Shown here: in pieces, positions 1-64,000 of the stretch
Layout of the letters: each line of letters begins with the position of its first letter
Numbering within the stretch: the first letter of the stretch is position 1
Source of the DNA: Oscillospiraceae bacterium
Lineage (GTDB): Bacteria > Bacillota > Clostridia > Oscillospirales > QAMX01
DNA length: 64,000 nt
Assembly (NCBI GenBank): GCA_015067675.1
Contig: SVMB01000008.1
Location: forward strand, 1 to 64,000
Reading direction: 5' to 3'
Notes under the pieces: generated by a model
Database searches by the model: none
What the model was told of the DNA's origin: nothing
What the model saw: the letters and a program-made list of their open reading frames with translations, nothing else
Program-made: the position numbers and the translations under genes

Positions 1-326
1 GACAGTCTTCTGGAACGAACCTCGTTGAGGATCATGGCCAGAATAACAGCCAGCGTGGTATTGAGAAGAATGAATACGATGTTGTAGGCAACGGTATTGC
101 GGGTGATCACCCATGCATCGGTGGTCTTGAACAGGAACTCGAAGTTCTTCAGACCGATGAACTCGGAGCCGAAGATACCCTTGCGGTAATTGAACTTCTG
201 GAAGGCCACGATAACACCGAACTTGGGCAGGTAACTGAACATGAAGACGACAGCCACTGCAGGCAGGGCCATGAGGTGCAGAACCCAATAGTCCCGCATG
301 TGTTTGGCTAATTTTTTGAAGAACAT
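1..326 (-). CDS. Carbohydrate ABC transporter permease, LplB type (partial, runs off window start)
   Basis: Reverse strand reads MFFKKLAKHMRDYWVLHLMALPAVAVVFMFSYLPKFGVIVAFQKFNYRKGIFGSEFIGLKNFEFLF...NTVAYNIVFILLNTTLAVILAMILNEVRS, typical of LplB/YtcP permeases; GGTGGAG SD upstream. Confidence 0.85.
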   Translation of the reverse strand, partial: MFFKKLAKHMRDYWVLHLMALPAVAVVFMFSYLPKFGVIVAFQKFNYRKGIFGSEFIGLKNFEFLFKTTDAWVITRNTVAYNIVFILLNTTLAVILAMILNEVRSRRL

Positions 327-1044
327 CTTACTCCACCTTTCCGATTTCTTGCCGCGCTTGGACATTCTGAAAATATGTACAGTCGGCATCTGCCGACGGG
401 CGCGCAGTTTTCTTTTCCCGTGCAGAGAATTTGTTAGCGACAATTGTAGATTCTGTGCATCATGTAATTCAGAAACTATTTGTATTTATTGAATATAGCA
501 TATTATAAACCGTCTTTCTATTTTTCGCAATTGACTTTTGTGCCTAATATATCCCTCGCGTTTTATACACTATGCACAATCAACCCTATTTTTTCCGTCA
601 AAACAAATGATTCTCATTCGTAATTTTTGTGCATTTTACTTCTTTTTATTTCTTAGAATCTATGCATTTACCGAACATTCATCATTTAATTCAATATTAT
701 CAGATTACTTTTGTCTCATTTCAGGAACTATTTTGAAAACATCTCATTTTCTTTCTGTACATTTCTTCCAACGGTTGGTTTTATGCGCAAATTGTCGAAT
801 ATGCAAATTTCTCTTACGTTTTTGCAAAGCATTTAAAACAAAGGCAAAAAAATGCCAAATTCCATCCAATTCTGCGCTTTATTTTCACAAATCGTCCCAA
901 AAAGCGGATGAAACGCGCATTATTCACAGTTTTGTACTCCTTTTTACTGACTCGCTGAAATTCTTCCTCCGGCTCTTGCGGCTTTGCCGCAGGCATGGTA
1001 TAATAACGGTACAATCATTCTATCATTAAGTGAGGACCTTTTCT

Positions 1045-1776
1045 ATGCGCATGCGACGCAAAAAGAACCTGATTCCCCGCCTGGAGCGCTGTGCTCAGGT
1101 CACAATTGATGATCCCGCGGCACTGCGCGGCAACTGGCGCAGTCTTTTTCCCGCCGCCCGTGCTCTCCATCTTGAACTGGGCTGCGGCAAGGGGCAGTTC
1201 ATCCGCAAGCTTGCCGCTCTGAATCCCGATATCCTTTATATAGCCATGGAGAAGGACCCCAGCTGCATCGTGATGGCCATGGAAAAGGCTCAAGCGGAGA
1301 ATATCCCCAACGTGTTCTTCATCCTCGGCGACGCTGCTCTTCTCCCCGATTTCTTTGCTCCCGGCGAAGTCGATCTGATCTACATCAACTTCTGCGATCC
1401 CTGGACGCGCAAGAACAAGTACGCCAAGCGCCGTCTGACCCATCGCAACTTCATCGCCCGCTACAAGCAGATCATTGCCGTGAACGGTCATCTTTGCATG
1501 AAGACCGACAACGTACCGCTCTTTGAGTTCTCCGTGGAGGAAGTACCCGCCTGCGGTCTGGAACTCATCAGCGTCACCCGTGATCTGCACGCCACCGACA
1601 TTCCCAACATCATGACCGAATACGAGACCCGCTTCTCCGAGCAGGGCATCAAGATCAACCGTCTCGAGGCAATCTTCACCGAGGAATGCCTCAACACCCC
1701 CATCCCCGGTGTTGATACCGACGAGGATGAGGATGATGACGACGAGGACGAAGAAGCCGCTGAAGTAACGGAATAA
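1045..1776 (+). CDS. trmB: tRNA (guanosine(46)-N7)-methyltransferase
   Basis: ELGCGKGQFI, MEKDPSCIVMAMEKA, YINFCDPW, KRRLTH motifs; start placed at MRMRRKKN; strongly acidic C-terminal tail. Confidence 0.92.
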   Translation: MRMRRKKNLIPRLERCAQVTIDDPAALRGNWRSLFPAARALHLELGCGKGQFIRKLAALNPDILYIAMEKDPSCIVMAMEKAQAENIPNVFFILGDAALLPDFFAPGEVDLIYINFCDPWTRKNKYAKRRLTHRNFIARYKQIIAVNGHLCMKTDNVPLFEFSVEEVPACGLELISVTRDLHATDIPNIMTEYETRFSEQGIKINRLEAIFTEECLNTPIPGVDTDEDEDDDDEDEEAAEVTE

Positions 1777-1789
1777 TCCCATAAAGCAG

Positions 1790-1828
1790 AACACGCCCAA
1801 AGGTATAAAACCTTCGGGCGTGTTTTTG
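1790..1828. terminator. Intrinsic terminator between convergent trmB and rsmA
   Basis: AACACGCCCaAAGG-tataaaa-CCTTcGGGCGTGTT followed by TTT. Confidence 0.8.
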
Positions 1829-1830
1829 AC

Positions 1831-2673
1831 TTATTTTTGAAGCGCGGCTGCAAGCTTTGCAAATTCCTCCGGGCTCAGCCGCTCGCCGCGGATGCGCGGA
1901 TCCCATCCGCATTCGGTCAGCACGGCTGCCGCCTGCCCCTTAGGGCAAAGGCCCGCCATTTCCAGGCCGTTTGACAGGGTCTTGCGCCGCTGGGCAAACG
2001 CCGCGTGAACCACGCGTGAAAACATCGGCCAGAGTTCTTCCCCAACCGCCGGCGTTTCCCGCTTTTCAAAGGTAATCACCGCCGAATCCACATGCGGCTG
2101 CGGCACAAAGCAGGACGCCGGCACCGTGAAGAGCTCCCTGGCATCGTAATGCGCGCGCAATAGCACCGTCAGAACCCCATAACGCTCGGTTCCGGGCTTT
2201 GCCGTCAGGCGGTCGGTGACTTCCTTTTGTACCATGACCGTCATGCGCCGGAAGAAATGCTGTTGGGCAAGAGCCGTGAGCACCGGCGTTGTGATATTAT
2301 AAGGAAGATTGGCACAAAGAGTCGGCGTCAGCTCCGATCCCATTTCGGCGCAGATCGAGGCAAAATCCGCTTTCAGCGCATCGCCGTTGATGACACGCAG
2401 GTTATCAAAGCCTGCCATTGTCTCCTCAAGCACCGGCAGCAGCCGGGTATCAAGCTCGACAGAGGTGACCTTCGCCGCCGTGCGGCAGAGCTGATTGGTC
2501 AGCGCACCGTGACCGGGGCCGATTTCCACCACGCAGCAGCTTTCATCAACGGTAGCTGCGATATTCTGTGCGATGCGCGGCTCCGTCAGAAAGTTTTGTC
2601 CCATGCCTTTGGAAAACTGGTGTCCGTGCTTTTCCAGCAGCGCCCGGATCCAGACCGGATCGTACAGATTCAT
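1831..2673 (-). CDS. rsmA: 16S rRNA (adenine(1518)-N6/adenine(1519)-N6)-dimethyltransferase
   Basis: KGMGQNFLTEPRIAQNI, VEIGPGHGALT, ANLPYNITTPVL, MVQKEVTDRL motifs. Confidence 0.95.
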   Translation of the reverse strand: MNLYDPVWIRALLEKHGHQFSKGMGQNFLTEPRIAQNIAATVDESCCVVEIGPGHGALTNQLCRTAAKVTSVELDTRLLPVLEETMAGFDNLRVINGDALKADFASICAEMGSELTPTLCANLPYNITTPVLTALAQQHFFRRMTVMVQKEVTDRLTAKPGTERYGVLTVLLRAHYDARELFTVPASCFVPQPHVDSAVITFEKRETPAVGEELWPMFSRVVHAAFAQRRKTLSNGLEMAGLCPKGQAAAVLTECGWDPRIRGERLSPEEFAKLAAALQK

Positions 2674-2681
2674 ATGCTTCC

Positions 2682-3662
2682 CTACTCTTCTTCGATGATG
2701 TAGACCACAGCCTTACGGTAACCAAAGCTGTAGCATTCTTTTAAGGTATCAAAATACAGGTCTATGCGGTTTCCCTTGATCTTGCCGCCGGTATCCTCAG
2801 CGGTACAGACGCCGTAAAACCAGGTGCCGTCCGGCGCCTGGACGTAAAGCTTTGAATTGAGCGGAATCACGCGGGGATCCACTGCGATGGCGCCGAAGCG
2901 CGCGGTGGTACCGGTCTTGGTGATATTGAAGCTCTTACCCTCGCAGGTATAGGCCGTGGCGCCCACGTTGAGCTTCTTGGAATAGTTAAGTACCGTGCCG
3001 TCATCAAAGGAGAGGGTTTTGCTCTCTTCGTTCACGGTCGGCAGCACGTAGGTACCGGTCTCCACCACGGCAGTGGTGGGTTCTTTGGTCACCACAGAGG
3101 AGGTCAGCGTCCGATTGACCTCTACACCGTCATGGTATTCCACTTCCCAGGTTTCCCGCAAACTGCCGTTGATGCCTTCGGTGAGCACAATCGTCTCTCC
3201 CACCATCATCCGGTCGTTAGGCACTTCCTGGATTTCGTACTTGATGAGGACATCCTTTGTTTCCTGCTTGCCGGTAACACGGGTAATCCGCAGCTGCATG
3301 CCGGCATAGACTTCATCGCCTGCCTCACAGCTGAGAATATCCCGGCTGCCCAGCGTCACACCGGCTTTTGCCAAAGCCTCGGACACGGTTCCGCCGTCCG
3401 TTCGCAGCTCGATTCGTTTGCCGTCCACATCGATTGTCAGATCCAGCACGCCGCCGGCATCAACATACTGCAGACCGCTTTCCGTTCCGTCGGCACCGGT
3501 CATGAGCTGAAAGCTCAGCGGTTTGAGATCCTCCGGAACAGGGGCCAGCTTCGGCATGAGAAAGGAGATACTCAGCATCGCAGCTCCCATCAGCAGCCAG
3601 ATTCCCGGCAGACGCGAACGCAGCTGCGCAGCGGCAGTCCGTTTTCGTCGATACTGTTGCAT
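2682..3662 (-). CDS. YabE-like cell-wall protein (DUF348, G5 and 3D domains)
   Basis: G5-like region plus C-terminal 3D domain (ATAYTCEG...GAIAVDPRVIPLNSKLYV...AEDTGGKIKGNRIDLYF); start placed at MQQYRRKR. Confidence 0.85.
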   Translation of the reverse strand: MQQYRRKRTAAAQLRSRLPGIWLLMGAAMLSISFLMPKLAPVPEDLKPLSFQLMTGADGTESGLQYVDAGGVLDLTIDVDGKRIELRTDGGTVSEALAKAGVTLGSRDILSCEAGDEVYAGMQLRITRVTGKQETKDVLIKYEIQEVPNDRMMVGETIVLTEGINGSLRETWEVEYHDGVEVNRTLTSSVVTKEPTTAVVETGTYVLPTVNEESKTLSFDDGTVLNYSKKLNVGATAYTCEGKSFNITKTGTTARFGAIAVDPRVIPLNSKLYVQAPDGTWFYGVCTAEDTGGKIKGNRIDLYFDTLKECYSFGYRKAVVYIIEEE

Positions 3663-3717
3663 TGTAATGACTCCTGTCAGGTTTCCCGAATTATGTCGTT
3701 TCAATTATGTAAAGAAA

Positions 3718-3763
3718 CCGAACCAGCGAAGAGGAGAGCATTCTTTCCCGTTCGCCGGTTCGG
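3718..3763 (-). promoter_or_regulatory. Inverted repeat in 5' UTR of yabE-like gene
   Basis: ccgaaccagcgaa ... ttcgccggttcgg: 13-bp arms with one mismatch. Confidence 0.5.
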
Positions 3764-3831
3764 CCAATTGATCATCCACTGTTCGGTTTCCGGCGGAAAA
3801 GTTTGCTGTCTGCTCCCGCTGCATTAGAGCC

Positions 3832-3860
3832 ATTATACACTTGTGCGCCATTTTTGTCAA
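3832..3860 (-). promoter_or_regulatory. Consensus sigma-A promoter for yabE-like gene
   Basis: On minus strand TTGACA-N17-TATAAT. Confidence 0.85.
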
Positions 3861-3999
3861 GTTTTTAGTGTGAATTTCCTGTGTTATGTAAAATATAGTG
3901 TATTTTTAAATGTATTTAGTTCGTTTTTCGAACCGGTATTTTCAGAGTCAAAAAGCGCCGGTTTTTAAACCGGCGCTCATCATGGTTCATGATACGGTT

Positions 4000-5070
4000 T
4001 TACTCTCCCGAAACAAACACTTTCTTCCAGACCGACTCACAATAAGAGCATTTGGTGCAGTTTTTGTCACAGGATGTGGTACGTTCGTACCAATCTTCGG
4101 GGAAACGATCGTTGTCGATGACGCGGGGAGCAAAGAGCGGGCCGTGGCCGGGCTCAAAGAGGTCGGCGAGATTGCCGTGAAAGGATTGGCGCGCATAAGC
4201 ATCGATGACCATGGCAGGCAGCGCATGCATGCGGGTAGCAAGCTTTGCACAGTCAGTCAGCCCCACGTAATGGTGCAGATCCTCCGGGCGGATCCAGGTA
4301 TTCTGCAAAAACGCATGCCGGTTTTCACTCTTTGAGAAGTAGCCGCGGCAGGCGCTGGCACCTGCCCAGGGGATATTGGCCTTGGACAGAATCCCGGCCT
4401 CATGGGCAACGGCATTGTCGTGGAATGTCTGCATGGAGCAGTTGCGCAGGCAGCCGCTGTTGACCAGCATCGACACACCCTTGCCGTTTTTGCGCAGATA
4501 CTCCGACAGTTCCGTCAGAGCCTGCAGATCACGGTTGATGTCGCGGCAGATGCAGAAGGAGTCAAACAGATGCTCCACATACTGCACACCCTTGATGGTG
4601 CCGATGCGCATATTGACAGAGGCTCGCACGTCGATATTCCTGTCAAAGCGATGGACGATCTCCGCTGTGACAGGAGAAGTCGTCGTCACAACCGCCGGGG
4701 CGCAATCCTTATATGCCAGGTATTCCAGCACCGATACCACCCGACGCTCGTGTGCAAGACTCAGTGCATCATCGCCGTTGCAGGCGGCGTTGAGCAGCAG
4801 GTCAAGCTTCACGCCCATGTCGGCAATCGCACCGATTTCGTCGATGAGCCGCTCGGTGGCGTCAAAATCGGTATACCCGCTCTCATCGCCCAGAGGGCTT
4901 CTGCCGCTGGCCATGCCGGTGAAGGCAAAATACACCTCGCCGATGGACTCACGGTAGCGGGAAACGATCTCGGGGAAGGGCATCTGCCCCTCCCCGGTCA
5001 TGCTGTAACCCACGCAGAGCGGAATCGGCGATACGCGCTTCACAGCGGACTCAGTCGGGTTCTTTTTCAT
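4000..5070 (-). CDS. Peptidase U32-like / Cys-cluster protein of unknown function
   Basis: TIM-barrel-like sequence with NSGCLRNCSMQTFHDN and C-terminal CDKNCTKCSYC; overlaps the upstream gene by 20 nt. Confidence 0.55.
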   Translation of the reverse strand: MKKNPTESAVKRVSPIPLCVGYSMTGEGQMPFPEIVSRYRESIGEVYFAFTGMASGRSPLGDESGYTDFDATERLIDEIGAIADMGVKLDLLLNAACNGDDALSLAHERRVVSVLEYLAYKDCAPAVVTTTSPVTAEIVHRFDRNIDVRASVNMRIGTIKGVQYVEHLFDSFCICRDINRDLQALTELSEYLRKNGKGVSMLVNSGCLRNCSMQTFHDNAVAHEAGILSKANIPWAGASACRGYFSKSENRHAFLQNTWIRPEDLHHYVGLTDCAKLATRMHALPAMVIDAYARQSFHGNLADLFEPGHGPLFAPRVIDNDRFPEDWYERTTSCDKNCTKCSYCESVWKKVFVSGE

Positions 5071-6070
5071 GGGTCACGTACTTGGCGTTGTAATCGGGAT
5101 CGATGTAGGTACGGTTGCCGTTCTCGCTCCAGTCAACCTGCCAGGGACGGTTGCGGCGGAAGGGCTTCTTGAACTGATTCTTGATGACGCCGCGGGCTTC
5201 CATGCTGATCATGCAGGCACGGGTACAGCCGCGGGCGCCGCAGACAGCCTGTCCGGTATTATAGAGGTTCTTGGGTTTGTGCGTAAAGGGCGTATGGGAA
5301 CCCTTGATGATATCATCGCGGCCTTCCATGTAGCCGTCTCCCTTGCCGGGCTCGGTGTATTCGCCGCCGCGGAAGTAGTCGGAGCACTTCTTCAGATCGA
5401 TCTCACCCCACTCGACCTCGTGGCCGGCTAGGGTGACCTTGACGGTCTTGGTCTTGCTGATGCAGCCGCCGGGGCAGGCATCGGCGCAGGCCATACACTT
5501 GTTGCACAGCTTCGGGCCGTCGTAGATCGGATCGGGCTCCAGCTCCATCTCGGTGAGAACGACACCGATGCGCTGACGGGGACCGAACTCAGGCGTCAGG
5601 AACATCTTGCTGTAACCGATCTCGCCCAGACCCGCCAGATACGCGGCGATACGCAGATGAACCATAACGTCAGGAGCGGGCTTGCCGGGCTCGACGGGCA
5701 CACTGTAGCCTTCCCTGAGGGAACCGTCGTTGGTGATGGCACGCCAGTCGGACTGATGGCCGATGGGGATGGCTTCGTAGCCCTCATCCTCAATATGCTT
5801 ACAGAGGTTGATGACGGTCATGGGGATGTAGTTGTAGGTAAGGCCGCCGTAACCCATTGCGGAATAGTTGCTGAAGAAGGTACCTTCTTCGATACCGCGC
5901 AGGGAGCCGCGCATGACGCGGAAGCACATTACGATCATGCTCTTAGCTTCGGGCATGATGTAGCGGGGATCCATCTGCTTGGGAGCGCCTTCGAAGCGAT
6001 CCATCGAAGCGATACCGACGAGATCCGCGCCCAGGCTCTTGGCCAATGCCTTGACTTCTGCTGATGTCAT
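5051..6070 (-). CDS. 4Fe-4S reductase related to epoxyqueuosine reductase / reductive dehalogenase-like proteins
   Basis: MTSAEVKALAKSLGADLVGIAS...; CNKCMACADACPGGCI and CGARGCTRAC clusters; start placed at MTSAEVK (approximate). Confidence 0.7.
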   Translation of the reverse strand: MTSAEVKALAKSLGADLVGIASMDRFEGAPKQMDPRYIMPEAKSMIVMCFRVMRGSLRGIEEGTFFSNYSAMGYGGLTYNYIPMTVINLCKHIEDEGYEAIPIGHQSDWRAITNDGSLREGYSVPVEPGKPAPDVMVHLRIAAYLAGLGEIGYSKMFLTPEFGPRQRIGVVLTEMELEPDPIYDGPKLCNKCMACADACPGGCISKTKTVKVTLAGHEVEWGEIDLKKCSDYFRGGEYTEPGKGDGYMEGRDDIIKGSHTPFTHKPKNLYNTGQAVCGARGCTRACMISMEARGVIKNQFKKPFRRNRPWQVDWSENGNRTYIDPDYNAKYVTHEKEPD

Positions 6071-6279
6071 GGATTGCACATCCTTTCTGATTTGATACAG
6101 GCATTGTATCATGCTGCGCTTTCGCTTACAATTCAAAAAAGACCTCAGTTTTTATAATTTTCGACGATTTGTCTTGTAATCTTCCCGCAGTCTGCTATAA
6201 TTATTTCATATGCAGTCCGTCTGCGCATTCTTTTCGTGCTTTATCGTCATTTTTTTGCATTTGTCAGGATCGATCTTTT

Positions 6280-7047
6280 ATGAAAAACGCAGATTTCACC
6301 GTATCCAACGTTTCTTTCGTCTACTACAGGAAATACAGTTCCAATTACGCCTTAAATGTTCGCAGCCGACGCTACAACGGCCTGACGCTGGTACTCTCCG
6401 GCAGCCTGTGCATCTCCTTTGATGACCAGACATACTCAGCCGGCCCCGGCAGCATCATTCTCCAGCGTACCGGTGACAGTTACCGGCTCTCCGTCGGCAG
6501 TGAAGAGGACGTGGAGTACATCGTCATCTCCTATCTGACCGAGCCTGCCGGGATTGTCCCGGAGCTTCTGCCGGAGCACGTCTTTCGTACCGAGCATATC
6601 CGTCGTTACCGCGACGCTTTCGAACAGGCTCTGCGGGTATATAACTCCCGGGGTATCTGCGCTTCACCTCTGCTGCGTGCGCTGGTTCAGGAGATCCTCT
6701 GCAACATCATCCGCGAAAGTTATCCCAAATCACTGCTTGCCGAGAACAATCCTGCCGCCATCGCCCGCTTTTTCATCGAGGAATACTTCGATCAGGACAT
6801 CTCCTCCGACGATATTGCCGAGGCGGCCGGCTGCTCCGCCTCCCATCTGCGGGTGCTCTTTCGCCGTGCCTACGGCGAAACGCCGATTCAGTTTCTCAAC
6901 CGCATCCGGGTCGAACGCGCCTGTGAGATGATTTCCAGCCGGATGTTCCGTCTGGACGAGGTCGCCGCTGCCTGCGGTTTCCAGAATGTCTACTACTTTA
7001 ACCGCGTATTCAAATCAATCACCGGTACAACCCCGGGGAAATACTGA
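6280..7047 (+). CDS. AraC family transcriptional regulator
   Basis: N-terminal cupin-like domain and C-terminal double HTH (FIEEYFDQDISSDDIAEAAGCSASHLRVLFRRAYGETPIQFLNRIRVERA...GFQNVYYFNRVFKSITGTTPGKY). Confidence 0.9.
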   Translation: MKNADFTVSNVSFVYYRKYSSNYALNVRSRRYNGLTLVLSGSLCISFDDQTYSAGPGSIILQRTGDSYRLSVGSEEDVEYIVISYLTEPAGIVPELLPEHVFRTEHIRRYRDAFEQALRVYNSRGICASPLLRALVQEILCNIIRESYPKSLLAENNPAAIARFFIEEYFDQDISSDDIAEAAGCSASHLRVLFRRAYGETPIQFLNRIRVERACEMISSRMFRLDEVAAACGFQNVYYFNRVFKSITGTTPGKY

Positions 7048-7185
7048 TCCGGTGAAAGAAATCTTCTGCGGCCGTCAATGCACAACGCCTGTGTTCTTTT
7101 TTCGCAGTCATCTGAATAACTTGCGTTAATGACCAGAATGTGATAACATATGAAATACATCAAAACGTTTTCGGGAGGATTCAAT

Positions 7186-8202
7186 ATGAGCGCCGCCAAG
7201 CAGCTTTTGCCCCAGGTGCCCCGGTACTTCAAAGCAAACCTGCATACCCACAGCACAATCTCCGATGGTCAGCTTTCCCCGCAGGAGGTCAAGCAGCTTT
7301 ACAAGGATCTGGGTTATCAGATTCTTGCCCTTACCGATCACAATATCATTGTCGATCACTCCGACATGACGGAGCCGGATTTTCTCATGCTCACCGGTGT
7401 GGAGGTCAATTACAATCACAAAAACTATCGTCCCGGCTTTGACGGTCCGGTGTATCATTTCAATCTGATCTCGAAAAAACCGGATACACTCTGGATGCCG
7501 GGCAGCGCTCTTCACAGATATCCCGGAGGGCTCGAATACGAAAAGTATATGTACTGCGAGCAGATGGATATGTCCTACAGTTCGCACGGCGCCAATGCCA
7601 TGATCGCAAAAGCCAATGAGATGGGGTTTCTCGTGATGTATAACCATCCCACCTGGTCCTGCAACAGCTATCCGGACTACGCTCCGCTGAAAGGCTTGTG
7701 GGGAATGGAGCTGCGCAACAGCGAATGCTGTATGCTGGGCAATAACGAGAACAACGCCCGGGTCTTTAAGGATCTTTTGAATCTGGGTAATCAGCTCTAT
7801 CCTCTGGGAACGGACGATATGCACAAGCCCAGAGCAGCCGGTCTTTCCTGGATTATGGTTGGCGCACCGCAGCTTTGCTATGACAGTGTCATAACCGCTC
7901 TGGAAAACGGCGATTTCTATATGTCCTGCGGGCCGGAGATTTCCGGACTGTCGATCACCGGCAGCACCTTAAAAATCACCTGCTCTGATGCCCACCATAT
8001 CACCCTGGAAAGTCATGGCCGTTTTGCACGCCGCATGTCTGCCGAAGGCGGACGCTGGATCCGTGAGGCAGAATTCGACTTGACCGGCTTTTTTGCCAAA
8101 GCCGACAGCGAAGATATGTACATCCATCTCACCGTCACCGCACCCGACGGCAGCTATGCCGCTACACGCGCCTACTGCTTAAACGAGCTTAAACAAGAAT
8201 AA
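7186..8202 (+). CDS. PHP domain metal-dependent phosphoesterase-like protein
   Basis: ANLHTHSTISDGQLSPQEV, LTDHNIIVDH, MYNHPTW, LGTDDMH metal-binding motifs; GGGAGGA SD. Confidence 0.8.
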   Translation: MSAAKQLLPQVPRYFKANLHTHSTISDGQLSPQEVKQLYKDLGYQILALTDHNIIVDHSDMTEPDFLMLTGVEVNYNHKNYRPGFDGPVYHFNLISKKPDTLWMPGSALHRYPGGLEYEKYMYCEQMDMSYSSHGANAMIAKANEMGFLVMYNHPTWSCNSYPDYAPLKGLWGMELRNSECCMLGNNENNARVFKDLLNLGNQLYPLGTDDMHKPRAAGLSWIMVGAPQLCYDSVITALENGDFYMSCGPEISGLSITGSTLKITCSDAHHITLESHGRFARRMSAEGGRWIREAEFDLTGFFAKADSEDMYIHLTVTAPDGSYAATRAYCLNELKQE

Positions 8203-8205
8203 GAA

Positions 8206-8241
8206 ACCGGGGCTGTCTCATGTTTTTGAGACAGCCCCGGT
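8206..8241. terminator. Bidirectional intrinsic terminator
   Basis: ACCGGGGCTGTCTCA-tgtttt-TGAGACAGCCCCGGT perfect inverted repeat between convergent genes. Confidence 0.85.
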
Positions 8242-8262
8242 CATTGTTTTGCTTCACTGCGT

Positions 8263-9582
8263 TCAGCGGCCTTCAGCCAGCATATCCTCCATCACAGAGC
8301 CTTCCGCCTGCGGGAGAGCATCGCCCAGGATACGTGCATAGGTCGGCGCTTCGTCGATAACACGGCCGCGTTCGCGGTATGCACCGGCTCTGAAGGCCGG
8401 GCCCTTCGCCACGAACACCGGCTGCGCGCCGGTCTCGGGTTCGTAGCCGTGGGCTGCATTGCCGAGCCTGTAGTCACTGAAGTCGATGGGGTTGAGCAGC
8501 GGCTCTTTCCAGTCGTCGGAGAAAGACGTATAGCCGTCGGTCTCCACAATAAAGGAGAACGTGCCGTAGGTGCCATACTCCTCACGAACCTCGTCCGCCG
8601 TACGGATCTTTCCGATGCCCCATACTTCGCCTGCTTCCAGTGATTTAAGGAATCCGTACACCCGCTTTACCAGCGCCTCATCGTCCGGATCCTTGAGAAA
8701 GATCGTGGTGGACATTCCGCTTGCCTGTGCAAATGCACGCCAATCGGTCACATTGCCGGCTTCATCCACATCGATGAATCCGGCGCGGCGCAGCAGCACA
8801 TTCATCTTCATACGGCGTACGAAATCCCGCTGACCATGGTCACTGACCAGCACGAAGTTGGTCTCGTCATAGATCCCGGCCGCCTCCAGTGCTGCAATCA
8901 CTTCTCCCAGCCAGATATCCACCTGATCCAGCGCATCCCGGATGTAATCGTTGAACACGCCGTAGCGATGACGATGACTGTCCAGCCAGCAGTTGTGTAC
9001 CAACAGCAGATCCGGCTTCTGATTGCGAATCAGCGAGCACATACAGCCCATGATGAAATCATCGAAGGTATTGCGCAGGTAAAGCCGATCCTCCCGGCTG
9101 CGCACCGACGGATAGCGGTGCAGATTCTCCCGGACAGCCTGCAAAGCCTCTTCATTGGCACCGAATCCGGCAAAGCTCTCCTCGATGGGCTCGTTATCAT
9201 AGAAGAAAAACTCATTGAGCAGATAATCGATGTTGGGGTTATTGCCGGTAATGGGCCAGTAAACGGAAGCAGTGGTCTTTCCCTGACGTTTGGCGGCGGC
9301 GAAGATGTCCTCCACCTGCAGTTCATCGCTTTCCAGGTGCCAGAGGGTACGACCCAGCCCGGTCTTGAAGTGACCGTTTGTATAAATGCCGTGCTTGCCC
9401 GGTCTGCAGCCGGTCATCATGCTGGCATGAGCGGGATAGGTGACGCTGGGATAGATGGTACACATCTTTTCAACCTGTGCACACTTTTCAAACAGCCGTG
9501 CATAGTTGGGTTTTGTTTTCAGATAAGCAAGATCTTCACTCACCATGGCATCCATGGACAACACAATCAGTTTTTCACTCAT
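8263..9582 (-). CDS. Alkaline phosphatase superfamily / ectonucleotide pyrophosphatase-phosphodiesterase
   Basis: MSEKLIVLSMDAMVSEDL...YPSVTYPAHASMMTGCRPGKHGI, SDHGQ, HGYEPE motifs. Confidence 0.85.
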   Translation of the reverse strand: MSEKLIVLSMDAMVSEDLAYLKTKPNYARLFEKCAQVEKMCTIYPSVTYPAHASMMTGCRPGKHGIYTNGHFKTGLGRTLWHLESDELQVEDIFAAAKRQGKTTASVYWPITGNNPNIDYLLNEFFFYDNEPIEESFAGFGANEEALQAVRENLHRYPSVRSREDRLYLRNTFDDFIMGCMCSLIRNQKPDLLLVHNCWLDSHRHRYGVFNDYIRDALDQVDIWLGEVIAALEAAGIYDETNFVLVSDHGQRDFVRRMKMNVLLRRAGFIDVDEAGNVTDWRAFAQASGMSTTIFLKDPDDEALVKRVYGFLKSLEAGEVWGIGKIRTADEVREEYGTYGTFSFIVETDGYTSFSDDWKEPLLNPIDFSDYRLGNAAHGYEPETGAQPVFVAKGPAFRAGAYRERGRVIDEAPTYARILGDALPQAEGSVMEDMLAEGR

Positions 9583-9774
9583 ACTCTTTTCCCTTTCCGA
9601 ACAGCTGCTCTGCCGACTGATCTTTTTTCTGCCAAAAAGCAGTATCAGTATAATCCAACAAGCCTCAAAAATCAAGAGGCCGCCCATTCCAACTGTCACT
9701 TTACACAGTTTTTACAAATCCATAGTTGTTTTTTAGTTATTATGTAGAATCCATTTACCTGTGCCATTTATATT

Positions 9775-9803
9775 TTGACATTTTTACATTTAAGTGCTAG
9801 AAT
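9775..9803 (+). promoter_or_regulatory. Sigma-A promoter for NSS symporter
   Basis: TTGACA-N17-TAGAAT. Confidence 0.75.
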
Positions 9804-9834
9804 ATATACATTTCAAAGAGAGTGAGGATTTTTT

Positions 9835-11178
9835 ATGGAAAATCGCGAACGACTTTCATCCCGTCTCGGCTTTATTCTGCTGAGCGCCGGCTGCGCCATT
9901 GGCTGCGGCAACGTCTGGAAGTTCCCCTGGCTCGCCGGTCAGAACGGCGGCGGCGGCTTCGTGCTCATCTACGTGCTGTGCCTGCTGATTCTGGGTCTGC
10001 CTGTCATGGTCATGGAGTTCTCCCTTGGCCGTGCCTCCCAGGCTTCTCCCGTCAAGATGTATCAGAAGCTTGAAAAGCCCGGTCAGAAATGGCATATTCA
10101 CGGCTATCTTGCTCTTTTCGGCAATGTCTGCCTGATGTCCTTCTACACCGTCGTTGCCGGTTGGATCATCCACTACTTCATCAAGTTCCTGACCGGTCAG
10201 TCTGCTACCCTTTCCTTCGGCAGTATGATTTCCAACCCCACGGTTAATATGGTCTATATGCTCATCGCGGTTGTCATCGGCTTCCTCGTTCTGAGCTTCA
10301 ACCTGCAGGGCGGTCTTGAGCGCGTCACCAAGTACATGATGGTCGCTCTGCTGTTCCTCATGGTCATCCTGGCCATCAACTCCGCCACCATGACCGGCGC
10401 TGCTGAAGGCCTCAAGTTCTACCTGCTGCCCGATTTCTCCAAGATCACGCCCAACGTCATCGTCGGCGCCATGAATCAGGCCTTCTTCTCCCTGAGCCTT
10501 GGTATCGGCTCCATGGCCATCTTCGGCAGCTACATCGACAAGAAGCGCTCCCTGATGAGCGAGTCCATCAATGTTATCATTCTGGACACCTTCGTCGCCA
10601 TCACCGCCGGTCTGATCATCTTCCCCGCCTGCTTCACCTTTGATATGGAAGTCGGCGCCGGCCCCGGCCTGCTCTTCGACACCATGGCCACTGTTTTCAA
10701 CAACATGAACGGCGGCCGCCTGTGGGGTACCATCTTCTTCCTGTTCATGACCTTCGCCGCCATGTCCACCGTCTTTGCCGTGTTTGAAAACATTCTCGCC
10801 TGCGTGCGTGAGCTGACCGGCTGGAGCCGCCCCAAGGGCTGCATCGTCTGCGGCATCGTCATCGCCATCACCTCCACCACCACCGCTCTGGGCTACAACC
10901 TCCTGTCCGGCTTCGTTCCCTTCGCCGAAGGCACTGCATGGCTGGATCTGTGGGACTTCATCGTTTCCTACAACCTCCTGCCTCTGGGTTCTCTGTGCTT
11001 CGTGCTGTTCTGCTGCTTCAAGCGCTACGGCTGGGGCTGGGAGAACTTCATCGCCGAGGCCAATGCCGGTACCGGCCTGAAGGTCCAGAACTGGATGAAG
11101 CCCATCTTCTACATCGTGGTTCCGATCGCCATCATCATCATCTACGTCATGGGTCTCATCAGCTTCCCCTGGAACTGA
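9835..11178 (+). CDS. Sodium-dependent transporter, neurotransmitter:sodium symporter (NSS) family
   Basis: SRLGFILLSAGCAIGCGNVWKFPWLAGQNGGGGFVLIYVLCLLILGLPVMVMEFSLGRAS. Confidence 0.95.
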   Translation: MENRERLSSRLGFILLSAGCAIGCGNVWKFPWLAGQNGGGGFVLIYVLCLLILGLPVMVMEFSLGRASQASPVKMYQKLEKPGQKWHIHGYLALFGNVCLMSFYTVVAGWIIHYFIKFLTGQSATLSFGSMISNPTVNMVYMLIAVVIGFLVLSFNLQGGLERVTKYMMVALLFLMVILAINSATMTGAAEGLKFYLLPDFSKITPNVIVGAMNQAFFSLSLGIGSMAIFGSYIDKKRSLMSESINVIILDTFVAITAGLIIFPACFTFDMEVGAGPGLLFDTMATVFNNMNGGRLWGTIFFLFMTFAAMSTVFAVFENILACVRELTGWSRPKGCIVCGIVIAITSTTTALGYNLLSGFVPFAEGTAWLDLWDFIVSYNLLPLGSLCFVLFCCFKRYGWGWENFIAEANAGTGLKVQNWMKPIFYIVVPIAIIIIYVMGLISFPWN

Positions 11179-11217
11179 TTTTATCCGACAACCATCAACA
11201 CATAACCGCACTTCAAA

Positions 11218-11249
11218 GCCTGCCCGGCATCGTCCGGGCAGGCTTTTTT
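11218..11249 (+). terminator. Intrinsic terminator of NSS gene
   Basis: GCCTGCCCGG-catcgt-CCGGGCAGGC-TTTTTT. Confidence 0.9.
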
Positions 11250-11261
11250 CACGAGGTACTG

Positions 11262-11328
11262 CAATTCGTGCCTGTACAGCGACAATTCGTGCCCAAATCC
11301 CCCGTTCCGTGAAAATCCATGGTATACT
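11262..11328 (+). promoter_or_regulatory. Candidate activator-dependent promoter with 21-bp-phased direct repeats
   Basis: CAATTCGTGCC at 11262-11272 and 11283-11293; TATACT -10 at 11323-11328; no good -35. Confidence 0.6.
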
Positions 11329-11363
11329 TGTAGACACCACTTTTCAGGAGGGAACATAAAGCC

Positions 11364-11930
11364 ATGAAAGCCATCATTGCCATCGCAGGCGGCAGCGCCG
11401 GCGGCAAGACAACCTTTGCCAGAAAACTCCAGAGCCTTCTTGAGTCCTATCGCGTATGTATGCTCCACACGGACACCTATTTCAGACCCACATCTGAGCG
11501 TCCTTCCGTACAGTCTCATCTCAACGATAAAATCTATGTGGACGACAACTGCCCGGACGCCATCGATTTTGACCGATACCATGCCGACTTTGACGCGGCC
11601 TGCGCCTCAGACTGTGAGGTCATCATCACCGAAGGCCTGTGGGTTCTCTGGGATACCTACATCCGTGACCGGATCAATCTCAGAGTATATGTGGACTGCC
11701 GCAGTGACGAGCGCATCGTACGGCGGCTGCGCCGCAACATGGGCTGGGGACTGACCTTTGATCAGATTGCCGACTTCTATCTGGACATGGTGCGCTTTCG
11801 TCATGAGCAGTATATCGAACCCACCAAATGGACTGCCGACCTGATCATCAACGGCACCGGAAATACGGATATTGCCTGCCGGATGTGCGCAGATCAGATC
11901 GAAAAGCTCTGTGCCCGGGAGGATGTATGA
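11364..11930 (+). CDS. Uridine kinase-like P-loop nucleoside kinase
   Basis: MKAIIAIAGGSAGGKTTFARKL; DTYF; IITEGLWVLWD; DERIVRRLRRN. Confidence 0.8.
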   Translation: MKAIIAIAGGSAGGKTTFARKLQSLLESYRVCMLHTDTYFRPTSERPSVQSHLNDKIYVDDNCPDAIDFDRYHADFDAACASDCEVIITEGLWVLWDTYIRDRINLRVYVDCRSDERIVRRLRRNMGWGLTFDQIADFYLDMVRFRHEQYIEPTKWTADLIINGTGNTDIACRMCADQIEKLCAREDV

Positions 11931-13735
11931 GCCGTCATGCCTATCACTTTGCAGCCAATGTGAAGTTTATCTTTACCCATATTCTCCGCTTTTCGCCCCG
12001 GATACTTTTGCTGCACGCCTGGACCGTTCCGTCAGGCATTCTTGTTTCTGCCGGTTCCAGCTTCTTTGCCGGAGCGCTTGTTGAGACCATCCGAAACGGA
12101 GATCTCACCGCCATGGTCTGCGTCACCGCAGGCTTTATGCTGCTGCGGCTTGCGCTGAATGTCGGAGACCGCTATATTCAGAATCGGTTAAAGTCCCTCA
12201 ACCATCACTTCAAAGCCTATTTCATCGAGCAGTACGCCATGAAGTGCATGCATCTGGACTATGAGCTCTCCGAATCCCCCGAGATTCGTGACCGCGCTCA
12301 GCGAACGCACAACCAGCTTTTCAGCAGCGCCCGTAAAGTCAGCAGTACCCAGAGTATGAGCACGCCTTTGAGCGTGGACGCCTATCCTGCGCTGTTTGCA
12401 GCCATCCTCTCACGGCTTTTGGGCATCACGCTCTACACCGGCATCATCTCCATACTCAATCCCTGGCTTGCCCTGATTCTCCTCTTCATTTCCTGCGTCT
12501 CCTGGTTCACGCAAAAACGCCTTGCCGAGTCAAGCCACGCCTCGAAGAAAGACGCCATTCCCGTCGAGCGCAGGATCAATTACATCGGACGTGAGGCCCG
12601 CGACTTTGCAGCCGTCAAGGATATCCGCCTCTACGGGATCTCCCAGTGGTTTCATGATATCTTCGAAGAGCAGTTTTCCGTGTGGAAACGCATCATGAGC
12701 CGTCAGTCCCGGCTCAAAACCGGCTATACGGCATTGCTCGAAGGCATCAATGCACTGTTTCGGCTGGCGGTATATCTGTATCTGTTCGCATCCTTTTACC
12801 AGGGTATCATCTCCGTTTCGGAATTTGTGCTGTATCTTGGCATCATCACGGGCTTTGGCACCTGGGTACTGGAGCTGGTCGGCAGCATTGAACAGGTCAT
12901 TCAGGTTACGCTGGATGTGGACGACATACGCAGCTTTCTGGAACTTCCGGTCAACTCCGGCGGCAGCATTGAGCCTGACCCTGCTGACTGTTCCATTCGT
13001 TTCTCCGACGTCAGCTATGCCTATCCCGGAGACCGTGAGCATCCGGCCGTGGATCACATCTCCTTTGAGATACGCCACGGCGAAAAGATCGGCATTGTCG
13101 GCACCAACGGTTCCGGCAAAACCACGCTCATCAAGCTTCTCTGCGGACTCTATGCTCCGCAGTCGGGCACTATTACCATCGGCGGGACTCCCCTGCCGGA
13201 GCTTTCCCAAAGTGCACTGCGAAGCATGATTGCACCGGTCTTTCAGGATATTTACCTGCTGCCCACAAGCATCGCCCGCAACATTGCCCTCGACCGCGAA
13301 ATCGATCATGAAAAGCTCAGCGAGTGTATCCGGCAGGCAGGACTCTCCGAAAAGATTGCGTCTCTCCCCCGCGGCACCGAGACAACGCTGCTGAAGAGTG
13401 TTCTTGATGATGCCGTAGATCTTTCCGGCGGTGAAGTGCAGAAGCTGGCGCTTGCCCGCGCCCTGTATAAGGGCGGCTCGATTCTGATTCTCGATGAACC
13501 CACCGCCGCGCTTGATCCCGTGGCCGAAAACAGGATGTATCTGCGCTATCACGAGCTCACCCGAGCCAAAACTGCGGTTTTCATCTCTCATCGCCTGGCC
13601 TCAACCCGCTTCTGTGACCGCATTTTATGTATGGACAAGGGTAAAATCGTCGAATGCGGCACCCACGATGAACTGATGGCTCTCGGTGGACATTACGCGC
13701 AGATGTTTGCCATGCAGGCACAGTATTACAATTGA
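11927..13735 (+). CDS. ABC transporter, fused permease/ATP-binding (exporter type)
   Basis: Walker A GTNGSGKTT, signature LSGGEVQKLALARALYKG, Walker B ILILDEPTAALDP; ATGA overlap with kinase. Confidence 0.92.
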   Translation: MSRHAYHFAANVKFIFTHILRFSPRILLLHAWTVPSGILVSAGSSFFAGALVETIRNGDLTAMVCVTAGFMLLRLALNVGDRYIQNRLKSLNHHFKAYFIEQYAMKCMHLDYELSESPEIRDRAQRTHNQLFSSARKVSSTQSMSTPLSVDAYPALFAAILSRLLGITLYTGIISILNPWLALILLFISCVSWFTQKRLAESSHASKKDAIPVERRINYIGREARDFAAVKDIRLYGISQWFHDIFEEQFSVWKRIMSRQSRLKTGYTALLEGINALFRLAVYLYLFASFYQGIISVSEFVLYLGIITGFGTWVLELVGSIEQVIQVTLDVDDIRSFLELPVNSGGSIEPDPADCSIRFSDVSYAYPGDREHPAVDHISFEIRHGEKIGIVGTNGSGKTTLIKLLCGLYAPQSGTITIGGTPLPELSQSALRSMIAPVFQDIYLLPTSIARNIALDREIDHEKLSECIRQAGLSEKIASLPRGTETTLLKSVLDDAVDLSGGEVQKLALARALYKGGSILILDEPTAALDPVAENRMYLRYHELTRAKTAVFISHRLASTRFCDRILCMDKGKIVECGTHDELMALGGHYAQMFAMQAQYYN

Positions 13736-13745
13736 CGGAGCACTT

Positions 13746-15593
13746 ATGAAGCAGTTAACAGACGAATTCAGACTCATTCTTCGCGGTATTCGGTACATCC
13801 ACCGGCTCGCCCCCGGAAATCTTCTGGTGAAGCTCATCAAAAACACCCTGATGGCCGCACTCCCCTTTCTCGATCTGTACTTCTCCGCCCGCATCCTCGA
13901 CGTCCTGATCGCAAAAGAGAGCATCACAAAGGCGATCATACTGGCCCTTTTACTGGCGGTAAGCCATTTCGCCGTGCAGCTTGGCAGCGCCGTGATGGAC
14001 ATCAAAAACTATGAGATGTTCAACGGGCTTTATCGCCGGTACAATATGATGATCAGCGCCAAGGTCATGGGGTTGGACTACGAAAAGGTGGAAGATCCCG
14101 AGACTCACAAAGCCGTGCGCCACATCGACAATGCCATGAAGATCAGCAATTTCGGACTGATCAAAGTCCACAGCCGCATTCCACTGCTGTATCAGCATCT
14201 GCTGTCGCTGATTCTGGCGCTGGTGTTCATCATCGACGTTATTGCAAAGCCCTCCCCTGCCGGCAGTGTATATGCAGCCCTTGCCGATTCTCCCTGGGCT
14301 TTGCTCATCCTTCTCGCCGCCATCATCCTCGCTTCCTGCACCGGCGTTGTGGGTAATTCCCGCATCTCTGCCAATACCTATACGCTGCTGGGCGTCTTTT
14401 CAAAGCTCAACTGCGTCTACGACTACTATCTCAATCGCTATCTTGCCGGACAAAAGGCCGGCAAGGATATCCGGCTCTATGAGCAGTATCGGCTCATTTC
14501 CGACGAGCTTTCCCTCACCAACCGCAAGTCCCGCGACATCGTGGACGGCATCAACCGCACTGAATTTCGCTGGGGCGCCGGTAACGATCTGTCTGCATTT
14601 GTGCTCACGCTTCTGTCCTACCTGTACGCGGGACTCAAGGCGCTGGCGGGCGCTGTATCCATCGGCAGTGTCATGAAATTCAGCGGAGCCGTTGCCCAGT
14701 TAGGTCAGTCCGTCTGCGGGATCGTGGACGCCCTGTCACAGCTGCACGCAAACACCCCCTATCTGCGGGATTTTCTCGACTTCATGGAGCATGAAAGCAG
14801 GCTTTACCGCGGCACGCTGACCGTTGAAAAGCGAGATGACAACGAATACGACATTGAATTCCGCAACGTCTCGTTTCGCTACCCCGGGAGCGATACCTAC
14901 GCTTTGCGGCATGTGAATCTGACCTTCAAAGTGGGCGAAAAACTTGCCGTCGTCGGCATGAACGGCTCCGGCAAGACCACGTTCATCAAGCTTCTCTGCA
15001 GGCTCTACGACCCGACGGAAGGTGAGATTCTCCTCAACGGCGTGGATATCCGCAAATACGACTACAGCGAGTATCTTGCCCTCTTTTCCGTGGTTTTTCA
15101 GGATTTCCGGCTGTTTTCCTTCTCCCTCGGTCAGAATATCGCCGCCAGCCGCAGCTATGACGACGCCCGTGTGGTGCAGTGTCTTGAAAAAGCAGGCCTC
15201 GGTCAGCGTTTTGCGCATATGCAAAGCGGCACCGATACCTGCCTGTACCGGGACTTCGACCCGGAAGGTGTGGAAATCTCCGGCGGGGAAGCACAGAAGA
15301 TCGCGCTTGCCCGGGCACTTTATAAAGATGCGCCGTTCATCATCCTTGACGAGCCCACGGCTGCGCTGGATCCCGTGGCGGAATATGAGATCTACGAGCG
15401 GTTCAACCGCATCGTCGGCGATAAAACCACCATCTATATCAGCCATCGCCTTGCCTCCTGCCGCTTCTGCGACCGCATCGCGGTATTTGATGGCGGGCAC
15501 ATCGTCCAGCACGGCAGTCATGAAGCACTGCTTGCCAAAACCGCCGGCCGCTATTACGAACTCTGGCAGGCCCAGGCACAATATTACGTTTGA
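13746..15593 (+). CDS. ABC transporter, fused permease/ATP-binding (exporter type), paralog of preceding gene
   Basis: Walker A GMNGSGKTT, signature ISGGEAQKIALARALYKD, Walker B FIILDEPTAALDP. Confidence 0.92.
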   Translation: MKQLTDEFRLILRGIRYIHRLAPGNLLVKLIKNTLMAALPFLDLYFSARILDVLIAKESITKAIILALLLAVSHFAVQLGSAVMDIKNYEMFNGLYRRYNMMISAKVMGLDYEKVEDPETHKAVRHIDNAMKISNFGLIKVHSRIPLLYQHLLSLILALVFIIDVIAKPSPAGSVYAALADSPWALLILLAAIILASCTGVVGNSRISANTYTLLGVFSKLNCVYDYYLNRYLAGQKAGKDIRLYEQYRLISDELSLTNRKSRDIVDGINRTEFRWGAGNDLSAFVLTLLSYLYAGLKALAGAVSIGSVMKFSGAVAQLGQSVCGIVDALSQLHANTPYLRDFLDFMEHESRLYRGTLTVEKRDDNEYDIEFRNVSFRYPGSDTYALRHVNLTFKVGEKLAVVGMNGSGKTTFIKLLCRLYDPTEGEILLNGVDIRKYDYSEYLALFSVVFQDFRLFSFSLGQNIAASRSYDDARVVQCLEKAGLGQRFAHMQSGTDTCLYRDFDPEGVEISGGEAQKIALARALYKDAPFIILDEPTAALDPVAEYEIYERFNRIVGDKTTIYISHRLASCRFCDRIAVFDGGHIVQHGSHEALLAKTAGRYYELWQAQAQYYV

Positions 15594-15602
15594 ACAGCAA
15601 AA

Positions 15603-15635
15603 ATGCCGGGCACTCAGGTTTTGAGTGCCCGGCAT
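15603..15635. terminator. Intrinsic terminator-like hairpin after ABC operon
   Basis: ATGCCGGGCACTCA-ggttt-TGAGTGCCCGGCAT. Confidence 0.7.
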
Positions 15636-15653
15636 GGCTATGCATACGATTTG

Positions 15654-17309
15654 TCAGATCAGGTCGGACTTGTCGGGATCAAACTCCAGCACGGCTTCGC
15701 CGCAGACACCGCGCAGGCAGGGAGAAATACGGGGATAACGCAGATCTTCGATCTCGCTGAGTGATACCGGAATTGCATCAAGCTGCCTCTCGATATCGGT
15801 GCAGTCGTCCAGCGCCGCGATCGCCCAGGAGCTGACCAACCGACGGTGCACCACCAGCTTTTCTTCACCCTTATAGAACGTGCGCACGACACGTATTCTT
15901 TCACCGTCGCGCAGCAGCTCTGCATCGCCGTCCAGCGCCTGCAGACACAGCGCACAGTCGCCGTAGTCGAAGATGAACCATTTTCCGTACTGCCGTACTT
16001 CCCTATCAAAGTGCTGGAAGTACCATTCATCGGTGAACTCCGAGGTCACGTTTGCTAAATGTTCCACCATGCGGATGACCACCGCGCAGTTGTCAGTCTG
16101 CGCGGAATAGGTCAGCAGATCCGGGATGTTTTCATCCGGGAACAGGGTTTTATCCTTCCACCCGGTTGAAATATGGCTGCACTCCTCACCGCCGCAGACC
16201 GCGTGGTAGCGCAGGAAGCTGGTCTCATGCCGCAGCGCAATGGCGCTGACCGGCATCGACTGCCAGCTAAGTCCCCAGGCTCCGATGCGGTCGTCCCGGT
16301 TCTGGCCGCAGCCGCACATGACCGGGAAACGGCTGATGGTGCCCAGGCGGATATTCTGTCCCTTAAAGGTAGAGGCATACGACTGGCCGAAGATGCGCTC
16401 TCTGTGAAAGGATTCATCGGTCAGCGTCGGGACAAAGGCAGGCGCCGCTGCATGGAGGATGATGGAACCAAGGGTTAAAGCATTGATTTTCCCGTCATCA
16501 TCCGCCAGGGCTTCAATGTCGAATTTGACATGCTGGTTGCTGCCGTATTTGGGAAGTCCGGAAAAGTTATAGGTACGAATGGAAGGCGTAAACTCATACT
16601 CCCCATGGAAGGCAACATAGCTCAACATTCCTTCGCGCACAGCCAGAAGCCGCTCATAGAGAGGATTGGACTTGTCCATGCAGATCAGCGTCGTCTCAAA
16701 GGCGTCGTTGAGCACTTCCGCGTAACCCTTACTGGTATTCTCACCCCAGCCCCAGCCGTATTCGTCGGTATAGTCGAGCCAGTTCTTCCAGAAATCCAGC
16801 GCAGTCTCCACCAGTTCAGGCTTTTCCGTCACCGCTGCAATCAGCATCAGCATCGAACCGTCGCTGGCGATCTTGTTGGGGTAGTAATAGCCTGCGCTGC
16901 GGCATTCGCCGGAAAACCACACCGAGGATTTGACCAGCATATCCCGAATCAGCGCTTTTTCATTCTCCGGCACCTTCTCCGGGCAGAACAGCAGCGCCAT
17001 GCCCAGATACTTCATCGCAAAAAACGCCGCATTCGTATCCTGAATCCGCGGCTCTTCCCGGAACCAGTGGATGTTGCCGTATGTCTCGGAGTCAGGGTCG
17101 GTATCCTGCAGGGAAGCCAGCTCCGTGAGCATCTTCTCACCGTCGATGGGCTGCTCCAGATAGCGGGAGATAAAGTAATGAGCTGCGGTATCACGCGACG
17201 TACAGGCGCTTTCCAGATGTGCGATGGAGGTGATGTGCGGCTTTGTATACTGGCGTACCATGCCGTTGTCCAGTTCAATGGGCTTGTAATACTTTTTCAG
17301 ATCCAACAT
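15654..17309 (-). CDS. Hypothetical protein, possible polysaccharide-lyase/heparinase-like (alpha/alpha toroid) fold
   Basis: MLDLKKYYKPIELDNGMVRQY...; Trp/Tyr-rich helical repeats (WKNWLDYTDEYGWGWGENTSKGYAEV); start placed at MLDLKK. Confidence 0.5.
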   Translation of the reverse strand: MLDLKKYYKPIELDNGMVRQYTKPHITSIAHLESACTSRDTAAHYFISRYLEQPIDGEKMLTELASLQDTDPDSETYGNIHWFREEPRIQDTNAAFFAMKYLGMALLFCPEKVPENEKALIRDMLVKSSVWFSGECRSAGYYYPNKIASDGSMLMLIAAVTEKPELVETALDFWKNWLDYTDEYGWGWGENTSKGYAEVLNDAFETTLICMDKSNPLYERLLAVREGMLSYVAFHGEYEFTPSIRTYNFSGLPKYGSNQHVKFDIEALADDDGKINALTLGSIILHAAAPAFVPTLTDESFHRERIFGQSYASTFKGQNIRLGTISRFPVMCGCGQNRDDRIGAWGLSWQSMPVSAIALRHETSFLRYHAVCGGEECSHISTGWKDKTLFPDENIPDLLTYSAQTDNCAVVIRMVEHLANVTSEFTDEWYFQHFDREVRQYGKWFIFDYGDCALCLQALDGDAELLRDGERIRVVRTFYKGEEKLVVHRRLVSSWAIAALDDCTDIERQLDAIPVSLSEIEDLRYPRISPCLRGVCGEAVLEFDPDKSDLI

Positions 17310-17326
17310 TTTCCCATGCTCCTTTT

Positions 17327-18145
17327 TCATCCGTATACCGTCAAGACAGTTTTCGGCGATTTTTCAAGGCTGATACGATCATTATAGCGTCCACTTTTCC
17401 CGATGTCAATCCAGAAAAGCGACTTGTTGAACAAATTTCCCAGTGCGCGATTGACTACAAACAGGTACAGAAGTACGTGTTCAGCCGACCACCACGTAGC
17501 CTGCGCACTGTTCAAAATGCTCCGGTTCCCCCAGGTCAGATCGCCCGGGCAGCTGCCCTTATACAGCGCCCTGGCAATGATCTCCGGCTCCACAAGCTGG
17601 ATACCGTCTTTGCACCAGGGTTTCTCCGAGCTGTTGGCGATGACGATTTTGCCATTCTGATCATAGCCGACAGCCATTACATAATGTGCACCCTTGGAGA
17701 AGGGATTATCCGGGAACTCCGGCGTCGGCTCAGACCAGAAGATAACCTGCTTTCCCTGAGACAAGGCATCACCAATATGTGCCATTACCGCATCCAGACC
17801 ATCCGACGGTACACCAAAGGCTTCGGCGGGAATGCGATGGGCTCTGAGCACCTTCACAATGCCGCCGGTGGTAGCAAAGTGATGCTGTACGGGACTGCCG
17901 TTCTCCTGCGGTGCGCCCCAGGTCTTACGGCAGTACAGATACTCCGCCATCGGATCAAGCTCAACGCCATGCAGGCGTGCTGCCATCGCAGTACAGCAGT
18001 GTCCGCAGCCGTTGTTGCGGATGTACTGTGCATATTCGCCGGTGTCCCATCGATTCTGATGCCAGACGGGCGTGGAGCCGCCGTTGATTGAGACAACGGC
18101 AGGGGCTTTCAAATCACCGGTGTATATGTAGGTTGCGTATTGCAT
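17327..18145 (-). CDS. C39-like papain-fold cysteine peptidase domain protein
   Basis: NNGCGHCCTAMAARLHG ... KGAHYVMAVGYDQNGKIVIANSSEK, consistent with Cys/His/Asn catalytic arrangement. Confidence 0.65.
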   Translation of the reverse strand: MQYATYIYTGDLKAPAVVSINGGSTPVWHQNRWDTGEYAQYIRNNGCGHCCTAMAARLHGVELDPMAEYLYCRKTWGAPQENGSPVQHHFATTGGIVKVLRAHRIPAEAFGVPSDGLDAVMAHIGDALSQGKQVIFWSEPTPEFPDNPFSKGAHYVMAVGYDQNGKIVIANSSEKPWCKDGIQLVEPEIIARALYKGSCPGDLTWGNRSILNSAQATWWSAEHVLLYLFVVNRALGNLFNKSLFWIDIGKSGRYNDRISLEKSPKTVLTVYG

Positions 18146-18237
18146 TGTTTTTCTTCCTTTCAAAGGTTTTGTATTTGTTATCAGCATACAGGAAATAAAC
18201 GTTGAAGTCAAGAAGGCGCGCCGATTTTTCCGGATGC

Positions 18238-18274
18238 AAAAGGCATCGGCGGATCTGAGCCGCCGATGCCTTTT
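18238..18274 (-). terminator. Intrinsic terminator after cupin gene
   Basis: AAAAGGCATCGGCGG-atctgag-CCGCCGATGCCTTTT. Confidence 0.8.
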
Positions 18275-18277
18275 TGA

Positions 18278-18628
18278 TCACTTTGTAAAATCCTCGCGCA
18301 TGGGCGTGAAGAAATCGAGCATCACGCCGCCTTCCAGCGCCACGCAGCCGTGAATCACGCCGTTCTTCTTCACCAGCGTATCGCCGGCCTTCACCTCATA
18401 GGTCTCATCACCCACGGTGAAGCGGAAGCGTCCGGAGACGATGTAGGTTACCTGCGTATGGGGATGGCTGTGCAGCGCTCCCACCGCGCCGGTTTCAAAG
18501 GTATTTTCCACGCACATTGCATCATCGGAATAGGCCAGCACGCGGCGCACCACACCTTCGCCGCCCGATTGCACCTGTGCATCCTCATGCGGAAGCATAA
18601 CCTGGTTCATGTAGTCCTTTACGTTCAT
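18278..18628 (-). CDS. Cupin domain protein
   Basis: GAVGALHSHPHTQVTYIVSGRFRFTVGDETYEVKAGDTLVKKNGVIHGCVALE. Confidence 0.9.
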   Translation of the reverse strand: MNVKDYMNQVMLPHEDAQVQSGGEGVVRRVLAYSDDAMCVENTFETGAVGALHSHPHTQVTYIVSGRFRFTVGDETYEVKAGDTLVKKNGVIHGCVALEGGVMLDFFTPMREDFTK

Positions 18629-18769
18629 CTTTTTTATCCTTTCTCCAGCAGATTCACATCATACGATCTGCATTCTTCTACAGGATACCATACCAGATCA
18701 TTTTTAACATTCTGTGAATAGATGCCCCTTCGCCGGATTGTTGCGCCGTAACCTTCATCCGCCGTCAGC

Positions 18770-20911
18770 TTATGCTGCCAGCTCGTAGGAAAACTGGTTT
18801 TCCTCGCAGTATTCATGCATGACGCTGCCTTCCACGACGGTGAACACGGCCTTCGTGCCCAGATCACCGAAGAGCGCGCCTTCGATCGTCTCAAGGCTGG
18901 CAGGCATCGTCAGGCTCTCCAGCGCATCGCAGCCCACGAAGATTGACGCGCCGATGGACTTCACACCCTCGTGTACCGTCAGTTTCCGGAGGGAAGCGCA
19001 ATTGTAGAAGCAGCCCTCGCCCAGAACCGTCAGCGTATCCGGCAGAGTCACGTCCACGAGCGCCTGGCATTCGTAGAACAGGCTTTCCTGCAGCTCGGTT
19101 ACGCCTGCGGGAATCGTGATTTCCTCCAGCGCCGTGCAGAACGCAAAGGTCATGTCGCCAAGCTTTGCAACACTCTCCGGCAGCGTCACCTTCGTGAGGG
19201 AGCTGCATTCGTAGAAAACGCCCTTGCCCAGCTCGGTCACACCTTCCGGCACTTCAAAGGAAGTCAGAGCATTGCAGGCGGTAAAGAAGCCCTCGGGAAT
19301 TGCCGTAATGCCCGTGGGAAGGGTGATGCTTTCCAGTTTTGTGCAGTTGGCGACGCCATAGGCACCAATCTCCGTGATCCCCGCAGGCAGGACGATCTCG
19401 GTCAGGCTTTCGCACTCACGAAAAACGCTGGCGCCCATTTTGGTCACGGTTTCGGGGATTTCAATCGTCTGCAGCACTTTACAGCCCTGGAAAAGACCCT
19501 CAGAAAGCTCGCTCATCGTATCCGGAAGGGTAAGTGACTGCATGGAGGCACAGCCAGCGAAGGTGTAGGGACCAAGCTCGGTGATACCGGCAGGCAGCTC
19601 CACGGTTTTGAGCACGCTGCAGTTTGCAAAGGCATATTCGCCGAGATTTTTCAGGTTTGCAGGCAGCTTTACCTCGCGCAGAGAGGCACAGTCGGCCAGC
19701 ACATGACTGCCCATGGAGGTGATGTTGTCATGGAGTTTGAGTTCAGTGAGGTTTTTACAGCCGTAGAACGCACCGCCGCCCAGCTCCGTCACAGTCTCGG
19801 GCACGATATAGGAATTAAAGCCCAGGCAGCCGTAGAAGAGATTGTCGGGGATACGGGTAATCGCCGCAGGCAGGGTTACGCCGGAAAGGCTCTCGCAGGA
19901 GGCAAATGCTGCGGCGCCCAGTTCCGTCACGCCCTCCGGAAGCTTCATCGCCCGCAGGCTGACGCAATTTTCAAAGGCACCGTCACCGATGGCAGTCACG
20001 GTTTCGGGAAGCTCAATGCTCACAAGGCCCGTGCAGCCGGAAAACATATAAGCCGGCACGGCGGTCATGCCCTTGGGCAGGGTCACTTCGGTCAGTCCCG
20101 CGCAGTCCTGCAGCAAACCGTCGCCGATGCTCACAAGGCTTGCAGGCAGCTCCACCTTGGTCAGTGCGCGGCAGTTGCCAAAGGCCGCTTCACCAACGTG
20201 GGTCAGCTTTGAGGGCAGCAGCAGCGTGGTCATCGCCGTGCAGGTATAAAATGCGCCATCACCGATCTCGGTGAGACTGCCCGGCAGCGACACACTGATG
20301 AGAGAAGTACAGGAACTGAACGCGTCGGCGGAGATACCGGTCAGGTTGCGTGGAAGATTGACCACCGTCACGTCGGTGTTGCCCTGGAAGGCAGTGCTGA
20401 GATACTTGACGCTGGCCGGAACATTGACCGTGCCGCCGGCGCCGTTATACTTGATAAGCACCTGATCGCCCGCGACCACAAACTCGCCATCCTGAAAGTC
20501 AAACCAGGGAGTATAGGCAAAGGCGTGGGAACCGATCCTGGTCACCGTAGCCGGGATGATAACCTCACACAGGGCATCGCAGCCGTCAAAGGCTCGATCC
20601 CCGATAAACGTAACCCCATTGGGGATGGTCACAGACTCGATGGTCGTGTTGACATAGAAGGCCTCGGCACCGATACCGGTAACGGGCTTGCCGTCAAGGG
20701 TTTCGGGGATGACGACTCTGGCTTCTTTTCCCAGATAGGAGGTGATCACTGCGTGATCCTCATACACCTCATAGCCGTACTCTTCGCTCACGGCAGTGCT
20801 CAGCGGCTTTTGTTCTACCACGGGCGCAGGTGCGCTGCCGCAGCCCGCCAGCAGCACCGCAATGAGGCACATGGCAAGGCTGAGCGCTGCGATAGATTTC
20901 AGATTCTTCAT
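18770..20911 (-). CDS. Leucine-rich repeat (BspA/LRR_5 type) lipoprotein
   Basis: Lipobox LLAGCGS; about two dozen 23-aa LRR_5 units such as LPETVTAIGDGAFENCVSLRAMK. Confidence 0.93.
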   Translation of the reverse strand: MKNLKSIAALSLAMCLIAVLLAGCGSAPAPVVEQKPLSTAVSEEYGYEVYEDHAVITSYLGKEARVVIPETLDGKPVTGIGAEAFYVNTTIESVTIPNGVTFIGDRAFDGCDALCEVIIPATVTRIGSHAFAYTPWFDFQDGEFVVAGDQVLIKYNGAGGTVNVPASVKYLSTAFQGNTDVTVVNLPRNLTGISADAFSSCTSLISVSLPGSLTEIGDGAFYTCTAMTTLLLPSKLTHVGEAAFGNCRALTKVELPASLVSIGDGLLQDCAGLTEVTLPKGMTAVPAYMFSGCTGLVSIELPETVTAIGDGAFENCVSLRAMKLPEGVTELGAAAFASCESLSGVTLPAAITRIPDNLFYGCLGFNSYIVPETVTELGGGAFYGCKNLTELKLHDNITSMGSHVLADCASLREVKLPANLKNLGEYAFANCSVLKTVELPAGITELGPYTFAGCASMQSLTLPDTMSELSEGLFQGCKVLQTIEIPETVTKMGASVFRECESLTEIVLPAGITEIGAYGVANCTKLESITLPTGITAIPEGFFTACNALTSFEVPEGVTELGKGVFYECSSLTKVTLPESVAKLGDMTFAFCTALEEITIPAGVTELQESLFYECQALVDVTLPDTLTVLGEGCFYNCASLRKLTVHEGVKSIGASIFVGCDALESLTMPASLETIEGALFGDLGTKAVFTVVEGSVMHEYCEENQFSYELAA

Positions 20912-20994
20912 AACTGGTTCTCCTTTGCAAAAGACAGGGGGTGGCTCTGCTCCCCGTTTCCGGTTGCAGCTCCACCCCCACGGGTTAACCTTGA

Positions 20995-22479
20995 TCAGGC
21001 AATTTTACCGGCCATGTTGTAGCCGAAGGAAGAGATCTGGGCAGTGAAGCCCTCCATACGCTCGGCAACCCAGGCGTTGTACTCCTCGGTGCGCAGGGCT
21101 CCCTCGATAAGCTGGGTGCGAACCTCGGCGTTCTCGCCGACGTAGTAGAGGATGTGGCAGCCGAACTCACTCACGACGATCTCGGCATCGCCGGTCTGGC
21201 GGGCATCGTCATAGAGCCAGTTGTTGACCTCGGTCACAACCTGGTTGCGGGGAACATTGGTATACAGGCCGCCTTCAACCACGGCGGTATCATCGGAATG
21301 CTCGTCGGCCAGAGCGCCAAAGCTCTCGGCAGTCGCCTCACCGGCCTTCCACTGGGCCAGGATTTCCTGAGCCTCGGCCAGAGCCGCAGCCTCGGCCTCG
21401 GCGGTCACGGTGCCATCCTCGCCGGCTTCGGCGGTGATAAGGATATTGCGGAAGTCACGGGAATTGTAGAGGTTGTCCTCACGCTCGATAAACTGAACCA
21501 CGGTGTAGCCGTAGGTCTGCTCAAAGATCTCGGCATCACCGGAGGCACGCTCGGCATCAAAGAGCCAATCGCCGTAGGGAAGGGTGCTGACATTGGCGTA
21601 GGGAGCGTTGTTGGTCCGGGTAGCGGAATCGTCCTCGTAGTAGGACTTGGATTCCTCATCGACGATATCATAGATAACGTCGGCGAAGTTTTCACCGGCA
21701 GCCAGACGGGCGATGATGCTCTCGGCCTCGGCCTTGGCGGCAGCCTTGGCAGCATCAGCGTCCTCACCCTCGGCAGCAGCGCCGTTGATGCTGTAGATGC
21801 TGTAGCTGACATACTCATAGGCATTGGGATCGGCCTGATAAGCAGCGTCAAGCTCCTCGGCGGTGTAGGTCATACCTTCGGCGATCTGGGCAGCATAGGT
21901 CTCGGCGATGAATGCCTTGCGGGTATTGGCCTCGTAGATGGCGGCATTCATGCCGGCGCCGTAGACAGCCTGCAGATAACCGTTCTTGCTGAAGCCATAG
22001 GCCTCGGCGGCGGCATAGGTACCGGAAATAAGACCGGCAAGCTCTTCCTCCTGCTCGGCACTGAGCGTAAAGCCGGCCGCGGCAGCCTCTGCATTGAGCA
22101 TGGAAACGTTCTCGATGTTTGCAACGGTGGATTCCTTGATGTAATCGGCCCAGGTCTGATCCTCGGAGTACTGCTGCTCATCAAGCGGCACGGAGGTATC
22201 AAGAATCATGGACACGTAATCGCCGTAGGTGCTGTAGAGGTTATTGTAAATGGTCTGGTAGGAGCTGTAGTAGTAGAAGTTAAAATCGGCGGGGGTGTAA
22301 GTCTCATCGCCCACGGTGACGGCGTTGGCCATACGGTAGACAGCGCCCGAAGAGAACAGGGCAAGGGGAGTAATGAGAATCAGCACGGCCAGGATAATGG
22401 CAACGGTGATGATCGTCTTTTTGGTCTGGGTACGCTTGGCGGCGGCGCGGCGCGCAGCCTTTTCGGCGGCTTTGCTCAT
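20995..22479 (-). CDS. Membrane-anchored peptidylprolyl isomerase (parvulin/SurA-PrsA-like)
   Basis: N-terminal TM anchor; two parvulin-like segments (FRNILITAEAGEDG..., FGALADEHSDDTAVVEGGLYTNVPRNQVV...). Confidence 0.8.
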   Translation of the reverse strand: MSKAAEKAARRAAAKRTQTKKTIITVAIILAVLILITPLALFSSGAVYRMANAVTVGDETYTPADFNFYYYSSYQTIYNNLYSTYGDYVSMILDTSVPLDEQQYSEDQTWADYIKESTVANIENVSMLNAEAAAAGFTLSAEQEEELAGLISGTYAAAEAYGFSKNGYLQAVYGAGMNAAIYEANTRKAFIAETYAAQIAEGMTYTAEELDAAYQADPNAYEYVSYSIYSINGAAAEGEDADAAKAAAKAEAESIIARLAAGENFADVIYDIVDEESKSYYEDDSATRTNNAPYANVSTLPYGDWLFDAERASGDAEIFEQTYGYTVVQFIEREDNLYNSRDFRNILITAEAGEDGTVTAEAEAAALAEAQEILAQWKAGEATAESFGALADEHSDDTAVVEGGLYTNVPRNQVVTEVNNWLYDDARQTGDAEIVVSEFGCHILYYVGENAEVRTQLIEGALRTEEYNAWVAERMEGFTAQISSFGYNMAGKIA

Positions 22480-22705
22480 GGTGAATCATCCTTTTCGGTA
22501 TATTTGCGAAGTCGGTGTGTCCGCTCCGCATGAAATCATAGACAGTTTTACATTATACCCGAAAGCTCCCCAATTTGCAAGCATCAAAGCACGATTTCTT
22601 TTGAACCAGTCGTAAATTTTCCGTACCCAATCCCGATTTTCTCCATTTGAGGCATCTTGACCCGGATTTCATCCCGCAGCCAGCTTCCACGCTTCTTCCG
22701 TACAC

Positions 22706-22735
22706 GTAAAAAAGCGGGGCTCAGATGAGCCCCGC
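22706..22735 (-). terminator. Intrinsic terminator for small Cys/Gly-rich peptide gene
   Basis: Minus strand GCGGGGCTC-atct-GAGCCCCGC followed by TTTTTT. Confidence 0.85.
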
Positions 22736-22761
22736 CTCCGTCAGACAGATCAATACGTTCC

Positions 22762-22920
22762 TCAGCAATCGCTGCAGCCGCACAAGCCCCCGAAGCCGCC
22801 GCAGAAACCGCCGCTGAGCCACAGCACGATCACCGCGATGATCACCAGAGTCCACAGGCAGCTGTTGTTGCCGCAGCCGCAATTGCCGTTGGAAGAATAG
22901 GTCATACCGTTGCAAGACAT
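22762..22920 (-). CDS. 52-aa Cys/Gly-rich single-TM small protein (not in ORF track)
   Basis: Reads MSCNGMTYSSNGNCGCGNNSCLWTLVIIAVIVLWLSGGFCGGFGGLCGCSDC*; SD GGAGGG upstream; own terminator downstream. Confidence 0.8.
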   Translation of the reverse strand: MSCNGMTYSSNGNCGCGNNSCLWTLVIIAVIVLWLSGGFCGGFGGLCGCSDC

Positions 22921-23034
22921 AAGATAGCCCTCCGAATTCATAACTTGCGGCCGGTCTTTCTGACCGCCACACTACAGTATATACGGATGGCTTCCATTCG
23001 GTGACAGGACAGCGTTCGTCCTTTTTCACCGGTC

Positions 23035-24198
23035 TTATCCGACGATGACCGTCGCCCGGTAGGCCGCGTCAATGGCCACGGTGCCGGAATCAATCAGAAT
23101 ATCCAGCAGGCGCACGGTTGCGTCCTTCTTCGCCGTCATCAGCGCCTTATATGATGAAAACGCCACATGGTCGCGGTAGAACACGCTGCTCATGGCATTG
23201 ACATCGGCAAACGTGAGCATACCGATCTGCTGCGCTTTCTCAGATGCCTTTGACCAGACAAAATCACCGGCTGCGTCATTATATCCCAGCGCACGCAGCA
23301 AAAACGTCAGATACTGTTCGCGGGTAGCGCTCTGGTCGGAGCCGTACTTGTCTGCACTGATGCCGTTGGTATATCCACGGGCGTAGGCATAGGCCACGTG
23401 GCGGTCTGCCCATGCGGGCACATCCTTGAAGGGATGCTTTGCGGTACTCGCCAGCGCCTCGTCCTCCTCACCCAGCAGACGCACCAGCATCACCAGCGCC
23501 TCAACACGGGTAGCCTCGCGGGTCAGTTCAAATCCTGCATTGGTGCCCTTGAACAATCCCATCTCCCGCAGGGCCTGGGCATACCTGAGATACTGCTCGG
23601 TGTAGACACCCGGTGTCACCGGATCAGAGGGCTTTTCGACGATGCCGCCGGAAGAAGCAACGCCCAGCAGCTTTGCACTGCCCGAGACCGTGATCACGGC
23701 ATTACCCGCTGATGCGCGCAGGCCGCAACCTCCTGTATCGGCAATGATGTAGAGATGCCCCGGCACCAGCACCGTACCGTCGGCACAGCCGACACCCTCG
23801 CTTGCGTCCACCAGCACAGTTCCCGCTGCGGCGACAACCTCAGCCGAGCCGCTGACGAGGGTAAACTTGGTTCCGAGTGCACCTGTGACGACGGAACCGG
23901 ATGAAAGCGTGTAGCTGCCGCTTGTCAGGGTACGCATGGCGCGGGCGTTCATGGTATCCAGCCAGAGCTCCGAGCCGATCTGCACACGCAGGCTGCCGGT
24001 GGAGAAGTTTTTCTCAAGGGTCTCCTCAAGCGCCGCGAAGGCGCTTTCCAGCATCTGCTGCGTCTGGCTCATGATGTAGGGCTGGTAGGTATCTGTCAGA
24101 TAGCTGCGGGTAACCACAGGGTCCGCCGCAGTGGTCAGCACGCCCGAGAGCAGGATCGCCGTCATCAGCAGTGCCATGAATCGAAGTTTCAGTTTCAT
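23035..24198 (-). CDS. Secreted SLH-domain surface protein
   Basis: Signal peptide MKLKLRFMALLMTAILLSGVLTTAA; SLH-like LTREATRVEALVMLVRLLGE and SATREQYLTFLLRALGYND. Confidence 0.8.
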   Translation of the reverse strand: MKLKLRFMALLMTAILLSGVLTTAADPVVTRSYLTDTYQPYIMSQTQQMLESAFAALEETLEKNFSTGSLRVQIGSELWLDTMNARAMRTLTSGSYTLSSGSVVTGALGTKFTLVSGSAEVVAAAGTVLVDASEGVGCADGTVLVPGHLYIIADTGGCGLRASAGNAVITVSGSAKLLGVASSGGIVEKPSDPVTPGVYTEQYLRYAQALREMGLFKGTNAGFELTREATRVEALVMLVRLLGEEDEALASTAKHPFKDVPAWADRHVAYAYARGYTNGISADKYGSDQSATREQYLTFLLRALGYNDAAGDFVWSKASEKAQQIGMLTFADVNAMSSVFYRDHVAFSSYKALMTAKKDATVRLLDILIDSGTVAIDAAYRATVIVG

Positions 24199-24208
24199 GA
24201 ATGCTCCT

Positions 24209-24907
24209 TTACCTGTTACCGAGAGGGGCAAAGACCCGCATCGCCAGCCGTTCGGACAGCGGCATACTCTCCCTTGCCTCCTGCTGGGCAGGAATGCGGC
24301 AGCACAGCGTCATCAGGCTGTCCGCCAGATGGACATTCTCCACCGCCGTACGGGATCCTTCGGCCTGAATATCCACCGATGTAAAGTTCCAGATGCCCCG
24401 CACCCCGCAGCGCATCAGGATATCGGCCGTACTCTGTGCCGCGCTGCCCGGACAGGTCAGCACCGCCACCGCAGGATGAAATTCCATGCAGAACTGCTCC
24501 AGCATCGCTGCGTCCAGCACGGTAACATCGCCGATCACGCGGCCGATTTTTTCCGGATCTGTGTCAAAACACGCAGCAATGCTGACACCGCAGCGTGAAA
24601 ATACGCCGTCGGTAAACAGCGACTGCGCCATACTGCCCATGCCGACGATCACGCCGCGGCAGCCTGCCTGCAGATTCAGGATCTCTGCCAGTCGGTCACG
24701 CAGCGTTTCGGTGTTATAGCCGTAGCCCTGCTGACCAAAGCCGCCGAAGCATGAAAAATCCTGACGCACCTGCGAAGCGGTGAATCCCAGCGCCTGCGCC
24801 AGTTCATTGGAGGATACGCGTGAGATTCCCTGACTGCACAGTGACTGTACATATCGGTAATAGCGGGGCAACCTGCGGATAACAGCGGATGATACTTTTG
24901 CGGCCAT
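24209..24907 (-). CDS. rex: Redox-sensing transcriptional repressor Rex
   Basis: VIRRLPRYYRYVQSL...ISSNELAQALGFTASQVRQDFSCFGGFGQQGYGYN. Confidence 0.95.
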   Translation of the reverse strand: MAAKVSSAVIRRLPRYYRYVQSLCSQGISRVSSNELAQALGFTASQVRQDFSCFGGFGQQGYGYNTETLRDRLAEILNLQAGCRGVIVGMGSMAQSLFTDGVFSRCGVSIAACFDTDPEKIGRVIGDVTVLDAAMLEQFCMEFHPAVAVLTCPGSAAQSTADILMRCGVRGIWNFTSVDIQAEGSRTAVENVHLADSLMTLCCRIPAQQEARESMPLSERLAMRVFAPLGNR

Positions 24908-24962
24908 GGATTCTCAACTCCTTTTTGATCGTATCCTGCTTTGCGCCTTCTTTACAAGCTCT

Positions 24963-24991
24963 ATTATAGCGGTTTCGTCAATGTTTGTCAA
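24963..24991 (-). promoter_or_regulatory. Consensus sigma-A promoter for rex
   Basis: Minus strand TTGACA-N17-TATAAT. Confidence 0.85.
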
Positions 24992-25056
24992 ATGAACTTT
25001 TTATGCGGGCAAAACCTGTGATTTTCGCTGAACTTGAGCCGCTTTTTCTTTTTTGA

Positions 25057-25085
25057 TTGACACTTCTCTTACGCCGTGGTATAAT
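25057..25085 (+). promoter_or_regulatory. Consensus sigma-A promoter for metK
   Basis: TTGACA-N17-TATAAT. Confidence 0.92.
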
Positions 25086-25094
25086 ATTTCCGCA

Positions 25095-25188
25095 GTAAAA
25101 TGACGGCCCGGTGCGGCATGCGCCGGGGTTTTTACGTTTATACAGAAAGGAGTAGCACCGGTTGTCCGCCGGTTTGCACACTTGATAC
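25095..25188 (+). promoter_or_regulatory. Candidate structured metK leader with alternative pairings
   Basis: CCGGTGC (25108-25114) can pair with GCGCCGG (25120-25126) or GCACCGG (25155-25161); GTAAAA/TTTTAC outer stem; SD AAAGGAG 36 nt before ATG. Confidence 0.5.
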
Positions 25189-26376
25189 ATGGCTTTACAG
25201 AAACTCTTCACTTCCGAATCCGTCACTGAGGGACATCCCGACAAGCTCTGCGACCAGGTGTCCGACGGCGTGCTTGACGCGGTACTGGCCCAGGATCCCA
25301 TGGCCCGCGTGGCCTGCGAAACCTGCACCACCACCGGCGTCGTGATGGTCATGGGTGAAATGACCACCAACACCTACGTTGACGTGGAACAGATCGTCCG
25401 CGATACCGTCAAGAAAATCGGCTACGACGGCTCCGGCGACAGCTTCGATTACAAGACCTGCGCCGTGCTCACCGCTATCCACGGTCAGAGCCCCGACATC
25501 GCCATGGGCGTTGACTCCGCTCTGGAAAACCGCGAAGGCGGCAAGGATGCCTACGACCTCATCGGCGCCGGCGATCAGGGTATGATGTTTGGTTACGCCT
25601 GCCGCGAGACAAAGGAACTCATGCCCGCGCCCATCACCTTCGCCCATGAGCTGACCCGCAAGCTCGCGGAAGTCCGCAAGAACGGCCGTGTTCCCTTCAT
25701 CCTCCCCGACGGCAAGAGCCAGGTCAGCGTTATCTACGACGAGAACGGCAATCCTGAGCGTTTTGACAACATCGTCATCTCCACCCAGCATCTGGCCAGT
25801 GCTTCCCTTGAGCAGATCCGCGAGGCGGTCATCGAGGAAGTCATCTACCAGGCTGTGCCCATGCGCATGATCGACAAGAACACGAAGATCTACGTCAACC
25901 CCACCGGCCGCTTCGTCATCGGCGGTCCTCAGGGTGACTCCGGCCTCACCGGCCGCAAGATCATCGTTGACACCTACGGCGGCTATGCCCGCCACGGCGG
26001 CGGCGCCTTCTCCGGCAAGGATCCCACGAAGGTTGACCGCACCGGCGCCTACTATTCCCGCTACATCGCCAAGAACCTCGTTGCCGCAGGCCTCGCCGAC
26101 AAGTGTGAGCTGCAGCTGGCCTACGCCATCGGCGTTGCCCAGCCCGTGTCCGTGCTGGTAGACTCCTTCGGCACCGGCAAGCTGGATGACCTCAAACTCG
26201 CCGAAATCGTGCGCAAGCATTTCGATATGCGTCCCGCTGCCATGATTGAGCAGCTGAATCTGCGCAAGCCCGTTTACCAGCAGGTCGCCGCCTACGGTCA
26301 CATGGGCCGTCCCGACCTTGACCTGACCTGGGAGCGCACCGACCGTGCCGAAGAGCTGAAAGCCTATCTGGGTTAA
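25189..26376 (+). CDS. metK: S-adenosylmethionine synthetase
   Basis: [57 protein letters not shown]. Confidence 0.98.
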
Positions 26377-26392
26377 GTGAAGTGTTAATTTA

Positions 26393-26423
26393 AGCCGCCG
26401 TTCAAAATGAACGGCGGCTTTTT
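26393..26423 (+). terminator. Intrinsic terminator of metK
   Basis: AGCCGCCGTTCA-aaa-TGAACGGCGGCT-TTTT. Confidence 0.92.
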
Positions 26424-26541
26424 GTGTACATTCAACGTTTTTACCGCAGGACGTTTTTCCAGTCTGTCACGCGGTGGAGCAAGGGAACAGCCACTCAGGC
26501 ACGGCGGAGATTCCAAATGAGCAGGCATTCATCCCAAGGGA

Positions 26542-26786
26542 GCGGGCGGTCATAAATGCCCGCCCGTACACTGGTGCAGATCGCATTATAGGTGCGCCGT
26601 ACCCCTGATGGATTTGATGTTGTCCCAGATCCCCTCTCGGGTGATCGACATAGGCAAATATCGACGGGGATAAATAAATATTTTGCCGTGACAGCGGCTA
26701 AGAGAAATTGGAAACGCGATCTTCTCCGCGGCAGACGTTGGACGAACCGAGTACCATTGTACGTGCGGGCATTTATGACCGCACGC
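26542..26786. repeat. Non-coding element bounded by 28-bp inverted repeats (MITE-like)
   Basis: gcgggcggtcataaatgcccgcccgtac (26542-26569) vs gtacgtgcgggcatttatgaccgcacgc (26759-26786); two mismatches. Confidence 0.65.
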
Positions 26787-26872
26787 CACCTATCGGCTTG
26801 ATGCCTCTTTCTATTTGCTGCTACCGCTTTCCCGCAAAATACTTTACACTGCTTTAGATGTGAAATCACATT

Positions 26873-27097
26873 TCACCTGCGCGGATATTTTCCCGGCACA
26901 TCTGAAGCACCGCTGATATAATCCACACTGACATTATAATACTTTGCAAGAATCAAAATACTGTCAAGCGGGATTCTGGTTTTACCCAATTCATAGTCAG
27001 AATACGTTTTTTGACCGATGCAAAGTAATCCGGCAACCGTTTTTTGTGACAAATCGCGATCCTCCCTAAGCGCACGGATACGCTGCGTGTAGTGCAT
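26873..27097 (-). CDS. XRE-family helix-turn-helix transcriptional regulator
   Basis: MHYTQRIRALREDRDLSQKTVAGLLCIGQKTYSDYELGKTRIPLDSILILAKYYNVSVDYI; SD GAGGTG. Confidence 0.92.
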   Translation of the reverse strand: MHYTQRIRALREDRDLSQKTVAGLLCIGQKTYSDYELGKTRIPLDSILILAKYYNVSVDYISGASDVPGKYPRR

Positions 27098-27142
27098 TTT
27101 CTTCACCTCAAAAAACACTATATCTCAGAGTTTATTACACTA

Positions 27143-27171
27143 TTGACTTATAGAGTTATAAACTCTATAAT
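27143..27171 (+). promoter_or_regulatory. Promoter with palindromic operator filling the spacer
   Basis: TTGACT-N17-TATAAT; palindrome TATAGAGTT-ATA-AACTCTATA at 27149-27169. Confidence 0.8.
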
Positions 27172-27213
27172 GGTTTCAAAGTCTGTACTCTATACCAGAT
27201 ATGAGGTGATAAT

Positions 27214-27393
27214 ATGGATCAGCCTACCTGTGCAGATTGCCTGTGGTTCGTTCGGCACTATATCCGGATCGGCTCCGGCTACACAGCCATACGTTCCGGA
27301 CTGTGCTGTCAGAGACGCGGCAAGATCCGTAAATGCTCAGACCCGATCTGCAAACGGTATTGCGATAAAAACGCCTCTCCCCTGACCAAATGA
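27214..27393 (+). CDS. 59-aa Cys-rich small protein (not in ORF track)
   Basis: Reads MDQPTCADCLWFVRHYIRIGSGYTAIRSGLCCQRRGKIRKCSDPICKRYCDKNASPLTK*; SD GAGGTGA; own promoter and terminator. Confidence 0.8.
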   Translation: MDQPTCADCLWFVRHYIRIGSGYTAIRSGLCCQRRGKIRKCSDPICKRYCDKNASPLTK

Positions 27394-27399
27394 TCCGAA

Positions 27400-27430
27400 A
27401 AGGCCGCGATTCCATGTGAATCGCGGCCTT
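27400..27430. terminator. Intrinsic terminator between small protein and YgiQ-type gene
   Basis: AAGGCCGCGATTC-catgt-GAATCGCGGCCTT flanked by T/A tracts. Confidence 0.85.
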
Positions 27431-27449
27431 TTCGCATTTATGACGTCTT

Positions 27450-29537
27450 TTACCGCCTGCGCTTGTCCGTTTTGCCCATCAGACGCTCGTAGTCACGGTC
27501 GAGGCTTTTGGAAAGACGCTTGGAGATCGGCGCATCGGAGGAACGGGCGGTTTTCGGCTGATTTTTACCGTTTGCAGTAGGATTTCCTGCATTTTTGCCG
27601 GGATTCCCCGGCTTTCCGGAGGACTTTGCGGCGTTTTTGGCAGGCTGCCGGTTCTGTTTGCCGCCGGCTCTGCCCTTTCCGGCAGCTTCGCCGCCTGACT
27701 TTGCATCACGCGCTGCCTGACGCTGCTCGGCACGTTCCTTCCACTCAGGCTTCACCAGGCACTCCGGCCCAAAGCCGATCAGGTCTTCTCTGCCCACCTT
27801 GCGCAGTGCCTCGCGGATGATCCCCGCATTCTCCGGGCGCACCGTCTGCAGCAGCGCCCGCTGCATCCGCTTCTCCTTTTCATCGGTAGCTACATACACA
27901 GGCTTCATCGTCAGCGGATTGATGCCGGTATAATACATCGCGGTGGATGCGGTGCCCGGCGTGGGATAGAAGTCCTGCACCTGCTCGGGGTTTAAGCCGT
28001 TGCGCCGCAGCCAGGACGCCAGCTCCACTGCGTCGGCGAGGGTACTGCCGGGATGGCTGGAAATGAGATAGGGTACCAGATACTGCTCCTTGGCAAAGCT
28101 CTTGGTCAGCTCAAAGAAGCGCTTCCTGAACCGGTCATAGGTGGCAATCGGCGGCTTGCCCATGCAGCCGAGCACGCCGTCCACGCAATGCTCGGGGGCA
28201 ACTTTGAGCTGCCCGCTCACATGGTCGCGCACCAGCTTTTTGAAGAATGTCTCGTCCTTGTCCGCCAGCACGTAGTCAAAGCGCACGCCGGAGCGGATGA
28301 ACACTTTCTTCACCCCCGGCACCTTTTCGATGGCCTTCAGGAGCTTGACGTACTCGGTATGATCCGCCTTGAGGTTTTTGCAGGGCGTGGGCGCCAGACA
28401 TTTTCGGTCAGGGCATACGCCGTGTTTGAGCTGCTTTTCACAGGCGGGATAGCGGAAGTTCGCCGTCGGACCTCCCACATCGTGGATGTAGCCCTTGAAG
28501 CCCGGCATTTGGGTAAGCTCCTCTACCTCGCGCACCACGCTTTCAATGCTGCGGGAACGCACGGTGCGTCCCTGATGGAAAGCCAGCGCGCAGAAGTTGC
28601 AGGCGCCAAAGCATCCGCGGTTATGGGTGACGGAGAACTCCACCTCCTGAATGGAGGGTACGCCGCCAACCTTATCGTAGGACGGATGATACCGGCGGGT
28701 ATAGGGCAGCGCATAGACCGCGTCCAGCTCCTCCCGCTCCAGCGGCGGCATGGGAGGATTCTGCACCACCGCCCGGTCACCGTAGAGCTCGATGATGGCC
28801 TTACCCGTGACGGCGTCGGTATTGCGGTACTGCACGCCGAAGGCTTCGGCGTAGAGCCGCTTATCGGTGGAGAGTGCGTCAAAGTCATAGGTCGCGGCCA
28901 CGGGATAGTGGACACGGTTATTCACGGGTGCTGCATACACGGTGCCGCGCACGTCGCGGATCTTCTGTACGGGGATGCCGCGATCCAGGAGCTCTGCGAT
29001 GCGCAGGACGCTCTTTTCACCCATGCCGTACATCAGGAGATCGGCTCTGGCATCCAACAGGATGCTGCGGCGTACCTTATTGTCCCAGTAGTCGTAGTGG
29101 GCCAGACGGCGAAGGGAGGCTTCCAGACCGCCGATAAGGATGGGCATGTCGGGATAGGCCTCGCGGACACGGTTTGCGTAGACAATACAGGCGCGGTCGG
29201 GCCGGAGGCCTGTTTTGCCGCCGGGGGAATAGTAGTCGTAATTGCGCTTATGTTTGGATGCCGAGTAATGGGCAACCATGGAGTCAATGTTGCCGGCGTT
29301 GATGAGAAAGCCCAGGCGCGGGCAGCCAAATTCCGTGAAGGCATCAGTCGAGTGCCAGTCCGGCTGAGGCAGAATCGCCACCCGGAAACCTGCGTTTTCA
29401 AGCACTCTTGAGATGATCGCCGTGCCAAAGCTCGGGTGATCCACGTAGGCGTCACCCGTGACCAGCACGAAATCGGGATAATCCCATCCCCGCGCCTCCA
29501 TCTCGGCACGGTTGATGGGCAGAAGTTCATGATTCAT
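27450..29537 (-). CDS. YgiQ family radical SAM protein
   Basis: DYPDFVLVTGDAYVDHPSFGTAIISR; FSVTHNRGCFGACNFCAL; basic low-complexity C-terminus. Confidence 0.93.
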   Translation of the reverse strand: MNHELLPINRAEMEARGWDYPDFVLVTGDAYVDHPSFGTAIISRVLENAGFRVAILPQPDWHSTDAFTEFGCPRLGFLINAGNIDSMVAHYSASKHKRNYDYYSPGGKTGLRPDRACIVYANRVREAYPDMPILIGGLEASLRRLAHYDYWDNKVRRSILLDARADLLMYGMGEKSVLRIAELLDRGIPVQKIRDVRGTVYAAPVNNRVHYPVAATYDFDALSTDKRLYAEAFGVQYRNTDAVTGKAIIELYGDRAVVQNPPMPPLEREELDAVYALPYTRRYHPSYDKVGGVPSIQEVEFSVTHNRGCFGACNFCALAFHQGRTVRSRSIESVVREVEELTQMPGFKGYIHDVGGPTANFRYPACEKQLKHGVCPDRKCLAPTPCKNLKADHTEYVKLLKAIEKVPGVKKVFIRSGVRFDYVLADKDETFFKKLVRDHVSGQLKVAPEHCVDGVLGCMGKPPIATYDRFRKRFFELTKSFAKEQYLVPYLISSHPGSTLADAVELASWLRRNGLNPEQVQDFYPTPGTASTAMYYTGINPLTMKPVYVATDEKEKRMQRALLQTVRPENAGIIREALRKVGREDLIGFGPECLVKPEWKERAEQRQAARDAKSGGEAAGKGRAGGKQNRQPAKNAAKSSGKPGNPGKNAGNPTANGKNQPKTARSSDAPISKRLSKSLDRDYERLMGKTDKRRR

Positions 29538-29578
29538 ATAAAAGGGTTCCTTTCCGGTTCGGGGATAGGGTCAGTATA

Positions 29579-30748
29579 CTACAAAACGTAGGATTTGTCC
29601 ACGCTGATGACGGCAAAACAGTTCTCGTTTTCCTCTCTGATCCTTGCCGACAGCGTTTTGACAACCTCGGAATCCTTCATTTCAAAATCCACCGGCACAA
29701 CCACGTCAAATATCAGATTGGTGTGAGTCGGCCCTGCCACCATGCGGAAGTCATGAATGGTCAGCCGTTCATCCAGTGCCCGGACAATCCCCCGGACCAT
29801 TTCCTGCATGGCGCGGGTCTTTTCGTCTGTGACCATGACCGGATCCATGTGGACAACGGCCATACAGCCCAGCTTCTGCGCAAGCTCCCGTTCAATGTTG
29901 TCCACGGTATCGTGCATCGTCAGCACATCGGCGTCCGCCGGTACCTCGGCGTGCAGGGAGACAATCTGCCGCCCCGGACCGTAGTCGTGCACGATCAGGT
30001 CATGGATGCCGCAGACCTGGGGGTAACTGTGTACAATGCTGCGCACATCCTCCACAAATTCCTGTGAGGGCGCCTGACCCAGCAGCGGATCGATGGTGTC
30101 CTTCGCCGCGTTATAACCTGCCCAGAGCACCAGTCCTGCCACCAGCAGACCGCACCAGCCGTCAATCTGCCAAGGTGTCAGCAGCCCGATGACGGTACTT
30201 GCCATGACCACCGCCGTGGCAATGGAGTCCGACAGGCAGTCCGAGGCCGTGGCCTTCATCGCAGAAGAGTCCAGCATCCGTCCGCAGCGGCGGTTGTACG
30301 CCGCCATGTAGAGCTTGACGGCGATGGACACACCGAGAATCACGAGGGTCAGCGCATTTGCCTCCACTGCCTCGGGATTGCGGATCTTGTCAATGGCGTC
30401 GCCCAGCAGATCAAATCCCATGTGCAGGATCAGAAAGGCCACGATCAGGCCGGAGATGTACTCAAACCGTCCGTGTCCGAAAGGATGATCCGCATCAGGG
30501 CGCTTTCCCGCAAGGCGAAAACCCAGCAGGGTCACCACCGACGATCCCGCGTCGGAGAGATTGTTGAAGGCGTCCGCCGTGACGGCAATGGAACCGGCAA
30601 GGGTACCCGCCAGATACTTGATGGCAAACAAAAGCACGTTGAGCGCGACACCCACAAATCCGCAGAGCATTCCGTATGCGCGGCGCACACCGCTGTCCTT
30701 TGTATTCTCCCGGTTGGGAATCAAGCGCTTTGCCAGCAGTTCAATCAT
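29579..30748 (-). CDS. Cation diffusion facilitator family transporter
   Basis: SIAVTADAFNNLSDAGSSVVTLLGFRLAGKRPDADHPFGHGRFEYISGL. Confidence 0.93.
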   Translation of the reverse strand: MIELLAKRLIPNRENTKDSGVRRAYGMLCGFVGVALNVLLFAIKYLAGTLAGSIAVTADAFNNLSDAGSSVVTLLGFRLAGKRPDADHPFGHGRFEYISGLIVAFLILHMGFDLLGDAIDKIRNPEAVEANALTLVILGVSIAVKLYMAAYNRRCGRMLDSSAMKATASDCLSDSIATAVVMASTVIGLLTPWQIDGWCGLLVAGLVLWAGYNAAKDTIDPLLGQAPSQEFVEDVRSIVHSYPQVCGIHDLIVHDYGPGRQIVSLHAEVPADADVLTMHDTVDNIERELAQKLGCMAVVHMDPVMVTDEKTRAMQEMVRGIVRALDERLTIHDFRMVAGPTHTNLIFDVVVPVDFEMKDSEVVKTLSARIREENENCFAVISVDKSYVL

Positions 30749-30772
30749 ACTGTATCAAACCTTTCCGTTTTT

Positions 30773-31999
30773 TCACACAACCAGCCGTATTACGGTGTCA
30801 ACTCCGTCATTTTCCGCCGGCAGACAAATCTCATAGCCGTTCGGCGCAGCGTTGAGTATGAGTTTTTCATCCTGATACCATGCTTCCCGGAAGATTTTGC
30901 CGTCAGCCGGGCATTCCAGCATCAGAACACCATCCGCCGGACGGTTGAGCACGTGCAGATAAACCGTTTTCCCGTCGGGTGATTCGGTGGACACGCCCCA
31001 CTGCGACGCTTCAAGCACCGCATTCGGCGCTTCCACGTAGGAACGTCCCGGAACCGTGCCGTAAATGCCCTCATGGGCGCAAAGCAGCCCGCCAAGCTGA
31101 CACAGCAGCGCTTCCACGCCGTCCTCCCAGTTCTGATCCAGATACGGCCCGCAGGACCAGGCGATACCCGCGTTACACTGGCCTTCCACGGCAATGGTGC
31201 GCACGGTGTACCGGTAAAGGCTGCGGGCATCGGTGGGAGCGTGACCGCCCATAGCCCACCAGTTGCCGATCTGTCGGTTGACCTGAGAATAGTGTACGGG
31301 CAGGGTATCGGAATCCACGCTCTCAATGGAACCGTAATACTCCGACACGATGAAGTCGGAATTGGGATGCTTTTGCGTATTGGCGGTAACGCCTGTGTTG
31401 ACAAAGATCACGGCGTCGGGATTGCAGACACGTACAAAGTCGCAGACGCAGACCTCCGGGCCGCCCTGGTCAAACCAATAGCCGGCTATTTCCGTGCCGT
31501 AACGCTCATGAATCTCCCCGATCAGACGGATGAGAAATGCGCTTCGTCCGGCAGGATCCTGATACCAGCCCATTTTCTTCAGATCCGCTTCCTCTATATC
31601 GTGGTCGTCGTTTGGCGGCATATAGAGTACCAGCGGGATCCCGTAAGGCCGAAGGGCGTCGAGCAGTTTCCCGATCGCGTCGGACTTCCCTGCGCACTTG
31701 TGGGCGCATCCCGCGTCCTGCATGGTTTTCGATGGAAAGAGCAGATTGAATCCCGCATGGGCTGCGGTAAACACCACGTATTCCGCGCCCATCGCATGGG
31801 CCACAGCTGCATACTTTTCTCCGTCAAAGAGCGCCGCCGCTTCCTCGGCGGATACCGCCGTTGACATATCCGTCTGCGAGCGTACCGTGCCGCCGCGGGC
31901 GGCTTTGGCGGAATTTGCATAAGTAGGATAGGTATAGTGGGTAAAAAGTCCCACACGGGCATGGGAAAAATAAGCTCTGTCAATCTTTTTCATCTTCAT
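30773..31999 (-). CDS. Alpha-L-fucosidase-like (GH29-related) protein
   Basis: MKMKKIDRAYFSHARVGLFTHYTYPTYAN...AMGAEYVVFTAAHAGFNLLFPSK...GYWFDQGGPE; GGGAG SD. Confidence 0.65.
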   Translation of the reverse strand: MKMKKIDRAYFSHARVGLFTHYTYPTYANSAKAARGGTVRSQTDMSTAVSAEEAAALFDGEKYAAVAHAMGAEYVVFTAAHAGFNLLFPSKTMQDAGCAHKCAGKSDAIGKLLDALRPYGIPLVLYMPPNDDHDIEEADLKKMGWYQDPAGRSAFLIRLIGEIHERYGTEIAGYWFDQGGPEVCVCDFVRVCNPDAVIFVNTGVTANTQKHPNSDFIVSEYYGSIESVDSDTLPVHYSQVNRQIGNWWAMGGHAPTDARSLYRYTVRTIAVEGQCNAGIAWSCGPYLDQNWEDGVEALLCQLGGLLCAHEGIYGTVPGRSYVEAPNAVLEASQWGVSTESPDGKTVYLHVLNRPADGVLMLECPADGKIFREAWYQDEKLILNAAPNGYEICLPAENDGVDTVIRLVV

Positions 32000-32138
32000 C
32001 GCTCCCTTATCCGATGCAGTATATCCGCTATCATTATAGCACGATGTGCCGCCTGTTAACAGACCCCGCCGCATTTTTCCCGCAGATTCCCAAAAAACAT
32101 TTTAAAACCGATTTCTGCGCTTTTTTACATTTGCACAT

Positions 32139-32167
32139 TTGACATGCGCCTTTCTATATTGTATAAT
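32139..32167 (+). promoter_or_regulatory. Consensus sigma-A promoter for paaK-ior operon
   Basis: TTGACA-N17-TATAAT. Confidence 0.9.
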
Positions 32168-32192
32168 AGAATATCATGGTGTGTTGAATCCC

Positions 32193-32277
32193 GCTTTCGG
32201 CACATAAAAACCCGAAGCAGACACAGCAGAACAGTTGGCGGTACTCAAAACCGCAAATCATGCGGTTATATCCGCCA
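32193..32277 (+). promoter_or_regulatory. Candidate structured leader of paaK-ior operon
   Basis: Hairpin GCTTTCGG/CCGAAGC and two-tier hairpin TGGCGG-ACCGCA-aatca-TGCGGT-TCCGCCA. Confidence 0.4.
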
Positions 32278-32303
32278 CGCAGAATGGTAAGGAGTGTCAA
32301 ATC

Positions 32304-33602
32304 ATGTTTTTCCAGCCCGAAATCGAAACGATAGACCGCGCGTCTCTGAGAAAACTGCAGTATTCCCGCCTGCAGCAGAGCCTCGAGCGCTGCTATCACA
32401 ACGTCCCCCTCTATCGTCAGCGTTTTGACGAAGCAGGCCTCAAGCCCGAAGATATCCGCTGCCTTGAGGACATCACCAAGCTCCCCGTCACCACCAAAGC
32501 TGACTTCCGCGACAATTATCCCTTCGGTCTGTTTGCTGTTGACCGCAAGGAAGTATTACGGTATCACGGTTCCTCCGGCACCACCGGCAAGCCCACCGTC
32601 GTGGGTTATACCCGCAACGATCTCGATATGTGGTCTGACATCGTCGCCCGTCTGTGCATGGCTGCAGGCGCCCGTCCCGGCGACACCGCGCAGATTTCTT
32701 TCAACTACGGTCTGTTCACCGGCGCTCTTGGTCTGCATATGGGCCTTGAGAAGGTCGGCTGCGGTGTTATCCCGCTCTCCGGCGGCAACACCGAAAAGCA
32801 GCTCATGATCATGCGCGACTTCGGTACCAACATTCTCATCGCCACCCCCTCTTACGCTGCCTATCTGGGCGAAATGGTGCAGGAACGCGGTCTGCGCGAT
32901 CAGCTCAAGCTGCGTCTGGGCCTCTTCGGCGGCGAAGGCAGCACCGATACCATGATGCGCAAGATTGAACAGAGTCTTGGCATCATCGCCACTGATAACT
33001 ACGGTATGTCCGAACTCATCGGCCCCGGTGTTTCCGGTGAATGTGAGTTCCGTACCGGTCAGCATATTGCCGAGGATCACTTCCTTATCGAGATCCTTGA
33101 TCCCGAGACCCTCGAGCCCGTGCCGCTGGGCGAATACGGCGAGATCGTCGTCACCTCTCTGACCAAGGAGTGCTGCCCGATCATCCGTTACCGCACCCGC
33201 GATATCTCCCGCATCCTCACCGATCCCTGCCCCTGCGGCCGTACCATGTACCGTCTGGAACGTCTGCGCGGACGCAGTGACGATATGCTCATCATCAAGG
33301 GCGTCAACGTCTTCCCCTCTCAGATCGAAGGCGTGCTGATGACCTACGACAACGTGGGCACCAATTATCAGCTCGTCGTGACCAACAACGGTTACATGGA
33401 TAACCTCGAGGTCCAGGTCGAGCTGCAGGACACCAGCCTTCTGGAAAGCTTCCAGATGCTGGAGAAGCTGACCGGCAGCATCAAGGAAAAGCTCCGCTCC
33501 GTTCTGGGTCTGTCCGCCAAGGTCACCCTCGTCTCCCCCGGTACCCTCGAGCGCGGCGCCGGCAAAGCCAAGCGCGTGCTTGACCTGAGAAATAAAGGAT
33601 AA
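32304..33602 (+). CDS. paaK: Phenylacetate-CoA ligase family AMP-forming enzyme
   Basis: YHGSSGTTGKPTVVGYT; DNYGMSELIGPGVSGEC; RGRSDDMLIIKGVNVFPSQIE. Confidence 0.93.
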   Translation: MFFQPEIETIDRASLRKLQYSRLQQSLERCYHNVPLYRQRFDEAGLKPEDIRCLEDITKLPVTTKADFRDNYPFGLFAVDRKEVLRYHGSSGTTGKPTVVGYTRNDLDMWSDIVARLCMAAGARPGDTAQISFNYGLFTGALGLHMGLEKVGCGVIPLSGGNTEKQLMIMRDFGTNILIATPSYAAYLGEMVQERGLRDQLKLRLGLFGGEGSTDTMMRKIEQSLGIIATDNYGMSELIGPGVSGECEFRTGQHIAEDHFLIEILDPETLEPVPLGEYGEIVVTSLTKECCPIIRYRTRDISRILTDPCPCGRTMYRLERLRGRSDDMLIIKGVNVFPSQIEGVLMTYDNVGTNYQLVVTNNGYMDNLEVQVELQDTSLLESFQMLEKLTGSIKEKLRSVLGLSAKVTLVSPGTLERGAGKAKRVLDLRNKG

Positions 33603-33615
33603 AAGGTAAGATACG

Positions 33616-35352
33616 ATGGCCAAGAAGATTATGCTGGGCAATGAAGCCATTGCCCGCGGTCTGTATGAAGCAGGCTGTAACTTCGTTTCCAGTTATCCCG
33701 GTACCCCTTCCACGGAAATCACCGAGGAAGTTGCCAAGTATCCGGAGATTTACGCCGAGTGGGCTCCCAATGAGAAGGTTGCCTGTGAGGCTGCGTTCGG
33801 TGCCTGTGTTGCAGGTGCCCGTTCCTTCGCCGCGATGAAGCACGTCGGTATGAACGTTGCCGCCGATCTGCTCTTCACGGCTTCCTACACCGGCGTCAAC
33901 GGCGGTTTTGTTATGACCGTCGCCGATGACCAGGGTATGCACTCCTCTCAGAACGAGCAGGATAGCCGTCACTATGCCCGTTCCTCCAAGGTGCCCATGC
34001 TTGAGCCTTCCGACTCTCAGGAATGCTGCGATTTCGTTAAAATCGCTTACAACCTCTCCGAAGAGTACGATACCCCCGTACTGCTGCGCACCTCCACCCG
34101 TGTGGCGCACTCCCAGAGCTTCGTGGAGACCACCGATCGTGTCGAGCACGCGCTGGCCGACTACACCCGCACACCCCAGAAGTACATCATGGCTCCCGCC
34201 AATGCCGCCCGCCGTCATCCCGTCGTTGAGGAGCGTACCTGCAAGCTTATCGAGCTTGCCAATACCGACAAGCTCAACCGTGTCATCGACAACGGCGCCA
34301 AAATCGGCGTTATCGCCTCCGGTATTGCTTTCCAGTATGCCCGCGAGGCGCTGGGCGATCAGGCCAACTACCTGAAGCTGACCATGGTCTGGCCGCTTCC
34401 CACCACCCTGATTCAGGAATTTGCCGCCTCGGTTGACAAGCTCTACGTCATCGAGGAGCTCGACAGCTTCATCGAGGAGCATGTCCGCGCTCTGGGCGTC
34501 GAATGCGAAGGCAAGGCCCTCTTCTCCCCCATCGGTGAGTACACCGCCGAGGGTATCCGCGCCGCCGTTCTGGGCATCCCCTCCGCGCAGGTCTTTGACC
34601 AGCAGGATGTGCCCGTTCGTCCTCCCGTGCTCTGCCCCGGATGTCCCCATCGCGGCCTGTTCTATGTGCTGGGCAAGATGAAGCTTTTCGTCTCCGGCGA
34701 CATCGGCTGCTACACGCTGGGTTCCGTCGCTCCCCTCTCCTCCATGGATACCGTCATCGATATGGGTGCCTCCGTCTCCATGCTCCACGGCCGCAACATT
34801 ATGCGTCCCGATGAGTCCGAGCGCTGCGTCGCCGTCATCGGTGACTCCACCTTCATGCATTCCGGCATCACGGGTCTCGTGAACGCCGTTTACAATCAGT
34901 CCGCCTCCACCATCATCATCGCGGACAACTCCATCACCGGTATGACCGGTCATCAGCAGAACCCCACCACCGGCCAGACCCTCAAGGGTGACGTCACTGC
35001 GGCTGTCAACCTGGAAGAGCTGTGCCATGCCTGCGGCGTCAAGCGCGTGCGCGTGGTGGATCCCTATGATCTGACTGCTCTCGAGAGCACCCTGCGCGAA
35101 GAGCTGGCGGCCAGTGAGCCTTCCGTTATCATCTCCCGCCGTCCCTGTGCGCTGCTCAAATCCGTCAAGCACGGCAAACCCTACACCATCGATGCCGATA
35201 AGTGCAAGGGCTGCCGTATGTGCATGAAGATCGGCTGCCCCGCCATCAGCTTCGCCGATGGTCACGCCTCTATCGACGCTTCTCTGTGCGTCGGCTGCGA
35301 TCTGTGCAATAAGCTTTGTAAATTCGATGCTATTAAAGGGGGTGCAGTCTGA
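33616..35352 (+). CDS. iorA: Indolepyruvate ferredoxin oxidoreductase subunit alpha
   Basis: MLGNEAIARGLYEAGCNFVSSYPGTPSTEI; CPGCPHRGLFYVL; two 4Fe-4S motifs CKGCRMCMKIGCP, CVGCDLCNKLC. Confidence 0.95.
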   Translation: MAKKIMLGNEAIARGLYEAGCNFVSSYPGTPSTEITEEVAKYPEIYAEWAPNEKVACEAAFGACVAGARSFAAMKHVGMNVAADLLFTASYTGVNGGFVMTVADDQGMHSSQNEQDSRHYARSSKVPMLEPSDSQECCDFVKIAYNLSEEYDTPVLLRTSTRVAHSQSFVETTDRVEHALADYTRTPQKYIMAPANAARRHPVVEERTCKLIELANTDKLNRVIDNGAKIGVIASGIAFQYAREALGDQANYLKLTMVWPLPTTLIQEFAASVDKLYVIEELDSFIEEHVRALGVECEGKALFSPIGEYTAEGIRAAVLGIPSAQVFDQQDVPVRPPVLCPGCPHRGLFYVLGKMKLFVSGDIGCYTLGSVAPLSSMDTVIDMGASVSMLHGRNIMRPDESERCVAVIGDSTFMHSGITGLVNAVYNQSASTIIIADNSITGMTGHQQNPTTGQTLKGDVTAAVNLEELCHACGVKRVRVVDPYDLTALESTLREELAASEPSVIISRRPCALLKSVKHGKPYTIDADKCKGCRMCMKIGCPAISFADGHASIDASLCVGCDLCNKLCKFDAIKGGAV

Positions 35353-35921
35353 TGCTGAATATTATGATCGTTGGTGTCGGCGGACAGGGTTCGCTGCTTG
35401 CCAGTCGTATACTCGGCAGCCTGTTTGCCAGTGCCGGGCTTGATGTCAAGCTTTCTGAGGTTCACGGTATGGCCCAGCGCGGCGGCAGCGTTGTTACGTT
35501 CGTTCGCGCAGGCCAGCAGGTTTCTTCTCCGCTGATTCCCAAGGGTGAGGCTGATGTCATCATCTCTTTCGAGGAATCCGAAGCTATGCGTTATCTGCCC
35601 TGGCTGAAAAAAGATGGCACAATCGTGCTCAATACGCAGCACATTCTGCCCATGCCTGTTCTGACGGGTGCTGCCGCGTATCCCGAAAATATCACCGCCC
35701 GCATGCGCGAGATGGGCGCGAAGGTCGTTGCCTTTGACGCTCTCGAAGCTGCCATGAAGGCCGGTTCTCCCAAGGCCGCCAACGTCGCGCTCCTCGGTGC
35801 TGCCTCCGCCGTCATCGGCCACAGCCGTGAGGAATGGGAAGCCGCCATGCGTGCCACCATCAAGCCCGCTCTTCTGGAACTCAACTTTGCCGCTTTTGAA
35901 ATCGGCTATCAGAACAAGTAA
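35352..35921 (+). CDS. iorB: Indolepyruvate oxidoreductase subunit beta
   Basis: NIMIVGVGGQGSLLASRIL...SEVHGMAQRGGSVVTFVR. Confidence 0.95.
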   Translation: MLNIMIVGVGGQGSLLASRILGSLFASAGLDVKLSEVHGMAQRGGSVVTFVRAGQQVSSPLIPKGEADVIISFEESEAMRYLPWLKKDGTIVLNTQHILPMPVLTGAAAYPENITARMREMGAKVVAFDALEAAMKAGSPKAANVALLGAASAVIGHSREEWEAAMRATIKPALLELNFAAFEIGYQNK

Positions 35922-35984
35922 CAGAAAGAGTCTGGCAAATCCTGTTTTTACGCTTTTCCAGACCGGGAAGGAATATAATAGAAT

Positions 35985-37295
35985 ATGGTCACCAATTACT
36001 GGAACAAAAAAGCTGAAACCATGTCCCGCGAGGGTATGCGCGCCCTGCAGGGCAATCGTCTTGCCTCTGTCGTTCGTCACACCTACAACAACGTCCCCGC
36101 TTACCGCAAGAAGATGGAAAACCTTGGCCTTGAGCCCGGTGACATCCGCTGCATCGAGGATATCTCAAAGCTGCCCTTCGTTGACAAGTATGATCTTGCC
36201 GACAATTACCCCTACGGCCTCTTCGCCGTTCCCATGTCCGAGATCGTCGAGATCCATGCTTCCTCCGGTACCACCGGTAAGCAGAAAGTGCTGGGTTATA
36301 CCCGCCACGATCTGGAGATCTGGGGCGAGGTCATGGCCAGAACTCTGGCCGCCGGCGGCACAACCTCTTCCGATATTTTCCACTGTTCCTACGGTTACGG
36401 TCTCTTCACCGGCGGTCTCGGTGCCCATTACGGCTCCCAGACCATCGGCTGCACCACGGTTCCCGTGGGTACCGGCAATACCAACCGTCAGATTCAGATC
36501 ATCCGCGACTTCGGCTGTACCGCCATCTGCTGCACGCCTTCCTATATGCTCTACATCGCTGAGACTCTGGAGCAGATGAAGGTTGATCCCTCCGAAGTGA
36601 AGCTGCGCCGCGCATTCCTGGGCGCCGAGCCCTGGACCATTGAGATGCGTGACGACATTGAGCGCCGTCTCCCCCTGCGCACCTACGATATCTACGGTCT
36701 GACCGAGATGATCGGCCCCGGTGTTGCCTTCGAATGCGACGCCCGCTGCGGTCTGCACGTCAACGAGGATCATTTCTATCCCGAAATCGTCGATCCCGAT
36801 ACCCTCAAACCCGTCGAGGACGGAATTTACGGCGAGCTGGTCTTCTCTACCCTCACCAAGGAAGGCATGCCGCTGCTGCGTTACCGCACCCGCGATATCG
36901 CCTCCATCACCCATGAGACCTGCGAATGCGGCCGTACCCTCGCCCGCATCACCAAGCCAAAGGGCCGCACCGACGATATGCTCATCATCCGCGGCGTCAA
37001 CGTCTTCCCCTCTCAGGTGGAAAGCGTGCTGCTGGGCGTCACCGAGGCTTCTCCCTACTACTTCATCATCGTTGACCGTGTCGGCGCCCGTGATACCTTC
37101 GAGATTCAGGTCGAACTGACCGAAGGCTTCCCCATCGACGAAGTCCGTGCCGTGGAAAAGCTGCAGAAGCGCATCGGCGCTGCCATCGAGTCCGCTCTGG
37201 GCATCGGTGCTACCATCCGTCTGCTGCCGCCTCACTCCCTGCCCCGCGTCGAAGGCAAGGCCCGCCACGTTGAAGACCGCAGAAATCTCAAGTAA
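35985..37295 (+). CDS. paaK: Phenylacetate-CoA ligase family AMP-forming enzyme, second copy
   Basis: HASSGTTGKQKVLGYT; YDIYGLTEMIGPGVAFEC; GRTDDMLIIRGVNVFPSQVE. Confidence 0.93.
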   Translation: MVTNYWNKKAETMSREGMRALQGNRLASVVRHTYNNVPAYRKKMENLGLEPGDIRCIEDISKLPFVDKYDLADNYPYGLFAVPMSEIVEIHASSGTTGKQKVLGYTRHDLEIWGEVMARTLAAGGTTSSDIFHCSYGYGLFTGGLGAHYGSQTIGCTTVPVGTGNTNRQIQIIRDFGCTAICCTPSYMLYIAETLEQMKVDPSEVKLRRAFLGAEPWTIEMRDDIERRLPLRTYDIYGLTEMIGPGVAFECDARCGLHVNEDHFYPEIVDPDTLKPVEDGIYGELVFSTLTKEGMPLLRYRTRDIASITHETCECGRTLARITKPKGRTDDMLIIRGVNVFPSQVESVLLGVTEASPYYFIIVDRVGARDTFEIQVELTEGFPIDEVRAVEKLQKRIGAAIESALGIGATIRLLPPHSLPRVEGKARHVEDRRNLK

Positions 37296-37347
37296 ACCCT
37301 AAAAAGTGTAAGCAAACCCCTTAACTATATATCAGGAGGTTCGGTTT

Positions 37348-37779
37348 ATGTTTATCAGCCAGATTTCCATTTTCGTAGAAAACAAGCAGGGCAGTCTCGC
37401 CGCCATCACCGAGATCCTTGCCAATGAGAACATTGACATTCGTGCGTTCTCCATTGCCGACACCACCGATTTCGGCATTCTGCGCATGATCGTCAGCGAT
37501 CCCGACCGTGCCATTGCCGCTCTGCGTGCCAAGAACATCGCAGTTTCCCTCAACCGCGTCATCGCCGTGCAGATCCGCGACGTTCCCGGCTCCATGCACA
37601 AGGTTCTGGGTCTTTTGTCCTCCAATGGCCTCGTCGTCGAGTACGCCTACGCCTTCATCTCCCGCAAGCGTGAGGATGCCTACGTCATCCTGCGCGTTGA
37701 TGAGAAGGAAAAGGCTGCCCAGCTCTTCGAAGACAACCACGTCCACACCCTGACCCCTGAAGAGGTGTACAATTTTTGA
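37348..37779 (+). CDS. Tandem ACT-domain protein
   Basis: FISQISIFVENKQGSLAAITEILANENIDIRAFSIADT...; second ACT-like half VIAVQIRDVPGSMHKVLGLLSSNGLVVEYAYAF. Confidence 0.88.
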   Translation: MFISQISIFVENKQGSLAAITEILANENIDIRAFSIADTTDFGILRMIVSDPDRAIAALRAKNIAVSLNRVIAVQIRDVPGSMHKVLGLLSSNGLVVEYAYAFISRKREDAYVILRVDEKEKAAQLFEDNHVHTLTPEEVYNF

Positions 37780-39029
37780 GTCTGATGTTTTCTGAAAAGA
37801 TCCTCCGTCTCGGCCAAGAGGTCGAGACGGAGGTCAAACCGTTTTTAGAGGCCGCCGAACAAGCGGCCTTTTCGGGTACTTCCCGCGTGCTCTCCGCCTT
37901 CAGAGAGCACCGTGTCTCCGACACGATGTTTGCCGGTACCACCGGCTATGGCTACGACGATCAGGGCCGTGACGTGCTGGAAAAGGTCTACGCCGATGTA
38001 TTCGGCTGTGAGGACGCACTGGTGCGCATCCAGTTTGTCAACGGTACCCATGCCATCGCCGCAGCGCTCTACGGCGTTCTGGCCCCCGGCGACCGCCTGG
38101 TCTGCCTGACGGGCTATCCCTATGACACCCTGATGGGCGTCATGGGCTTTGGCGACAATCCCCTGCGCGGTTCTCTGGCCGCTTACGGCGTGAAGGTAGA
38201 AGCGGTTCCCATGAAGGACGGCCGTCCCGACCTGCCCGCCATTCTGGAAGCTGTACAGAAGAGCGACGTGCGCGCCGTCATGATCCAGCGCAGCCGCGGC
38301 TATGCCGAGCGCGTGGCGCTGGGCGTGGACGAGATCGGTGCGCTGATTGCCGCAGTCAAGGCTGTCAAGCCTGACGTGCTGGCGGTTGTTGACAACTGCT
38401 ACGGCGAATTTGTTGAGGAGCAGGAACCCACGATGGTGGGCGCGGACCTCATGGCCGGCTCCCTGATCAAAAACCCCGGCGGCGGTCTTGCCCTGTGCGG
38501 CGGTTACGTTGCGGGTAAGCATGAATGGGTGGAAGCTGCAGCCGAGCGTCTGACCGTTCCCGGCATCGGCCGCGAATGCGGCTCCAGCCTCGGTCAGAAC
38601 CGCAGCCTCTATCAGGGTTTCTTTATGGCCCCCCATGTGACCGCGCAGGCGCTCAAGACCGCGATCTTCGTCTCCGGCCTCTTTAAAAAGCTGGGCTTTG
38701 ATCCCGATCCCCTGCCCGAGACCGTTCGTCACGACATCATCCAGACCATCCGCTTCCGTGCTCCCGAACCGCTGCTTGCCTTCATGCGCGGCATCCAGTC
38801 CGGCGCGCCGGTGGATTCCTTTGTCACGCCCGAGCCCTGGGCAATGCCGGGTTATGACCATCCCGTCGTGATGGCAGCCGGTGCCTTTGTTCAGGGCGCG
38901 TCCATTGAGCTCTCGGCCGACGCTCCCATGCGTGAGCCCTACACTGCGTTCATGCAGGGCGGATTGACCTATGAATCCGGTAAGCTTGGTGCACTGCTGG
39001 CGGCGGAGGCGCTTTTGGAGAGCCGATGA
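37776..39029 (+). CDS. Methionine gamma-lyase family (aluminium-resistance-like) PLP enzyme
   Basis: TTGYGYDDQGRDVLEKVYADVFGCEDALVRIQFVNGTHAI; VVDNCYGEFVE; GSLIKNPGGGLALCGGYVAG; TTG start overlaps preceding stop. Confidence 0.9.
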   Translation: MSLMFSEKILRLGQEVETEVKPFLEAAEQAAFSGTSRVLSAFREHRVSDTMFAGTTGYGYDDQGRDVLEKVYADVFGCEDALVRIQFVNGTHAIAAALYGVLAPGDRLVCLTGYPYDTLMGVMGFGDNPLRGSLAAYGVKVEAVPMKDGRPDLPAILEAVQKSDVRAVMIQRSRGYAERVALGVDEIGALIAAVKAVKPDVLAVVDNCYGEFVEEQEPTMVGADLMAGSLIKNPGGGLALCGGYVAGKHEWVEAAAERLTVPGIGRECGSSLGQNRSLYQGFFMAPHVTAQALKTAIFVSGLFKKLGFDPDPLPETVRHDIIQTIRFRAPEPLLAFMRGIQSGAPVDSFVTPEPWAMPGYDHPVVMAAGAFVQGASIELSADAPMREPYTAFMQGGLTYESGKLGALLAAEALLESR

Positions 39030-40177
39030 AGCCCAAACTTCTGCCCATTCTTGCCATTTACGCCCTTGGTTTCGGCTTTGGCCTGACCATTACCGTGCTG
39101 GCTCCTGCCATGGATGCCATCACCAGCGATTTTGGCATCACCATGGCCGAAGGCGGCCTGACAAACACGCTGCTCAACGTGGGCGGCACTGCAGGCGTCC
39201 TCTTTTCGCTGTTTTTCAGTGATCGCTTCTCAAAAAAGCTCAACTACGGTTGTTCTTATGCGTTGTTGGCTCTGTCGCTGCTGCTCTGCTTCACCGCAGG
39301 CAGCTATCCCCTGTTTCTGTTCTACCTGCTGCTGATGGGTATCGGCGGAAAAATCGTCGATACGCTGGGCAATCCCCTGGTGCGCAGCTGCGCTCCGGGT
39401 CAGACCAGCCGGTATTTAAACCTTCTGCACACCGTCATCGGTGTCGGCGCCTGTGCAAGTCCCGTGCTCATGCAGCTTCTGCTGGATGCCGGTCTTTCCT
39501 GGAAGCTGGCGCTCACCCTCATTGGTGTGCTGTGCCTGGCATTCTTCGTTGTCTGCATGCCGCAGATTCCCCGCGGCACGCAGGATGAGGATGCCTCTGC
39601 CGAATCCGGTTCGCAGGATTCAAAGCTGACCCTTTGGGCCATTCTCCTCGTCTGCCTCTGCGTCTTTTTCTACGTCGGTCATCAGGTTATCGTCAATACC
39701 TGGGCTCCCATGTATATGCAGACCACCCTCGGCCTTGACGGCATCTTCGCAAGCCTGTCAACGGCTGCGCTCTGGGCAGGCATCATCGCCGGACGCCTTA
39801 TCTGCGCCCGTTTTGCCCGTACCGAGCATGCCATTCCCCTTGGCATTTGGGGCGATCTCATCGGCGGCATCGTGCTGACCCTTGCCATCATCAGCTGCAA
39901 CGGTATTATCGTGCTCATCGGCATCCTCATCACCGGCGTTGCCACCGGTGCGGTACTTCCCATGTGCATCGATCTGCTGACCAGCCGCCGTCCCTCTCAG
40001 GCCGGTCGGCTTTCCTCCTGCATTTTCCTTTCCATCGTCGTCTCGTCGATGATCTTCCCGGTCATCGCAGGCGCGCTGGCCGATACCTTCGGCTTTACCT
40101 CGGCAATGCTTCTGTCCGCGCTGGCGCTGCTCCCCGCAGCTCTTGCGGCACTGCTTGCCCGTCCCCTTTTCAAATAG
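39026..40177 (+). CDS. Major facilitator superfamily transporter
   Basis: Twelve hydrophobic segments; ATGA overlap with upstream gene. Confidence 0.85.
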   Translation: MKPKLLPILAIYALGFGFGLTITVLAPAMDAITSDFGITMAEGGLTNTLLNVGGTAGVLFSLFFSDRFSKKLNYGCSYALLALSLLLCFTAGSYPLFLFYLLLMGIGGKIVDTLGNPLVRSCAPGQTSRYLNLLHTVIGVGACASPVLMQLLLDAGLSWKLALTLIGVLCLAFFVVCMPQIPRGTQDEDASAESGSQDSKLTLWAILLVCLCVFFYVGHQVIVNTWAPMYMQTTLGLDGIFASLSTAALWAGIIAGRLICARFARTEHAIPLGIWGDLIGGIVLTLAIISCNGIIVLIGILITGVATGAVLPMCIDLLTSRRPSQAGRLSSCIFLSIVVSSMIFPVIAGALADTFGFTSAMLLSALALLPAALAALLARPLFK

Positions 40178-40201
40178 TTTATCTCGGAAAGGAGTCATTT
40201 C

Positions 40202-41557
40202 ATGGCTGACATGATCAAAAATGGTGTTCACGGCGCAAGCCGTGTGGAATCCTATGTCGCGCCGAAAGATCCTGCCGTATGTGAACATCTGGAATGGTTC
40301 AAAGATCAGAAACTGGCGCTTATGATCCACTTCGGTATCTATTCCCAGGTGGGTATCTATGAGTCCTGGCCGCTGTCCGACGGCGACGCCCATTGGTCGC
40401 GCAAGGATGTGGATTGGGAGACCGACGCAGAAACCTTCCGCGAGCAGTACACAAACCTGAATCGCAGCTTCAATCCCGTACGTTTTCTGCCTGAACAGTG
40501 GGCGGATTTTGCCTCCGAAGCAGGTTTTAAGTACCTGATTTTCACCACGAAGCATCATGACGGCTTCTGTATGTTTGACTCTGAATACACCGATTACAAA
40601 GTCACTGCCCCCGATTGCCCCTTCCATACCCACAAATATGCCGACATCGTCGGTTCCGTCTTTGACGCCTTCCGCGCCAAAGGCATGGGCATCTCAGCGT
40701 ACTTCTCCAAGCCCGACTGGCATTGTCCCTGGTACTGGGCTGAGGGCATGGAGCGCAAGGTCGCCCACGGACGTCTTGCCACCTATGATCCGGCAGATCA
40801 TCCCGAGGTTTGGGAGCAGTTTGTTCAGTTCACCCACAACCAGATGATGGAGCTGGTCACCAAATACGGTCCCATCGATGTGCTCTGGCTGGACGGCGGC
40901 TGTGTGCGTCCCCAGAACGGTCAGGATATCCGCCTGTCCGAGCTCGTGGCAAAAGCCCGCGCGCATCGTCCCCAGCTGCTGGTCGCCGACCGCACCGTGG
41001 GCGGCGAGAACGAAAACATCATCACGCCCGAGCAGAGCATCCCCGATACGCTCATTCCCGTTCCGTGGGAGAGCTGCGTGACCATTGGTACCGGCTTCTC
41101 CTTCCGGTTTGAGGATGAGTACAAGACTCCCAGACGTCTTGTCAATATGCTCTGCGACGTGGTCTGCCGCGGCGGCAACCTGGCTCTGAACATTGGCCCG
41201 CAGCCTGACGGCCGTCTCCCCATCGGCGCCATGCGCTCGGCCCTTGGCATGGGTGAATGGCTGAAGGTAAACGGCGATGCCATCTATGGTACCCGTGTCT
41301 GCGCACCTTACGAAGCAGGCAATCTTGCCTTTACAAAAAAGGCCGACTCCGTCTATGTCATTGCCCGTCTGGAAGAGGGTGAAACCCTCGGCCGGAAGCT
41401 CTTCATCCCCTGGACAGAGGAAGTCGGGTCCGTGACCCTGCTCGCCGACGGCTCGGATGTGGAGTTTGTGACGAGTGATATCGGCATTACCCTGACACTG
41501 CCCGAAAGCCTGGCCGGAACCAATCCCATCGCCCCGGCTTTCCGTCTGGACAAGTAA
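40202..41557 (+). CDS. Alpha-L-fucosidase (GH29)
   Basis: EWFKDQKLALMIHFGIYSQVGIYESWPL; YLIFTTKHHDGFCMFDSEYTDYKV; PIDVLWLDGG; GGNLALNIGPQPDGRLP. Confidence 0.9.
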   Translation: MADMIKNGVHGASRVESYVAPKDPAVCEHLEWFKDQKLALMIHFGIYSQVGIYESWPLSDGDAHWSRKDVDWETDAETFREQYTNLNRSFNPVRFLPEQWADFASEAGFKYLIFTTKHHDGFCMFDSEYTDYKVTAPDCPFHTHKYADIVGSVFDAFRAKGMGISAYFSKPDWHCPWYWAEGMERKVAHGRLATYDPADHPEVWEQFVQFTHNQMMELVTKYGPIDVLWLDGGCVRPQNGQDIRLSELVAKARAHRPQLLVADRTVGGENENIITPEQSIPDTLIPVPWESCVTIGTGFSFRFEDEYKTPRRLVNMLCDVVCRGGNLALNIGPQPDGRLPIGAMRSALGMGEWLKVNGDAIYGTRVCAPYEAGNLAFTKKADSVYVIARLEEGETLGRKLFIPWTEEVGSVTLLADGSDVEFVTSDIGITLTLPESLAGTNPIAPAFRLDK

Positions 41558-41593
41558 GTTATCAATCTACAATTTACTTAAAGGAGATCTGAC

Positions 41594-43261
41594 ATGCTCT
41601 CTGATATTGAAATCGCCCAGGCTGCAAAGCCGCTTCCCATTCGAAAGATCGCGGAGAATCTCGGTATTTCCGAGGATGAACTGGAATACTACGGCAAATA
41701 TAAGGCCAAGCTTTCCGAAGAGCTGTTCCTGCGCGTCAAGGATAATCCCGATGCAAAGCTGATCCTTGTTACCGCCATCAACCCCACTCCCGCAGGTGAA
41801 GGCAAGACTACGACCACGGTTGGTCTTGGTCAGGCCATGGCCAAAATCGGCAAGTCTGCCATCTGCGCCCTGCGTGAGCCCTCCCTGGGTCCGGTCTTCG
41901 GCGTCAAGGGCGGCGCTGCCGGCGGCGGATACGCTCAGGTTCTTCCCATGGAGGACATCAACCTCCATTTCACCGGCGATATGCACGCCATCACCGCTGC
42001 CAACAATCTGCTCTGCGCCATGATCGACAATCATCTTCAGCAGGGCAATGCTCTCAACATCGATCCCCGCCGCGTCTGCTTCAATCGTGTCATGGACATG
42101 AACGACCGCTCCCTGCGCAACATCATGATCGGCATGGGCGGCCGCTCCAACGGCGTTCCCCGCGAGGATCACTTCATGATCACCGTCGCCAGCGAGATTA
42201 TGGCCATTCTCTGTCTCGCCGCCGACGTCACCGATCTCAAGAAGCGTCTGGGACGTATCCACATCGGCTACACCTACAAGGGCAAGGCTCTCTTCGCCCG
42301 TGATCTGCATGCCGAAGGCGCTATGGCAGCCCTCCTCAAGGATGCCATCAAGCCCAATCTCGTCCAGACCCTCGAGGGTACCCCCTGTATCATCCACGGC
42401 GGACCCTTCGCCAACATCGCCCACGGCTGCAACTCCATCCGTGCCACCAAGCTTGCGATGAAGCTGGCCGATTACTGCATCACCGAGGCCGGTTTCGGCG
42501 CTGATCTGGGTGCTGAAAAGTTCCTGGACATCAAGTGCCGTCTTGCCGGCATCGCGCCTTCCGCCATCGTTCTGGTAGCCACTGTCCGTGCCCTCAAGTA
42601 TAACGGCGGCGTTGCCAAGGAAGATCTGGCGGCTGAGAATCTCAACGCGCTGCAGGCCGGTCTTGCAAACCTTGCCAAGCATATCGAGAATCTGCGCGGC
42701 TTCGGTATCCCCGTCTGCGTTGCCATCAACCGCTTTGGTACCGATACTCAGGCAGAGCTCGACGCGGTTGCCAAGCTCTGCGCCGATCTGGGCGCCAGCT
42801 GTGAACTGTCTGAGGTCTTCGCCAAGGGCGGCGACGGCGGCATTGAGCTGGCCCGTAAGGTCGTGGAGCTGTGCGAGCAGCCCTCCGAGCTCAAATTCAC
42901 CTACGATTCCTCTCTCTCCCTCAAGGAAAAGATCGTCGCCATCGCCACCAAAATCTACGGTGCCGACGGTGTTGATTTCCTGCCCGATGCTGAGAATGTT
43001 CTGGCCCGTGCCGAGCGTCTGGGCTATGCCGATGCGCCCGTCTGCATGGCAAAGACCCAGTATTCCCTCTCCGATGATCCCACGAAGCTGGGCCGCCCGA
43101 GAGGCTTCCGTATCACCGTGCGTGACGCCGCACTCCGTGCCGGTGCAGGCTTTGTCGTCGCCCTGACCGGCGATATCATGACCATGCCGGGTCTACCCAA
43201 AGTTCCCGCTGCCGAGAATATCGACGTGGACGAGCTGGGCAACATCTCCGGCCTGTTCTAA
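41594..43261 (+). CDS. fhs: Formate--tetrahydrofolate ligase
   Basis: [61 protein letters not shown]. Confidence 0.98.
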
Positions 43262-43272
43262 ATTTCAGCTAT

Positions 43273-43701
43273 ATGGTACAGGAATATATCAGCCGCTCTC
43301 CTGAAGAAACCGAGCGTATCGGTGAGCAGACTGCCGCCGCACTTCGTCCCGGCGACGTGCTTGCCATGAGCGGTGACCTGGGAGCCGGTAAAACCGCCTT
43401 CGTCCGGGGACTTGCCCGCGGACTGGGGCTTGATGACCGGGTAACCAGCCCGACGTTTGCCATCGTCAATGAGTATCGTGAGGGCAATATCCCGCTTTTC
43501 CACTTCGATATGTACCGTCTTGGTTCTTCCGAAGAGCTTTACGACATCGGATGGGAGGATTATCTGCGCGAGGGCGGCGTATGCGCCGTGGAATGGTCGG
43601 AAAATGTGGATGACGCCATGCCCGCCGACTGTCTGCGGGTTGACATCCGCCACCTTAGCGATACCGAGCGGCAAATCACCATCAGCAGGAGCAATGCATG
43701 A
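43273..43701 (+). CDS. tsaE: tRNA t6A biosynthesis ATPase TsaE
   Basis: SGDLGAGKTAFVRGLARGLG...VTSPTFAIVNEY...HFDMYRL. Confidence 0.95.
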   Translation: MVQEYISRSPEETERIGEQTAAALRPGDVLAMSGDLGAGKTAFVRGLARGLGLDDRVTSPTFAIVNEYREGNIPLFHFDMYRLGSSEELYDIGWEDYLREGGVCAVEWSENVDDAMPADCLRVDIRHLSDTERQITISRSNA

Positions 43702-44402
43702 AAATACTGGCTTTTGAATCCAGTGCAGGCCCCGCCTCCGTCTCTCTGTGCGAGGACGAGCGGCAGATTGCCTGCATCTGGCAGAACAGCGGCCTGACCC
43801 ACAGCGCCACGCTGCTGCCTATGGCAGAACAGCTTCTGGCCTCCTGCGGTACGACGCTTTCCCAAATCGATCTCTTCGCCGTGGCTCATGGCCCCGGCTC
43901 CTTTACCGGCCTTCGCATCGGTGTTTCCACCGTCAAGGGGCTGGCGCAGGGGCTGGATCGCCCTTGTGCGGGTATTTCCACGCTGGAAGCCATGGCATAC
44001 AATCAGCCGCGCGGCAGCTCAATTCTCTGCTGCGTGATGGACGCCCGCGTCAAGCAGGTCTACAACGCCCTGTTTGATCTGTCCGGCGAATACCCCGTGC
44101 GTCTGTGCGACGACCGGGCCATCGCCCTGGATGCGCTGCAGAGTTCTCTTGCCGGTTATGAGCACATTACGCTCACCGGCGACGGTACTCAACTCTGCCT
44201 GAAGACCCTGCAGCACTCCTCCATTGCCGCTGCCGCCGAAACGCTTCGCTGGCAGCATGCCTACGGCGTTGCCCGTGCAGCATTTCATCACGGTGTGAGT
44301 GGCTCGGCAGCAGCGCTGGTGCCTCATTACCTGCGTCTGCCGCAGGCAGAGCGCGAGCGACTGGAACGGCTCGCCCGTGAACAGTCCCAACAATCCAACT
44401 GA
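43698..44402 (+). CDS. tsaB: tRNA t6A biosynthesis protein TsaB
   Basis: MKILAFESSAGPASVSL...HGPGSFTGLRIGVSTVKGLAQGL. Confidence 0.93.
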   Translation: MKILAFESSAGPASVSLCEDERQIACIWQNSGLTHSATLLPMAEQLLASCGTTLSQIDLFAVAHGPGSFTGLRIGVSTVKGLAQGLDRPCAGISTLEAMAYNQPRGSSILCCVMDARVKQVYNALFDLSGEYPVRLCDDRAIALDALQSSLAGYEHITLTGDGTQLCLKTLQHSSIAAAAETLRWQHAYGVARAAFHHGVSGSAAALVPHYLRLPQAERERLERLAREQSQQSN

Positions 44403-44428
44403 CATCTTGTTTACAGGAGGTCTTTCTC

Positions 44429-44917
44429 ATGAAAGTTATCATCGGCGCCGATCCGGCGGGATATGAACTCAAAGAAGCCGTCAAGAAGCATCTGACTATG
44501 GAAGGCGGCCTGCTTGACAGCGAAGATATCAAAGACGTGGGCGTCAACTATCTGCCCACCGGTGAAATGATGGATCCCAACCAGCGTCACTATCCGCTGG
44601 TTGCCGAGAAGCTGGCGCTTGAAGTCGCTGCCGGAAACTATGATTACGGCATCCTCATCTGCGGTACCGGTATCGGCATCGGCATGGCTGCCAACAAGAT
44701 TCCCGGTATCCGCGCCGCCACCGTCAACAACCACTACGAAGCCAAGTACACCCGCCTGCACAATGACGCCAACATTCTCTGCATGGGCGGCCGCGTCATC
44801 GCGCCCGAAATGGCCTTCGAGCTGGTTGATATCTTCCTGACCACCGCTTTTGAAGGCGGCCGTCATGCGATGCGCGTGGATATGATCCGCGAAATGGAAG
44901 TCAAGTATCATCGCTGA
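44429..44917 (+). CDS. RpiB/LacA/LacB family sugar-phosphate isomerase
   Basis: MKVIIGADPAGYELKEAVKKHL...GILICGTGIGIGMAANKIPGIRAATVNNHYEAK. Confidence 0.9.
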   Translation: MKVIIGADPAGYELKEAVKKHLTMEGGLLDSEDIKDVGVNYLPTGEMMDPNQRHYPLVAEKLALEVAAGNYDYGILICGTGIGIGMAANKIPGIRAATVNNHYEAKYTRLHNDANILCMGGRVIAPEMAFELVDIFLTTAFEGGRHAMRVDMIREMEVKYHR

Positions 44918-44928
44918 GGTAACAGCTT

Positions 44929-46065
44929 ATGGACATCATGAATGAATTCCGTCGCTTTCTCGACGAAAACTGGGATACGCTGGTAAGCGACTGCTGCGAG
45001 CTGGCACAAATCCCCGCCCCCTCCCATCATGAAGAACAGCGTGTGGAATGGGTCAAGAACTATTTCGAGCGCTGGGGCGCTGAGAATGTGATCGTGGACG
45101 ACGCGCTCAACGTTATTCTCCCTCTGGGTGCCGAGTCCGATCAGCTCGACGTCTATATGGCTCACACCGACGTTGTGTTCCCCGACACCGATCCCCTGCC
45201 CCTCGTGCGTGAGGACGGCTTCATCCGCTGCCCCGGCATCGGTGATGATACCGCCCACGTGGCGATCATGTTGTTGGTGGCCCGCTTCATCCTGGAAAAG
45301 AAGCTGCGCCCCAAGACCGGCGTGCTCATCGTCGCCAACTCCTGTGAGGAAGGTCTGGGCAACCTCAAGGGCGCCCGCCGTCTCTGCGACGATTACGGCA
45401 AGCGTATGCGCTCGCTGATCACCTTTGACTCCGGTCTTAACAATGCCGTTGACGTGGCCGTCGGTTCCCAGCGTTACCGCGTCACCGTCAAGACCGAAGG
45501 CGGTCACTCCTTCGGCAAGTTCGGCAACCGCAATGCCATCGTCTATCTCTCCCGTATGATCGATACCCTCTACCAGATGAAGGCTCCCGAGTACGGCAAG
45601 ACCACCTACAACGTCGGCCTCATCGAGGGCGGCACCTCCGTCAACACCATCGCGCAGGAAGCCTCCATGCTCTTTGAGTTCCGCTCCGACGACGCCAGAG
45701 GTCTGGCCGCCATGGAGACGCTGTTCAACTCCGTCATCACCACCTACCGCGCCATGGGCGTGACCGTGGAAGTGGAGCTTCTGGGCATTCGTCCCTGCAA
45801 CGGCGAGTTGGATCCCGCCGCGATGGACGCGCTGCGTGAGCGCATCACCCGGCACAACCTTGTCGCCAATGGAAAGGATACGTCCTTCCACTCCGGCTCC
45901 ACCGATGCAAACATTCCCCTCTCCCGCGGCATCCCCGCCCTGTGCTGCGGCCTGATCCGCTCCACCGGTTCCCATACCCGTGAGGAGTCTATGGAAGAAG
46001 CCTCCATGCGCGAAGGTGCCCTGATTGCCGCCGCCATGATGTTTGACAGCTTCATCATCGAATAA
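44929..46065 (+). CDS. M20 family metallopeptidase
   Basis: MAHTDVVFPDTDPLPLVREDGFIRCPGIGDDTA; NSCEEGLGN; GGHSFGKFGNRNAI. Confidence 0.9.
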   Translation: MDIMNEFRRFLDENWDTLVSDCCELAQIPAPSHHEEQRVEWVKNYFERWGAENVIVDDALNVILPLGAESDQLDVYMAHTDVVFPDTDPLPLVREDGFIRCPGIGDDTAHVAIMLLVARFILEKKLRPKTGVLIVANSCEEGLGNLKGARRLCDDYGKRMRSLITFDSGLNNAVDVAVGSQRYRVTVKTEGGHSFGKFGNRNAIVYLSRMIDTLYQMKAPEYGKTTYNVGLIEGGTSVNTIAQEASMLFEFRSDDARGLAAMETLFNSVITTYRAMGVTVEVELLGIRPCNGELDPAAMDALRERITRHNLVANGKDTSFHSGSTDANIPLSRGIPALCCGLIRSTGSHTREESMEEASMREGALIAAAMMFDSFIIE

Positions 46066-46092
46066 GCAAAACTTTTTGTGTTTTCAAACGTC

Positions 46093-46124
46093 AAAAGTCC
46101 AGCAGCATATGCTGCTGGACTTTT
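46093..46124 (+). terminator. Intrinsic terminator after M20 peptidase
   Basis: AAAAGTCCAGCAGCATATGCTGCTGGACTTTT perfect palindrome with T tract. Confidence 0.85.
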
Positions 46125-46149
46125 TGGTAATCCCGGGAGGAATCCTTTT

Positions 46150-46626
46150 ATGACCGATGCCGCACGCAGATTCCGGTGTACGTCTGCCGTTTTGTTTGCC
46201 GTCTATTCCCTCTTCATGCTTTGGCTGCTCTTTGGTCAGCGCATCGTGCAGTTGCCGCAAAATGAGGACTATCTGCAGCATATTACAGCGCGAATCAATC
46301 TGATACCCTTTCGTACCATTGCCGAATTTGCCAAAGCTTCTGAGCGGGGAATCTCCTCCAGTCACGCGTTCATCAATCTTGCGGGCAATGTGGTGATGTT
46401 CATCCCGCTGGGAGCAGCGCTTCCGGTGATCTGGACGCGTTTCAGAGGATTTTGGCGCTGTATGGGCACGGCGTTGCTCCTTCTCCTCTGCATTGAGCTT
46501 CTTCAGCTCTTTTCGCTGCTCGGCAGTGCCGATATTGACGACCTGATCCTGAATCTGATCGGCGTCTGCATCGGATACGGTGCTTTTTCCGTCCTGAAGC
46601 GGTTTTCTCCCCGGCTTTTCACCTGA
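46150..46626 (+). CDS. VanZ family protein
   Basis: AVYSLFMLWLLFGQR...INLIPFRTI...NLAGNVVMFIPLGAALP...IDDLILNLIGVCIGY. Confidence 0.9.
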   Translation: MTDAARRFRCTSAVLFAVYSLFMLWLLFGQRIVQLPQNEDYLQHITARINLIPFRTIAEFAKASERGISSSHAFINLAGNVVMFIPLGAALPVIWTRFRGFWRCMGTALLLLLCIELLQLFSLLGSADIDDLILNLIGVCIGYGAFSVLKRFSPRLFT

Positions 46627-49246
46627 TTTTACCGGCTGCGGCATTTGCCGCAGCCGCTTTTTTGTTTACATACCGCTGCCGGAGCTTATACACCGTGGAG
46701 GGAACAGCCGTGGTCATGGCAAGCAGCGCCATGGCACCCAGATCCCTTCCCGTCAGTGCCGTAGTACGCATCAGCGGCCCGCCCACGTAGATCATCAGTG
46801 TCTGTACAAGCGCCACGAGGAGCATGATGAGCATGAAGCTGGGATTGCGCCACATGCCGGAAAAGATGCGGATACGCGGCGTACGGATATGAAAGCTGGC
46901 GCTCACGGCGGTGAAGATGAAGAGGGCAAAGAAGCAGGTCAGAAAATACACCGGATTCTCCGTGAACCCAAACTGGGCGCGTGCCCAGCCGCTTTTCAAA
47001 AATCCCAGGTTTAAAAGCATTGCATACCCGCCCATGACCAGAACCTGCCCCAGCATCGTACGGTTGAACACCGGCTCTTCCCGCTTCTTCGGCGCCTCCT
47101 GCATGGTTTCCCTGCGCGGCGGCTCTCCGGCGAAGGCAAGCCCTGCCAGCGTATCCATGATGATGTTGACCCAGAGCATCTGAATGACCGTAATCGGCGT
47201 ATCGATGCCGATCATGGGCGCTGCCACCGAGACACCGACTGCGCAGAGATTCATGGTCAGCTGAAAAACGATGAACTTGCGGATGCTCTTAAAGATCGTG
47301 CGGCCATAGAGCACTGCCCGGGCGATACTGCGCACATTGTCGTCGAGGATGATGATATCCCCCGCCTCCCGGGCAACCTCCGTACCGCTGCCCAGAGCAA
47401 AGCCCACGTCGGCGATTTTCAGCGCAGGCGCGTCGTTGACGCCGTCGCCGGTCATGCCCACGACCAGGCCCATTTCCTGTGCAATCCTCACCAGACGCGA
47501 CTTGTGTCCCGGCTGCGCCCGGGCGATGACCCGCAGCTTTGCAAGTCTTGATTTGAGTTCCTCGTCACTGAGCCGATCCAGAACCGACGCCTGCAGGACT
47601 CCCTCCCGTGTGCCGTCCCATACACCCGCAGCCCGTGCCACGGCGCAGGCAGTCTCCTCATTGTCTCCGGTGATCATCACTACCTGCACGCCTGCAGTGT
47701 GCAGCTGCTGTACCGCCTCCGGCGTACTCTTGCGCAGCGGATCCCGCAGACCCACAAGGCCGATGAGCGTGTCGCCATCCTCCGTCAGACACAGCACCCG
47801 CAGTCCGCTGCCGGTATGCCGCGCAAGGCATGCCCGGACAGTCTGCTGGGACAAGGGCCTCTTTGTCCCCTCTTCGTCCAGATACCATCTGCATCGCGGC
47901 AGCAGGATTTCCGGTGCGCCCTTGGTCAGCGTCCGTACACTGCCGTCGGATTCCCGCAGGCGTACAGCCGAGAATTTACGTATCGAATCAAAAGGAACAC
48001 GCTCCAGAACCTGCCAGCCCATATACTCCCGCGGCAGCTTCCATACAGAAGCCAGCAGCGCCCGGTCGGTGGCATTTCCCCCCACAGGCTTGCCCTTTGA
48101 AAGCGATGACTGGTTATTGTAGAAGCAGGATACGGCGTATCGGATACCGAGCTTTGTCTTTTTCAGCCTCGCCGGGTCGTATTCCCGCCCGGAACCGTCC
48201 CAAAAGCTCACAACGCTGAGTTTGCCCGACGTCAGGGTTCCGGTTTTATCGCAGAAGAGGAGGTTCAGGCTGCCCGAAGTCTCGATCCCCACCAGTCTGC
48301 GCACCAACACCTGGTCCCGCAGGAGTCTGCGCATGTTGGCTGAGAGCACCACCGTGATCATCATCGGCAGTCCCTCGGGAACAGCAACGACCACCACGGT
48401 GATGGCAAGCGTCAGCGCGTGCAGAAGCTTTGTCAGCACAAGCGTCGGCGTGGTCAGGATCGTCTCGATCAGGATGGGATTCCAGTGTGACGCCAGCACG
48501 ATGGATTCAAACAGATCCGCCAGTCCCACCAGAACCGCCGCACCGTATCCCAGGCGGCTGATGGTTCGGGCAAGCACTCCCAGGCGCACCTTCAGCGGGC
48601 TTTCCCGGGTACGCTCCTGCAGTTCCGCCGCCAGAGCGCCGTAGACAGTGTGATCGCCCACCTTCGTTACCCGCATCACACCTTCGCCCGAGCAAACCAC
48701 GGCTCCGCGAAACAGAGACGAGCTATCCAGGAAGTCCGGCTTCGCGCACTCCCTCCCCGCCCGCTTTTTGGCCTCCCGGCTCTCGCCGTTGAGCGCCGAC
48801 TGGTCAAGTGACAGCTCCCCTTCCACGAGAAAACCGTCCGCCGGGATCCGTTCTCCCGCCTGCAGCAGCACCACATCCCCGACAACCACCTGTGCATGGG
48901 GGATTTCCAGCGTCTCACCGTCTCTGCGCACCCGGCAGGACACACTCGTCAGTTCCGTCTGCAGCCTTGCAAAGGCCTGCTCACTACCCCGCTCGGAAAT
49001 CGACGATACCAGCGTTGACAGCAGAATCGACACCGCAATCCCCAGTGATTCGTACCATTCAAAAGCCCGGAACCACAACGCTATATTGACGCCCAGAGCG
49101 GCCAGCAGGATGCGTATGATTGGGTCAGACAGATTCTCTGCCAGCACACTCAAAAAACGTCTGCGCGGCCTCTCAGACAGGCTGTTGCCGCCGTATTGTT
49201 CCCGTGCCTGATTCACCTGTGCCGTGGTGAGTCCACTGTGCTCCAT
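46619..49246 (-). CDS. Calcium-type cation-translocating P-type ATPase
   Basis: LFCDKTGTLTSGKL; VMITGDNEETA; VGMTGDGVNDAPALKIADVGFALGSGTEVAREAGDIIILDD; start MEHSGLTTAQ. Confidence 0.95.
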   Translation of the reverse strand: MEHSGLTTAQVNQAREQYGGNSLSERPRRRFLSVLAENLSDPIIRILLAALGVNIALWFRAFEWYESLGIAVSILLSTLVSSISERGSEQAFARLQTELTSVSCRVRRDGETLEIPHAQVVVGDVVLLQAGERIPADGFLVEGELSLDQSALNGESREAKKRAGRECAKPDFLDSSSLFRGAVVCSGEGVMRVTKVGDHTVYGALAAELQERTRESPLKVRLGVLARTISRLGYGAAVLVGLADLFESIVLASHWNPILIETILTTPTLVLTKLLHALTLAITVVVVAVPEGLPMMITVVLSANMRRLLRDQVLVRRLVGIETSGSLNLLFCDKTGTLTSGKLSVVSFWDGSGREYDPARLKKTKLGIRYAVSCFYNNQSSLSKGKPVGGNATDRALLASVWKLPREYMGWQVLERVPFDSIRKFSAVRLRESDGSVRTLTKGAPEILLPRCRWYLDEEGTKRPLSQQTVRACLARHTGSGLRVLCLTEDGDTLIGLVGLRDPLRKSTPEAVQQLHTAGVQVVMITGDNEETACAVARAAGVWDGTREGVLQASVLDRLSDEELKSRLAKLRVIARAQPGHKSRLVRIAQEMGLVVGMTGDGVNDAPALKIADVGFALGSGTEVAREAGDIIILDDNVRSIARAVLYGRTIFKSIRKFIVFQLTMNLCAVGVSVAAPMIGIDTPITVIQMLWVNIIMDTLAGLAFAGEPPRRETMQEAPKKREEPVFNRTMLGQVLVMGGYAMLLNLGFLKSGWARAQFGFTENPVYFLTCFFALFIFTAVSASFHIRTPRIRIFSGMWRNPSFMLIMLLVALVQTLMIYVGGPLMRTTALTGRDLGAMALLAMTTAVPSTVYKLRQRYVNKKAAAANAAAGKIR

Positions 49247-49253
49247 GAAAAAA

Positions 49254-49301
49254 CCTCCCGCCTGTACAGAGCTGTTTATCACAGTCTATGCAGGCGGGAG
49301 G
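49254..49301 (-). promoter_or_regulatory. Terminator-like hairpin whose 3' arm contains the P-type ATPase SD
   Basis: Minus strand CCTCCCGCCTG-N26-CAGGCGGGAGG-TTTTTTC-ATG. Confidence 0.7.
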
Positions 49302-49326
49302 GAAAACTTGACCTGTTGCGCCGGGG

Positions 49327-50448
49327 TTACTTTTCCAGAGTATTCACAGCCATGCGAAGCTCTTCGATGATGCTGATGTGCTGGGGACATGCCAGTTCGC
49401 ACTGGCCGCATTCCACGCACAGGGAGGCCTTATTGCCGTTGCGGGTATTCCAGGAGTAACCGGAACGGGCGCCGGCGAGATTGTTGTAGGTACGCAGGTC
49501 GTTGATGATGCGGAAAACCTCCGGGATCGGGATGTTCTGCGGGCATCCCTTGGCACAATAGTTGCAGCTGGTACAGGGAATGCGTGCAATGCGCGCGAGC
49601 GCTTCCTGTACACGGCCAACCACGGCACGTTCTTCGTCACTGAGGGGCTGGAAATCACGCATGGTGCTGATGTTGTCTTCCATCTGCGCAATGTTGGACA
49701 TACCGCTTAAAACCGTGATGATACCGTCCAGTGAAGCGGCATACCGCAGAGCCCAGGAAGGAAGAGAGGCATTGGGATTGGCTTCGCGGAAGATGGACCC
49801 CGCAGGCTCGGGCAGATTCGCGAGATTGCCGCCCTTGACGGGCTCCATGATGATGACGGGCTTGCCGTGACGGCGGGCGGTCTCATAGCAAAGGCGGGAC
49901 TGGACGCTGCTGCTTTCCCAGTCGGCGTAGTTGATCTGCAGCTGGACAAATTCCATGTCCGGATGCCTGGTCAGGATCTCATCGAGCTTTTCGGCGGTGT
50001 CATGGAAGGAAAAGCCCAGATGTTTGATCAAACCCTTAGCCCTCTGCTCACGGGTGAAGTTCCACAGATCGAATTCTTCAAACTGCTGGGTACGGTCGTT
50101 GCCCAGATTGTGCAGGAGGTAAAAGTCAAAATAGCCGGCGCCGGTGCGCTCAAGGGAGGTCCAGAACATCTGCCGCGCTTCCTCGGCGGTTCTGGCACCT
50201 GCCCAGGGGGGAAGCTTCGTGGCAAGCTGGAAGCTCTCGCGGGGATAGCGTTTAACCAGCGTCTCGGCGATGGCAAGCTCGGACTTGCCGCCGATGTAAC
50301 CGTATGCAGTGTCAAAATAGGTGAAGCCCGCTTCCATGAAACGGTCAACCATCTCCTTCATCTGCTCGATGTCCACTTCCTTATCGATCATCGGCAGGCG
50401 CATCAGGCCAAAGCCCAGCTTTTTGATATTCTCACCCAGATAGGACAT
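49327..50448 (-). CDS. Aldo/keto reductase with C-terminal ferredoxin-like domain
   Basis: GLMRLPM...YFDTAYGYIGGKSE; CTSCNYCAKGCP and CVECGQCELACP. Confidence 0.93.
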   Translation of the reverse strand: MSYLGENIKKLGFGLMRLPMIDKEVDIEQMKEMVDRFMEAGFTYFDTAYGYIGGKSELAIAETLVKRYPRESFQLATKLPPWAGARTAEEARQMFWTSLERTGAGYFDFYLLHNLGNDRTQQFEEFDLWNFTREQRAKGLIKHLGFSFHDTAEKLDEILTRHPDMEFVQLQINYADWESSSVQSRLCYETARRHGKPVIIMEPVKGGNLANLPEPAGSIFREANPNASLPSWALRYAASLDGIITVLSGMSNIAQMEDNISTMRDFQPLSDEERAVVGRVQEALARIARIPCTSCNYCAKGCPQNIPIPEVFRIINDLRTYNNLAGARSGYSWNTRNGNKASLCVECGQCELACPQHISIIEELRMAVNTLEK

Positions 50449-50594
50449 GGTGATCCTCCTTCTATCTCCAGGCCTGCGCGTAAAAACCGGCTGCAGGCAC
50501 TCTGATATGCATCATTCAATATGGCGGTATGCAAGATACTACATAAGTATAAACGGTTTCCCCCGCTCACGTCAAGAGGAAGTGTGCAAAAAAA

Positions 50595-51437
50595 TCACTG
50601 TTTTTCAGCGTAAAACAGCCGCTCCAGTGTCTTTGCAACACCGCATTCGGCACAGGTATCATCGGTGATCTGAGCTGCACCGTCACGGTCGGCAGAGCTT
50701 CCCTTGAGGGCATAGCCGCCCTTGAAGGCCTGCAGCATACCGTAGTCATTCCATTCATCGCCGAAGGTCAGCACCCGCTCATCCGGGATACCGTAGAGCT
50801 CCTGTGCTGCGCGCACACCCACGAGCTTATTGACGCGCTTATCAAAGATCATCGTACGATAAAACCGCACGCCGTTTTTATCTTCACTGTGCAGTGTCTG
50901 CCAGAAGAGATCCTCACAGTCTGCAAGGGCTGATTCAATTGCCGCATTCTTCGCAGGATCCCGGTGGAAGAACACGATGCGGTTGGCCTTGGTATGCGGT
51001 GCCTTCGACATATCCGTGATCGGCATGCTGCGGCTAAGCTCAAGGCGATTGGACCAGTAGCTTGACTCAATGGCTTCATCCAGATACCAGAAGTCGTTGC
51101 CGTATTCGATGTATATCTGATGGGGATCGGGCGCGGCGGTGAGCGCGCGCTCCCAGATCATGGCAATCTGCTCTTCGGAGAGAACCGTCTCACGGGGCGT
51201 GAAGCTCTTATCCTTCGGATGCAGAATCAGCGAACCGTTAAGGCAGATCATCAGCGTGTCCAGACCCATGGCATCGTAGACCCAATCGCACATAACCTGC
51301 GGACGTGCGGAGGCGATGACGGGGATATGCCCGTCGGCTTTCAGGCGGCGGATGATGTCGCGTACGGGATCGGGCAAAGTCGAAACTTTGGGCAGCATGG
51401 TGCCGTCGAGATCAAAAGCAATCAGATATTTTTCCAT
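50595..51437 (-). CDS. Cof-type HAD-superfamily hydrolase
   Basis: MEKYLIAFDLDGTMLPKVSTLPD...IPVIASARP...VLTFGDEWNDYGMLQ. Confidence 0.93.
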   Translation of the reverse strand: MEKYLIAFDLDGTMLPKVSTLPDPVRDIIRRLKADGHIPVIASARPQVMCDWVYDAMGLDTLMICLNGSLILHPKDKSFTPRETVLSEEQIAMIWERALTAAPDPHQIYIEYGNDFWYLDEAIESSYWSNRLELSRSMPITDMSKAPHTKANRIVFFHRDPAKNAAIESALADCEDLFWQTLHSEDKNGVRFYRTMIFDKRVNKLVGVRAAQELYGIPDERVLTFGDEWNDYGMLQAFKGGYALKGSSADRDGAAQITDDTCAECGVAKTLERLFYAEKQ

Positions 51438-51660
51438 GACACTCTCTCCTGTAAACCGAACCGGCAGGCAAGCCGCCCTCCGGACTAAATAGCGTAAATC
51501 TGCGGATGTCCGCTTATCTCCGATTTTATTGTAGCACGATCCCACACACAAAGCAAGCATTCATTTGCTCCCGCTGCAATTTCTGCAAGTTTCTCCACTC
51601 TTGCGGCCTGAAATTGTCTGTGGTATACTGGATACATTCCAAAACCCGGAGGTGTCCGCT

Positions 51661-52239
51661 ATGTCCGCCCCTGCTCTGCCGCGCTGTCGCTGGTGCAATC
51701 CGGCCAATCCCGTCTACGTCGCCTATCACGATCACGAATGGGGTGTTCCGGTATATGATGATCACAGGCTCTTTGAGATGCTGATTCTGGAAAGCTTTCA
51801 GGCAGGTCTTTCCTGGGAATGTGTTCTGAACAAGCGTGAGCATTTCCGCCGTGCCTTCGACGGCTTTGATATAATGACCGTCAGCCGATACGACGCCGAA
51901 AAGTGCGAAGCACTGGCCTGCGACCCCGGCATCATCCGCAACCGGCGCAAAATCCAGGCTGCGGTCGTCAATGCCCGCATTTTCCTTGAGATTCAGGCCG
52001 AATACGGCAGTTTTTCGGCCTATTTGCGGCACTTTTCCGGCAGCGACGTAATTTTTGAGTCTGACAAGACCTCATCCACCCTCTCCGACCGTATTTCCGC
52101 TGATTTACGCCGCCGCGGCATGAAATTCGTCGGCACGACGATCATCTACGCCTATCTGCAGGCCATCGGGATCATCAATTCCCACGAAGAAGGCTGTTTT
52201 CTCTATCGCAAGGCAGCAGTCACACCTTCCCAGCCGTAG
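51661..52239 (+). CDS. tag: DNA-3-methyladenine glycosylase I
   Basis: PRCRWCNPANPVYVAYHDHEWGVPVYDDHRLFEMLILESFQAGLSWECVLNKRE; VGTTIIYAYLQAIGIINSHEEGCF. Confidence 0.95.
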   Translation: MSAPALPRCRWCNPANPVYVAYHDHEWGVPVYDDHRLFEMLILESFQAGLSWECVLNKREHFRRAFDGFDIMTVSRYDAEKCEALACDPGIIRNRRKIQAAVVNARIFLEIQAEYGSFSAYLRHFSGSDVIFESDKTSSTLSDRISADLRRRGMKFVGTTIIYAYLQAIGIINSHEEGCFLYRKAAVTPSQP

Positions 52240-52245
52240 CAAACC

Positions 52246-52275
52246 AAAGCGCCGCCCTCTCATGGGCGGCGCTTT
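52246..52275. terminator. Bidirectional intrinsic terminator
   Basis: AAAGCGCCGCCC-tctcat-GGGCGGCGCTTT. Confidence 0.75.
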
Positions 52276-52285
52276 AACATCATAT

Positions 52286-52744
52286 TCAGTTGAGCAGCGC
52301 CACACCCAGGTTGAGGTAGGCCGCAAAGCTCAGCCATACGAGATACGGAATCTGCAGCAGTCCCGCCGCAGGGCGGATTCGATGGAAAGCCAACAGCATC
52401 CACAGCGCCAGCCCCCACAGAAGCAGCAGCCATGCAAAGGACAGCGTAAACATCTGAGCGTTGAAAAACAGCAGCGGCCATACAAAGTTCACCGCAAGCT
52501 GCACTCCGTACACCGCCAGAGCGCGCATTCGGGCCGGATCCTTTGTCTCCCATACCAGATACGCAGAAATACCCATCAGCACGTACAGGATCGACCAGAC
52601 AATCGGGAACACAATTGCCGGCGGCGACAGCGGCGGCTGCGTCAGGGATTCATATACCGCCGATGAGCCCCGGGTCAGAAAGCCTGCCAGCGTTCCCACG
52701 CCAAGCGAGATCGCAACACTCAGAACAAGCGATTTCACCTTCAT
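52286..52744 (-). CDS. TspO/MBR family protein
   Basis: LTQPPLSPPAIVFPIVWSILYVLMGISAYLVW...NFVWPLLFFNAQMFTLSFAWLLLLWGLA. Confidence 0.92.
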   Translation of the reverse strand: MKVKSLVLSVAISLGVGTLAGFLTRGSSAVYESLTQPPLSPPAIVFPIVWSILYVLMGISAYLVWETKDPARMRALAVYGVQLAVNFVWPLLFFNAQMFTLSFAWLLLLWGLALWMLLAFHRIRPAAGLLQIPYLVWLSFAAYLNLGVALLN

Positions 52745-52748
52745 AAAA

Positions 52749-52790
52749 ACACCTCCGTTTACTGCCAGTATACGCAGCAAACGGAGGTGT
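52749..52790 (-). promoter_or_regulatory. Terminator-like hairpin whose 3' arm contains the TspO SD
   Basis: Minus strand ACACCTCCGTTT-N18-AAACGGAGGTGT-TTTT-ATG. Confidence 0.7.
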
Positions 52791-52820
52791 TATGTATGTT
52801 TTGGGGTGTATGGGCTGCAA

Positions 52821-53926
52821 TCAGGCGTCGTAACGCTCACAGAAGCGGTGAATGATTGCCGCGACCTGCGCACGGCTTGTTCCGATTTCCGGCATCAGCA
52901 AACCGTCGCTGCCCTGCAGCAGTCCCTGGCTACAGCCCACTGCATAGCCTCCACAGCATAGGGCGAAATCTTCGCCCTATCGCGGAACTCATCTCCCAGC
53001 ACAGGAGACGGGCCGGTCACAAAACCCTTTCTGACCGCATAACGGTAGAGAATCGTCACCAGCTGTTCGCGGGTGACATCATGATTGGGGGCAAATCGTT
53101 TCGCACTCATGCCTGTGACAAATCCGAGCGCACTGGACCACCGCACGGCCTCTGAATACCAGGTCTCCTGCGAAACGTCCTCGTACTGCATCAGGTAATT
53201 GACCACCGGCTTTTTTTCAAGCCGCCACAGCACCGTTACCAGCATCGCACGGGACATGGGGGTATCCGGCTCAAAGGTATCGTCCGACATACCCTGGAAC
53301 AGACCCCGCTGCACAACAAAACCAACATCATCATGGAACCAGTCCTGCGCAGACATGTCCCCATAGGGATTGACCCACGGTTCGGCTTCCGGTTTGGGAT
53401 CAGGGGCAGGAGCCGGATCGGAGTCAGGCGTGGGATCGGGAGTGGGCACCGGATCGGGGTCAGGCGTGGGATCAGGAGTGGGAACCGGATCGAGGTCAGG
53501 CGTGGGATCAGGAGTGGGCACCGGATCGGGGTCAGGCGTGGGATCAGGAGTGGGCACCGGATCGGGGTCAGGCGTGGGATCAGGAGTGGGCGCCGGATCG
53601 GGGTCGGGCGTGGGATCGGGAGTGGGCGCCTGACCGGAAGTGATCACGTAGGTTCCGCCTGCGGCAACTGTAAAGGTAATATAGCCGTCCGCAAGGGTTG
53701 AAGCAATAACCGTGCCGCCGAAAGTCACGTACGCGTTTTCGAAGGTACATGGAATGCTCAGAGAGGGTTTCTGCTCGATCAAAACATCCGATTCCTGCAC
53801 CGTCACGCGGATCTCGGTATCGGTCTGCTCAATCTCCAGCGACGCATCGAAGTCGGCCAGCGCCGCTGTGCACAGAAGCATAGAAAGCGCAAGAATCAGG
53901 GACAGAATACGTGAAAATCTTGTCAT
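52821..53926 (-). pseudogene. SLH-domain surface protein with Pro/Asp-rich linker; frameshifted near the 3' end (track ORF stops at 52895)
   Basis: Frame 1 ends ...EAMQWAVARDCCRAATVC*; a one-base shift at about 52921-52930 restores GLLQGSDGLLMPEIGTSRAQVAAIIHRFCERYDA* ending at 52821. Confidence 0.75.
53413..53628. repeat. Six tandem 36-bp units encoding (TPDPTPDPDPVP)-type linker
   Basis: ccggatcggggtcaggcgtgggatcaggagtgggca-type unit starts at 53413, 53449, 53485, 53521, 53557, 53593. Confidence 0.93.
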
Positions 53927-53937
53927 GTGGCACCTCC

Positions 53938-56900
53938 CTAGTTTATCGTCCAGTAGCCCAGCACTTTACCGTTTTTGTCCTCAACGGAGACGCTGAGACC
54001 ATCATTCATCGTGACGGCATCCTCACTGAACTTGTACTGCGATGCAAGCTCATTGAGCATGGGGACGTTTTTATTGTCTGCCAGCAACTTGCGGTTTTCA
54101 TCATCGTCACGGGGCTGCACTCTGCCGTTGACCACCTCGCAGTTGGGGCTGCCCCAGCGGGGATCGGTGATGACGCGGCCGGACCCGCGCACGATATTGT
54201 TAGCCTTGCGGTACACAATCTCGCCATCCTTGGTTTCACCGAAGAAGTTGCCGAGGAACCAGTAGGTACCCTCGGGGACGTTCACGTCAAAGTCGTGCTG
54301 ATTGTCGATGAAATCGCAGCCGCCGATGCGGAAGTAATAGGGTGCAGTGTTTTGCCGCAGCGAAACCAATATGATAGCGGTTGTATTGCCCTCAAATACA
54401 GAATGACCGAAGTCTGCACTATCCATATTTTCAAGATAAGCACCAACTGCGTTGTTTTTGAAATAGCACAAATCCTTCGGAATAATGGAACCGCTTCTGG
54501 TGCTGCGCATTCCGTACTCATAGTTTTCAAAGCTGCACCGATGGGCAGTGGTGTTTCCGCCGTCTGCAAGAATGCCGCAGGTAAAGGTATCGTTTTCATA
54601 GGTCACCTTATACTGTTCATTCGCCACAAAGCTGATGTTCTGAATGTCATTAAGGTGATTTTTTACCACGATTCCGCCGGAGACTGTGGTGCGGTTTCCG
54701 CTTGCATCCTCGGTTCCGATCAGTTTGATTCCGTTGTATTGGGCATAGATGATACCTTCATAGGTTACCGGCGGCAGCTTCAGATCGACATTGTGGCTCA
54801 TCATGTTTGCCGGATTTTTGCACCACTGATAAGCTTCCACCTTGTCCGGATCATTGGCCGCATAATATCTGTCAAAAGCCTCAGAGCTTGCCAGAATTGC
54901 GTTGAGTTTTTCTGTTGTATCAATCGGGCCGTATCCATCAACATTTTTGGACAGATCCAGCTCAAAACTCTGCACGGCACCATGTTTTTTGAAGGTGGAA
55001 TACAGTTGGAAGACCATCGGATCCTGATCCGGCAGATCCAGCGTGATTTTGGTCTGAATGACGGCAAATCCGTATGAACCTGCGCGGAATTCAACTGCCG
55101 GGACATTGACTCCGCCGCGTTCAAACGTGGAATCGGTGATGGACAGGAAGCATTCATCAGAACCGTCGGCATTGGTAAAAGTACCGATTTCACATTCCAG
55201 TCCGGTGACATACTGGTACATATCAAACGCTTCGGTCACGCTGGCTATGCCGTAATCCTGCATGATGCCAACAAACTCCGTCCAGACGCGTTCATTGGTA
55301 CTGCCGTCGGGATTGATGTTTCCGTCCGATTCGCCGGTTCCCGGGAGACGGAGATTCAGAACTTCACCGAGCCCGGAATGCCACAGTTTAGCAAGAGAAA
55401 TGGCGTACTTTTTGCCCTCGTACTCAAAGGTCGGCATATCCGTTACGGCGTAGGCAGGCTCCGAGACATCAAAGCTCAGGTTCTGCCCCCCGTTCCCGAA
55501 GTTTACAAAGAACACAAACTCATATCGTCCGCTGAACTTTTGCGAATCAATCGTAAATTTGAAGGAACCCGGTGCTCCCGTCTGATCCATCGAAAGCCAT
55601 GCAGGCAGAGAAGGATTGGATGCTTCATCTGCGCCACTGCCGTAGATCACCGTCGTTGTTGTGCTGCCTTTCAGACTATCGATCACACCTACACTGATCG
55701 TCTGGATGATCTGGGGATTTTTGCATGACAGCCAGAGGCTCTCTGACTGCCCATCCATCGTGAACACCCTGCCGTTGTCCACATACGCCGAGGCAGAGGG
55801 AGTCGCGGCAGTGTAAAGGCCGACTTCGGGAAGTACAGGATTCAGCGCAAGTTTGTAGGTTTTGCCGCCGGTCGTGTAGACAAACTGTCCCGCGCCCATT
55901 GCGTTGAGCTTCCAGACACCCTTCGTCTGAGTCTTTTCCAGCGTGGAGGCATTCTTTTCCTGAACAAGGGTGATTCCATCGTCGATACGCTGATAGTTTC
56001 CATCCGCATCAGAGAGATAGAAGCAGACATACCTTGCTCCGATCGGATAATCATACACTTTCTCTTTCTGTCGGTTGGGATTCTCCTGCGGTACACCGTA
56101 CATCATATCCGCGATGCTGTATACCAGCCCCGGGCGGTTATCTTTGACACGGATACCGCGGTTATTATTCCAATTATCTGCGTCAATCCTCACATTCAGG
56201 TCAAACTCGGCAGGGAATTCGTCTTTCAGCTTAATCTTTACACCATAGACAGGTTTTTCCTCCGTACCAAAGTTTTTAAACTCACAGCTATCCACATATT
56301 CCTCACCGTGCTCAATCTTGTGGGTTGGATTCACAAGCTGATCACGTGTCAGAAGCAGATAGAAAACACCGCTATTGTCTTCCGTTACTCGGAATTCTGT
56401 AAGAAGTGTATCAACCGATACTGTCGGAGCACTGTAGAAGCCGATAGCAGGCAGCTCTGATCTCACCGGAATCCGGTATTCCTTTTCGCCGTCTTTGTAT
56501 ACAAGCTGCGCCTCGCCGATGCCGTTTGCATACAGATGGCACATCTGATCGTAACTTGTGCCGTTGTGTTCCAGCGTCTCGATGGAGAATACATTGCCGG
56601 ACTGTTCCAGCGTGACCTCGGAAGCCGGGATCGTTCTCGTGTTCTCGCCGTCCTGAAGCTCCAGCTTCAGCCGCAGGCTGCCGTTCGGTGTCAGGTTCAC
56701 CCGATGATCGTAAGGCTCCACCGGAGTCGGCACATTATTGATAATATTCACACGCTTATACAGCAGCTGCGGACGGGAATTCGTGACGTGGATATCCGTT
56801 CCGGCACATCCGTCTGTATACGCCCATTCAACAATCAACTCAAAATTCTCCGGCAGATCGCCATCTTTGTCCAGCGTGATTTTGGCACCGTACAATGGAG

Positions 56901-57540
56901 CAGCTTCTGTCCCGTAGTTTGTTACCTCCGAGAGGGTGACCGCATCTGAAAAAACAGGTTCGTCGTTATGAATATAAAATGCGTTCAGTTCGCCATTGAA
57001 CTCAGGCGCATGGGCCAGCAGAACATATAACTCTTTATTCAGGTCTGTAAGCGTGAATTGTTCGATATATGTTTCAGTCGAAGTCCCGCTGTAGAAACCG
57101 ATCTCCGGCAGCAGTGAACGTAGTTTAACGGAGTATTCTACGCGTTCATCGCCCTCACCAACCACATACACAATCTGCGCCTCTCCAACGCCGCTTGCCC
57201 GCAGCAGCGTGTAACCCGCAAAGGCCGAATTTTCATTGGCCGACTCGATGGTGAAAACGCTGTTATCCGGTGTCAGCGTGACATTAAAAGCTGAGAGCGG
57301 CTGGTAGGCTACTCCGTCATAATACTCAAGCATTACCCACCAGTCTTCTCCAAGCGGCAATTCCATTTCTTTTTGGTGGTTTCCCGCACTGTAGGCACCT
57401 TTTTCGTTGTCATAATTCACATTGCTTATGTACAGCCCCACCGGAGGTTTTTCACCGTCTTCCGTCTGCGCCCCATCCGTCGCATAAACCGGCACTGCGA
57501 GCAGCAGCAGTGCCATAAGCAGCAGGATCGTTTTCTTCAT
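53938..57540 (-). CDS. Large secreted repeat protein with beta-helix-like C-terminus
   Basis: Signal peptide MKKTILLLMALLLLAVPVYA; threefold internal repeat at LPEIGFYSG/LPAIGFYSA/LPEVGLYTA; C-terminal CDFIDNQHDF...GNFFGETK...GSGRVITDPRW. Confidence 0.8.
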   Translation of the reverse strand: MKKTILLLMALLLLAVPVYATDGAQTEDGEKPPVGLYISNVNYDNEKGAYSAGNHQKEMELPLGEDWWVMLEYYDGVAYQPLSAFNVTLTPDNSVFTIESANENSAFAGYTLLRASGVGEAQIVYVVGEGDERVEYSVKLRSLLPEIGFYSGTSTETYIEQFTLTDLNKELYVLLAHAPEFNGELNAFYIHNDEPVFSDAVTLSEVTNYGTEAAPLYGAKITLDKDGDLPENFELIVEWAYTDGCAGTDIHVTNSRPQLLYKRVNIINNVPTPVEPYDHRVNLTPNGSLRLKLELQDGENTRTIPASEVTLEQSGNVFSIETLEHNGTSYDQMCHLYANGIGEAQLVYKDGEKEYRIPVRSELPAIGFYSAPTVSVDTLLTEFRVTEDNSGVFYLLLTRDQLVNPTHKIEHGEEYVDSCEFKNFGTEEKPVYGVKIKLKDEFPAEFDLNVRIDADNWNNNRGIRVKDNRPGLVYSIADMMYGVPQENPNRQKEKVYDYPIGARYVCFYLSDADGNYQRIDDGITLVQEKNASTLEKTQTKGVWKLNAMGAGQFVYTTGGKTYKLALNPVLPEVGLYTAATPSASAYVDNGRVFTMDGQSESLWLSCKNPQIIQTISVGVIDSLKGSTTTTVIYGSGADEASNPSLPAWLSMDQTGAPGSFKFTIDSQKFSGRYEFVFFVNFGNGGQNLSFDVSEPAYAVTDMPTFEYEGKKYAISLAKLWHSGLGEVLNLRLPGTGESDGNINPDGSTNERVWTEFVGIMQDYGIASVTEAFDMYQYVTGLECEIGTFTNADGSDECFLSITDSTFERGGVNVPAVEFRAGSYGFAVIQTKITLDLPDQDPMVFQLYSTFKKHGAVQSFELDLSKNVDGYGPIDTTEKLNAILASSEAFDRYYAANDPDKVEAYQWCKNPANMMSHNVDLKLPPVTYEGIIYAQYNGIKLIGTEDASGNRTTVSGGIVVKNHLNDIQNISFVANEQYKVTYENDTFTCGILADGGNTTAHRCSFENYEYGMRSTRSGSIIPKDLCYFKNNAVGAYLENMDSADFGHSVFEGNTTAIILVSLRQNTAPYYFRIGGCDFIDNQHDFDVNVPEGTYWFLGNFFGETKDGEIVYRKANNIVRGSGRVITDPRWGSPNCEVVNGRVQPRDDDENRKLLADNKNVPMLNELASQYKFSEDAVTMNDGLSVSVEDKNGKVLGYWTIN

Positions 57541-57577
57541 CTTTATCCGCCCTTTCAATCACGTTATGTTTATCACC

Positions 57578-57606
57578 ATTATAAATCACTCCGCGATACA
57601 AAACAA
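57578..57606 (-). promoter_or_regulatory. Putative sigma-A promoter for the 1200-aa secreted protein
   Basis: Minus strand TTGTTT-N17-TATAAT. Confidence 0.6.
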
Positions 57607-57639
57607 TATGCTGTCTGCATACCTTCCGTTTCCGACACA

Positions 57640-60600
57640 TCAATTGAAATTCCAGATGCCCAGAATCGTTTCGTACTCGTCTTCCATGGTGATCTCCAAC
57701 GCATCTTTTTCGTCAAAAGTGGCTGCATCGATCTTGTACTGTGACGCGGAACCGTTGAGCATCGCAATTGCGTCTGCATCTACCGTCAACGTCATACCTA
57801 TCCGTTCCTCAAGACTCTTCTCCCAGACCCGGTCGCCGCGGATGGTGATCCAGTTGTTGCGCACGCGCCAAGAGGGATCGGTGATAACGCGGCCGGGGCC
57901 ATTGACAATGGTGTTTGCCTTGCGCTGCTGTACCTCGCGGATATCCAATTCATCAAGACCCCGGTTTGGATCATGGCTTTCCTTCGTTCTGCCAAAGAAG
58001 TTGCCAATAAACCAGAACGTGCTGCCTTTGACGGTCTCCGCGCGGAAATCATGCTGGTTATTGATAAAGTCGCAGCCATAGACACGGTAATCGTAAGGCT
58101 GGATATAACTGGGCAGTGCGTCAATCCAGATGGCAATATCGTTGTCCTCAAAAACCGAATAGCGGACTTCTGCGTTGGCGTTGCCCTGATTCTTGATTCC
58201 ACTGTTATAATAGACTGCTACGCCGTTGCCCTTGAAGTAATTGTTGTAATCGGGATGCGAATAGCCGTTTTTCTCGTTGTAGATTGCGTAACTAAAGCCT
58301 TCAAAGCTGCAAAAACCGATATCACATTCGCCGACATCGGAGTAGATGCCGACAGTGACGGCTTCGCCGTCGATGACGCGCGTATAGTCCTTATTTTCCA
58401 CAAAGCGGATATGGTAAATTCGTCCCAGATCACCGCGGTTTGTGATTTTTCCCTCACTGATGCCGTTTCCGATGAAGATGCCGCCTGAAATGGTGGTACG
58501 GCTGACGGTTTCAAGGATAGTACCGGACTCATCTTTGCGCGTAATCGTGGTACCGTCAATGAGCAGGTTCAGTGCAGAACTTGTGTGGCTCTCGATGATG
58601 CCGGTGTAAGTCACCGCCGGGAGCTTAAGCATGATGCGGTTGGATGACACATTGGGATTGGTCTTAAAGTATTCGTAGGCGGCGTACCCCTCAGGATTCC
58701 GCTCCTTGAAGTAGGCAAGAAGGGCGTCATCACTGGCAAGAATTGCATTGATTTCCTCGACGGTATCCACTGGATTTTCTCCCTGACCCAGATCGAGCAC
58801 AAACTGCTGGTCTCCCAGCCAGTGAATGTTGACCCAGCTGCTGACAGTAAACGGCGCCATTTTGGGCAGCTCAATAGTAATATCCGCCCACAGCAGCGCC
58901 TCACCCTGTCCATCGGCAACACCACGGACACCGGGAACAATGGCATTACCTCGATCGACATTGATATCACTCAGATCAAGCCAGCATTCTCCCGTTGAGC
59001 CGTCTGCATTGCGAAACCTTTTGATGCTGTACTGAACGTTTTTGATGTACTTGTACATTTCCACTGCTTCCCGTTCGGTCGCAGTGTTATAGTTTTCCAT
59101 AATACCGACGATACGGGTCATTTCAAAGCCATTCTCAATGGCTCCGCTTCCGCCGGTACCCGAACCGGGAGTGTGCATGAACAGACCACCGGATTCATAG
59201 ATGCCCGCGATAGCCACCGCATAGGTCTTGCCGTCATGGGTAAAGGTCGGAACCTCAGCCTTCATATTCATAATGTCCCGGATCTGGAAGTCAGAACCTG
59301 AGAAATCACGGTTTCCGCTGTACGCCCGGAAGTTGATGCCCCAAAATCCAACAAAGGACTTGTCCACGGTTACCTTGACGTTTCCTGTTCCGCTGTAATT
59401 AGCCAAATCAAAGCTGAGCCATGATGGCAGAGACGCCGTATCGGCACCACTTCCATAAAACGTAATCGTCTTTGTATCTGTTCCGCTGCTGTAATCCGTC
59501 AGTTCCACATCAATCCGGTCAATACTGCCGACGTTCTCCGCCGAAATCAGGTAGAAACTGACCGGTTCGTTGATGATGCTGAGATGATTGCTCTTGCTCA
59601 GTAGCGTACTTGCAGACGCCGTTGACTGCGTATATGCACCAAACGGCGGCAGAACGCTGTTCAGCTGCAGGGTGTAAGTCTTTCCATTGTAAGTATACTG
59701 CACCGCTGCCTGACCTACATCACTGACCTTCAGCGTCCAGATGCCCGGGGCAGCATGTTTCGTCAGCGAAAAAGCCCCTGCGTTTCCCTGCACGATTGTC
59801 ACACCGTCGTCAATTCGGGTATAGCCGCCGTTTTCATCCGTCATGTAAAAACAAATATTATACGAGCCCATTGTATTGGAAAAGCTCGACTGCTTGAAAT
59901 TACCCGTATTCTCCACCGGTCCGGCGTTTGACCAGCCAGCCATGCTGTACACAAGATTCGTACGTCGGCTCACAATTTCGATATCAGCCGAGCGGTTCTT
60001 CTCTCCGCCGCCGGTATATTCCACATTCAGCATGAAGCGATCCGGCGCATTGTCTTTCAATGTGAATTTGACCTCCGCACCATAGACCGGCTCGTTCTCC
60101 GAACCGTAATTCATCGGGTTGCAGGTCACGTTTGCAAATTCGCTGGAACAGGATATCTCGGGCTGAGAAGAGAAATGCAGATCATAGGGCAGAACGTAAA
60201 GGGTAACTTCTTCGTCATCCTTCACGATGTACTGCGTCAGTAAGCTTTCTTTGGTCACTTCCCGGCTGCTGTAAAAGCCAAGCTTGGGCAGTGTGACATT
60301 TACACTGACGGTATAAGTCTTGTTGTTATGGGTGTAGCTGACAGTCGCAGAGCCGATACTGTCAGCATACAGCCTGTAATAACCCTCATAGATCTGACCA
60401 TTTGCCTCCCATCTTTCAAAGGAAAACACAGAAGAATCCGAAACTGTAACGTCGTTTTCCGACAATTGAACTGTCTTTTCGCCGTCAAAGAAACAGAGTG
60501 CAGCCTGAGCCCTGTCTCCTACAGACAAAGTCCATGCGCTCTCCGCATGATCACTCAGAGAAGGGATTTTGTTCTTATCCGAATTGACTCTGCGCCATTC

Positions 60601-61368
60601 CAGCCGAGGCTGAAGGTTTTTCACCTTCATAATCGTACCCTGACGGTATGTGTACTCTCCAACCACAGTTTCAAACGTGATCACTGCTTCACCGCTCATC
60701 TGAGGAGCAATGGTAATCTCTGCATAGCAGGTACCGGCTGTTCCTGCTTTCATTTCTGCCGTTACGAGGTGATTATCACTCGAGACGGTTGTTGCAGACG
60801 TGAAATCGGCTGCGTTCTGCGGCAGTACATAAACGGTGACAGATTCATCTCCGTTAATGCTGACTTCCGTGAGGAAATTCTCTTTCGTCGCGGAAGGAGA
60901 ACTGTAAATACCCACATCCGGCAGCGTTACGCTGACAGGAAGAGTATAGGTTACTCCGTTCCCTTCACCCATAGCCGCATAGGAAAGCGCTGAGCCTTCA
61001 AAACTGCTGGCATGTAGAATATAATAGCCGGGATGGGATGCACTGTTGTACGGTTCCAGGCTCAGATCTCTATCGACGGAAACACCGTCTTTCAACGCAA
61101 CAAAATCGTTTCCGTCATAATAATACAGCACAATCTGGCGTTCACTGCCGCACCAAACCTCCACAGCTTCGCTGCGGTACTGCTCATCTTCGTCAATTAC
61201 AGGCTGCCATACGCCGTCCACGTTCTGCATACTATACTGTTTCCAGTACAGTCCAGGCACAAACGTTGCATTTTCTCCCGAAATGTCCGGCTCCGTCACC
61301 TGGGTCGCATATACAGGCAGCGCAAGTATCAAAAGGGCTGCCACCAGCATAATAATCGTCTTTTTCAT
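57640..61368 (-). CDS. Large secreted repeat protein, paralog of 53938-57540
   Basis: Signal peptide MKKTIIMLVAALLILALPVYA; LPDVGIYSS/LPKLGFYSS/LPPFGAYTQ repeats; C-terminal CDFINNQHDF...GNFFGRTK...GPGRVITDPSW. Confidence 0.8.
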   Translation of the reverse strand: MKKTIIMLVAALLILALPVYATQVTEPDISGENATFVPGLYWKQYSMQNVDGVWQPVIDEDEQYRSEAVEVWCGSERQIVLYYYDGNDFVALKDGVSVDRDLSLEPYNSASHPGYYILHASSFEGSALSYAAMGEGNGVTYTLPVSVTLPDVGIYSSPSATKENFLTEVSINGDESVTVYVLPQNAADFTSATTVSSDNHLVTAEMKAGTAGTCYAEITIAPQMSGEAVITFETVVGEYTYRQGTIMKVKNLQPRLEWRRVNSDKNKIPSLSDHAESAWTLSVGDRAQAALCFFDGEKTVQLSENDVTVSDSSVFSFERWEANGQIYEGYYRLYADSIGSATVSYTHNNKTYTVSVNVTLPKLGFYSSREVTKESLLTQYIVKDDEEVTLYVLPYDLHFSSQPEISCSSEFANVTCNPMNYGSENEPVYGAEVKFTLKDNAPDRFMLNVEYTGGGEKNRSADIEIVSRRTNLVYSMAGWSNAGPVENTGNFKQSSFSNTMGSYNICFYMTDENGGYTRIDDGVTIVQGNAGAFSLTKHAAPGIWTLKVSDVGQAAVQYTYNGKTYTLQLNSVLPPFGAYTQSTASASTLLSKSNHLSIINEPVSFYLISAENVGSIDRIDVELTDYSSGTDTKTITFYGSGADTASLPSWLSFDLANYSGTGNVKVTVDKSFVGFWGINFRAYSGNRDFSGSDFQIRDIMNMKAEVPTFTHDGKTYAVAIAGIYESGGLFMHTPGSGTGGSGAIENGFEMTRIVGIMENYNTATEREAVEMYKYIKNVQYSIKRFRNADGSTGECWLDLSDINVDRGNAIVPGVRGVADGQGEALLWADITIELPKMAPFTVSSWVNIHWLGDQQFVLDLGQGENPVDTVEEINAILASDDALLAYFKERNPEGYAAYEYFKTNPNVSSNRIMLKLPAVTYTGIIESHTSSALNLLIDGTTITRKDESGTILETVSRTTISGGIFIGNGISEGKITNRGDLGRIYHIRFVENKDYTRVIDGEAVTVGIYSDVGECDIGFCSFEGFSYAIYNEKNGYSHPDYNNYFKGNGVAVYYNSGIKNQGNANAEVRYSVFEDNDIAIWIDALPSYIQPYDYRVYGCDFINNQHDFRAETVKGSTFWFIGNFFGRTKESHDPNRGLDELDIREVQQRKANTIVNGPGRVITDPSWRVRNNWITIRGDRVWEKSLEERIGMTLTVDADAIAMLNGSASQYKIDAATFDEKDALEITMEDEYETILGIWNFN

Positions 61369-61471
61369 CTTAATCCACCTTTTCCAAACGTCAAATCCTG
61401 CGTCATAGACCACAAACTGCTATAAAGAGCACTACCGCCTGTAAAAAACAGGCGGTAATTGATTGCTTCTA

Positions 61472-62176
61472 TTACACTTCTTCACCCATCAGCCGCAGGG
61501 CTTCCCTGGCTGCTGCCTGTTCGGCAGCTTTCTTGGAGTGACCCTCGCCGCGGGCAAACACATTGGAGTTGAGCAGCAGCTCAACGGCAAACTGTTTGTC
61601 GTGATCGGGGCCAGTGCTGCTGACCGTGCGGTAGGAGAGCGTCTCCTGCTTGTTCTTCTGCACGATCTCCTGCAGGATAGTCTTGTAGTCGTTGGATACA
61701 CTGTGGCGCACGGCCTCCCGGATGTTTTCCTCCGTAAAGCTGAGGATAAACTTCCGCGCCGGTTCCATGCCGCCGTCCAGATAGATGGCACCGATGACAG
61801 CTTCCACGGCGTCAGCCAGAATCGACGGGCGCTCCCGTCCGCCGCCGGCTTCCTCACCCTTGCCCAGCAGCAAATGCTCGGCCAGGCCCATTTTCAGTGC
61901 CTGCCGATGCAGCGCCTGCTCACAAACCACGGTTGCACGGAGCTTTGTCAGGTTGCCTTCCGGCATCATGGGAAAGTGACGGTAGATATAGTCGGCGGTT
62001 ACAACGCTCAAAACCGCGTCACCCAGAAACTCCAACCGCTCGTTGGAGCCGATGGGCTCGCCGGGCTTGTGGTGGCGGCCTTTCTTTTCATTGGCATAGG
62101 AGCTGTGCTGCAGCGCATTCTTCAAAAGCGACGGGCTTTTGAAGCTGTATCCGATTTTTTCTTCCAGCGAATGCAT
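61472..62176 (-). CDS. rnc: Ribonuclease III
   Basis: NERLEFLGDAVLSVVTADYIY; ILADAVEAVIGAIYLDGG; C-terminal dsRBD. Confidence 0.97.
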   Translation of the reverse strand: MHSLEEKIGYSFKSPSLLKNALQHSSYANEKKGRHHKPGEPIGSNERLEFLGDAVLSVVTADYIYRHFPMMPEGNLTKLRATVVCEQALHRQALKMGLAEHLLLGKGEEAGGGRERPSILADAVEAVIGAIYLDGGMEPARKFILSFTEENIREAVRHSVSNDYKTILQEIVQKNKQETLSYRTVSSTGPDHDKQFAVELLLNSNVFARGEGHSKKAAEQAAAREALRLMGEEV

Positions 62177-62184
62177 ACGGTTCC

Positions 62185-62418
62185 TCAGTCAACTCTTTCC
62201 TGAATGAATTCCACGATGTCACCGACGGTGTGGAATCTCAGCATATCCTCTTCCAGAAGGTTCTCCAGATCAAATTCTTCTTCCAGCGCCAGTGCCAGTT
62301 CCACGGCGTCCAGAGAATCCGCGCCCAGTTCTTCTTCCAGATCGGTGTTCATGGTGATGGTATTGGGTTCCACGTCAAACTGTTCGGACAAAAGCTGCAC
62401 CAGAATGTCGAAAATCAT
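62185..62418 (-). CDS. acpP: Acyl carrier protein
   Basis: DLEEELGADSLDAVELALALEEEFD. Confidence 0.97.
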   Translation of the reverse strand: MIFDILVQLLSEQFDVEPNTITMNTDLEEELGADSLDAVELALALEEEFDLENLLEEDMLRFHTVGDIVEFIQERVD

Positions 62419-62433
62419 CTCAAATCCCTCCGC

Positions 62434-63432
62434 TTACTTCTTGTCGGGAGCCAGCGCCGCCGCCATCTTGGCAACTGCGCCGCTTTCATGAAACCGAATG
62501 GCCTGCCCCATCGCCGTTTCAAATGCACGGGCGTCGGACGAGCCGTGCGCCTTGATGACAGGCTTGTTGATGCCCAGAATCGGCGCACCGCCTACTTCAC
62601 GGTAATCCATGCGGCTCTTGAGATCCTTGATGTCTTTCTTGAACATCAGCGCCGCCAGCATCGTGAGCACGTTGCGCTTGAACATGGTTTTCAGCACCTT
62701 GCTGAAATACATCCCCACGCCTTCATAGGTCTTTAAGACCAGATTGCCGGTAAATCCGTCGCAGACATACACATCCGCGGCTCCTGCCGCCAGATCGCGT
62801 CCCTCAACGTTGCCGATGAAATGAATCCCGGCTTCCGCTTTGAGAAGCTGATGGGTCTCCTTCTGCAGCGGCGCACCCTTGTGCTCCTCGGTGCCGTTGT
62901 TAAGAAGTCCCACGCGGGGCTTTTCAATCCCCTGGGTGCCCGCCATATAGGCCGTACCCATATGGGCAAACTGTACCAGATATTCCGGCGTGCACTCGGC
63001 ATTGGCGCCGGAGTCAATCAGCAGCGAGCGGCCTTCCCCCGTGGGAATCACGGTGCCGATGGCGCCGCGTCGAACGCCCGGCAGACGCTTGACGATGAGG
63101 GTTGCACCGGTCAGCAGCGCGCCGGTATTACCGGCGGACACCAGCGCATCGCCTTCGCCCTCGGAGAGGGCTTTGAGCGCCACAACCATGGAAGAATCCT
63201 TCTTGCTGCGAATGGAGCTCGTGGGGTCATCCTCCATCGTAATGACGTCGGAGGCTTCCTTGATGCTGATGCCGTCGCGGGCCACGCCTGCCTCGGCAAT
63301 CGCCTTCTCAATGGCGTCAGGCTTACCTACCAGCATCACTTCAATATGTTTTTCAGCAATAACCTTTGCCGCCGCTTCCACGACGGGACGGGGACCCAGG
63401 TCGCCGCTCATGGCATCCAGAATGATTTTCAC
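62434..63432 (-). CDS. plsX: Phosphate acyltransferase PlsX
   Basis: [21 protein letters not shown]...[32 protein letters not shown]. Confidence 0.97.
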
Positions 63433-64000
63433 AGTTTGTTTCCGCCTTCCGCTTCATTTTCCACGCGGAACTGAGGTTCCAGCGTCTCCAGAACCTGCAG
63501 CGCGCGCTCGCAGACCTTTTCTTTCTTATTGCGCTTGCCCTTATATCGGCCCTCCAGAGGAGTCATGATGCCGAAATTGACATTCATCGGCTGGAACTCC
63601 ATGAGGCTTCCCTCACTGATGTAAAGCGCCAGCGCACCAATGGCCGTCTCACGCGGGAACACGGTCTCTTCCTGTCCCAGAAGCTTCTGAGCAAGGTTAA
63701 AGCCCGCCACATATCCCGAAGCGGTACTCTCGATATAGCCCTCAACGCCCGTCATCTGGCCGGCAAAGCGGATACGGCGATCGCTTCTGAGCGCATAGCC
63801 CGCATCGAGAAGCTCCGGCGAGTTGAGGAAGCTGTTGCGGTGCATGACGCCGTAGCGCGCAAACTCCGCCTTATGCAGCGCCGGTATCATGGAAAAGACG
63901 CGCTTCTGCTCGGGGTGCTTGAGGTGGGTCTGGAAACCTACGATGTTGTAAAGCGTACCTTCCGCATTGTCCTTGCGCAGCTGCACCACGGTATAGGGCA
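63429..64000 (-). CDS. trmFO: Methylenetetrahydrofolate--tRNA-(uracil-5-)-methyltransferase TrmFO (partial, runs off window end)
   Basis: [62 protein letters not shown]...[20 protein letters not shown]. Confidence 0.95.

Follow-up and report, generated by a model that had tools for sequence, protein, structure and literature searches.

A putative LytTR-family operator ahead of a kinase-ABC-ABC satellite operon in an Oscillospiraceae genome, and residue-base covariation among related regulator modules

Two identical copies of an 11-nt word, CAATTCGTGCC, lie one after the other upstream of a kinase-ABC-ABC operon in the window, the 64-kb stretch of Oscillospiraceae DNA analysed here. We conclude that these repeats are very probably an operator of the LytTR family, read by a regulator encoded elsewhere in the genome. 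The same promoter architecture accompanies modules in which a LytTR response regulator, a GHKL kinase and two ABC genes are encoded together, and the window operon is a satellite of such modules: it has a module promoter and a module-type ABC pair without a regulator of its own, so that its control would be exerted in trans. This reading is drawn from sequence comparison, which establishes the operator pair, its spacing, its distance to the promoter, its recurrence, its linkage to LytTR genes and a covariation between one residue of the regulator and one base of the operator.

LytTR regulators are common, but little is understood of how they select their DNA sites, and the consensus in the literature is loose. 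In the present set, dozens of regulators can each be matched to their own operator through their place in the genome; the covarying residue coincides with a position known to contact DNA, and sequence allows the operator of a regulator-less operon to be assigned to one of the six LytTR proteins of its genome. Specificity, insulation and the recruitment of new targets thereby become directly testable, and a route is opened to reading the regulons of uncultured bacteria from draft genomes. The window site is a new LytTR operator of a known kind; for the regulator-kinase-ABC-ABC family, with its satellites and its candidate specificity residue, no description was found in searches of the open-licence literature.

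The window promoter and its operon

Inspection of the sequence places the two copies of the word at 11262-11272 and 11283-11293, identical over all 11 nt and 21 bp apart from start to start, exactly as originally predicted; a third exact copy is absent from the 64-kb window. The window contains two exact repeats of 11 nt or longer at an offset of 21, this pair being one of them, against about 0.017 expected from the Markov-shuffled window, so that the bare repeat is unusual and yet by itself not decisive. In agreement with module promoters in other genomes, we delimit an upstream LytTR half-site, gCAATTCGTGCC (11261..11272, plus strand), and, 21 bp further on, a downstream half-site, aCAATTCGTGCC (11282..11293, plus strand).

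A -10 hexamer, TATACT, occupies 11323-11328, 29 bp past the second copy of the word and 40 bp from the first base of that copy (11283). The original prediction had described this -10 as lacking a recognisable -35, and our search for a sigma-70 -35/-10 pair at the window promoter likewise found none. What it had overlooked is a TG at 11320-11321, which turns the hexamer into an extended -10, TGGTATACT (11320..11328, plus strand). In 58 of the 73 module promoters described below the extended -10 begins 39-41 bp downstream of the first base of the second half-site, and in the window the distance is exactly 40 bp. The repeat pair is centred about 58 bp upstream of the predicted transcription start, near 11335, and a likely ribosome-binding site of the first gene, AGGAGGG, follows at 11346..11352 (plus strand). 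On the other side of the repeats, the sodium-dependent transporter gene upstream is followed by a terminator-like hairpin and T-run (11215..11250, plus strand), identified as an inverted repeat and by folding: a 13-bp perfect inverted repeat with a 6-nt loop (11215-11246; -25.7 kcal/mol) and then TTTTTT. Since this strong terminator-like hairpin ends at about 11250, between the transporter gene and the repeats, the repeats appear to open a new transcription unit.

The first gene of the operon (11364..11930, plus strand) encodes a 188-aa P-loop kinase of the uridine kinase/phosphoribulokinase family, with 73 bits to PF00485 and 119.9 bits to the NCBIfam uridine kinase model, the latter under the equivalog cut-off of 180. 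The original prediction rightly spoke of a kinase, although the family is that of uridine-kinase-like small-molecule kinases and not of histidine or sensor kinases. Two ABC exporter half-transporters follow, both matching PF00005. The first (602 aa; 11927..13735, plus strand) has a start that overlaps the kinase stop by 4 nt and belongs to the family of the first ABC protein of the regulator-linked modules; the second (615 aa; 13746..15593, plus strand) is 44% identical to the second ABC protein of the modules at loci L258 and L128. These same two modules hold the nearest relatives of the window ABC proteins, at only 34-44% identity. From the exporter family one might guess at a self-protective or export role for the operon. 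Elsewhere in the window (18770-20911, minus strand), we read by eye a large protein of repeated leucine-rich BspA-like units with a lipoprotein-like start.

In the mechanism that we propose, the operon has kept or acquired the promoter of a module of the type LytTR response regulator/GHKL kinase/ABC/ABC. A phosphorylated REC-LytTR dimer would bind both half-sites from the same face of the helix and, acting as an activator, would recruit RNA polymerase to the -35-less, extended -10 promoter; the recruited polymerase would then transcribe the kinase-ABC-ABC operon.

Matching promoters in the same genome and across the order

The window genome is a draft assembly of 3.67 Mb (169 contigs, 73% completeness). 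Six LytTR proteins are encoded in it, all of them on contigs other than the window's, in line with the original observation that the window holds no LytTR gene and with its expectation that the genome should encode a LytTR protein. Across this genome, the pattern MRRTTCGTSC-N11-MRRTTCGTSC has three zero-mismatch matches, in the window (contig C6) and on contigs C29 and C127. Extending the pattern to half-site-N11-half-site-N27-TGNTANNNT and allowing up to three mismatches returned the same three places only, all with 0 mismatches, and none for the reversed control. Half-sites searched with three mismatches allowed were rejected as swamped by background (44 matches against 68 in the control); the informative half-site searches are those restricted to zero mismatches or with the -10 added to the pattern.

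Each of the three sites stands before an ABC-exporter operon. The C29 site lies between a REC-LytTR and GHKL kinase pair and an ABC-ABC pair, and the C127 site lies downstream of a REC-LytTR/GHKL pair in one locus, immediately before the ABC gene; both loci thus link a LytTR protein to the same operator elsewhere in the genome. The two kinases (216 aa for C127, 227 aa for C29) match GHKL and SpoOB-type helices only, with no sensor domain recognised. At the C127 locus, what separates the kinase from the operator is a metallo-beta-lactamase-fold protein followed up by no usual module component, namely a solute-binding-like protein of 735 aa (L035 6969-10178). the contig compositions agree with that of the window, which makes a contaminant origin unlikely.

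At the level of the order, 178 of 394 genomes have a GHKL kinase homologous to that of C127 when judged by the threshold used. The modules studied here are those with the close, short GHKL kinase types without a recognised sensor domain: 96 kinase loci were examined, of which 73 gave a clear box. Nearly all of the 96 have a REC-LytTR gene directly upstream of the kinase gene, and most of those where the contig permits have an ABC gene downstream. In a motif-free search behind the kinase gene, 40 loci had their best direct repeat at offset 21, where shuffled sequences gave 6. The box lies behind the kinase gene in 66 of 73 modules and upstream of the regulator gene in 0 of 73, so that these circuits are not autoregulated through the box. 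We also built a promoter weight model covering both half-sites and the -10, trained on 47 promoters that all came from other genomes; it scores the window site at 43.5 bits, where the training promoters have a median of 40.8, and no other position in the 64 kb exceeds 11.6 bits.

Upstream of homologous ABC-ABC operons beside REC-LytTR/GHKL pairs, the repeat is kept together with its spacing and its distance to the promoter. The original prediction had named a lack of conservation upstream of orthologous operons as grounds for refuting it; the recurrence upstream of these homologous operons supports its LytTR-operator reading. The narrow pattern ATTCGTGN13-15ATTCGTG, built on the ATTCGTG pairs for which it had suggested a search, rose barely above control at the order level and was abandoned as over-strict at base 9 and over-loose elsewhere. 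The box pattern has 18 matches in the 394 genomes against 1 control match, and 12 of the 15 matches outside the window genome stand directly before ABC genes; with the -10 added and 2 mismatches allowed, there are 40 matches against 5 in the control. At 15 loci with homologues of the window kinase (39-52% identity) we found neither such a repeat nor an adjoining ABC pair; the conserved part is thus the ABC pair with its promoter and not the kinase, and within the sample examined the extra kinase occurs in the window operon only.

A contig scan with the GTGCC version of the half-site returned 12 loci, several of them in unrelated bacteria (Odoribacteraceae, Bacillus, Proteobacteria, Planctomycetaceae). 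Among these loci, L127 is probably relevant, L120 and L122 may be, and L128 is decisive: the last, in a draft genome labelled Lachnospiraceae, is a regulator-kinase-ABC-ABC module both of whose half-sites are identical to those of the window. In a draft genome of the Odoribacteraceae, the 11-nt word recurs in tandem every 21 bp (L117 5211-5305), probably as an unrelated tandem repeat.

Boxes ahead of ABC genes away from a regulator are found in further genomes. In genome G058, a solo ABC pair (C84; L254 2506) and a module (C115; L258 4919) have nearly the same promoter: the half-sites, the bases separating them and those that follow are identical, and about 50 bp agree almost letter for letter, as in a recent copy of the whole regulatory promoter. 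Genome G339 has a regulator-kinase pair without an ABC neighbour on one contig (C83) and a perfect box ahead of an ABC gene on another (C30), and in genome G012 a solo ABC pair lies about 10 kb from a module on one contig. One site (L255 1417; G266 C83) combines a box and a perfect extended -10 of the CATTTCGTCCCC type with no ABC gene among its nearest genes, and may represent another type of target of these regulators.

A structural variant was seen in modules whose operators are of the CAATTCGTCCCC type (L206, L171, L175 and others). In 31 of 37 of them the promoter-proximal half-site doubles as the 5' arm of a hairpin that resembles a terminator (median -17.8 kcal/mol, z -4.5), often with a T-run just before the -10. 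It looks as though the operator of these modules, behind the genes for regulator and kinase, forms part of a terminator-like element; no half-site hairpin of this type is present in the window promoter.

Residue 157, base 9 and the choice of regulator

When the 73 regulator-operator pairs are compared, regulator residue 157 (numbered as in C127) covaries with base 9 of the first half-site, the last letter of CAATTCGTG, without exception: Asn goes with C (37/37), His with G (32/32), Gln with T or A (3) and Met with A (1). The second half-site shows one departure from this rule. The box finder treated G and C alike at base 9, favouring both over A and T. Base 9 changes about five times on the tree of the 73 regulator sequences, with one further Asn/C origin (L165) that is not forced by well-supported branches, and the covariation is in part shared ancestry.

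Residue 157 aligns to His169 of AgrA in an alignment of the LytTR profile to the AgrA structure, the numbering of which we took from residues L171 and H174 of that structure (PMC4227749). His169 has been reported to contact the ninth base, a G, of the AgrA half-site ACAGTTAAG (PMC11039898; also PMC12482169). The LytTR profile was needed to place position 157 on AgrA because a phmmer search of solved structures with the C127 regulator as query found receiver domains and ComE and not AgrA. When the sites are aligned on their CAGTT core, the covarying base falls one position further out than G9 of AgrA, and the contact is therefore analogous, not proven identical.

Within the window genome, this residue is His in the C127 and C82 regulators, Asn in C29 and Gln in C150. 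At base 9 both half-sites of the window promoter carry G, and the remainder of the site agrees with the C127 operator (CAATTCGTGCCC/CAGTTCGTGCCC, with GTGCC half-sites) and not with that of C82. Given this G, the match to the C127 operator and the His157 of its regulator, C127 is the best candidate, and the regulator of the window site is probably the C127 protein. The operon would then answer in trans to the C127 kinase-regulator pair, and the regulator would act from elsewhere, as had been supposed, with contig C127 as its most likely place.

There is a smaller but real chance that the LytTR operator is read instead by C82, by C29, by a regulator missing from the draft, or by several of these, in which case more than one signal would be integrated. 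C82 also carries His157, but its operator (CCATTCGCGCC/CCACTCGCGCC) is several bases off the window's. The C29 operator is closer: each half-site has one or two differences from the window's, at base 9 and a single other position, so that cross-talk is possible; against this, Asn157 goes with C in 37/37 first half-sites and the window has G. As the draft is 73% complete, a better cognate regulator may be absent from the assembly.

We consider the odds even that the order contains a family of mutually insulated LytTR circuits, of which the window genome would have four. In these, His, Asn or Gln would set G, C or T-or-A, cross-talk between paralogues would be prevented, and extra transporter operons would join one circuit by carrying its operator. 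If true, the insulated circuits and the residue-base pairing would amount to a specificity code for LytTR regulators.

LytTR regulators of the agr, Com and Blp type control peptide export, which speaks for a site that represses, or that works through an agr/ComE-like peptide quorum system. We regard both as improbable. A location upstream of a -35-less promoter suits activation, and the link to peptide export and quorum sensing made in the original prediction found no support: the C127 kinase has no recognised sensor domain, it and the C29 kinase match GHKL and SpoOB-like helices only, and AgrB was not found in the 73%-complete genome, in a search that returned no hit above cut-off in any of 14 control genomes either.

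It is distinctly improbable that the promoter is a relic, duplicated together with the ABC pair and no longer responsive to any regulator. Such a history would fit the recent promoter copy at a second ABC pair in G058 and the fact that no strictly orthologous operon is known. In the window, however, the half-sites and the extended -10 are perfect though the bases between them differ from those of other promoters, and perfect elements ahead of ABC proteins so far diverged from their nearest relatives indicate that the site has outlived long divergence. Chance, or recognition by an unrelated family of regulators, is scarcely credible: an 11-bp repeat alone is within chance for a by-eye scan of 64 kb, and a single kinase-ABC-ABC operon of such a kind is known, but half-site sequence, spacing and -10 distance are all as in LytTR-adjacent promoters and the independent promoter model disfavours it strongly.

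Comparison with known LytTR and related systems

The consensus of the LytTR family is [TA][AC][CA]GTTN[AG][TG]. The second half-site of the window, ACAATTCGT, fits it at 8/9 positions and the first, GCAATTCGT, at 7/9, while the second half-site of C127, ACAGTTCGT, and sister-module sites such as ACCGTTCGT fit at 9/9.

AgrA of Staphylococcus aureus binds through a LytTR domain to repeats centred roughly at -60 from the transcription start, ahead of suboptimal -35 and -10 elements (PMC4227749). Its operator, ACAGTTAAG-N12-ACAGTTAAG, resembles that of the window in being a pair of short direct repeats spaced by about 21 bp, and the distance of about 58 bp between the centre of the window pair and the predicted start is comparable to the -60 of AgrA (PMC4227749). 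Unlike in agr, the C127 and C29 kinases show no match to a membrane sensor domain; unlike those of AgrA, the targets of the window site and the modules are ABC exporter pairs, and the half-sites reach further downstream (GTGCC).

The VirR boxes of Clostridium perfringens form a pair of direct repeats placed immediately upstream of the -35, with critical spacing and helical phase and with scattered targets in trans (PMC2838878). The modules and satellites described here share with them the direct-repeat pair upstream of a promoter and, in the mechanism proposed, the dependence on helical phase and the control of several scattered targets in trans. They differ in that VirS has been described as a membrane-anchored sensor and that the VirR targets are toxin genes and not ABC pairs; the half-sites are only loosely similar.

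A matching layout is that of the LytTR Regulatory Systems (HdrRM, BrsRM), in which 9-bp repeats with 12 bp between them usually lie 10 bp upstream of the -35; some of these systems have an extended -10 and some are linked to ABC genes (PMC6193735). The window site, with 9-bp repeats, a 12-bp gap and about 10 bp before the -35 position, has the same layout (PMC6193735). HdrRM and BrsRM, however, combine a membrane inhibitor with autoregulation, whereas the modules here consist of a receiver-domain regulator followed by a GHKL kinase, with no box before the regulator in any of the 73.

In Bce-type modules, a two-component system sits beside an ABC transporter under its control, and the sensor kinase has no sensing domain of its own. 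The regulator here is of the LytTR and not the OmpR type, and the ABC genes encode a pair of exporter half-transporters and not BceAB; the likeness would be one of layout only, a two-component pair adjoining the ABC transporter that it appears to control.

Follow-up and report, generated by a model that had tools for sequence, protein, structure and literature searches.

Cellulosomal anchoring scaffoldins hold dockerin proteins by means of SLH and cohesin domains. ChiW of Paenibacillus sp. FPU-7 is a surface protein with SLH repeats, a right-handed beta-helix (CBM-54) and Ig-like domains, and degradation activity of the CBM-54 beta-helix was undetectable (PMC5132251). ChiW shows that SLH repeats, a non-degrading beta-helix and Ig-like domains can work jointly on a surface (PMC5132251). 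For SpaA of Paenibacillus alvei, binding of the SLH trimer to secondary cell-wall polymer is established (PMC6081394).

The window analysed here, a stretch of 64,000 nucleotides from an Oscillospiraceae bacterium, carries three neighbouring genes, P0002, P0001 and P0003, which probably encode the three parts of a single cell-surface display structure. ChiW is a single polypeptide with two GH-18 catalytic domains, whereas P0001-P0003 have no enzyme domain and the anchor is a separate protein (PMC5132251). ChiW was absent from the matches in a PDB sequence search of P0001. SpaA and P0003 have SLH repeats of one Pfam family, with wall-polymer binding presumed for P0003; SpaA holds three repeats inside an S-layer protein, whereas in P0003, a small anchor protein, two repeats are intact and the large clients are separate (PMC6081394). 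Scaffoldins and, as proposed here, P0003 share a way of working, the non-covalent display of separate large proteins by a protein with SLH. They differ in the pairing, which is cohesin-dockerin in the scaffoldins and would be FDA with the end of a beta-helix in P0003, where 'FDA' is the name given here to the ~80-aa N-terminal domain of P0003. Pfam gave no cohesin or dockerin match in P0001-P0003, which are thus not classed as cellulosomal. A literature search returned no description of an FDA-SLH protein paired with a beta-helix protein.

P0002 (57640..61368, minus strand) encodes a secreted protein of 1242 amino acids with a signal peptide, MKKTIIMLVAALLILALPVYA, as read from the sequence, followed by three Ig-like modules, a pre-helix region, a beta-helix and a C-terminal cap. 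Its paralogue P0001 (53938..57540, minus strand) has the same architecture in 1200 amino acids. Coordinates and strand were verified for both open reading frames. The initial annotation gave more than 1200 amino acids for each, which is right for P0002 but not for P0001, which has exactly 1200 when both lengths are counted from the methionine of MKKTI. It also described the two as secreted paralogues, in agreement with the full-length alignment (33% identity, E = 2e-169) and with the MKKTI...PVYA start of both, a typical signal peptide. The motif LP..G.Y[ST], proposed as a hallmark of three successive modules, occurs exactly three times per protein, at residues 144, 363 and 570 of P0001 and at 149, 360 and 573 of P0002, with a spacing of 207 to 219 residues. 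The shared SLPxWLSxD segment was found once per protein, in module 3, and the C-terminal motifs CDFI(D/N)NQHDF, GNFFG, GRVITDPxW and LGxWxxN are present in both. P0001 and P0002 are the sole copies in the 3.67-Mb window genome, which is 73% complete. By sequence, the description as an unknown family is correct: neither protein has a match in Pfam, NCBIfam or the PDB sequences. Despite this, the folds are recognisable in predicted models, as Ig-like modules and a right-handed beta-helix. This beta-helix, the FDA domain, a link to kinase loci and a frameshift in the SLH gene are new relative to the initial annotation.

The modules of P0002 lie on the minus strand at 60610..61194 (module 1, LPDVGIYS), 59977..60561 (module 2, LPKLGFYS) and 59338..59922 (module 3, LPPFGAYT, including SLPSWLSFD). 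Those of P0001, on the same strand, lie at 56797..57381 (module 1, LPEIGFYS), 56140..56724 (module 2, LPAIGFYS) and 55519..56103 (module 3, LPEVGLYT, including SLPAWLSMD). A module profile built from sequences of other genomes only, with no window sequence, recovered all three modules in each protein (E = 1.6e-42 for P0001 and 5e-42 for P0002), and none of 200 composition-matched shuffles appeared among the matches listed. The AlphaFold and Foldseek check proposed earlier was carried out on P0002 module 2 (a construct of 222 amino acids, 59911-60576), with ten natural copies as input. The model is all beta with a mean pLDDT of 81, and it has 611 PDB matches at E <= 0.001, headed by tandem Ig-like proteins with low whole-chain TM-scores of about 0.3. 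The module is therefore read as a pair of Ig-like domains, a similarity at fold level only, and the modelled structure has the tandem beta-sandwich domains of Ig-like surface repeats. The S-layer protein SbsC (4uj7/5ftx) and Leptospira LigA (8gyr), both tandem Ig-like surface proteins, are among the Foldseek matches, at TM-scores of about 0.3 and with no sequence relation to the module. In two other genomes (G001 and G378) the module is joined directly to SLH repeats. A distant relative in G336 (L018, 159-4649) has four modules and a C-terminal dockerin in place of SLH or beta-helix. Another locus (L044, 5061-13558) encodes a protein of 2319 amino acids that has segments resembling the modules and repeats resembling SLH; it adjoins a gene for a subtilisin-like protease.

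The C-terminal unit of P0001 was modelled with AlphaFold (construct 53941-55458 of the window). The unit has a helical linker (DTxExxNAILAS), which is followed by high-confidence coils of short strands. Short regular strands run from about construct residue 220 to 445, most blocks having a pLDDT of 80-97, and this predicted structure, together with the Foldseek neighbours, is that of a right-handed beta-helix. Its approximate limits are 54124..54801 (minus strand) in P0001 and, by homology to the P0001 model, 57865..58644 (minus strand) in P0002, where it spans CDFINNQHDF, GNFFG and GRVITDPSW. Neither protein is matched by Pfam Beta_helix (PF13229); a more distant zinc-ribbon relative scores 21.8 with this family, just under the cut-off of 25.9.

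The Foldseek neighbours are beta-helices of GH28, PL6, adenovirus LH3 and E1B, and tailspikes. Since the GH28 and PL6 beta-helix enzymes are among the top matches, P0001 and P0002 could be carbohydrate-active enzymes, a polysaccharide lyase or hydrolase with a catalytic beta-helix, but no PDB match of the unit reaches E 0.001 and no enzyme family of Pfam or NCBIfam is matched. The positions conserved among nine family members are Asn, Gly, aromatic, hydrophobic and small residues. Just two acids are well conserved, D874 and D1188, and both are located outside the coils of the helix; no cluster of catalytic acids or charged residues is conserved, in line with the earlier remark that no enzyme motif was recognised. 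On this basis P0001 and P0002 do not qualify as beta-helix lyases or hydrolases of the PL6 and GH28 kind, which have conserved catalytic residues in the helix groove. We consider an enzymatic role improbable and rejected it, because there is no conserved catalytic cluster.

P0003 (52895..53926, minus strand) starts 11 bp past the P0001 stop, so that the SLH gene is indeed downstream of the pair on the same strand, and this 11-bp gap contains a ribosome-binding sequence. The protein has 343 amino acids: a signal peptide, the FDA domain (53615..53854, minus strand; DFDASLEIE...GGTYVIT, located with a profile made from fused relatives only), a Pro-rich linker and two in-frame SLH repeats (53246..53365 and 53060..53185, minus strand). 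A third SLH repeat (52820..52921, minus strand) is out of frame, and the other frame reads GLLQGSDGLLMPEIGTSRAQVAAIIHRF. The SLH partner gene in G072 has a frameshift too, in the linker (L019, about 8040-8180). Judged from the sequences, the frameshifts in P0003 and in the G072 partner may be assembly errors or real mutations; the out-of-frame third repeat may weaken the anchoring by P0003, or be an assembly error. P0001 and P0002 contain no SLH repeats by Pfam, and so do not themselves carry the usual three repeats of Pfam SLH proteins. The window genome (G000) is rich in SLH proteins, with 42 SLH repeat matches in about twenty reading frames.

No terminator-like site was found between P0002, P0001 and P0003. 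A hairpin with an 18-bp stem followed by T5 is found after P0003 (52748..52791, minus strand; -34.8 kcal/mol, z -8.66), at the end of the probable operon. A terminator-like hairpin with a 12-bp stem lies between rnc and P0002 (61431..61459, minus strand); in the scan overall such sites were no more frequent than in shuffles. The gap between P0002 and P0001 is 100 bp and holds a TATAAT-like hexamer, and there may therefore be an internal promoter, with separate transcription of P0002 and P0001. Elsewhere in the window the same strand has more genes of surface type, which encode a BspA-type LRR protein of 713 amino acids (18770-20911), a PpiC/SurA-like foldase (20995-22479) and an SLH protein of 398 amino acids (23035-24231).

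In several relatives the parts are fused. The beta-helix unit, FDA and SLH form one polypeptide in two contigs of G641 (contig 4, 1332 aa; contig 22, 1046 aa), in G599 (1341 aa) and in a Clostridia sequence from goat caecum (L127, 1166 aa), and in these four FDA follows the end of the beta-helix and precedes a linker and the SLH repeats. At a fifth locus, in G487, beta-helix and FDA are fused, and the stretch covered shows no SLH. This gene (Oscillospiraceae SIG469; L082, 1-3634, and L084, 2871-6011) apparently continues over a contig end, with a 127-bp exact overlap, and then has two beta-helix-FDA units.

The profile made from fused FDA domains only matches P0003 with 76.8 bits (E = 1.9e-22). 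In L115, G072 and G423 it detects separate partners, with E-values from 5e-20 to 1.5e-11; the top score of 2000 shuffles was 10.2 bits. FDA partners encoded by a gene of their own also occur in G610 and G478. SLH is not universal in the partners: the reading frame of the L115 partner contained none, and the G423 partner matched no Pfam family, SLH included. FDA was present at 11 of the 11 secreted beta-helix loci, fused in five and in the next gene in six; these loci come from beta-helix profiles and one DNA pattern, which is no full census, and some also fed the profiles. Among the 394 order genomes sampled, strong FDA matches occur in just two, the window genome and G072, and these are the only two that have the secreted beta-helix unit. 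The remaining matches are weak (E at least 2.2e-6); those in four genomes were inspected and discarded as unrelated proteins sharing a GxYTI-type strand. The hand-made DNA pattern gave 44 matches, five of them true relatives, all metagenome-assembled Clostridia or Oscillospiraceae (sheep colon and goat caecum included). A phage origin is unsupported: a separate scan of viral contigs, whose patterns were weak, gave no relative.

With about twenty other SLH-coding frames in the genome, an SLH gene nearby is unremarkable, and P0001 and P0002 might be ordinary secreted repeat proteins next to an unrelated gene. However, the only FDA in the window genome is that of P0003, the other SLH proteins there having none, and FDA tracks the beta-helix protein across genomes, so that we regard chance neighbourhood as highly unlikely. 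Because FDA is fused to the beta-helix or follows it directly at every one of these loci, display of P0001 and P0002 through P0003 is the most likely arrangement on the sequence evidence. The fusions in relatives and the conserved gene order support the earlier suggestion that the pair and the SLH protein belong to one surface system.

In the proposed display structure, P0001 and P0002 would be exported, non-enzymatic rods, with the three Ig-like modules as stalk and the right-handed beta-helix at the C-terminal end. Fusion and gene order suggest that FDA of P0003 packs on the beta-helix at its C-terminal end; the SLH repeats of P0003 would, in this organism, bind the secondary cell-wall polymer. 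The contact is presumably non-covalent, since the parts are separate polypeptides here and in five other genomes. Most likely, the structure would serve to present an extended surface outside the cell that binds a glycan or some other surface ligand. The stoichiometry is a point against, as P0003 has one FDA and there are two large partners.

The beta-helix unit is also the outer part of zinc-ribbon, single-pass membrane proteins of ~425 aa in family f14, where the beta-helix profile matches 37 of 251 genomes, mostly in frames of about this length. A Ser/Thr kinase gene was found within flanks of up to 1.5 kb in 25 of 30 zinc-ribbon-type loci, and most have a divergent HTH gene. At the loci L049-L078, L047 and L085-L088 a divergent HTH gene, a Ser/Thr kinase gene and a gene for the zinc-ribbon-TM-beta-helix protein form a conserved cassette, in which the last of the three is often present as tandem copies. 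The gene order in both G610 and G478 is kinase, zinc-ribbon-TM-beta-helix, secreted beta-helix and FDA-SLH, and in G487 a kinase and a zinc-ribbon-TM protein are encoded upstream of the fused beta-helix gene.

The gene order in these three relatives suggests a surface-sensing system. The secreted beta-helix proteins could belong to a signalling system as its surface half, together with a zinc-ribbon-TM-beta-helix receptor that detects either these proteins or their ligand and works with the kinase inside; the frequent kinase and HTH neighbours fit such a role. Yet most zinc-ribbon/kinase loci have no linked secreted partner in the short flanks examined. Moreover, no zinc-ribbon-TM-beta-helix protein was detected in the 73% complete window genome, where the kinases are distant relatives only (5e-16). 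The organism would then retain the surface half only, or have unlinked signalling genes. We regard this signalling role as possible but doubtful. Equally tentative is the extension to an undescribed surface-sensing system of Clostridia, made up of divergent HTH regulator, kinase, zinc-ribbon receptor, secreted beta-helix and FDA-SLH, in which the receptor and the anchored protein would recognise each other, or one ligand in common, through homologous beta-helices.

With the proposed display structure, three gene families that were annotated as SLH at most receive a function that can be tested, and FDA is defined as a new domain of docking type, for which the predicted partner is clear. The comparison also presents one surface machine that occurs in both fused and split forms. 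The kinase-linked membrane beta-helix points to gut Clostridia possibly monitoring their own surface or surroundings.
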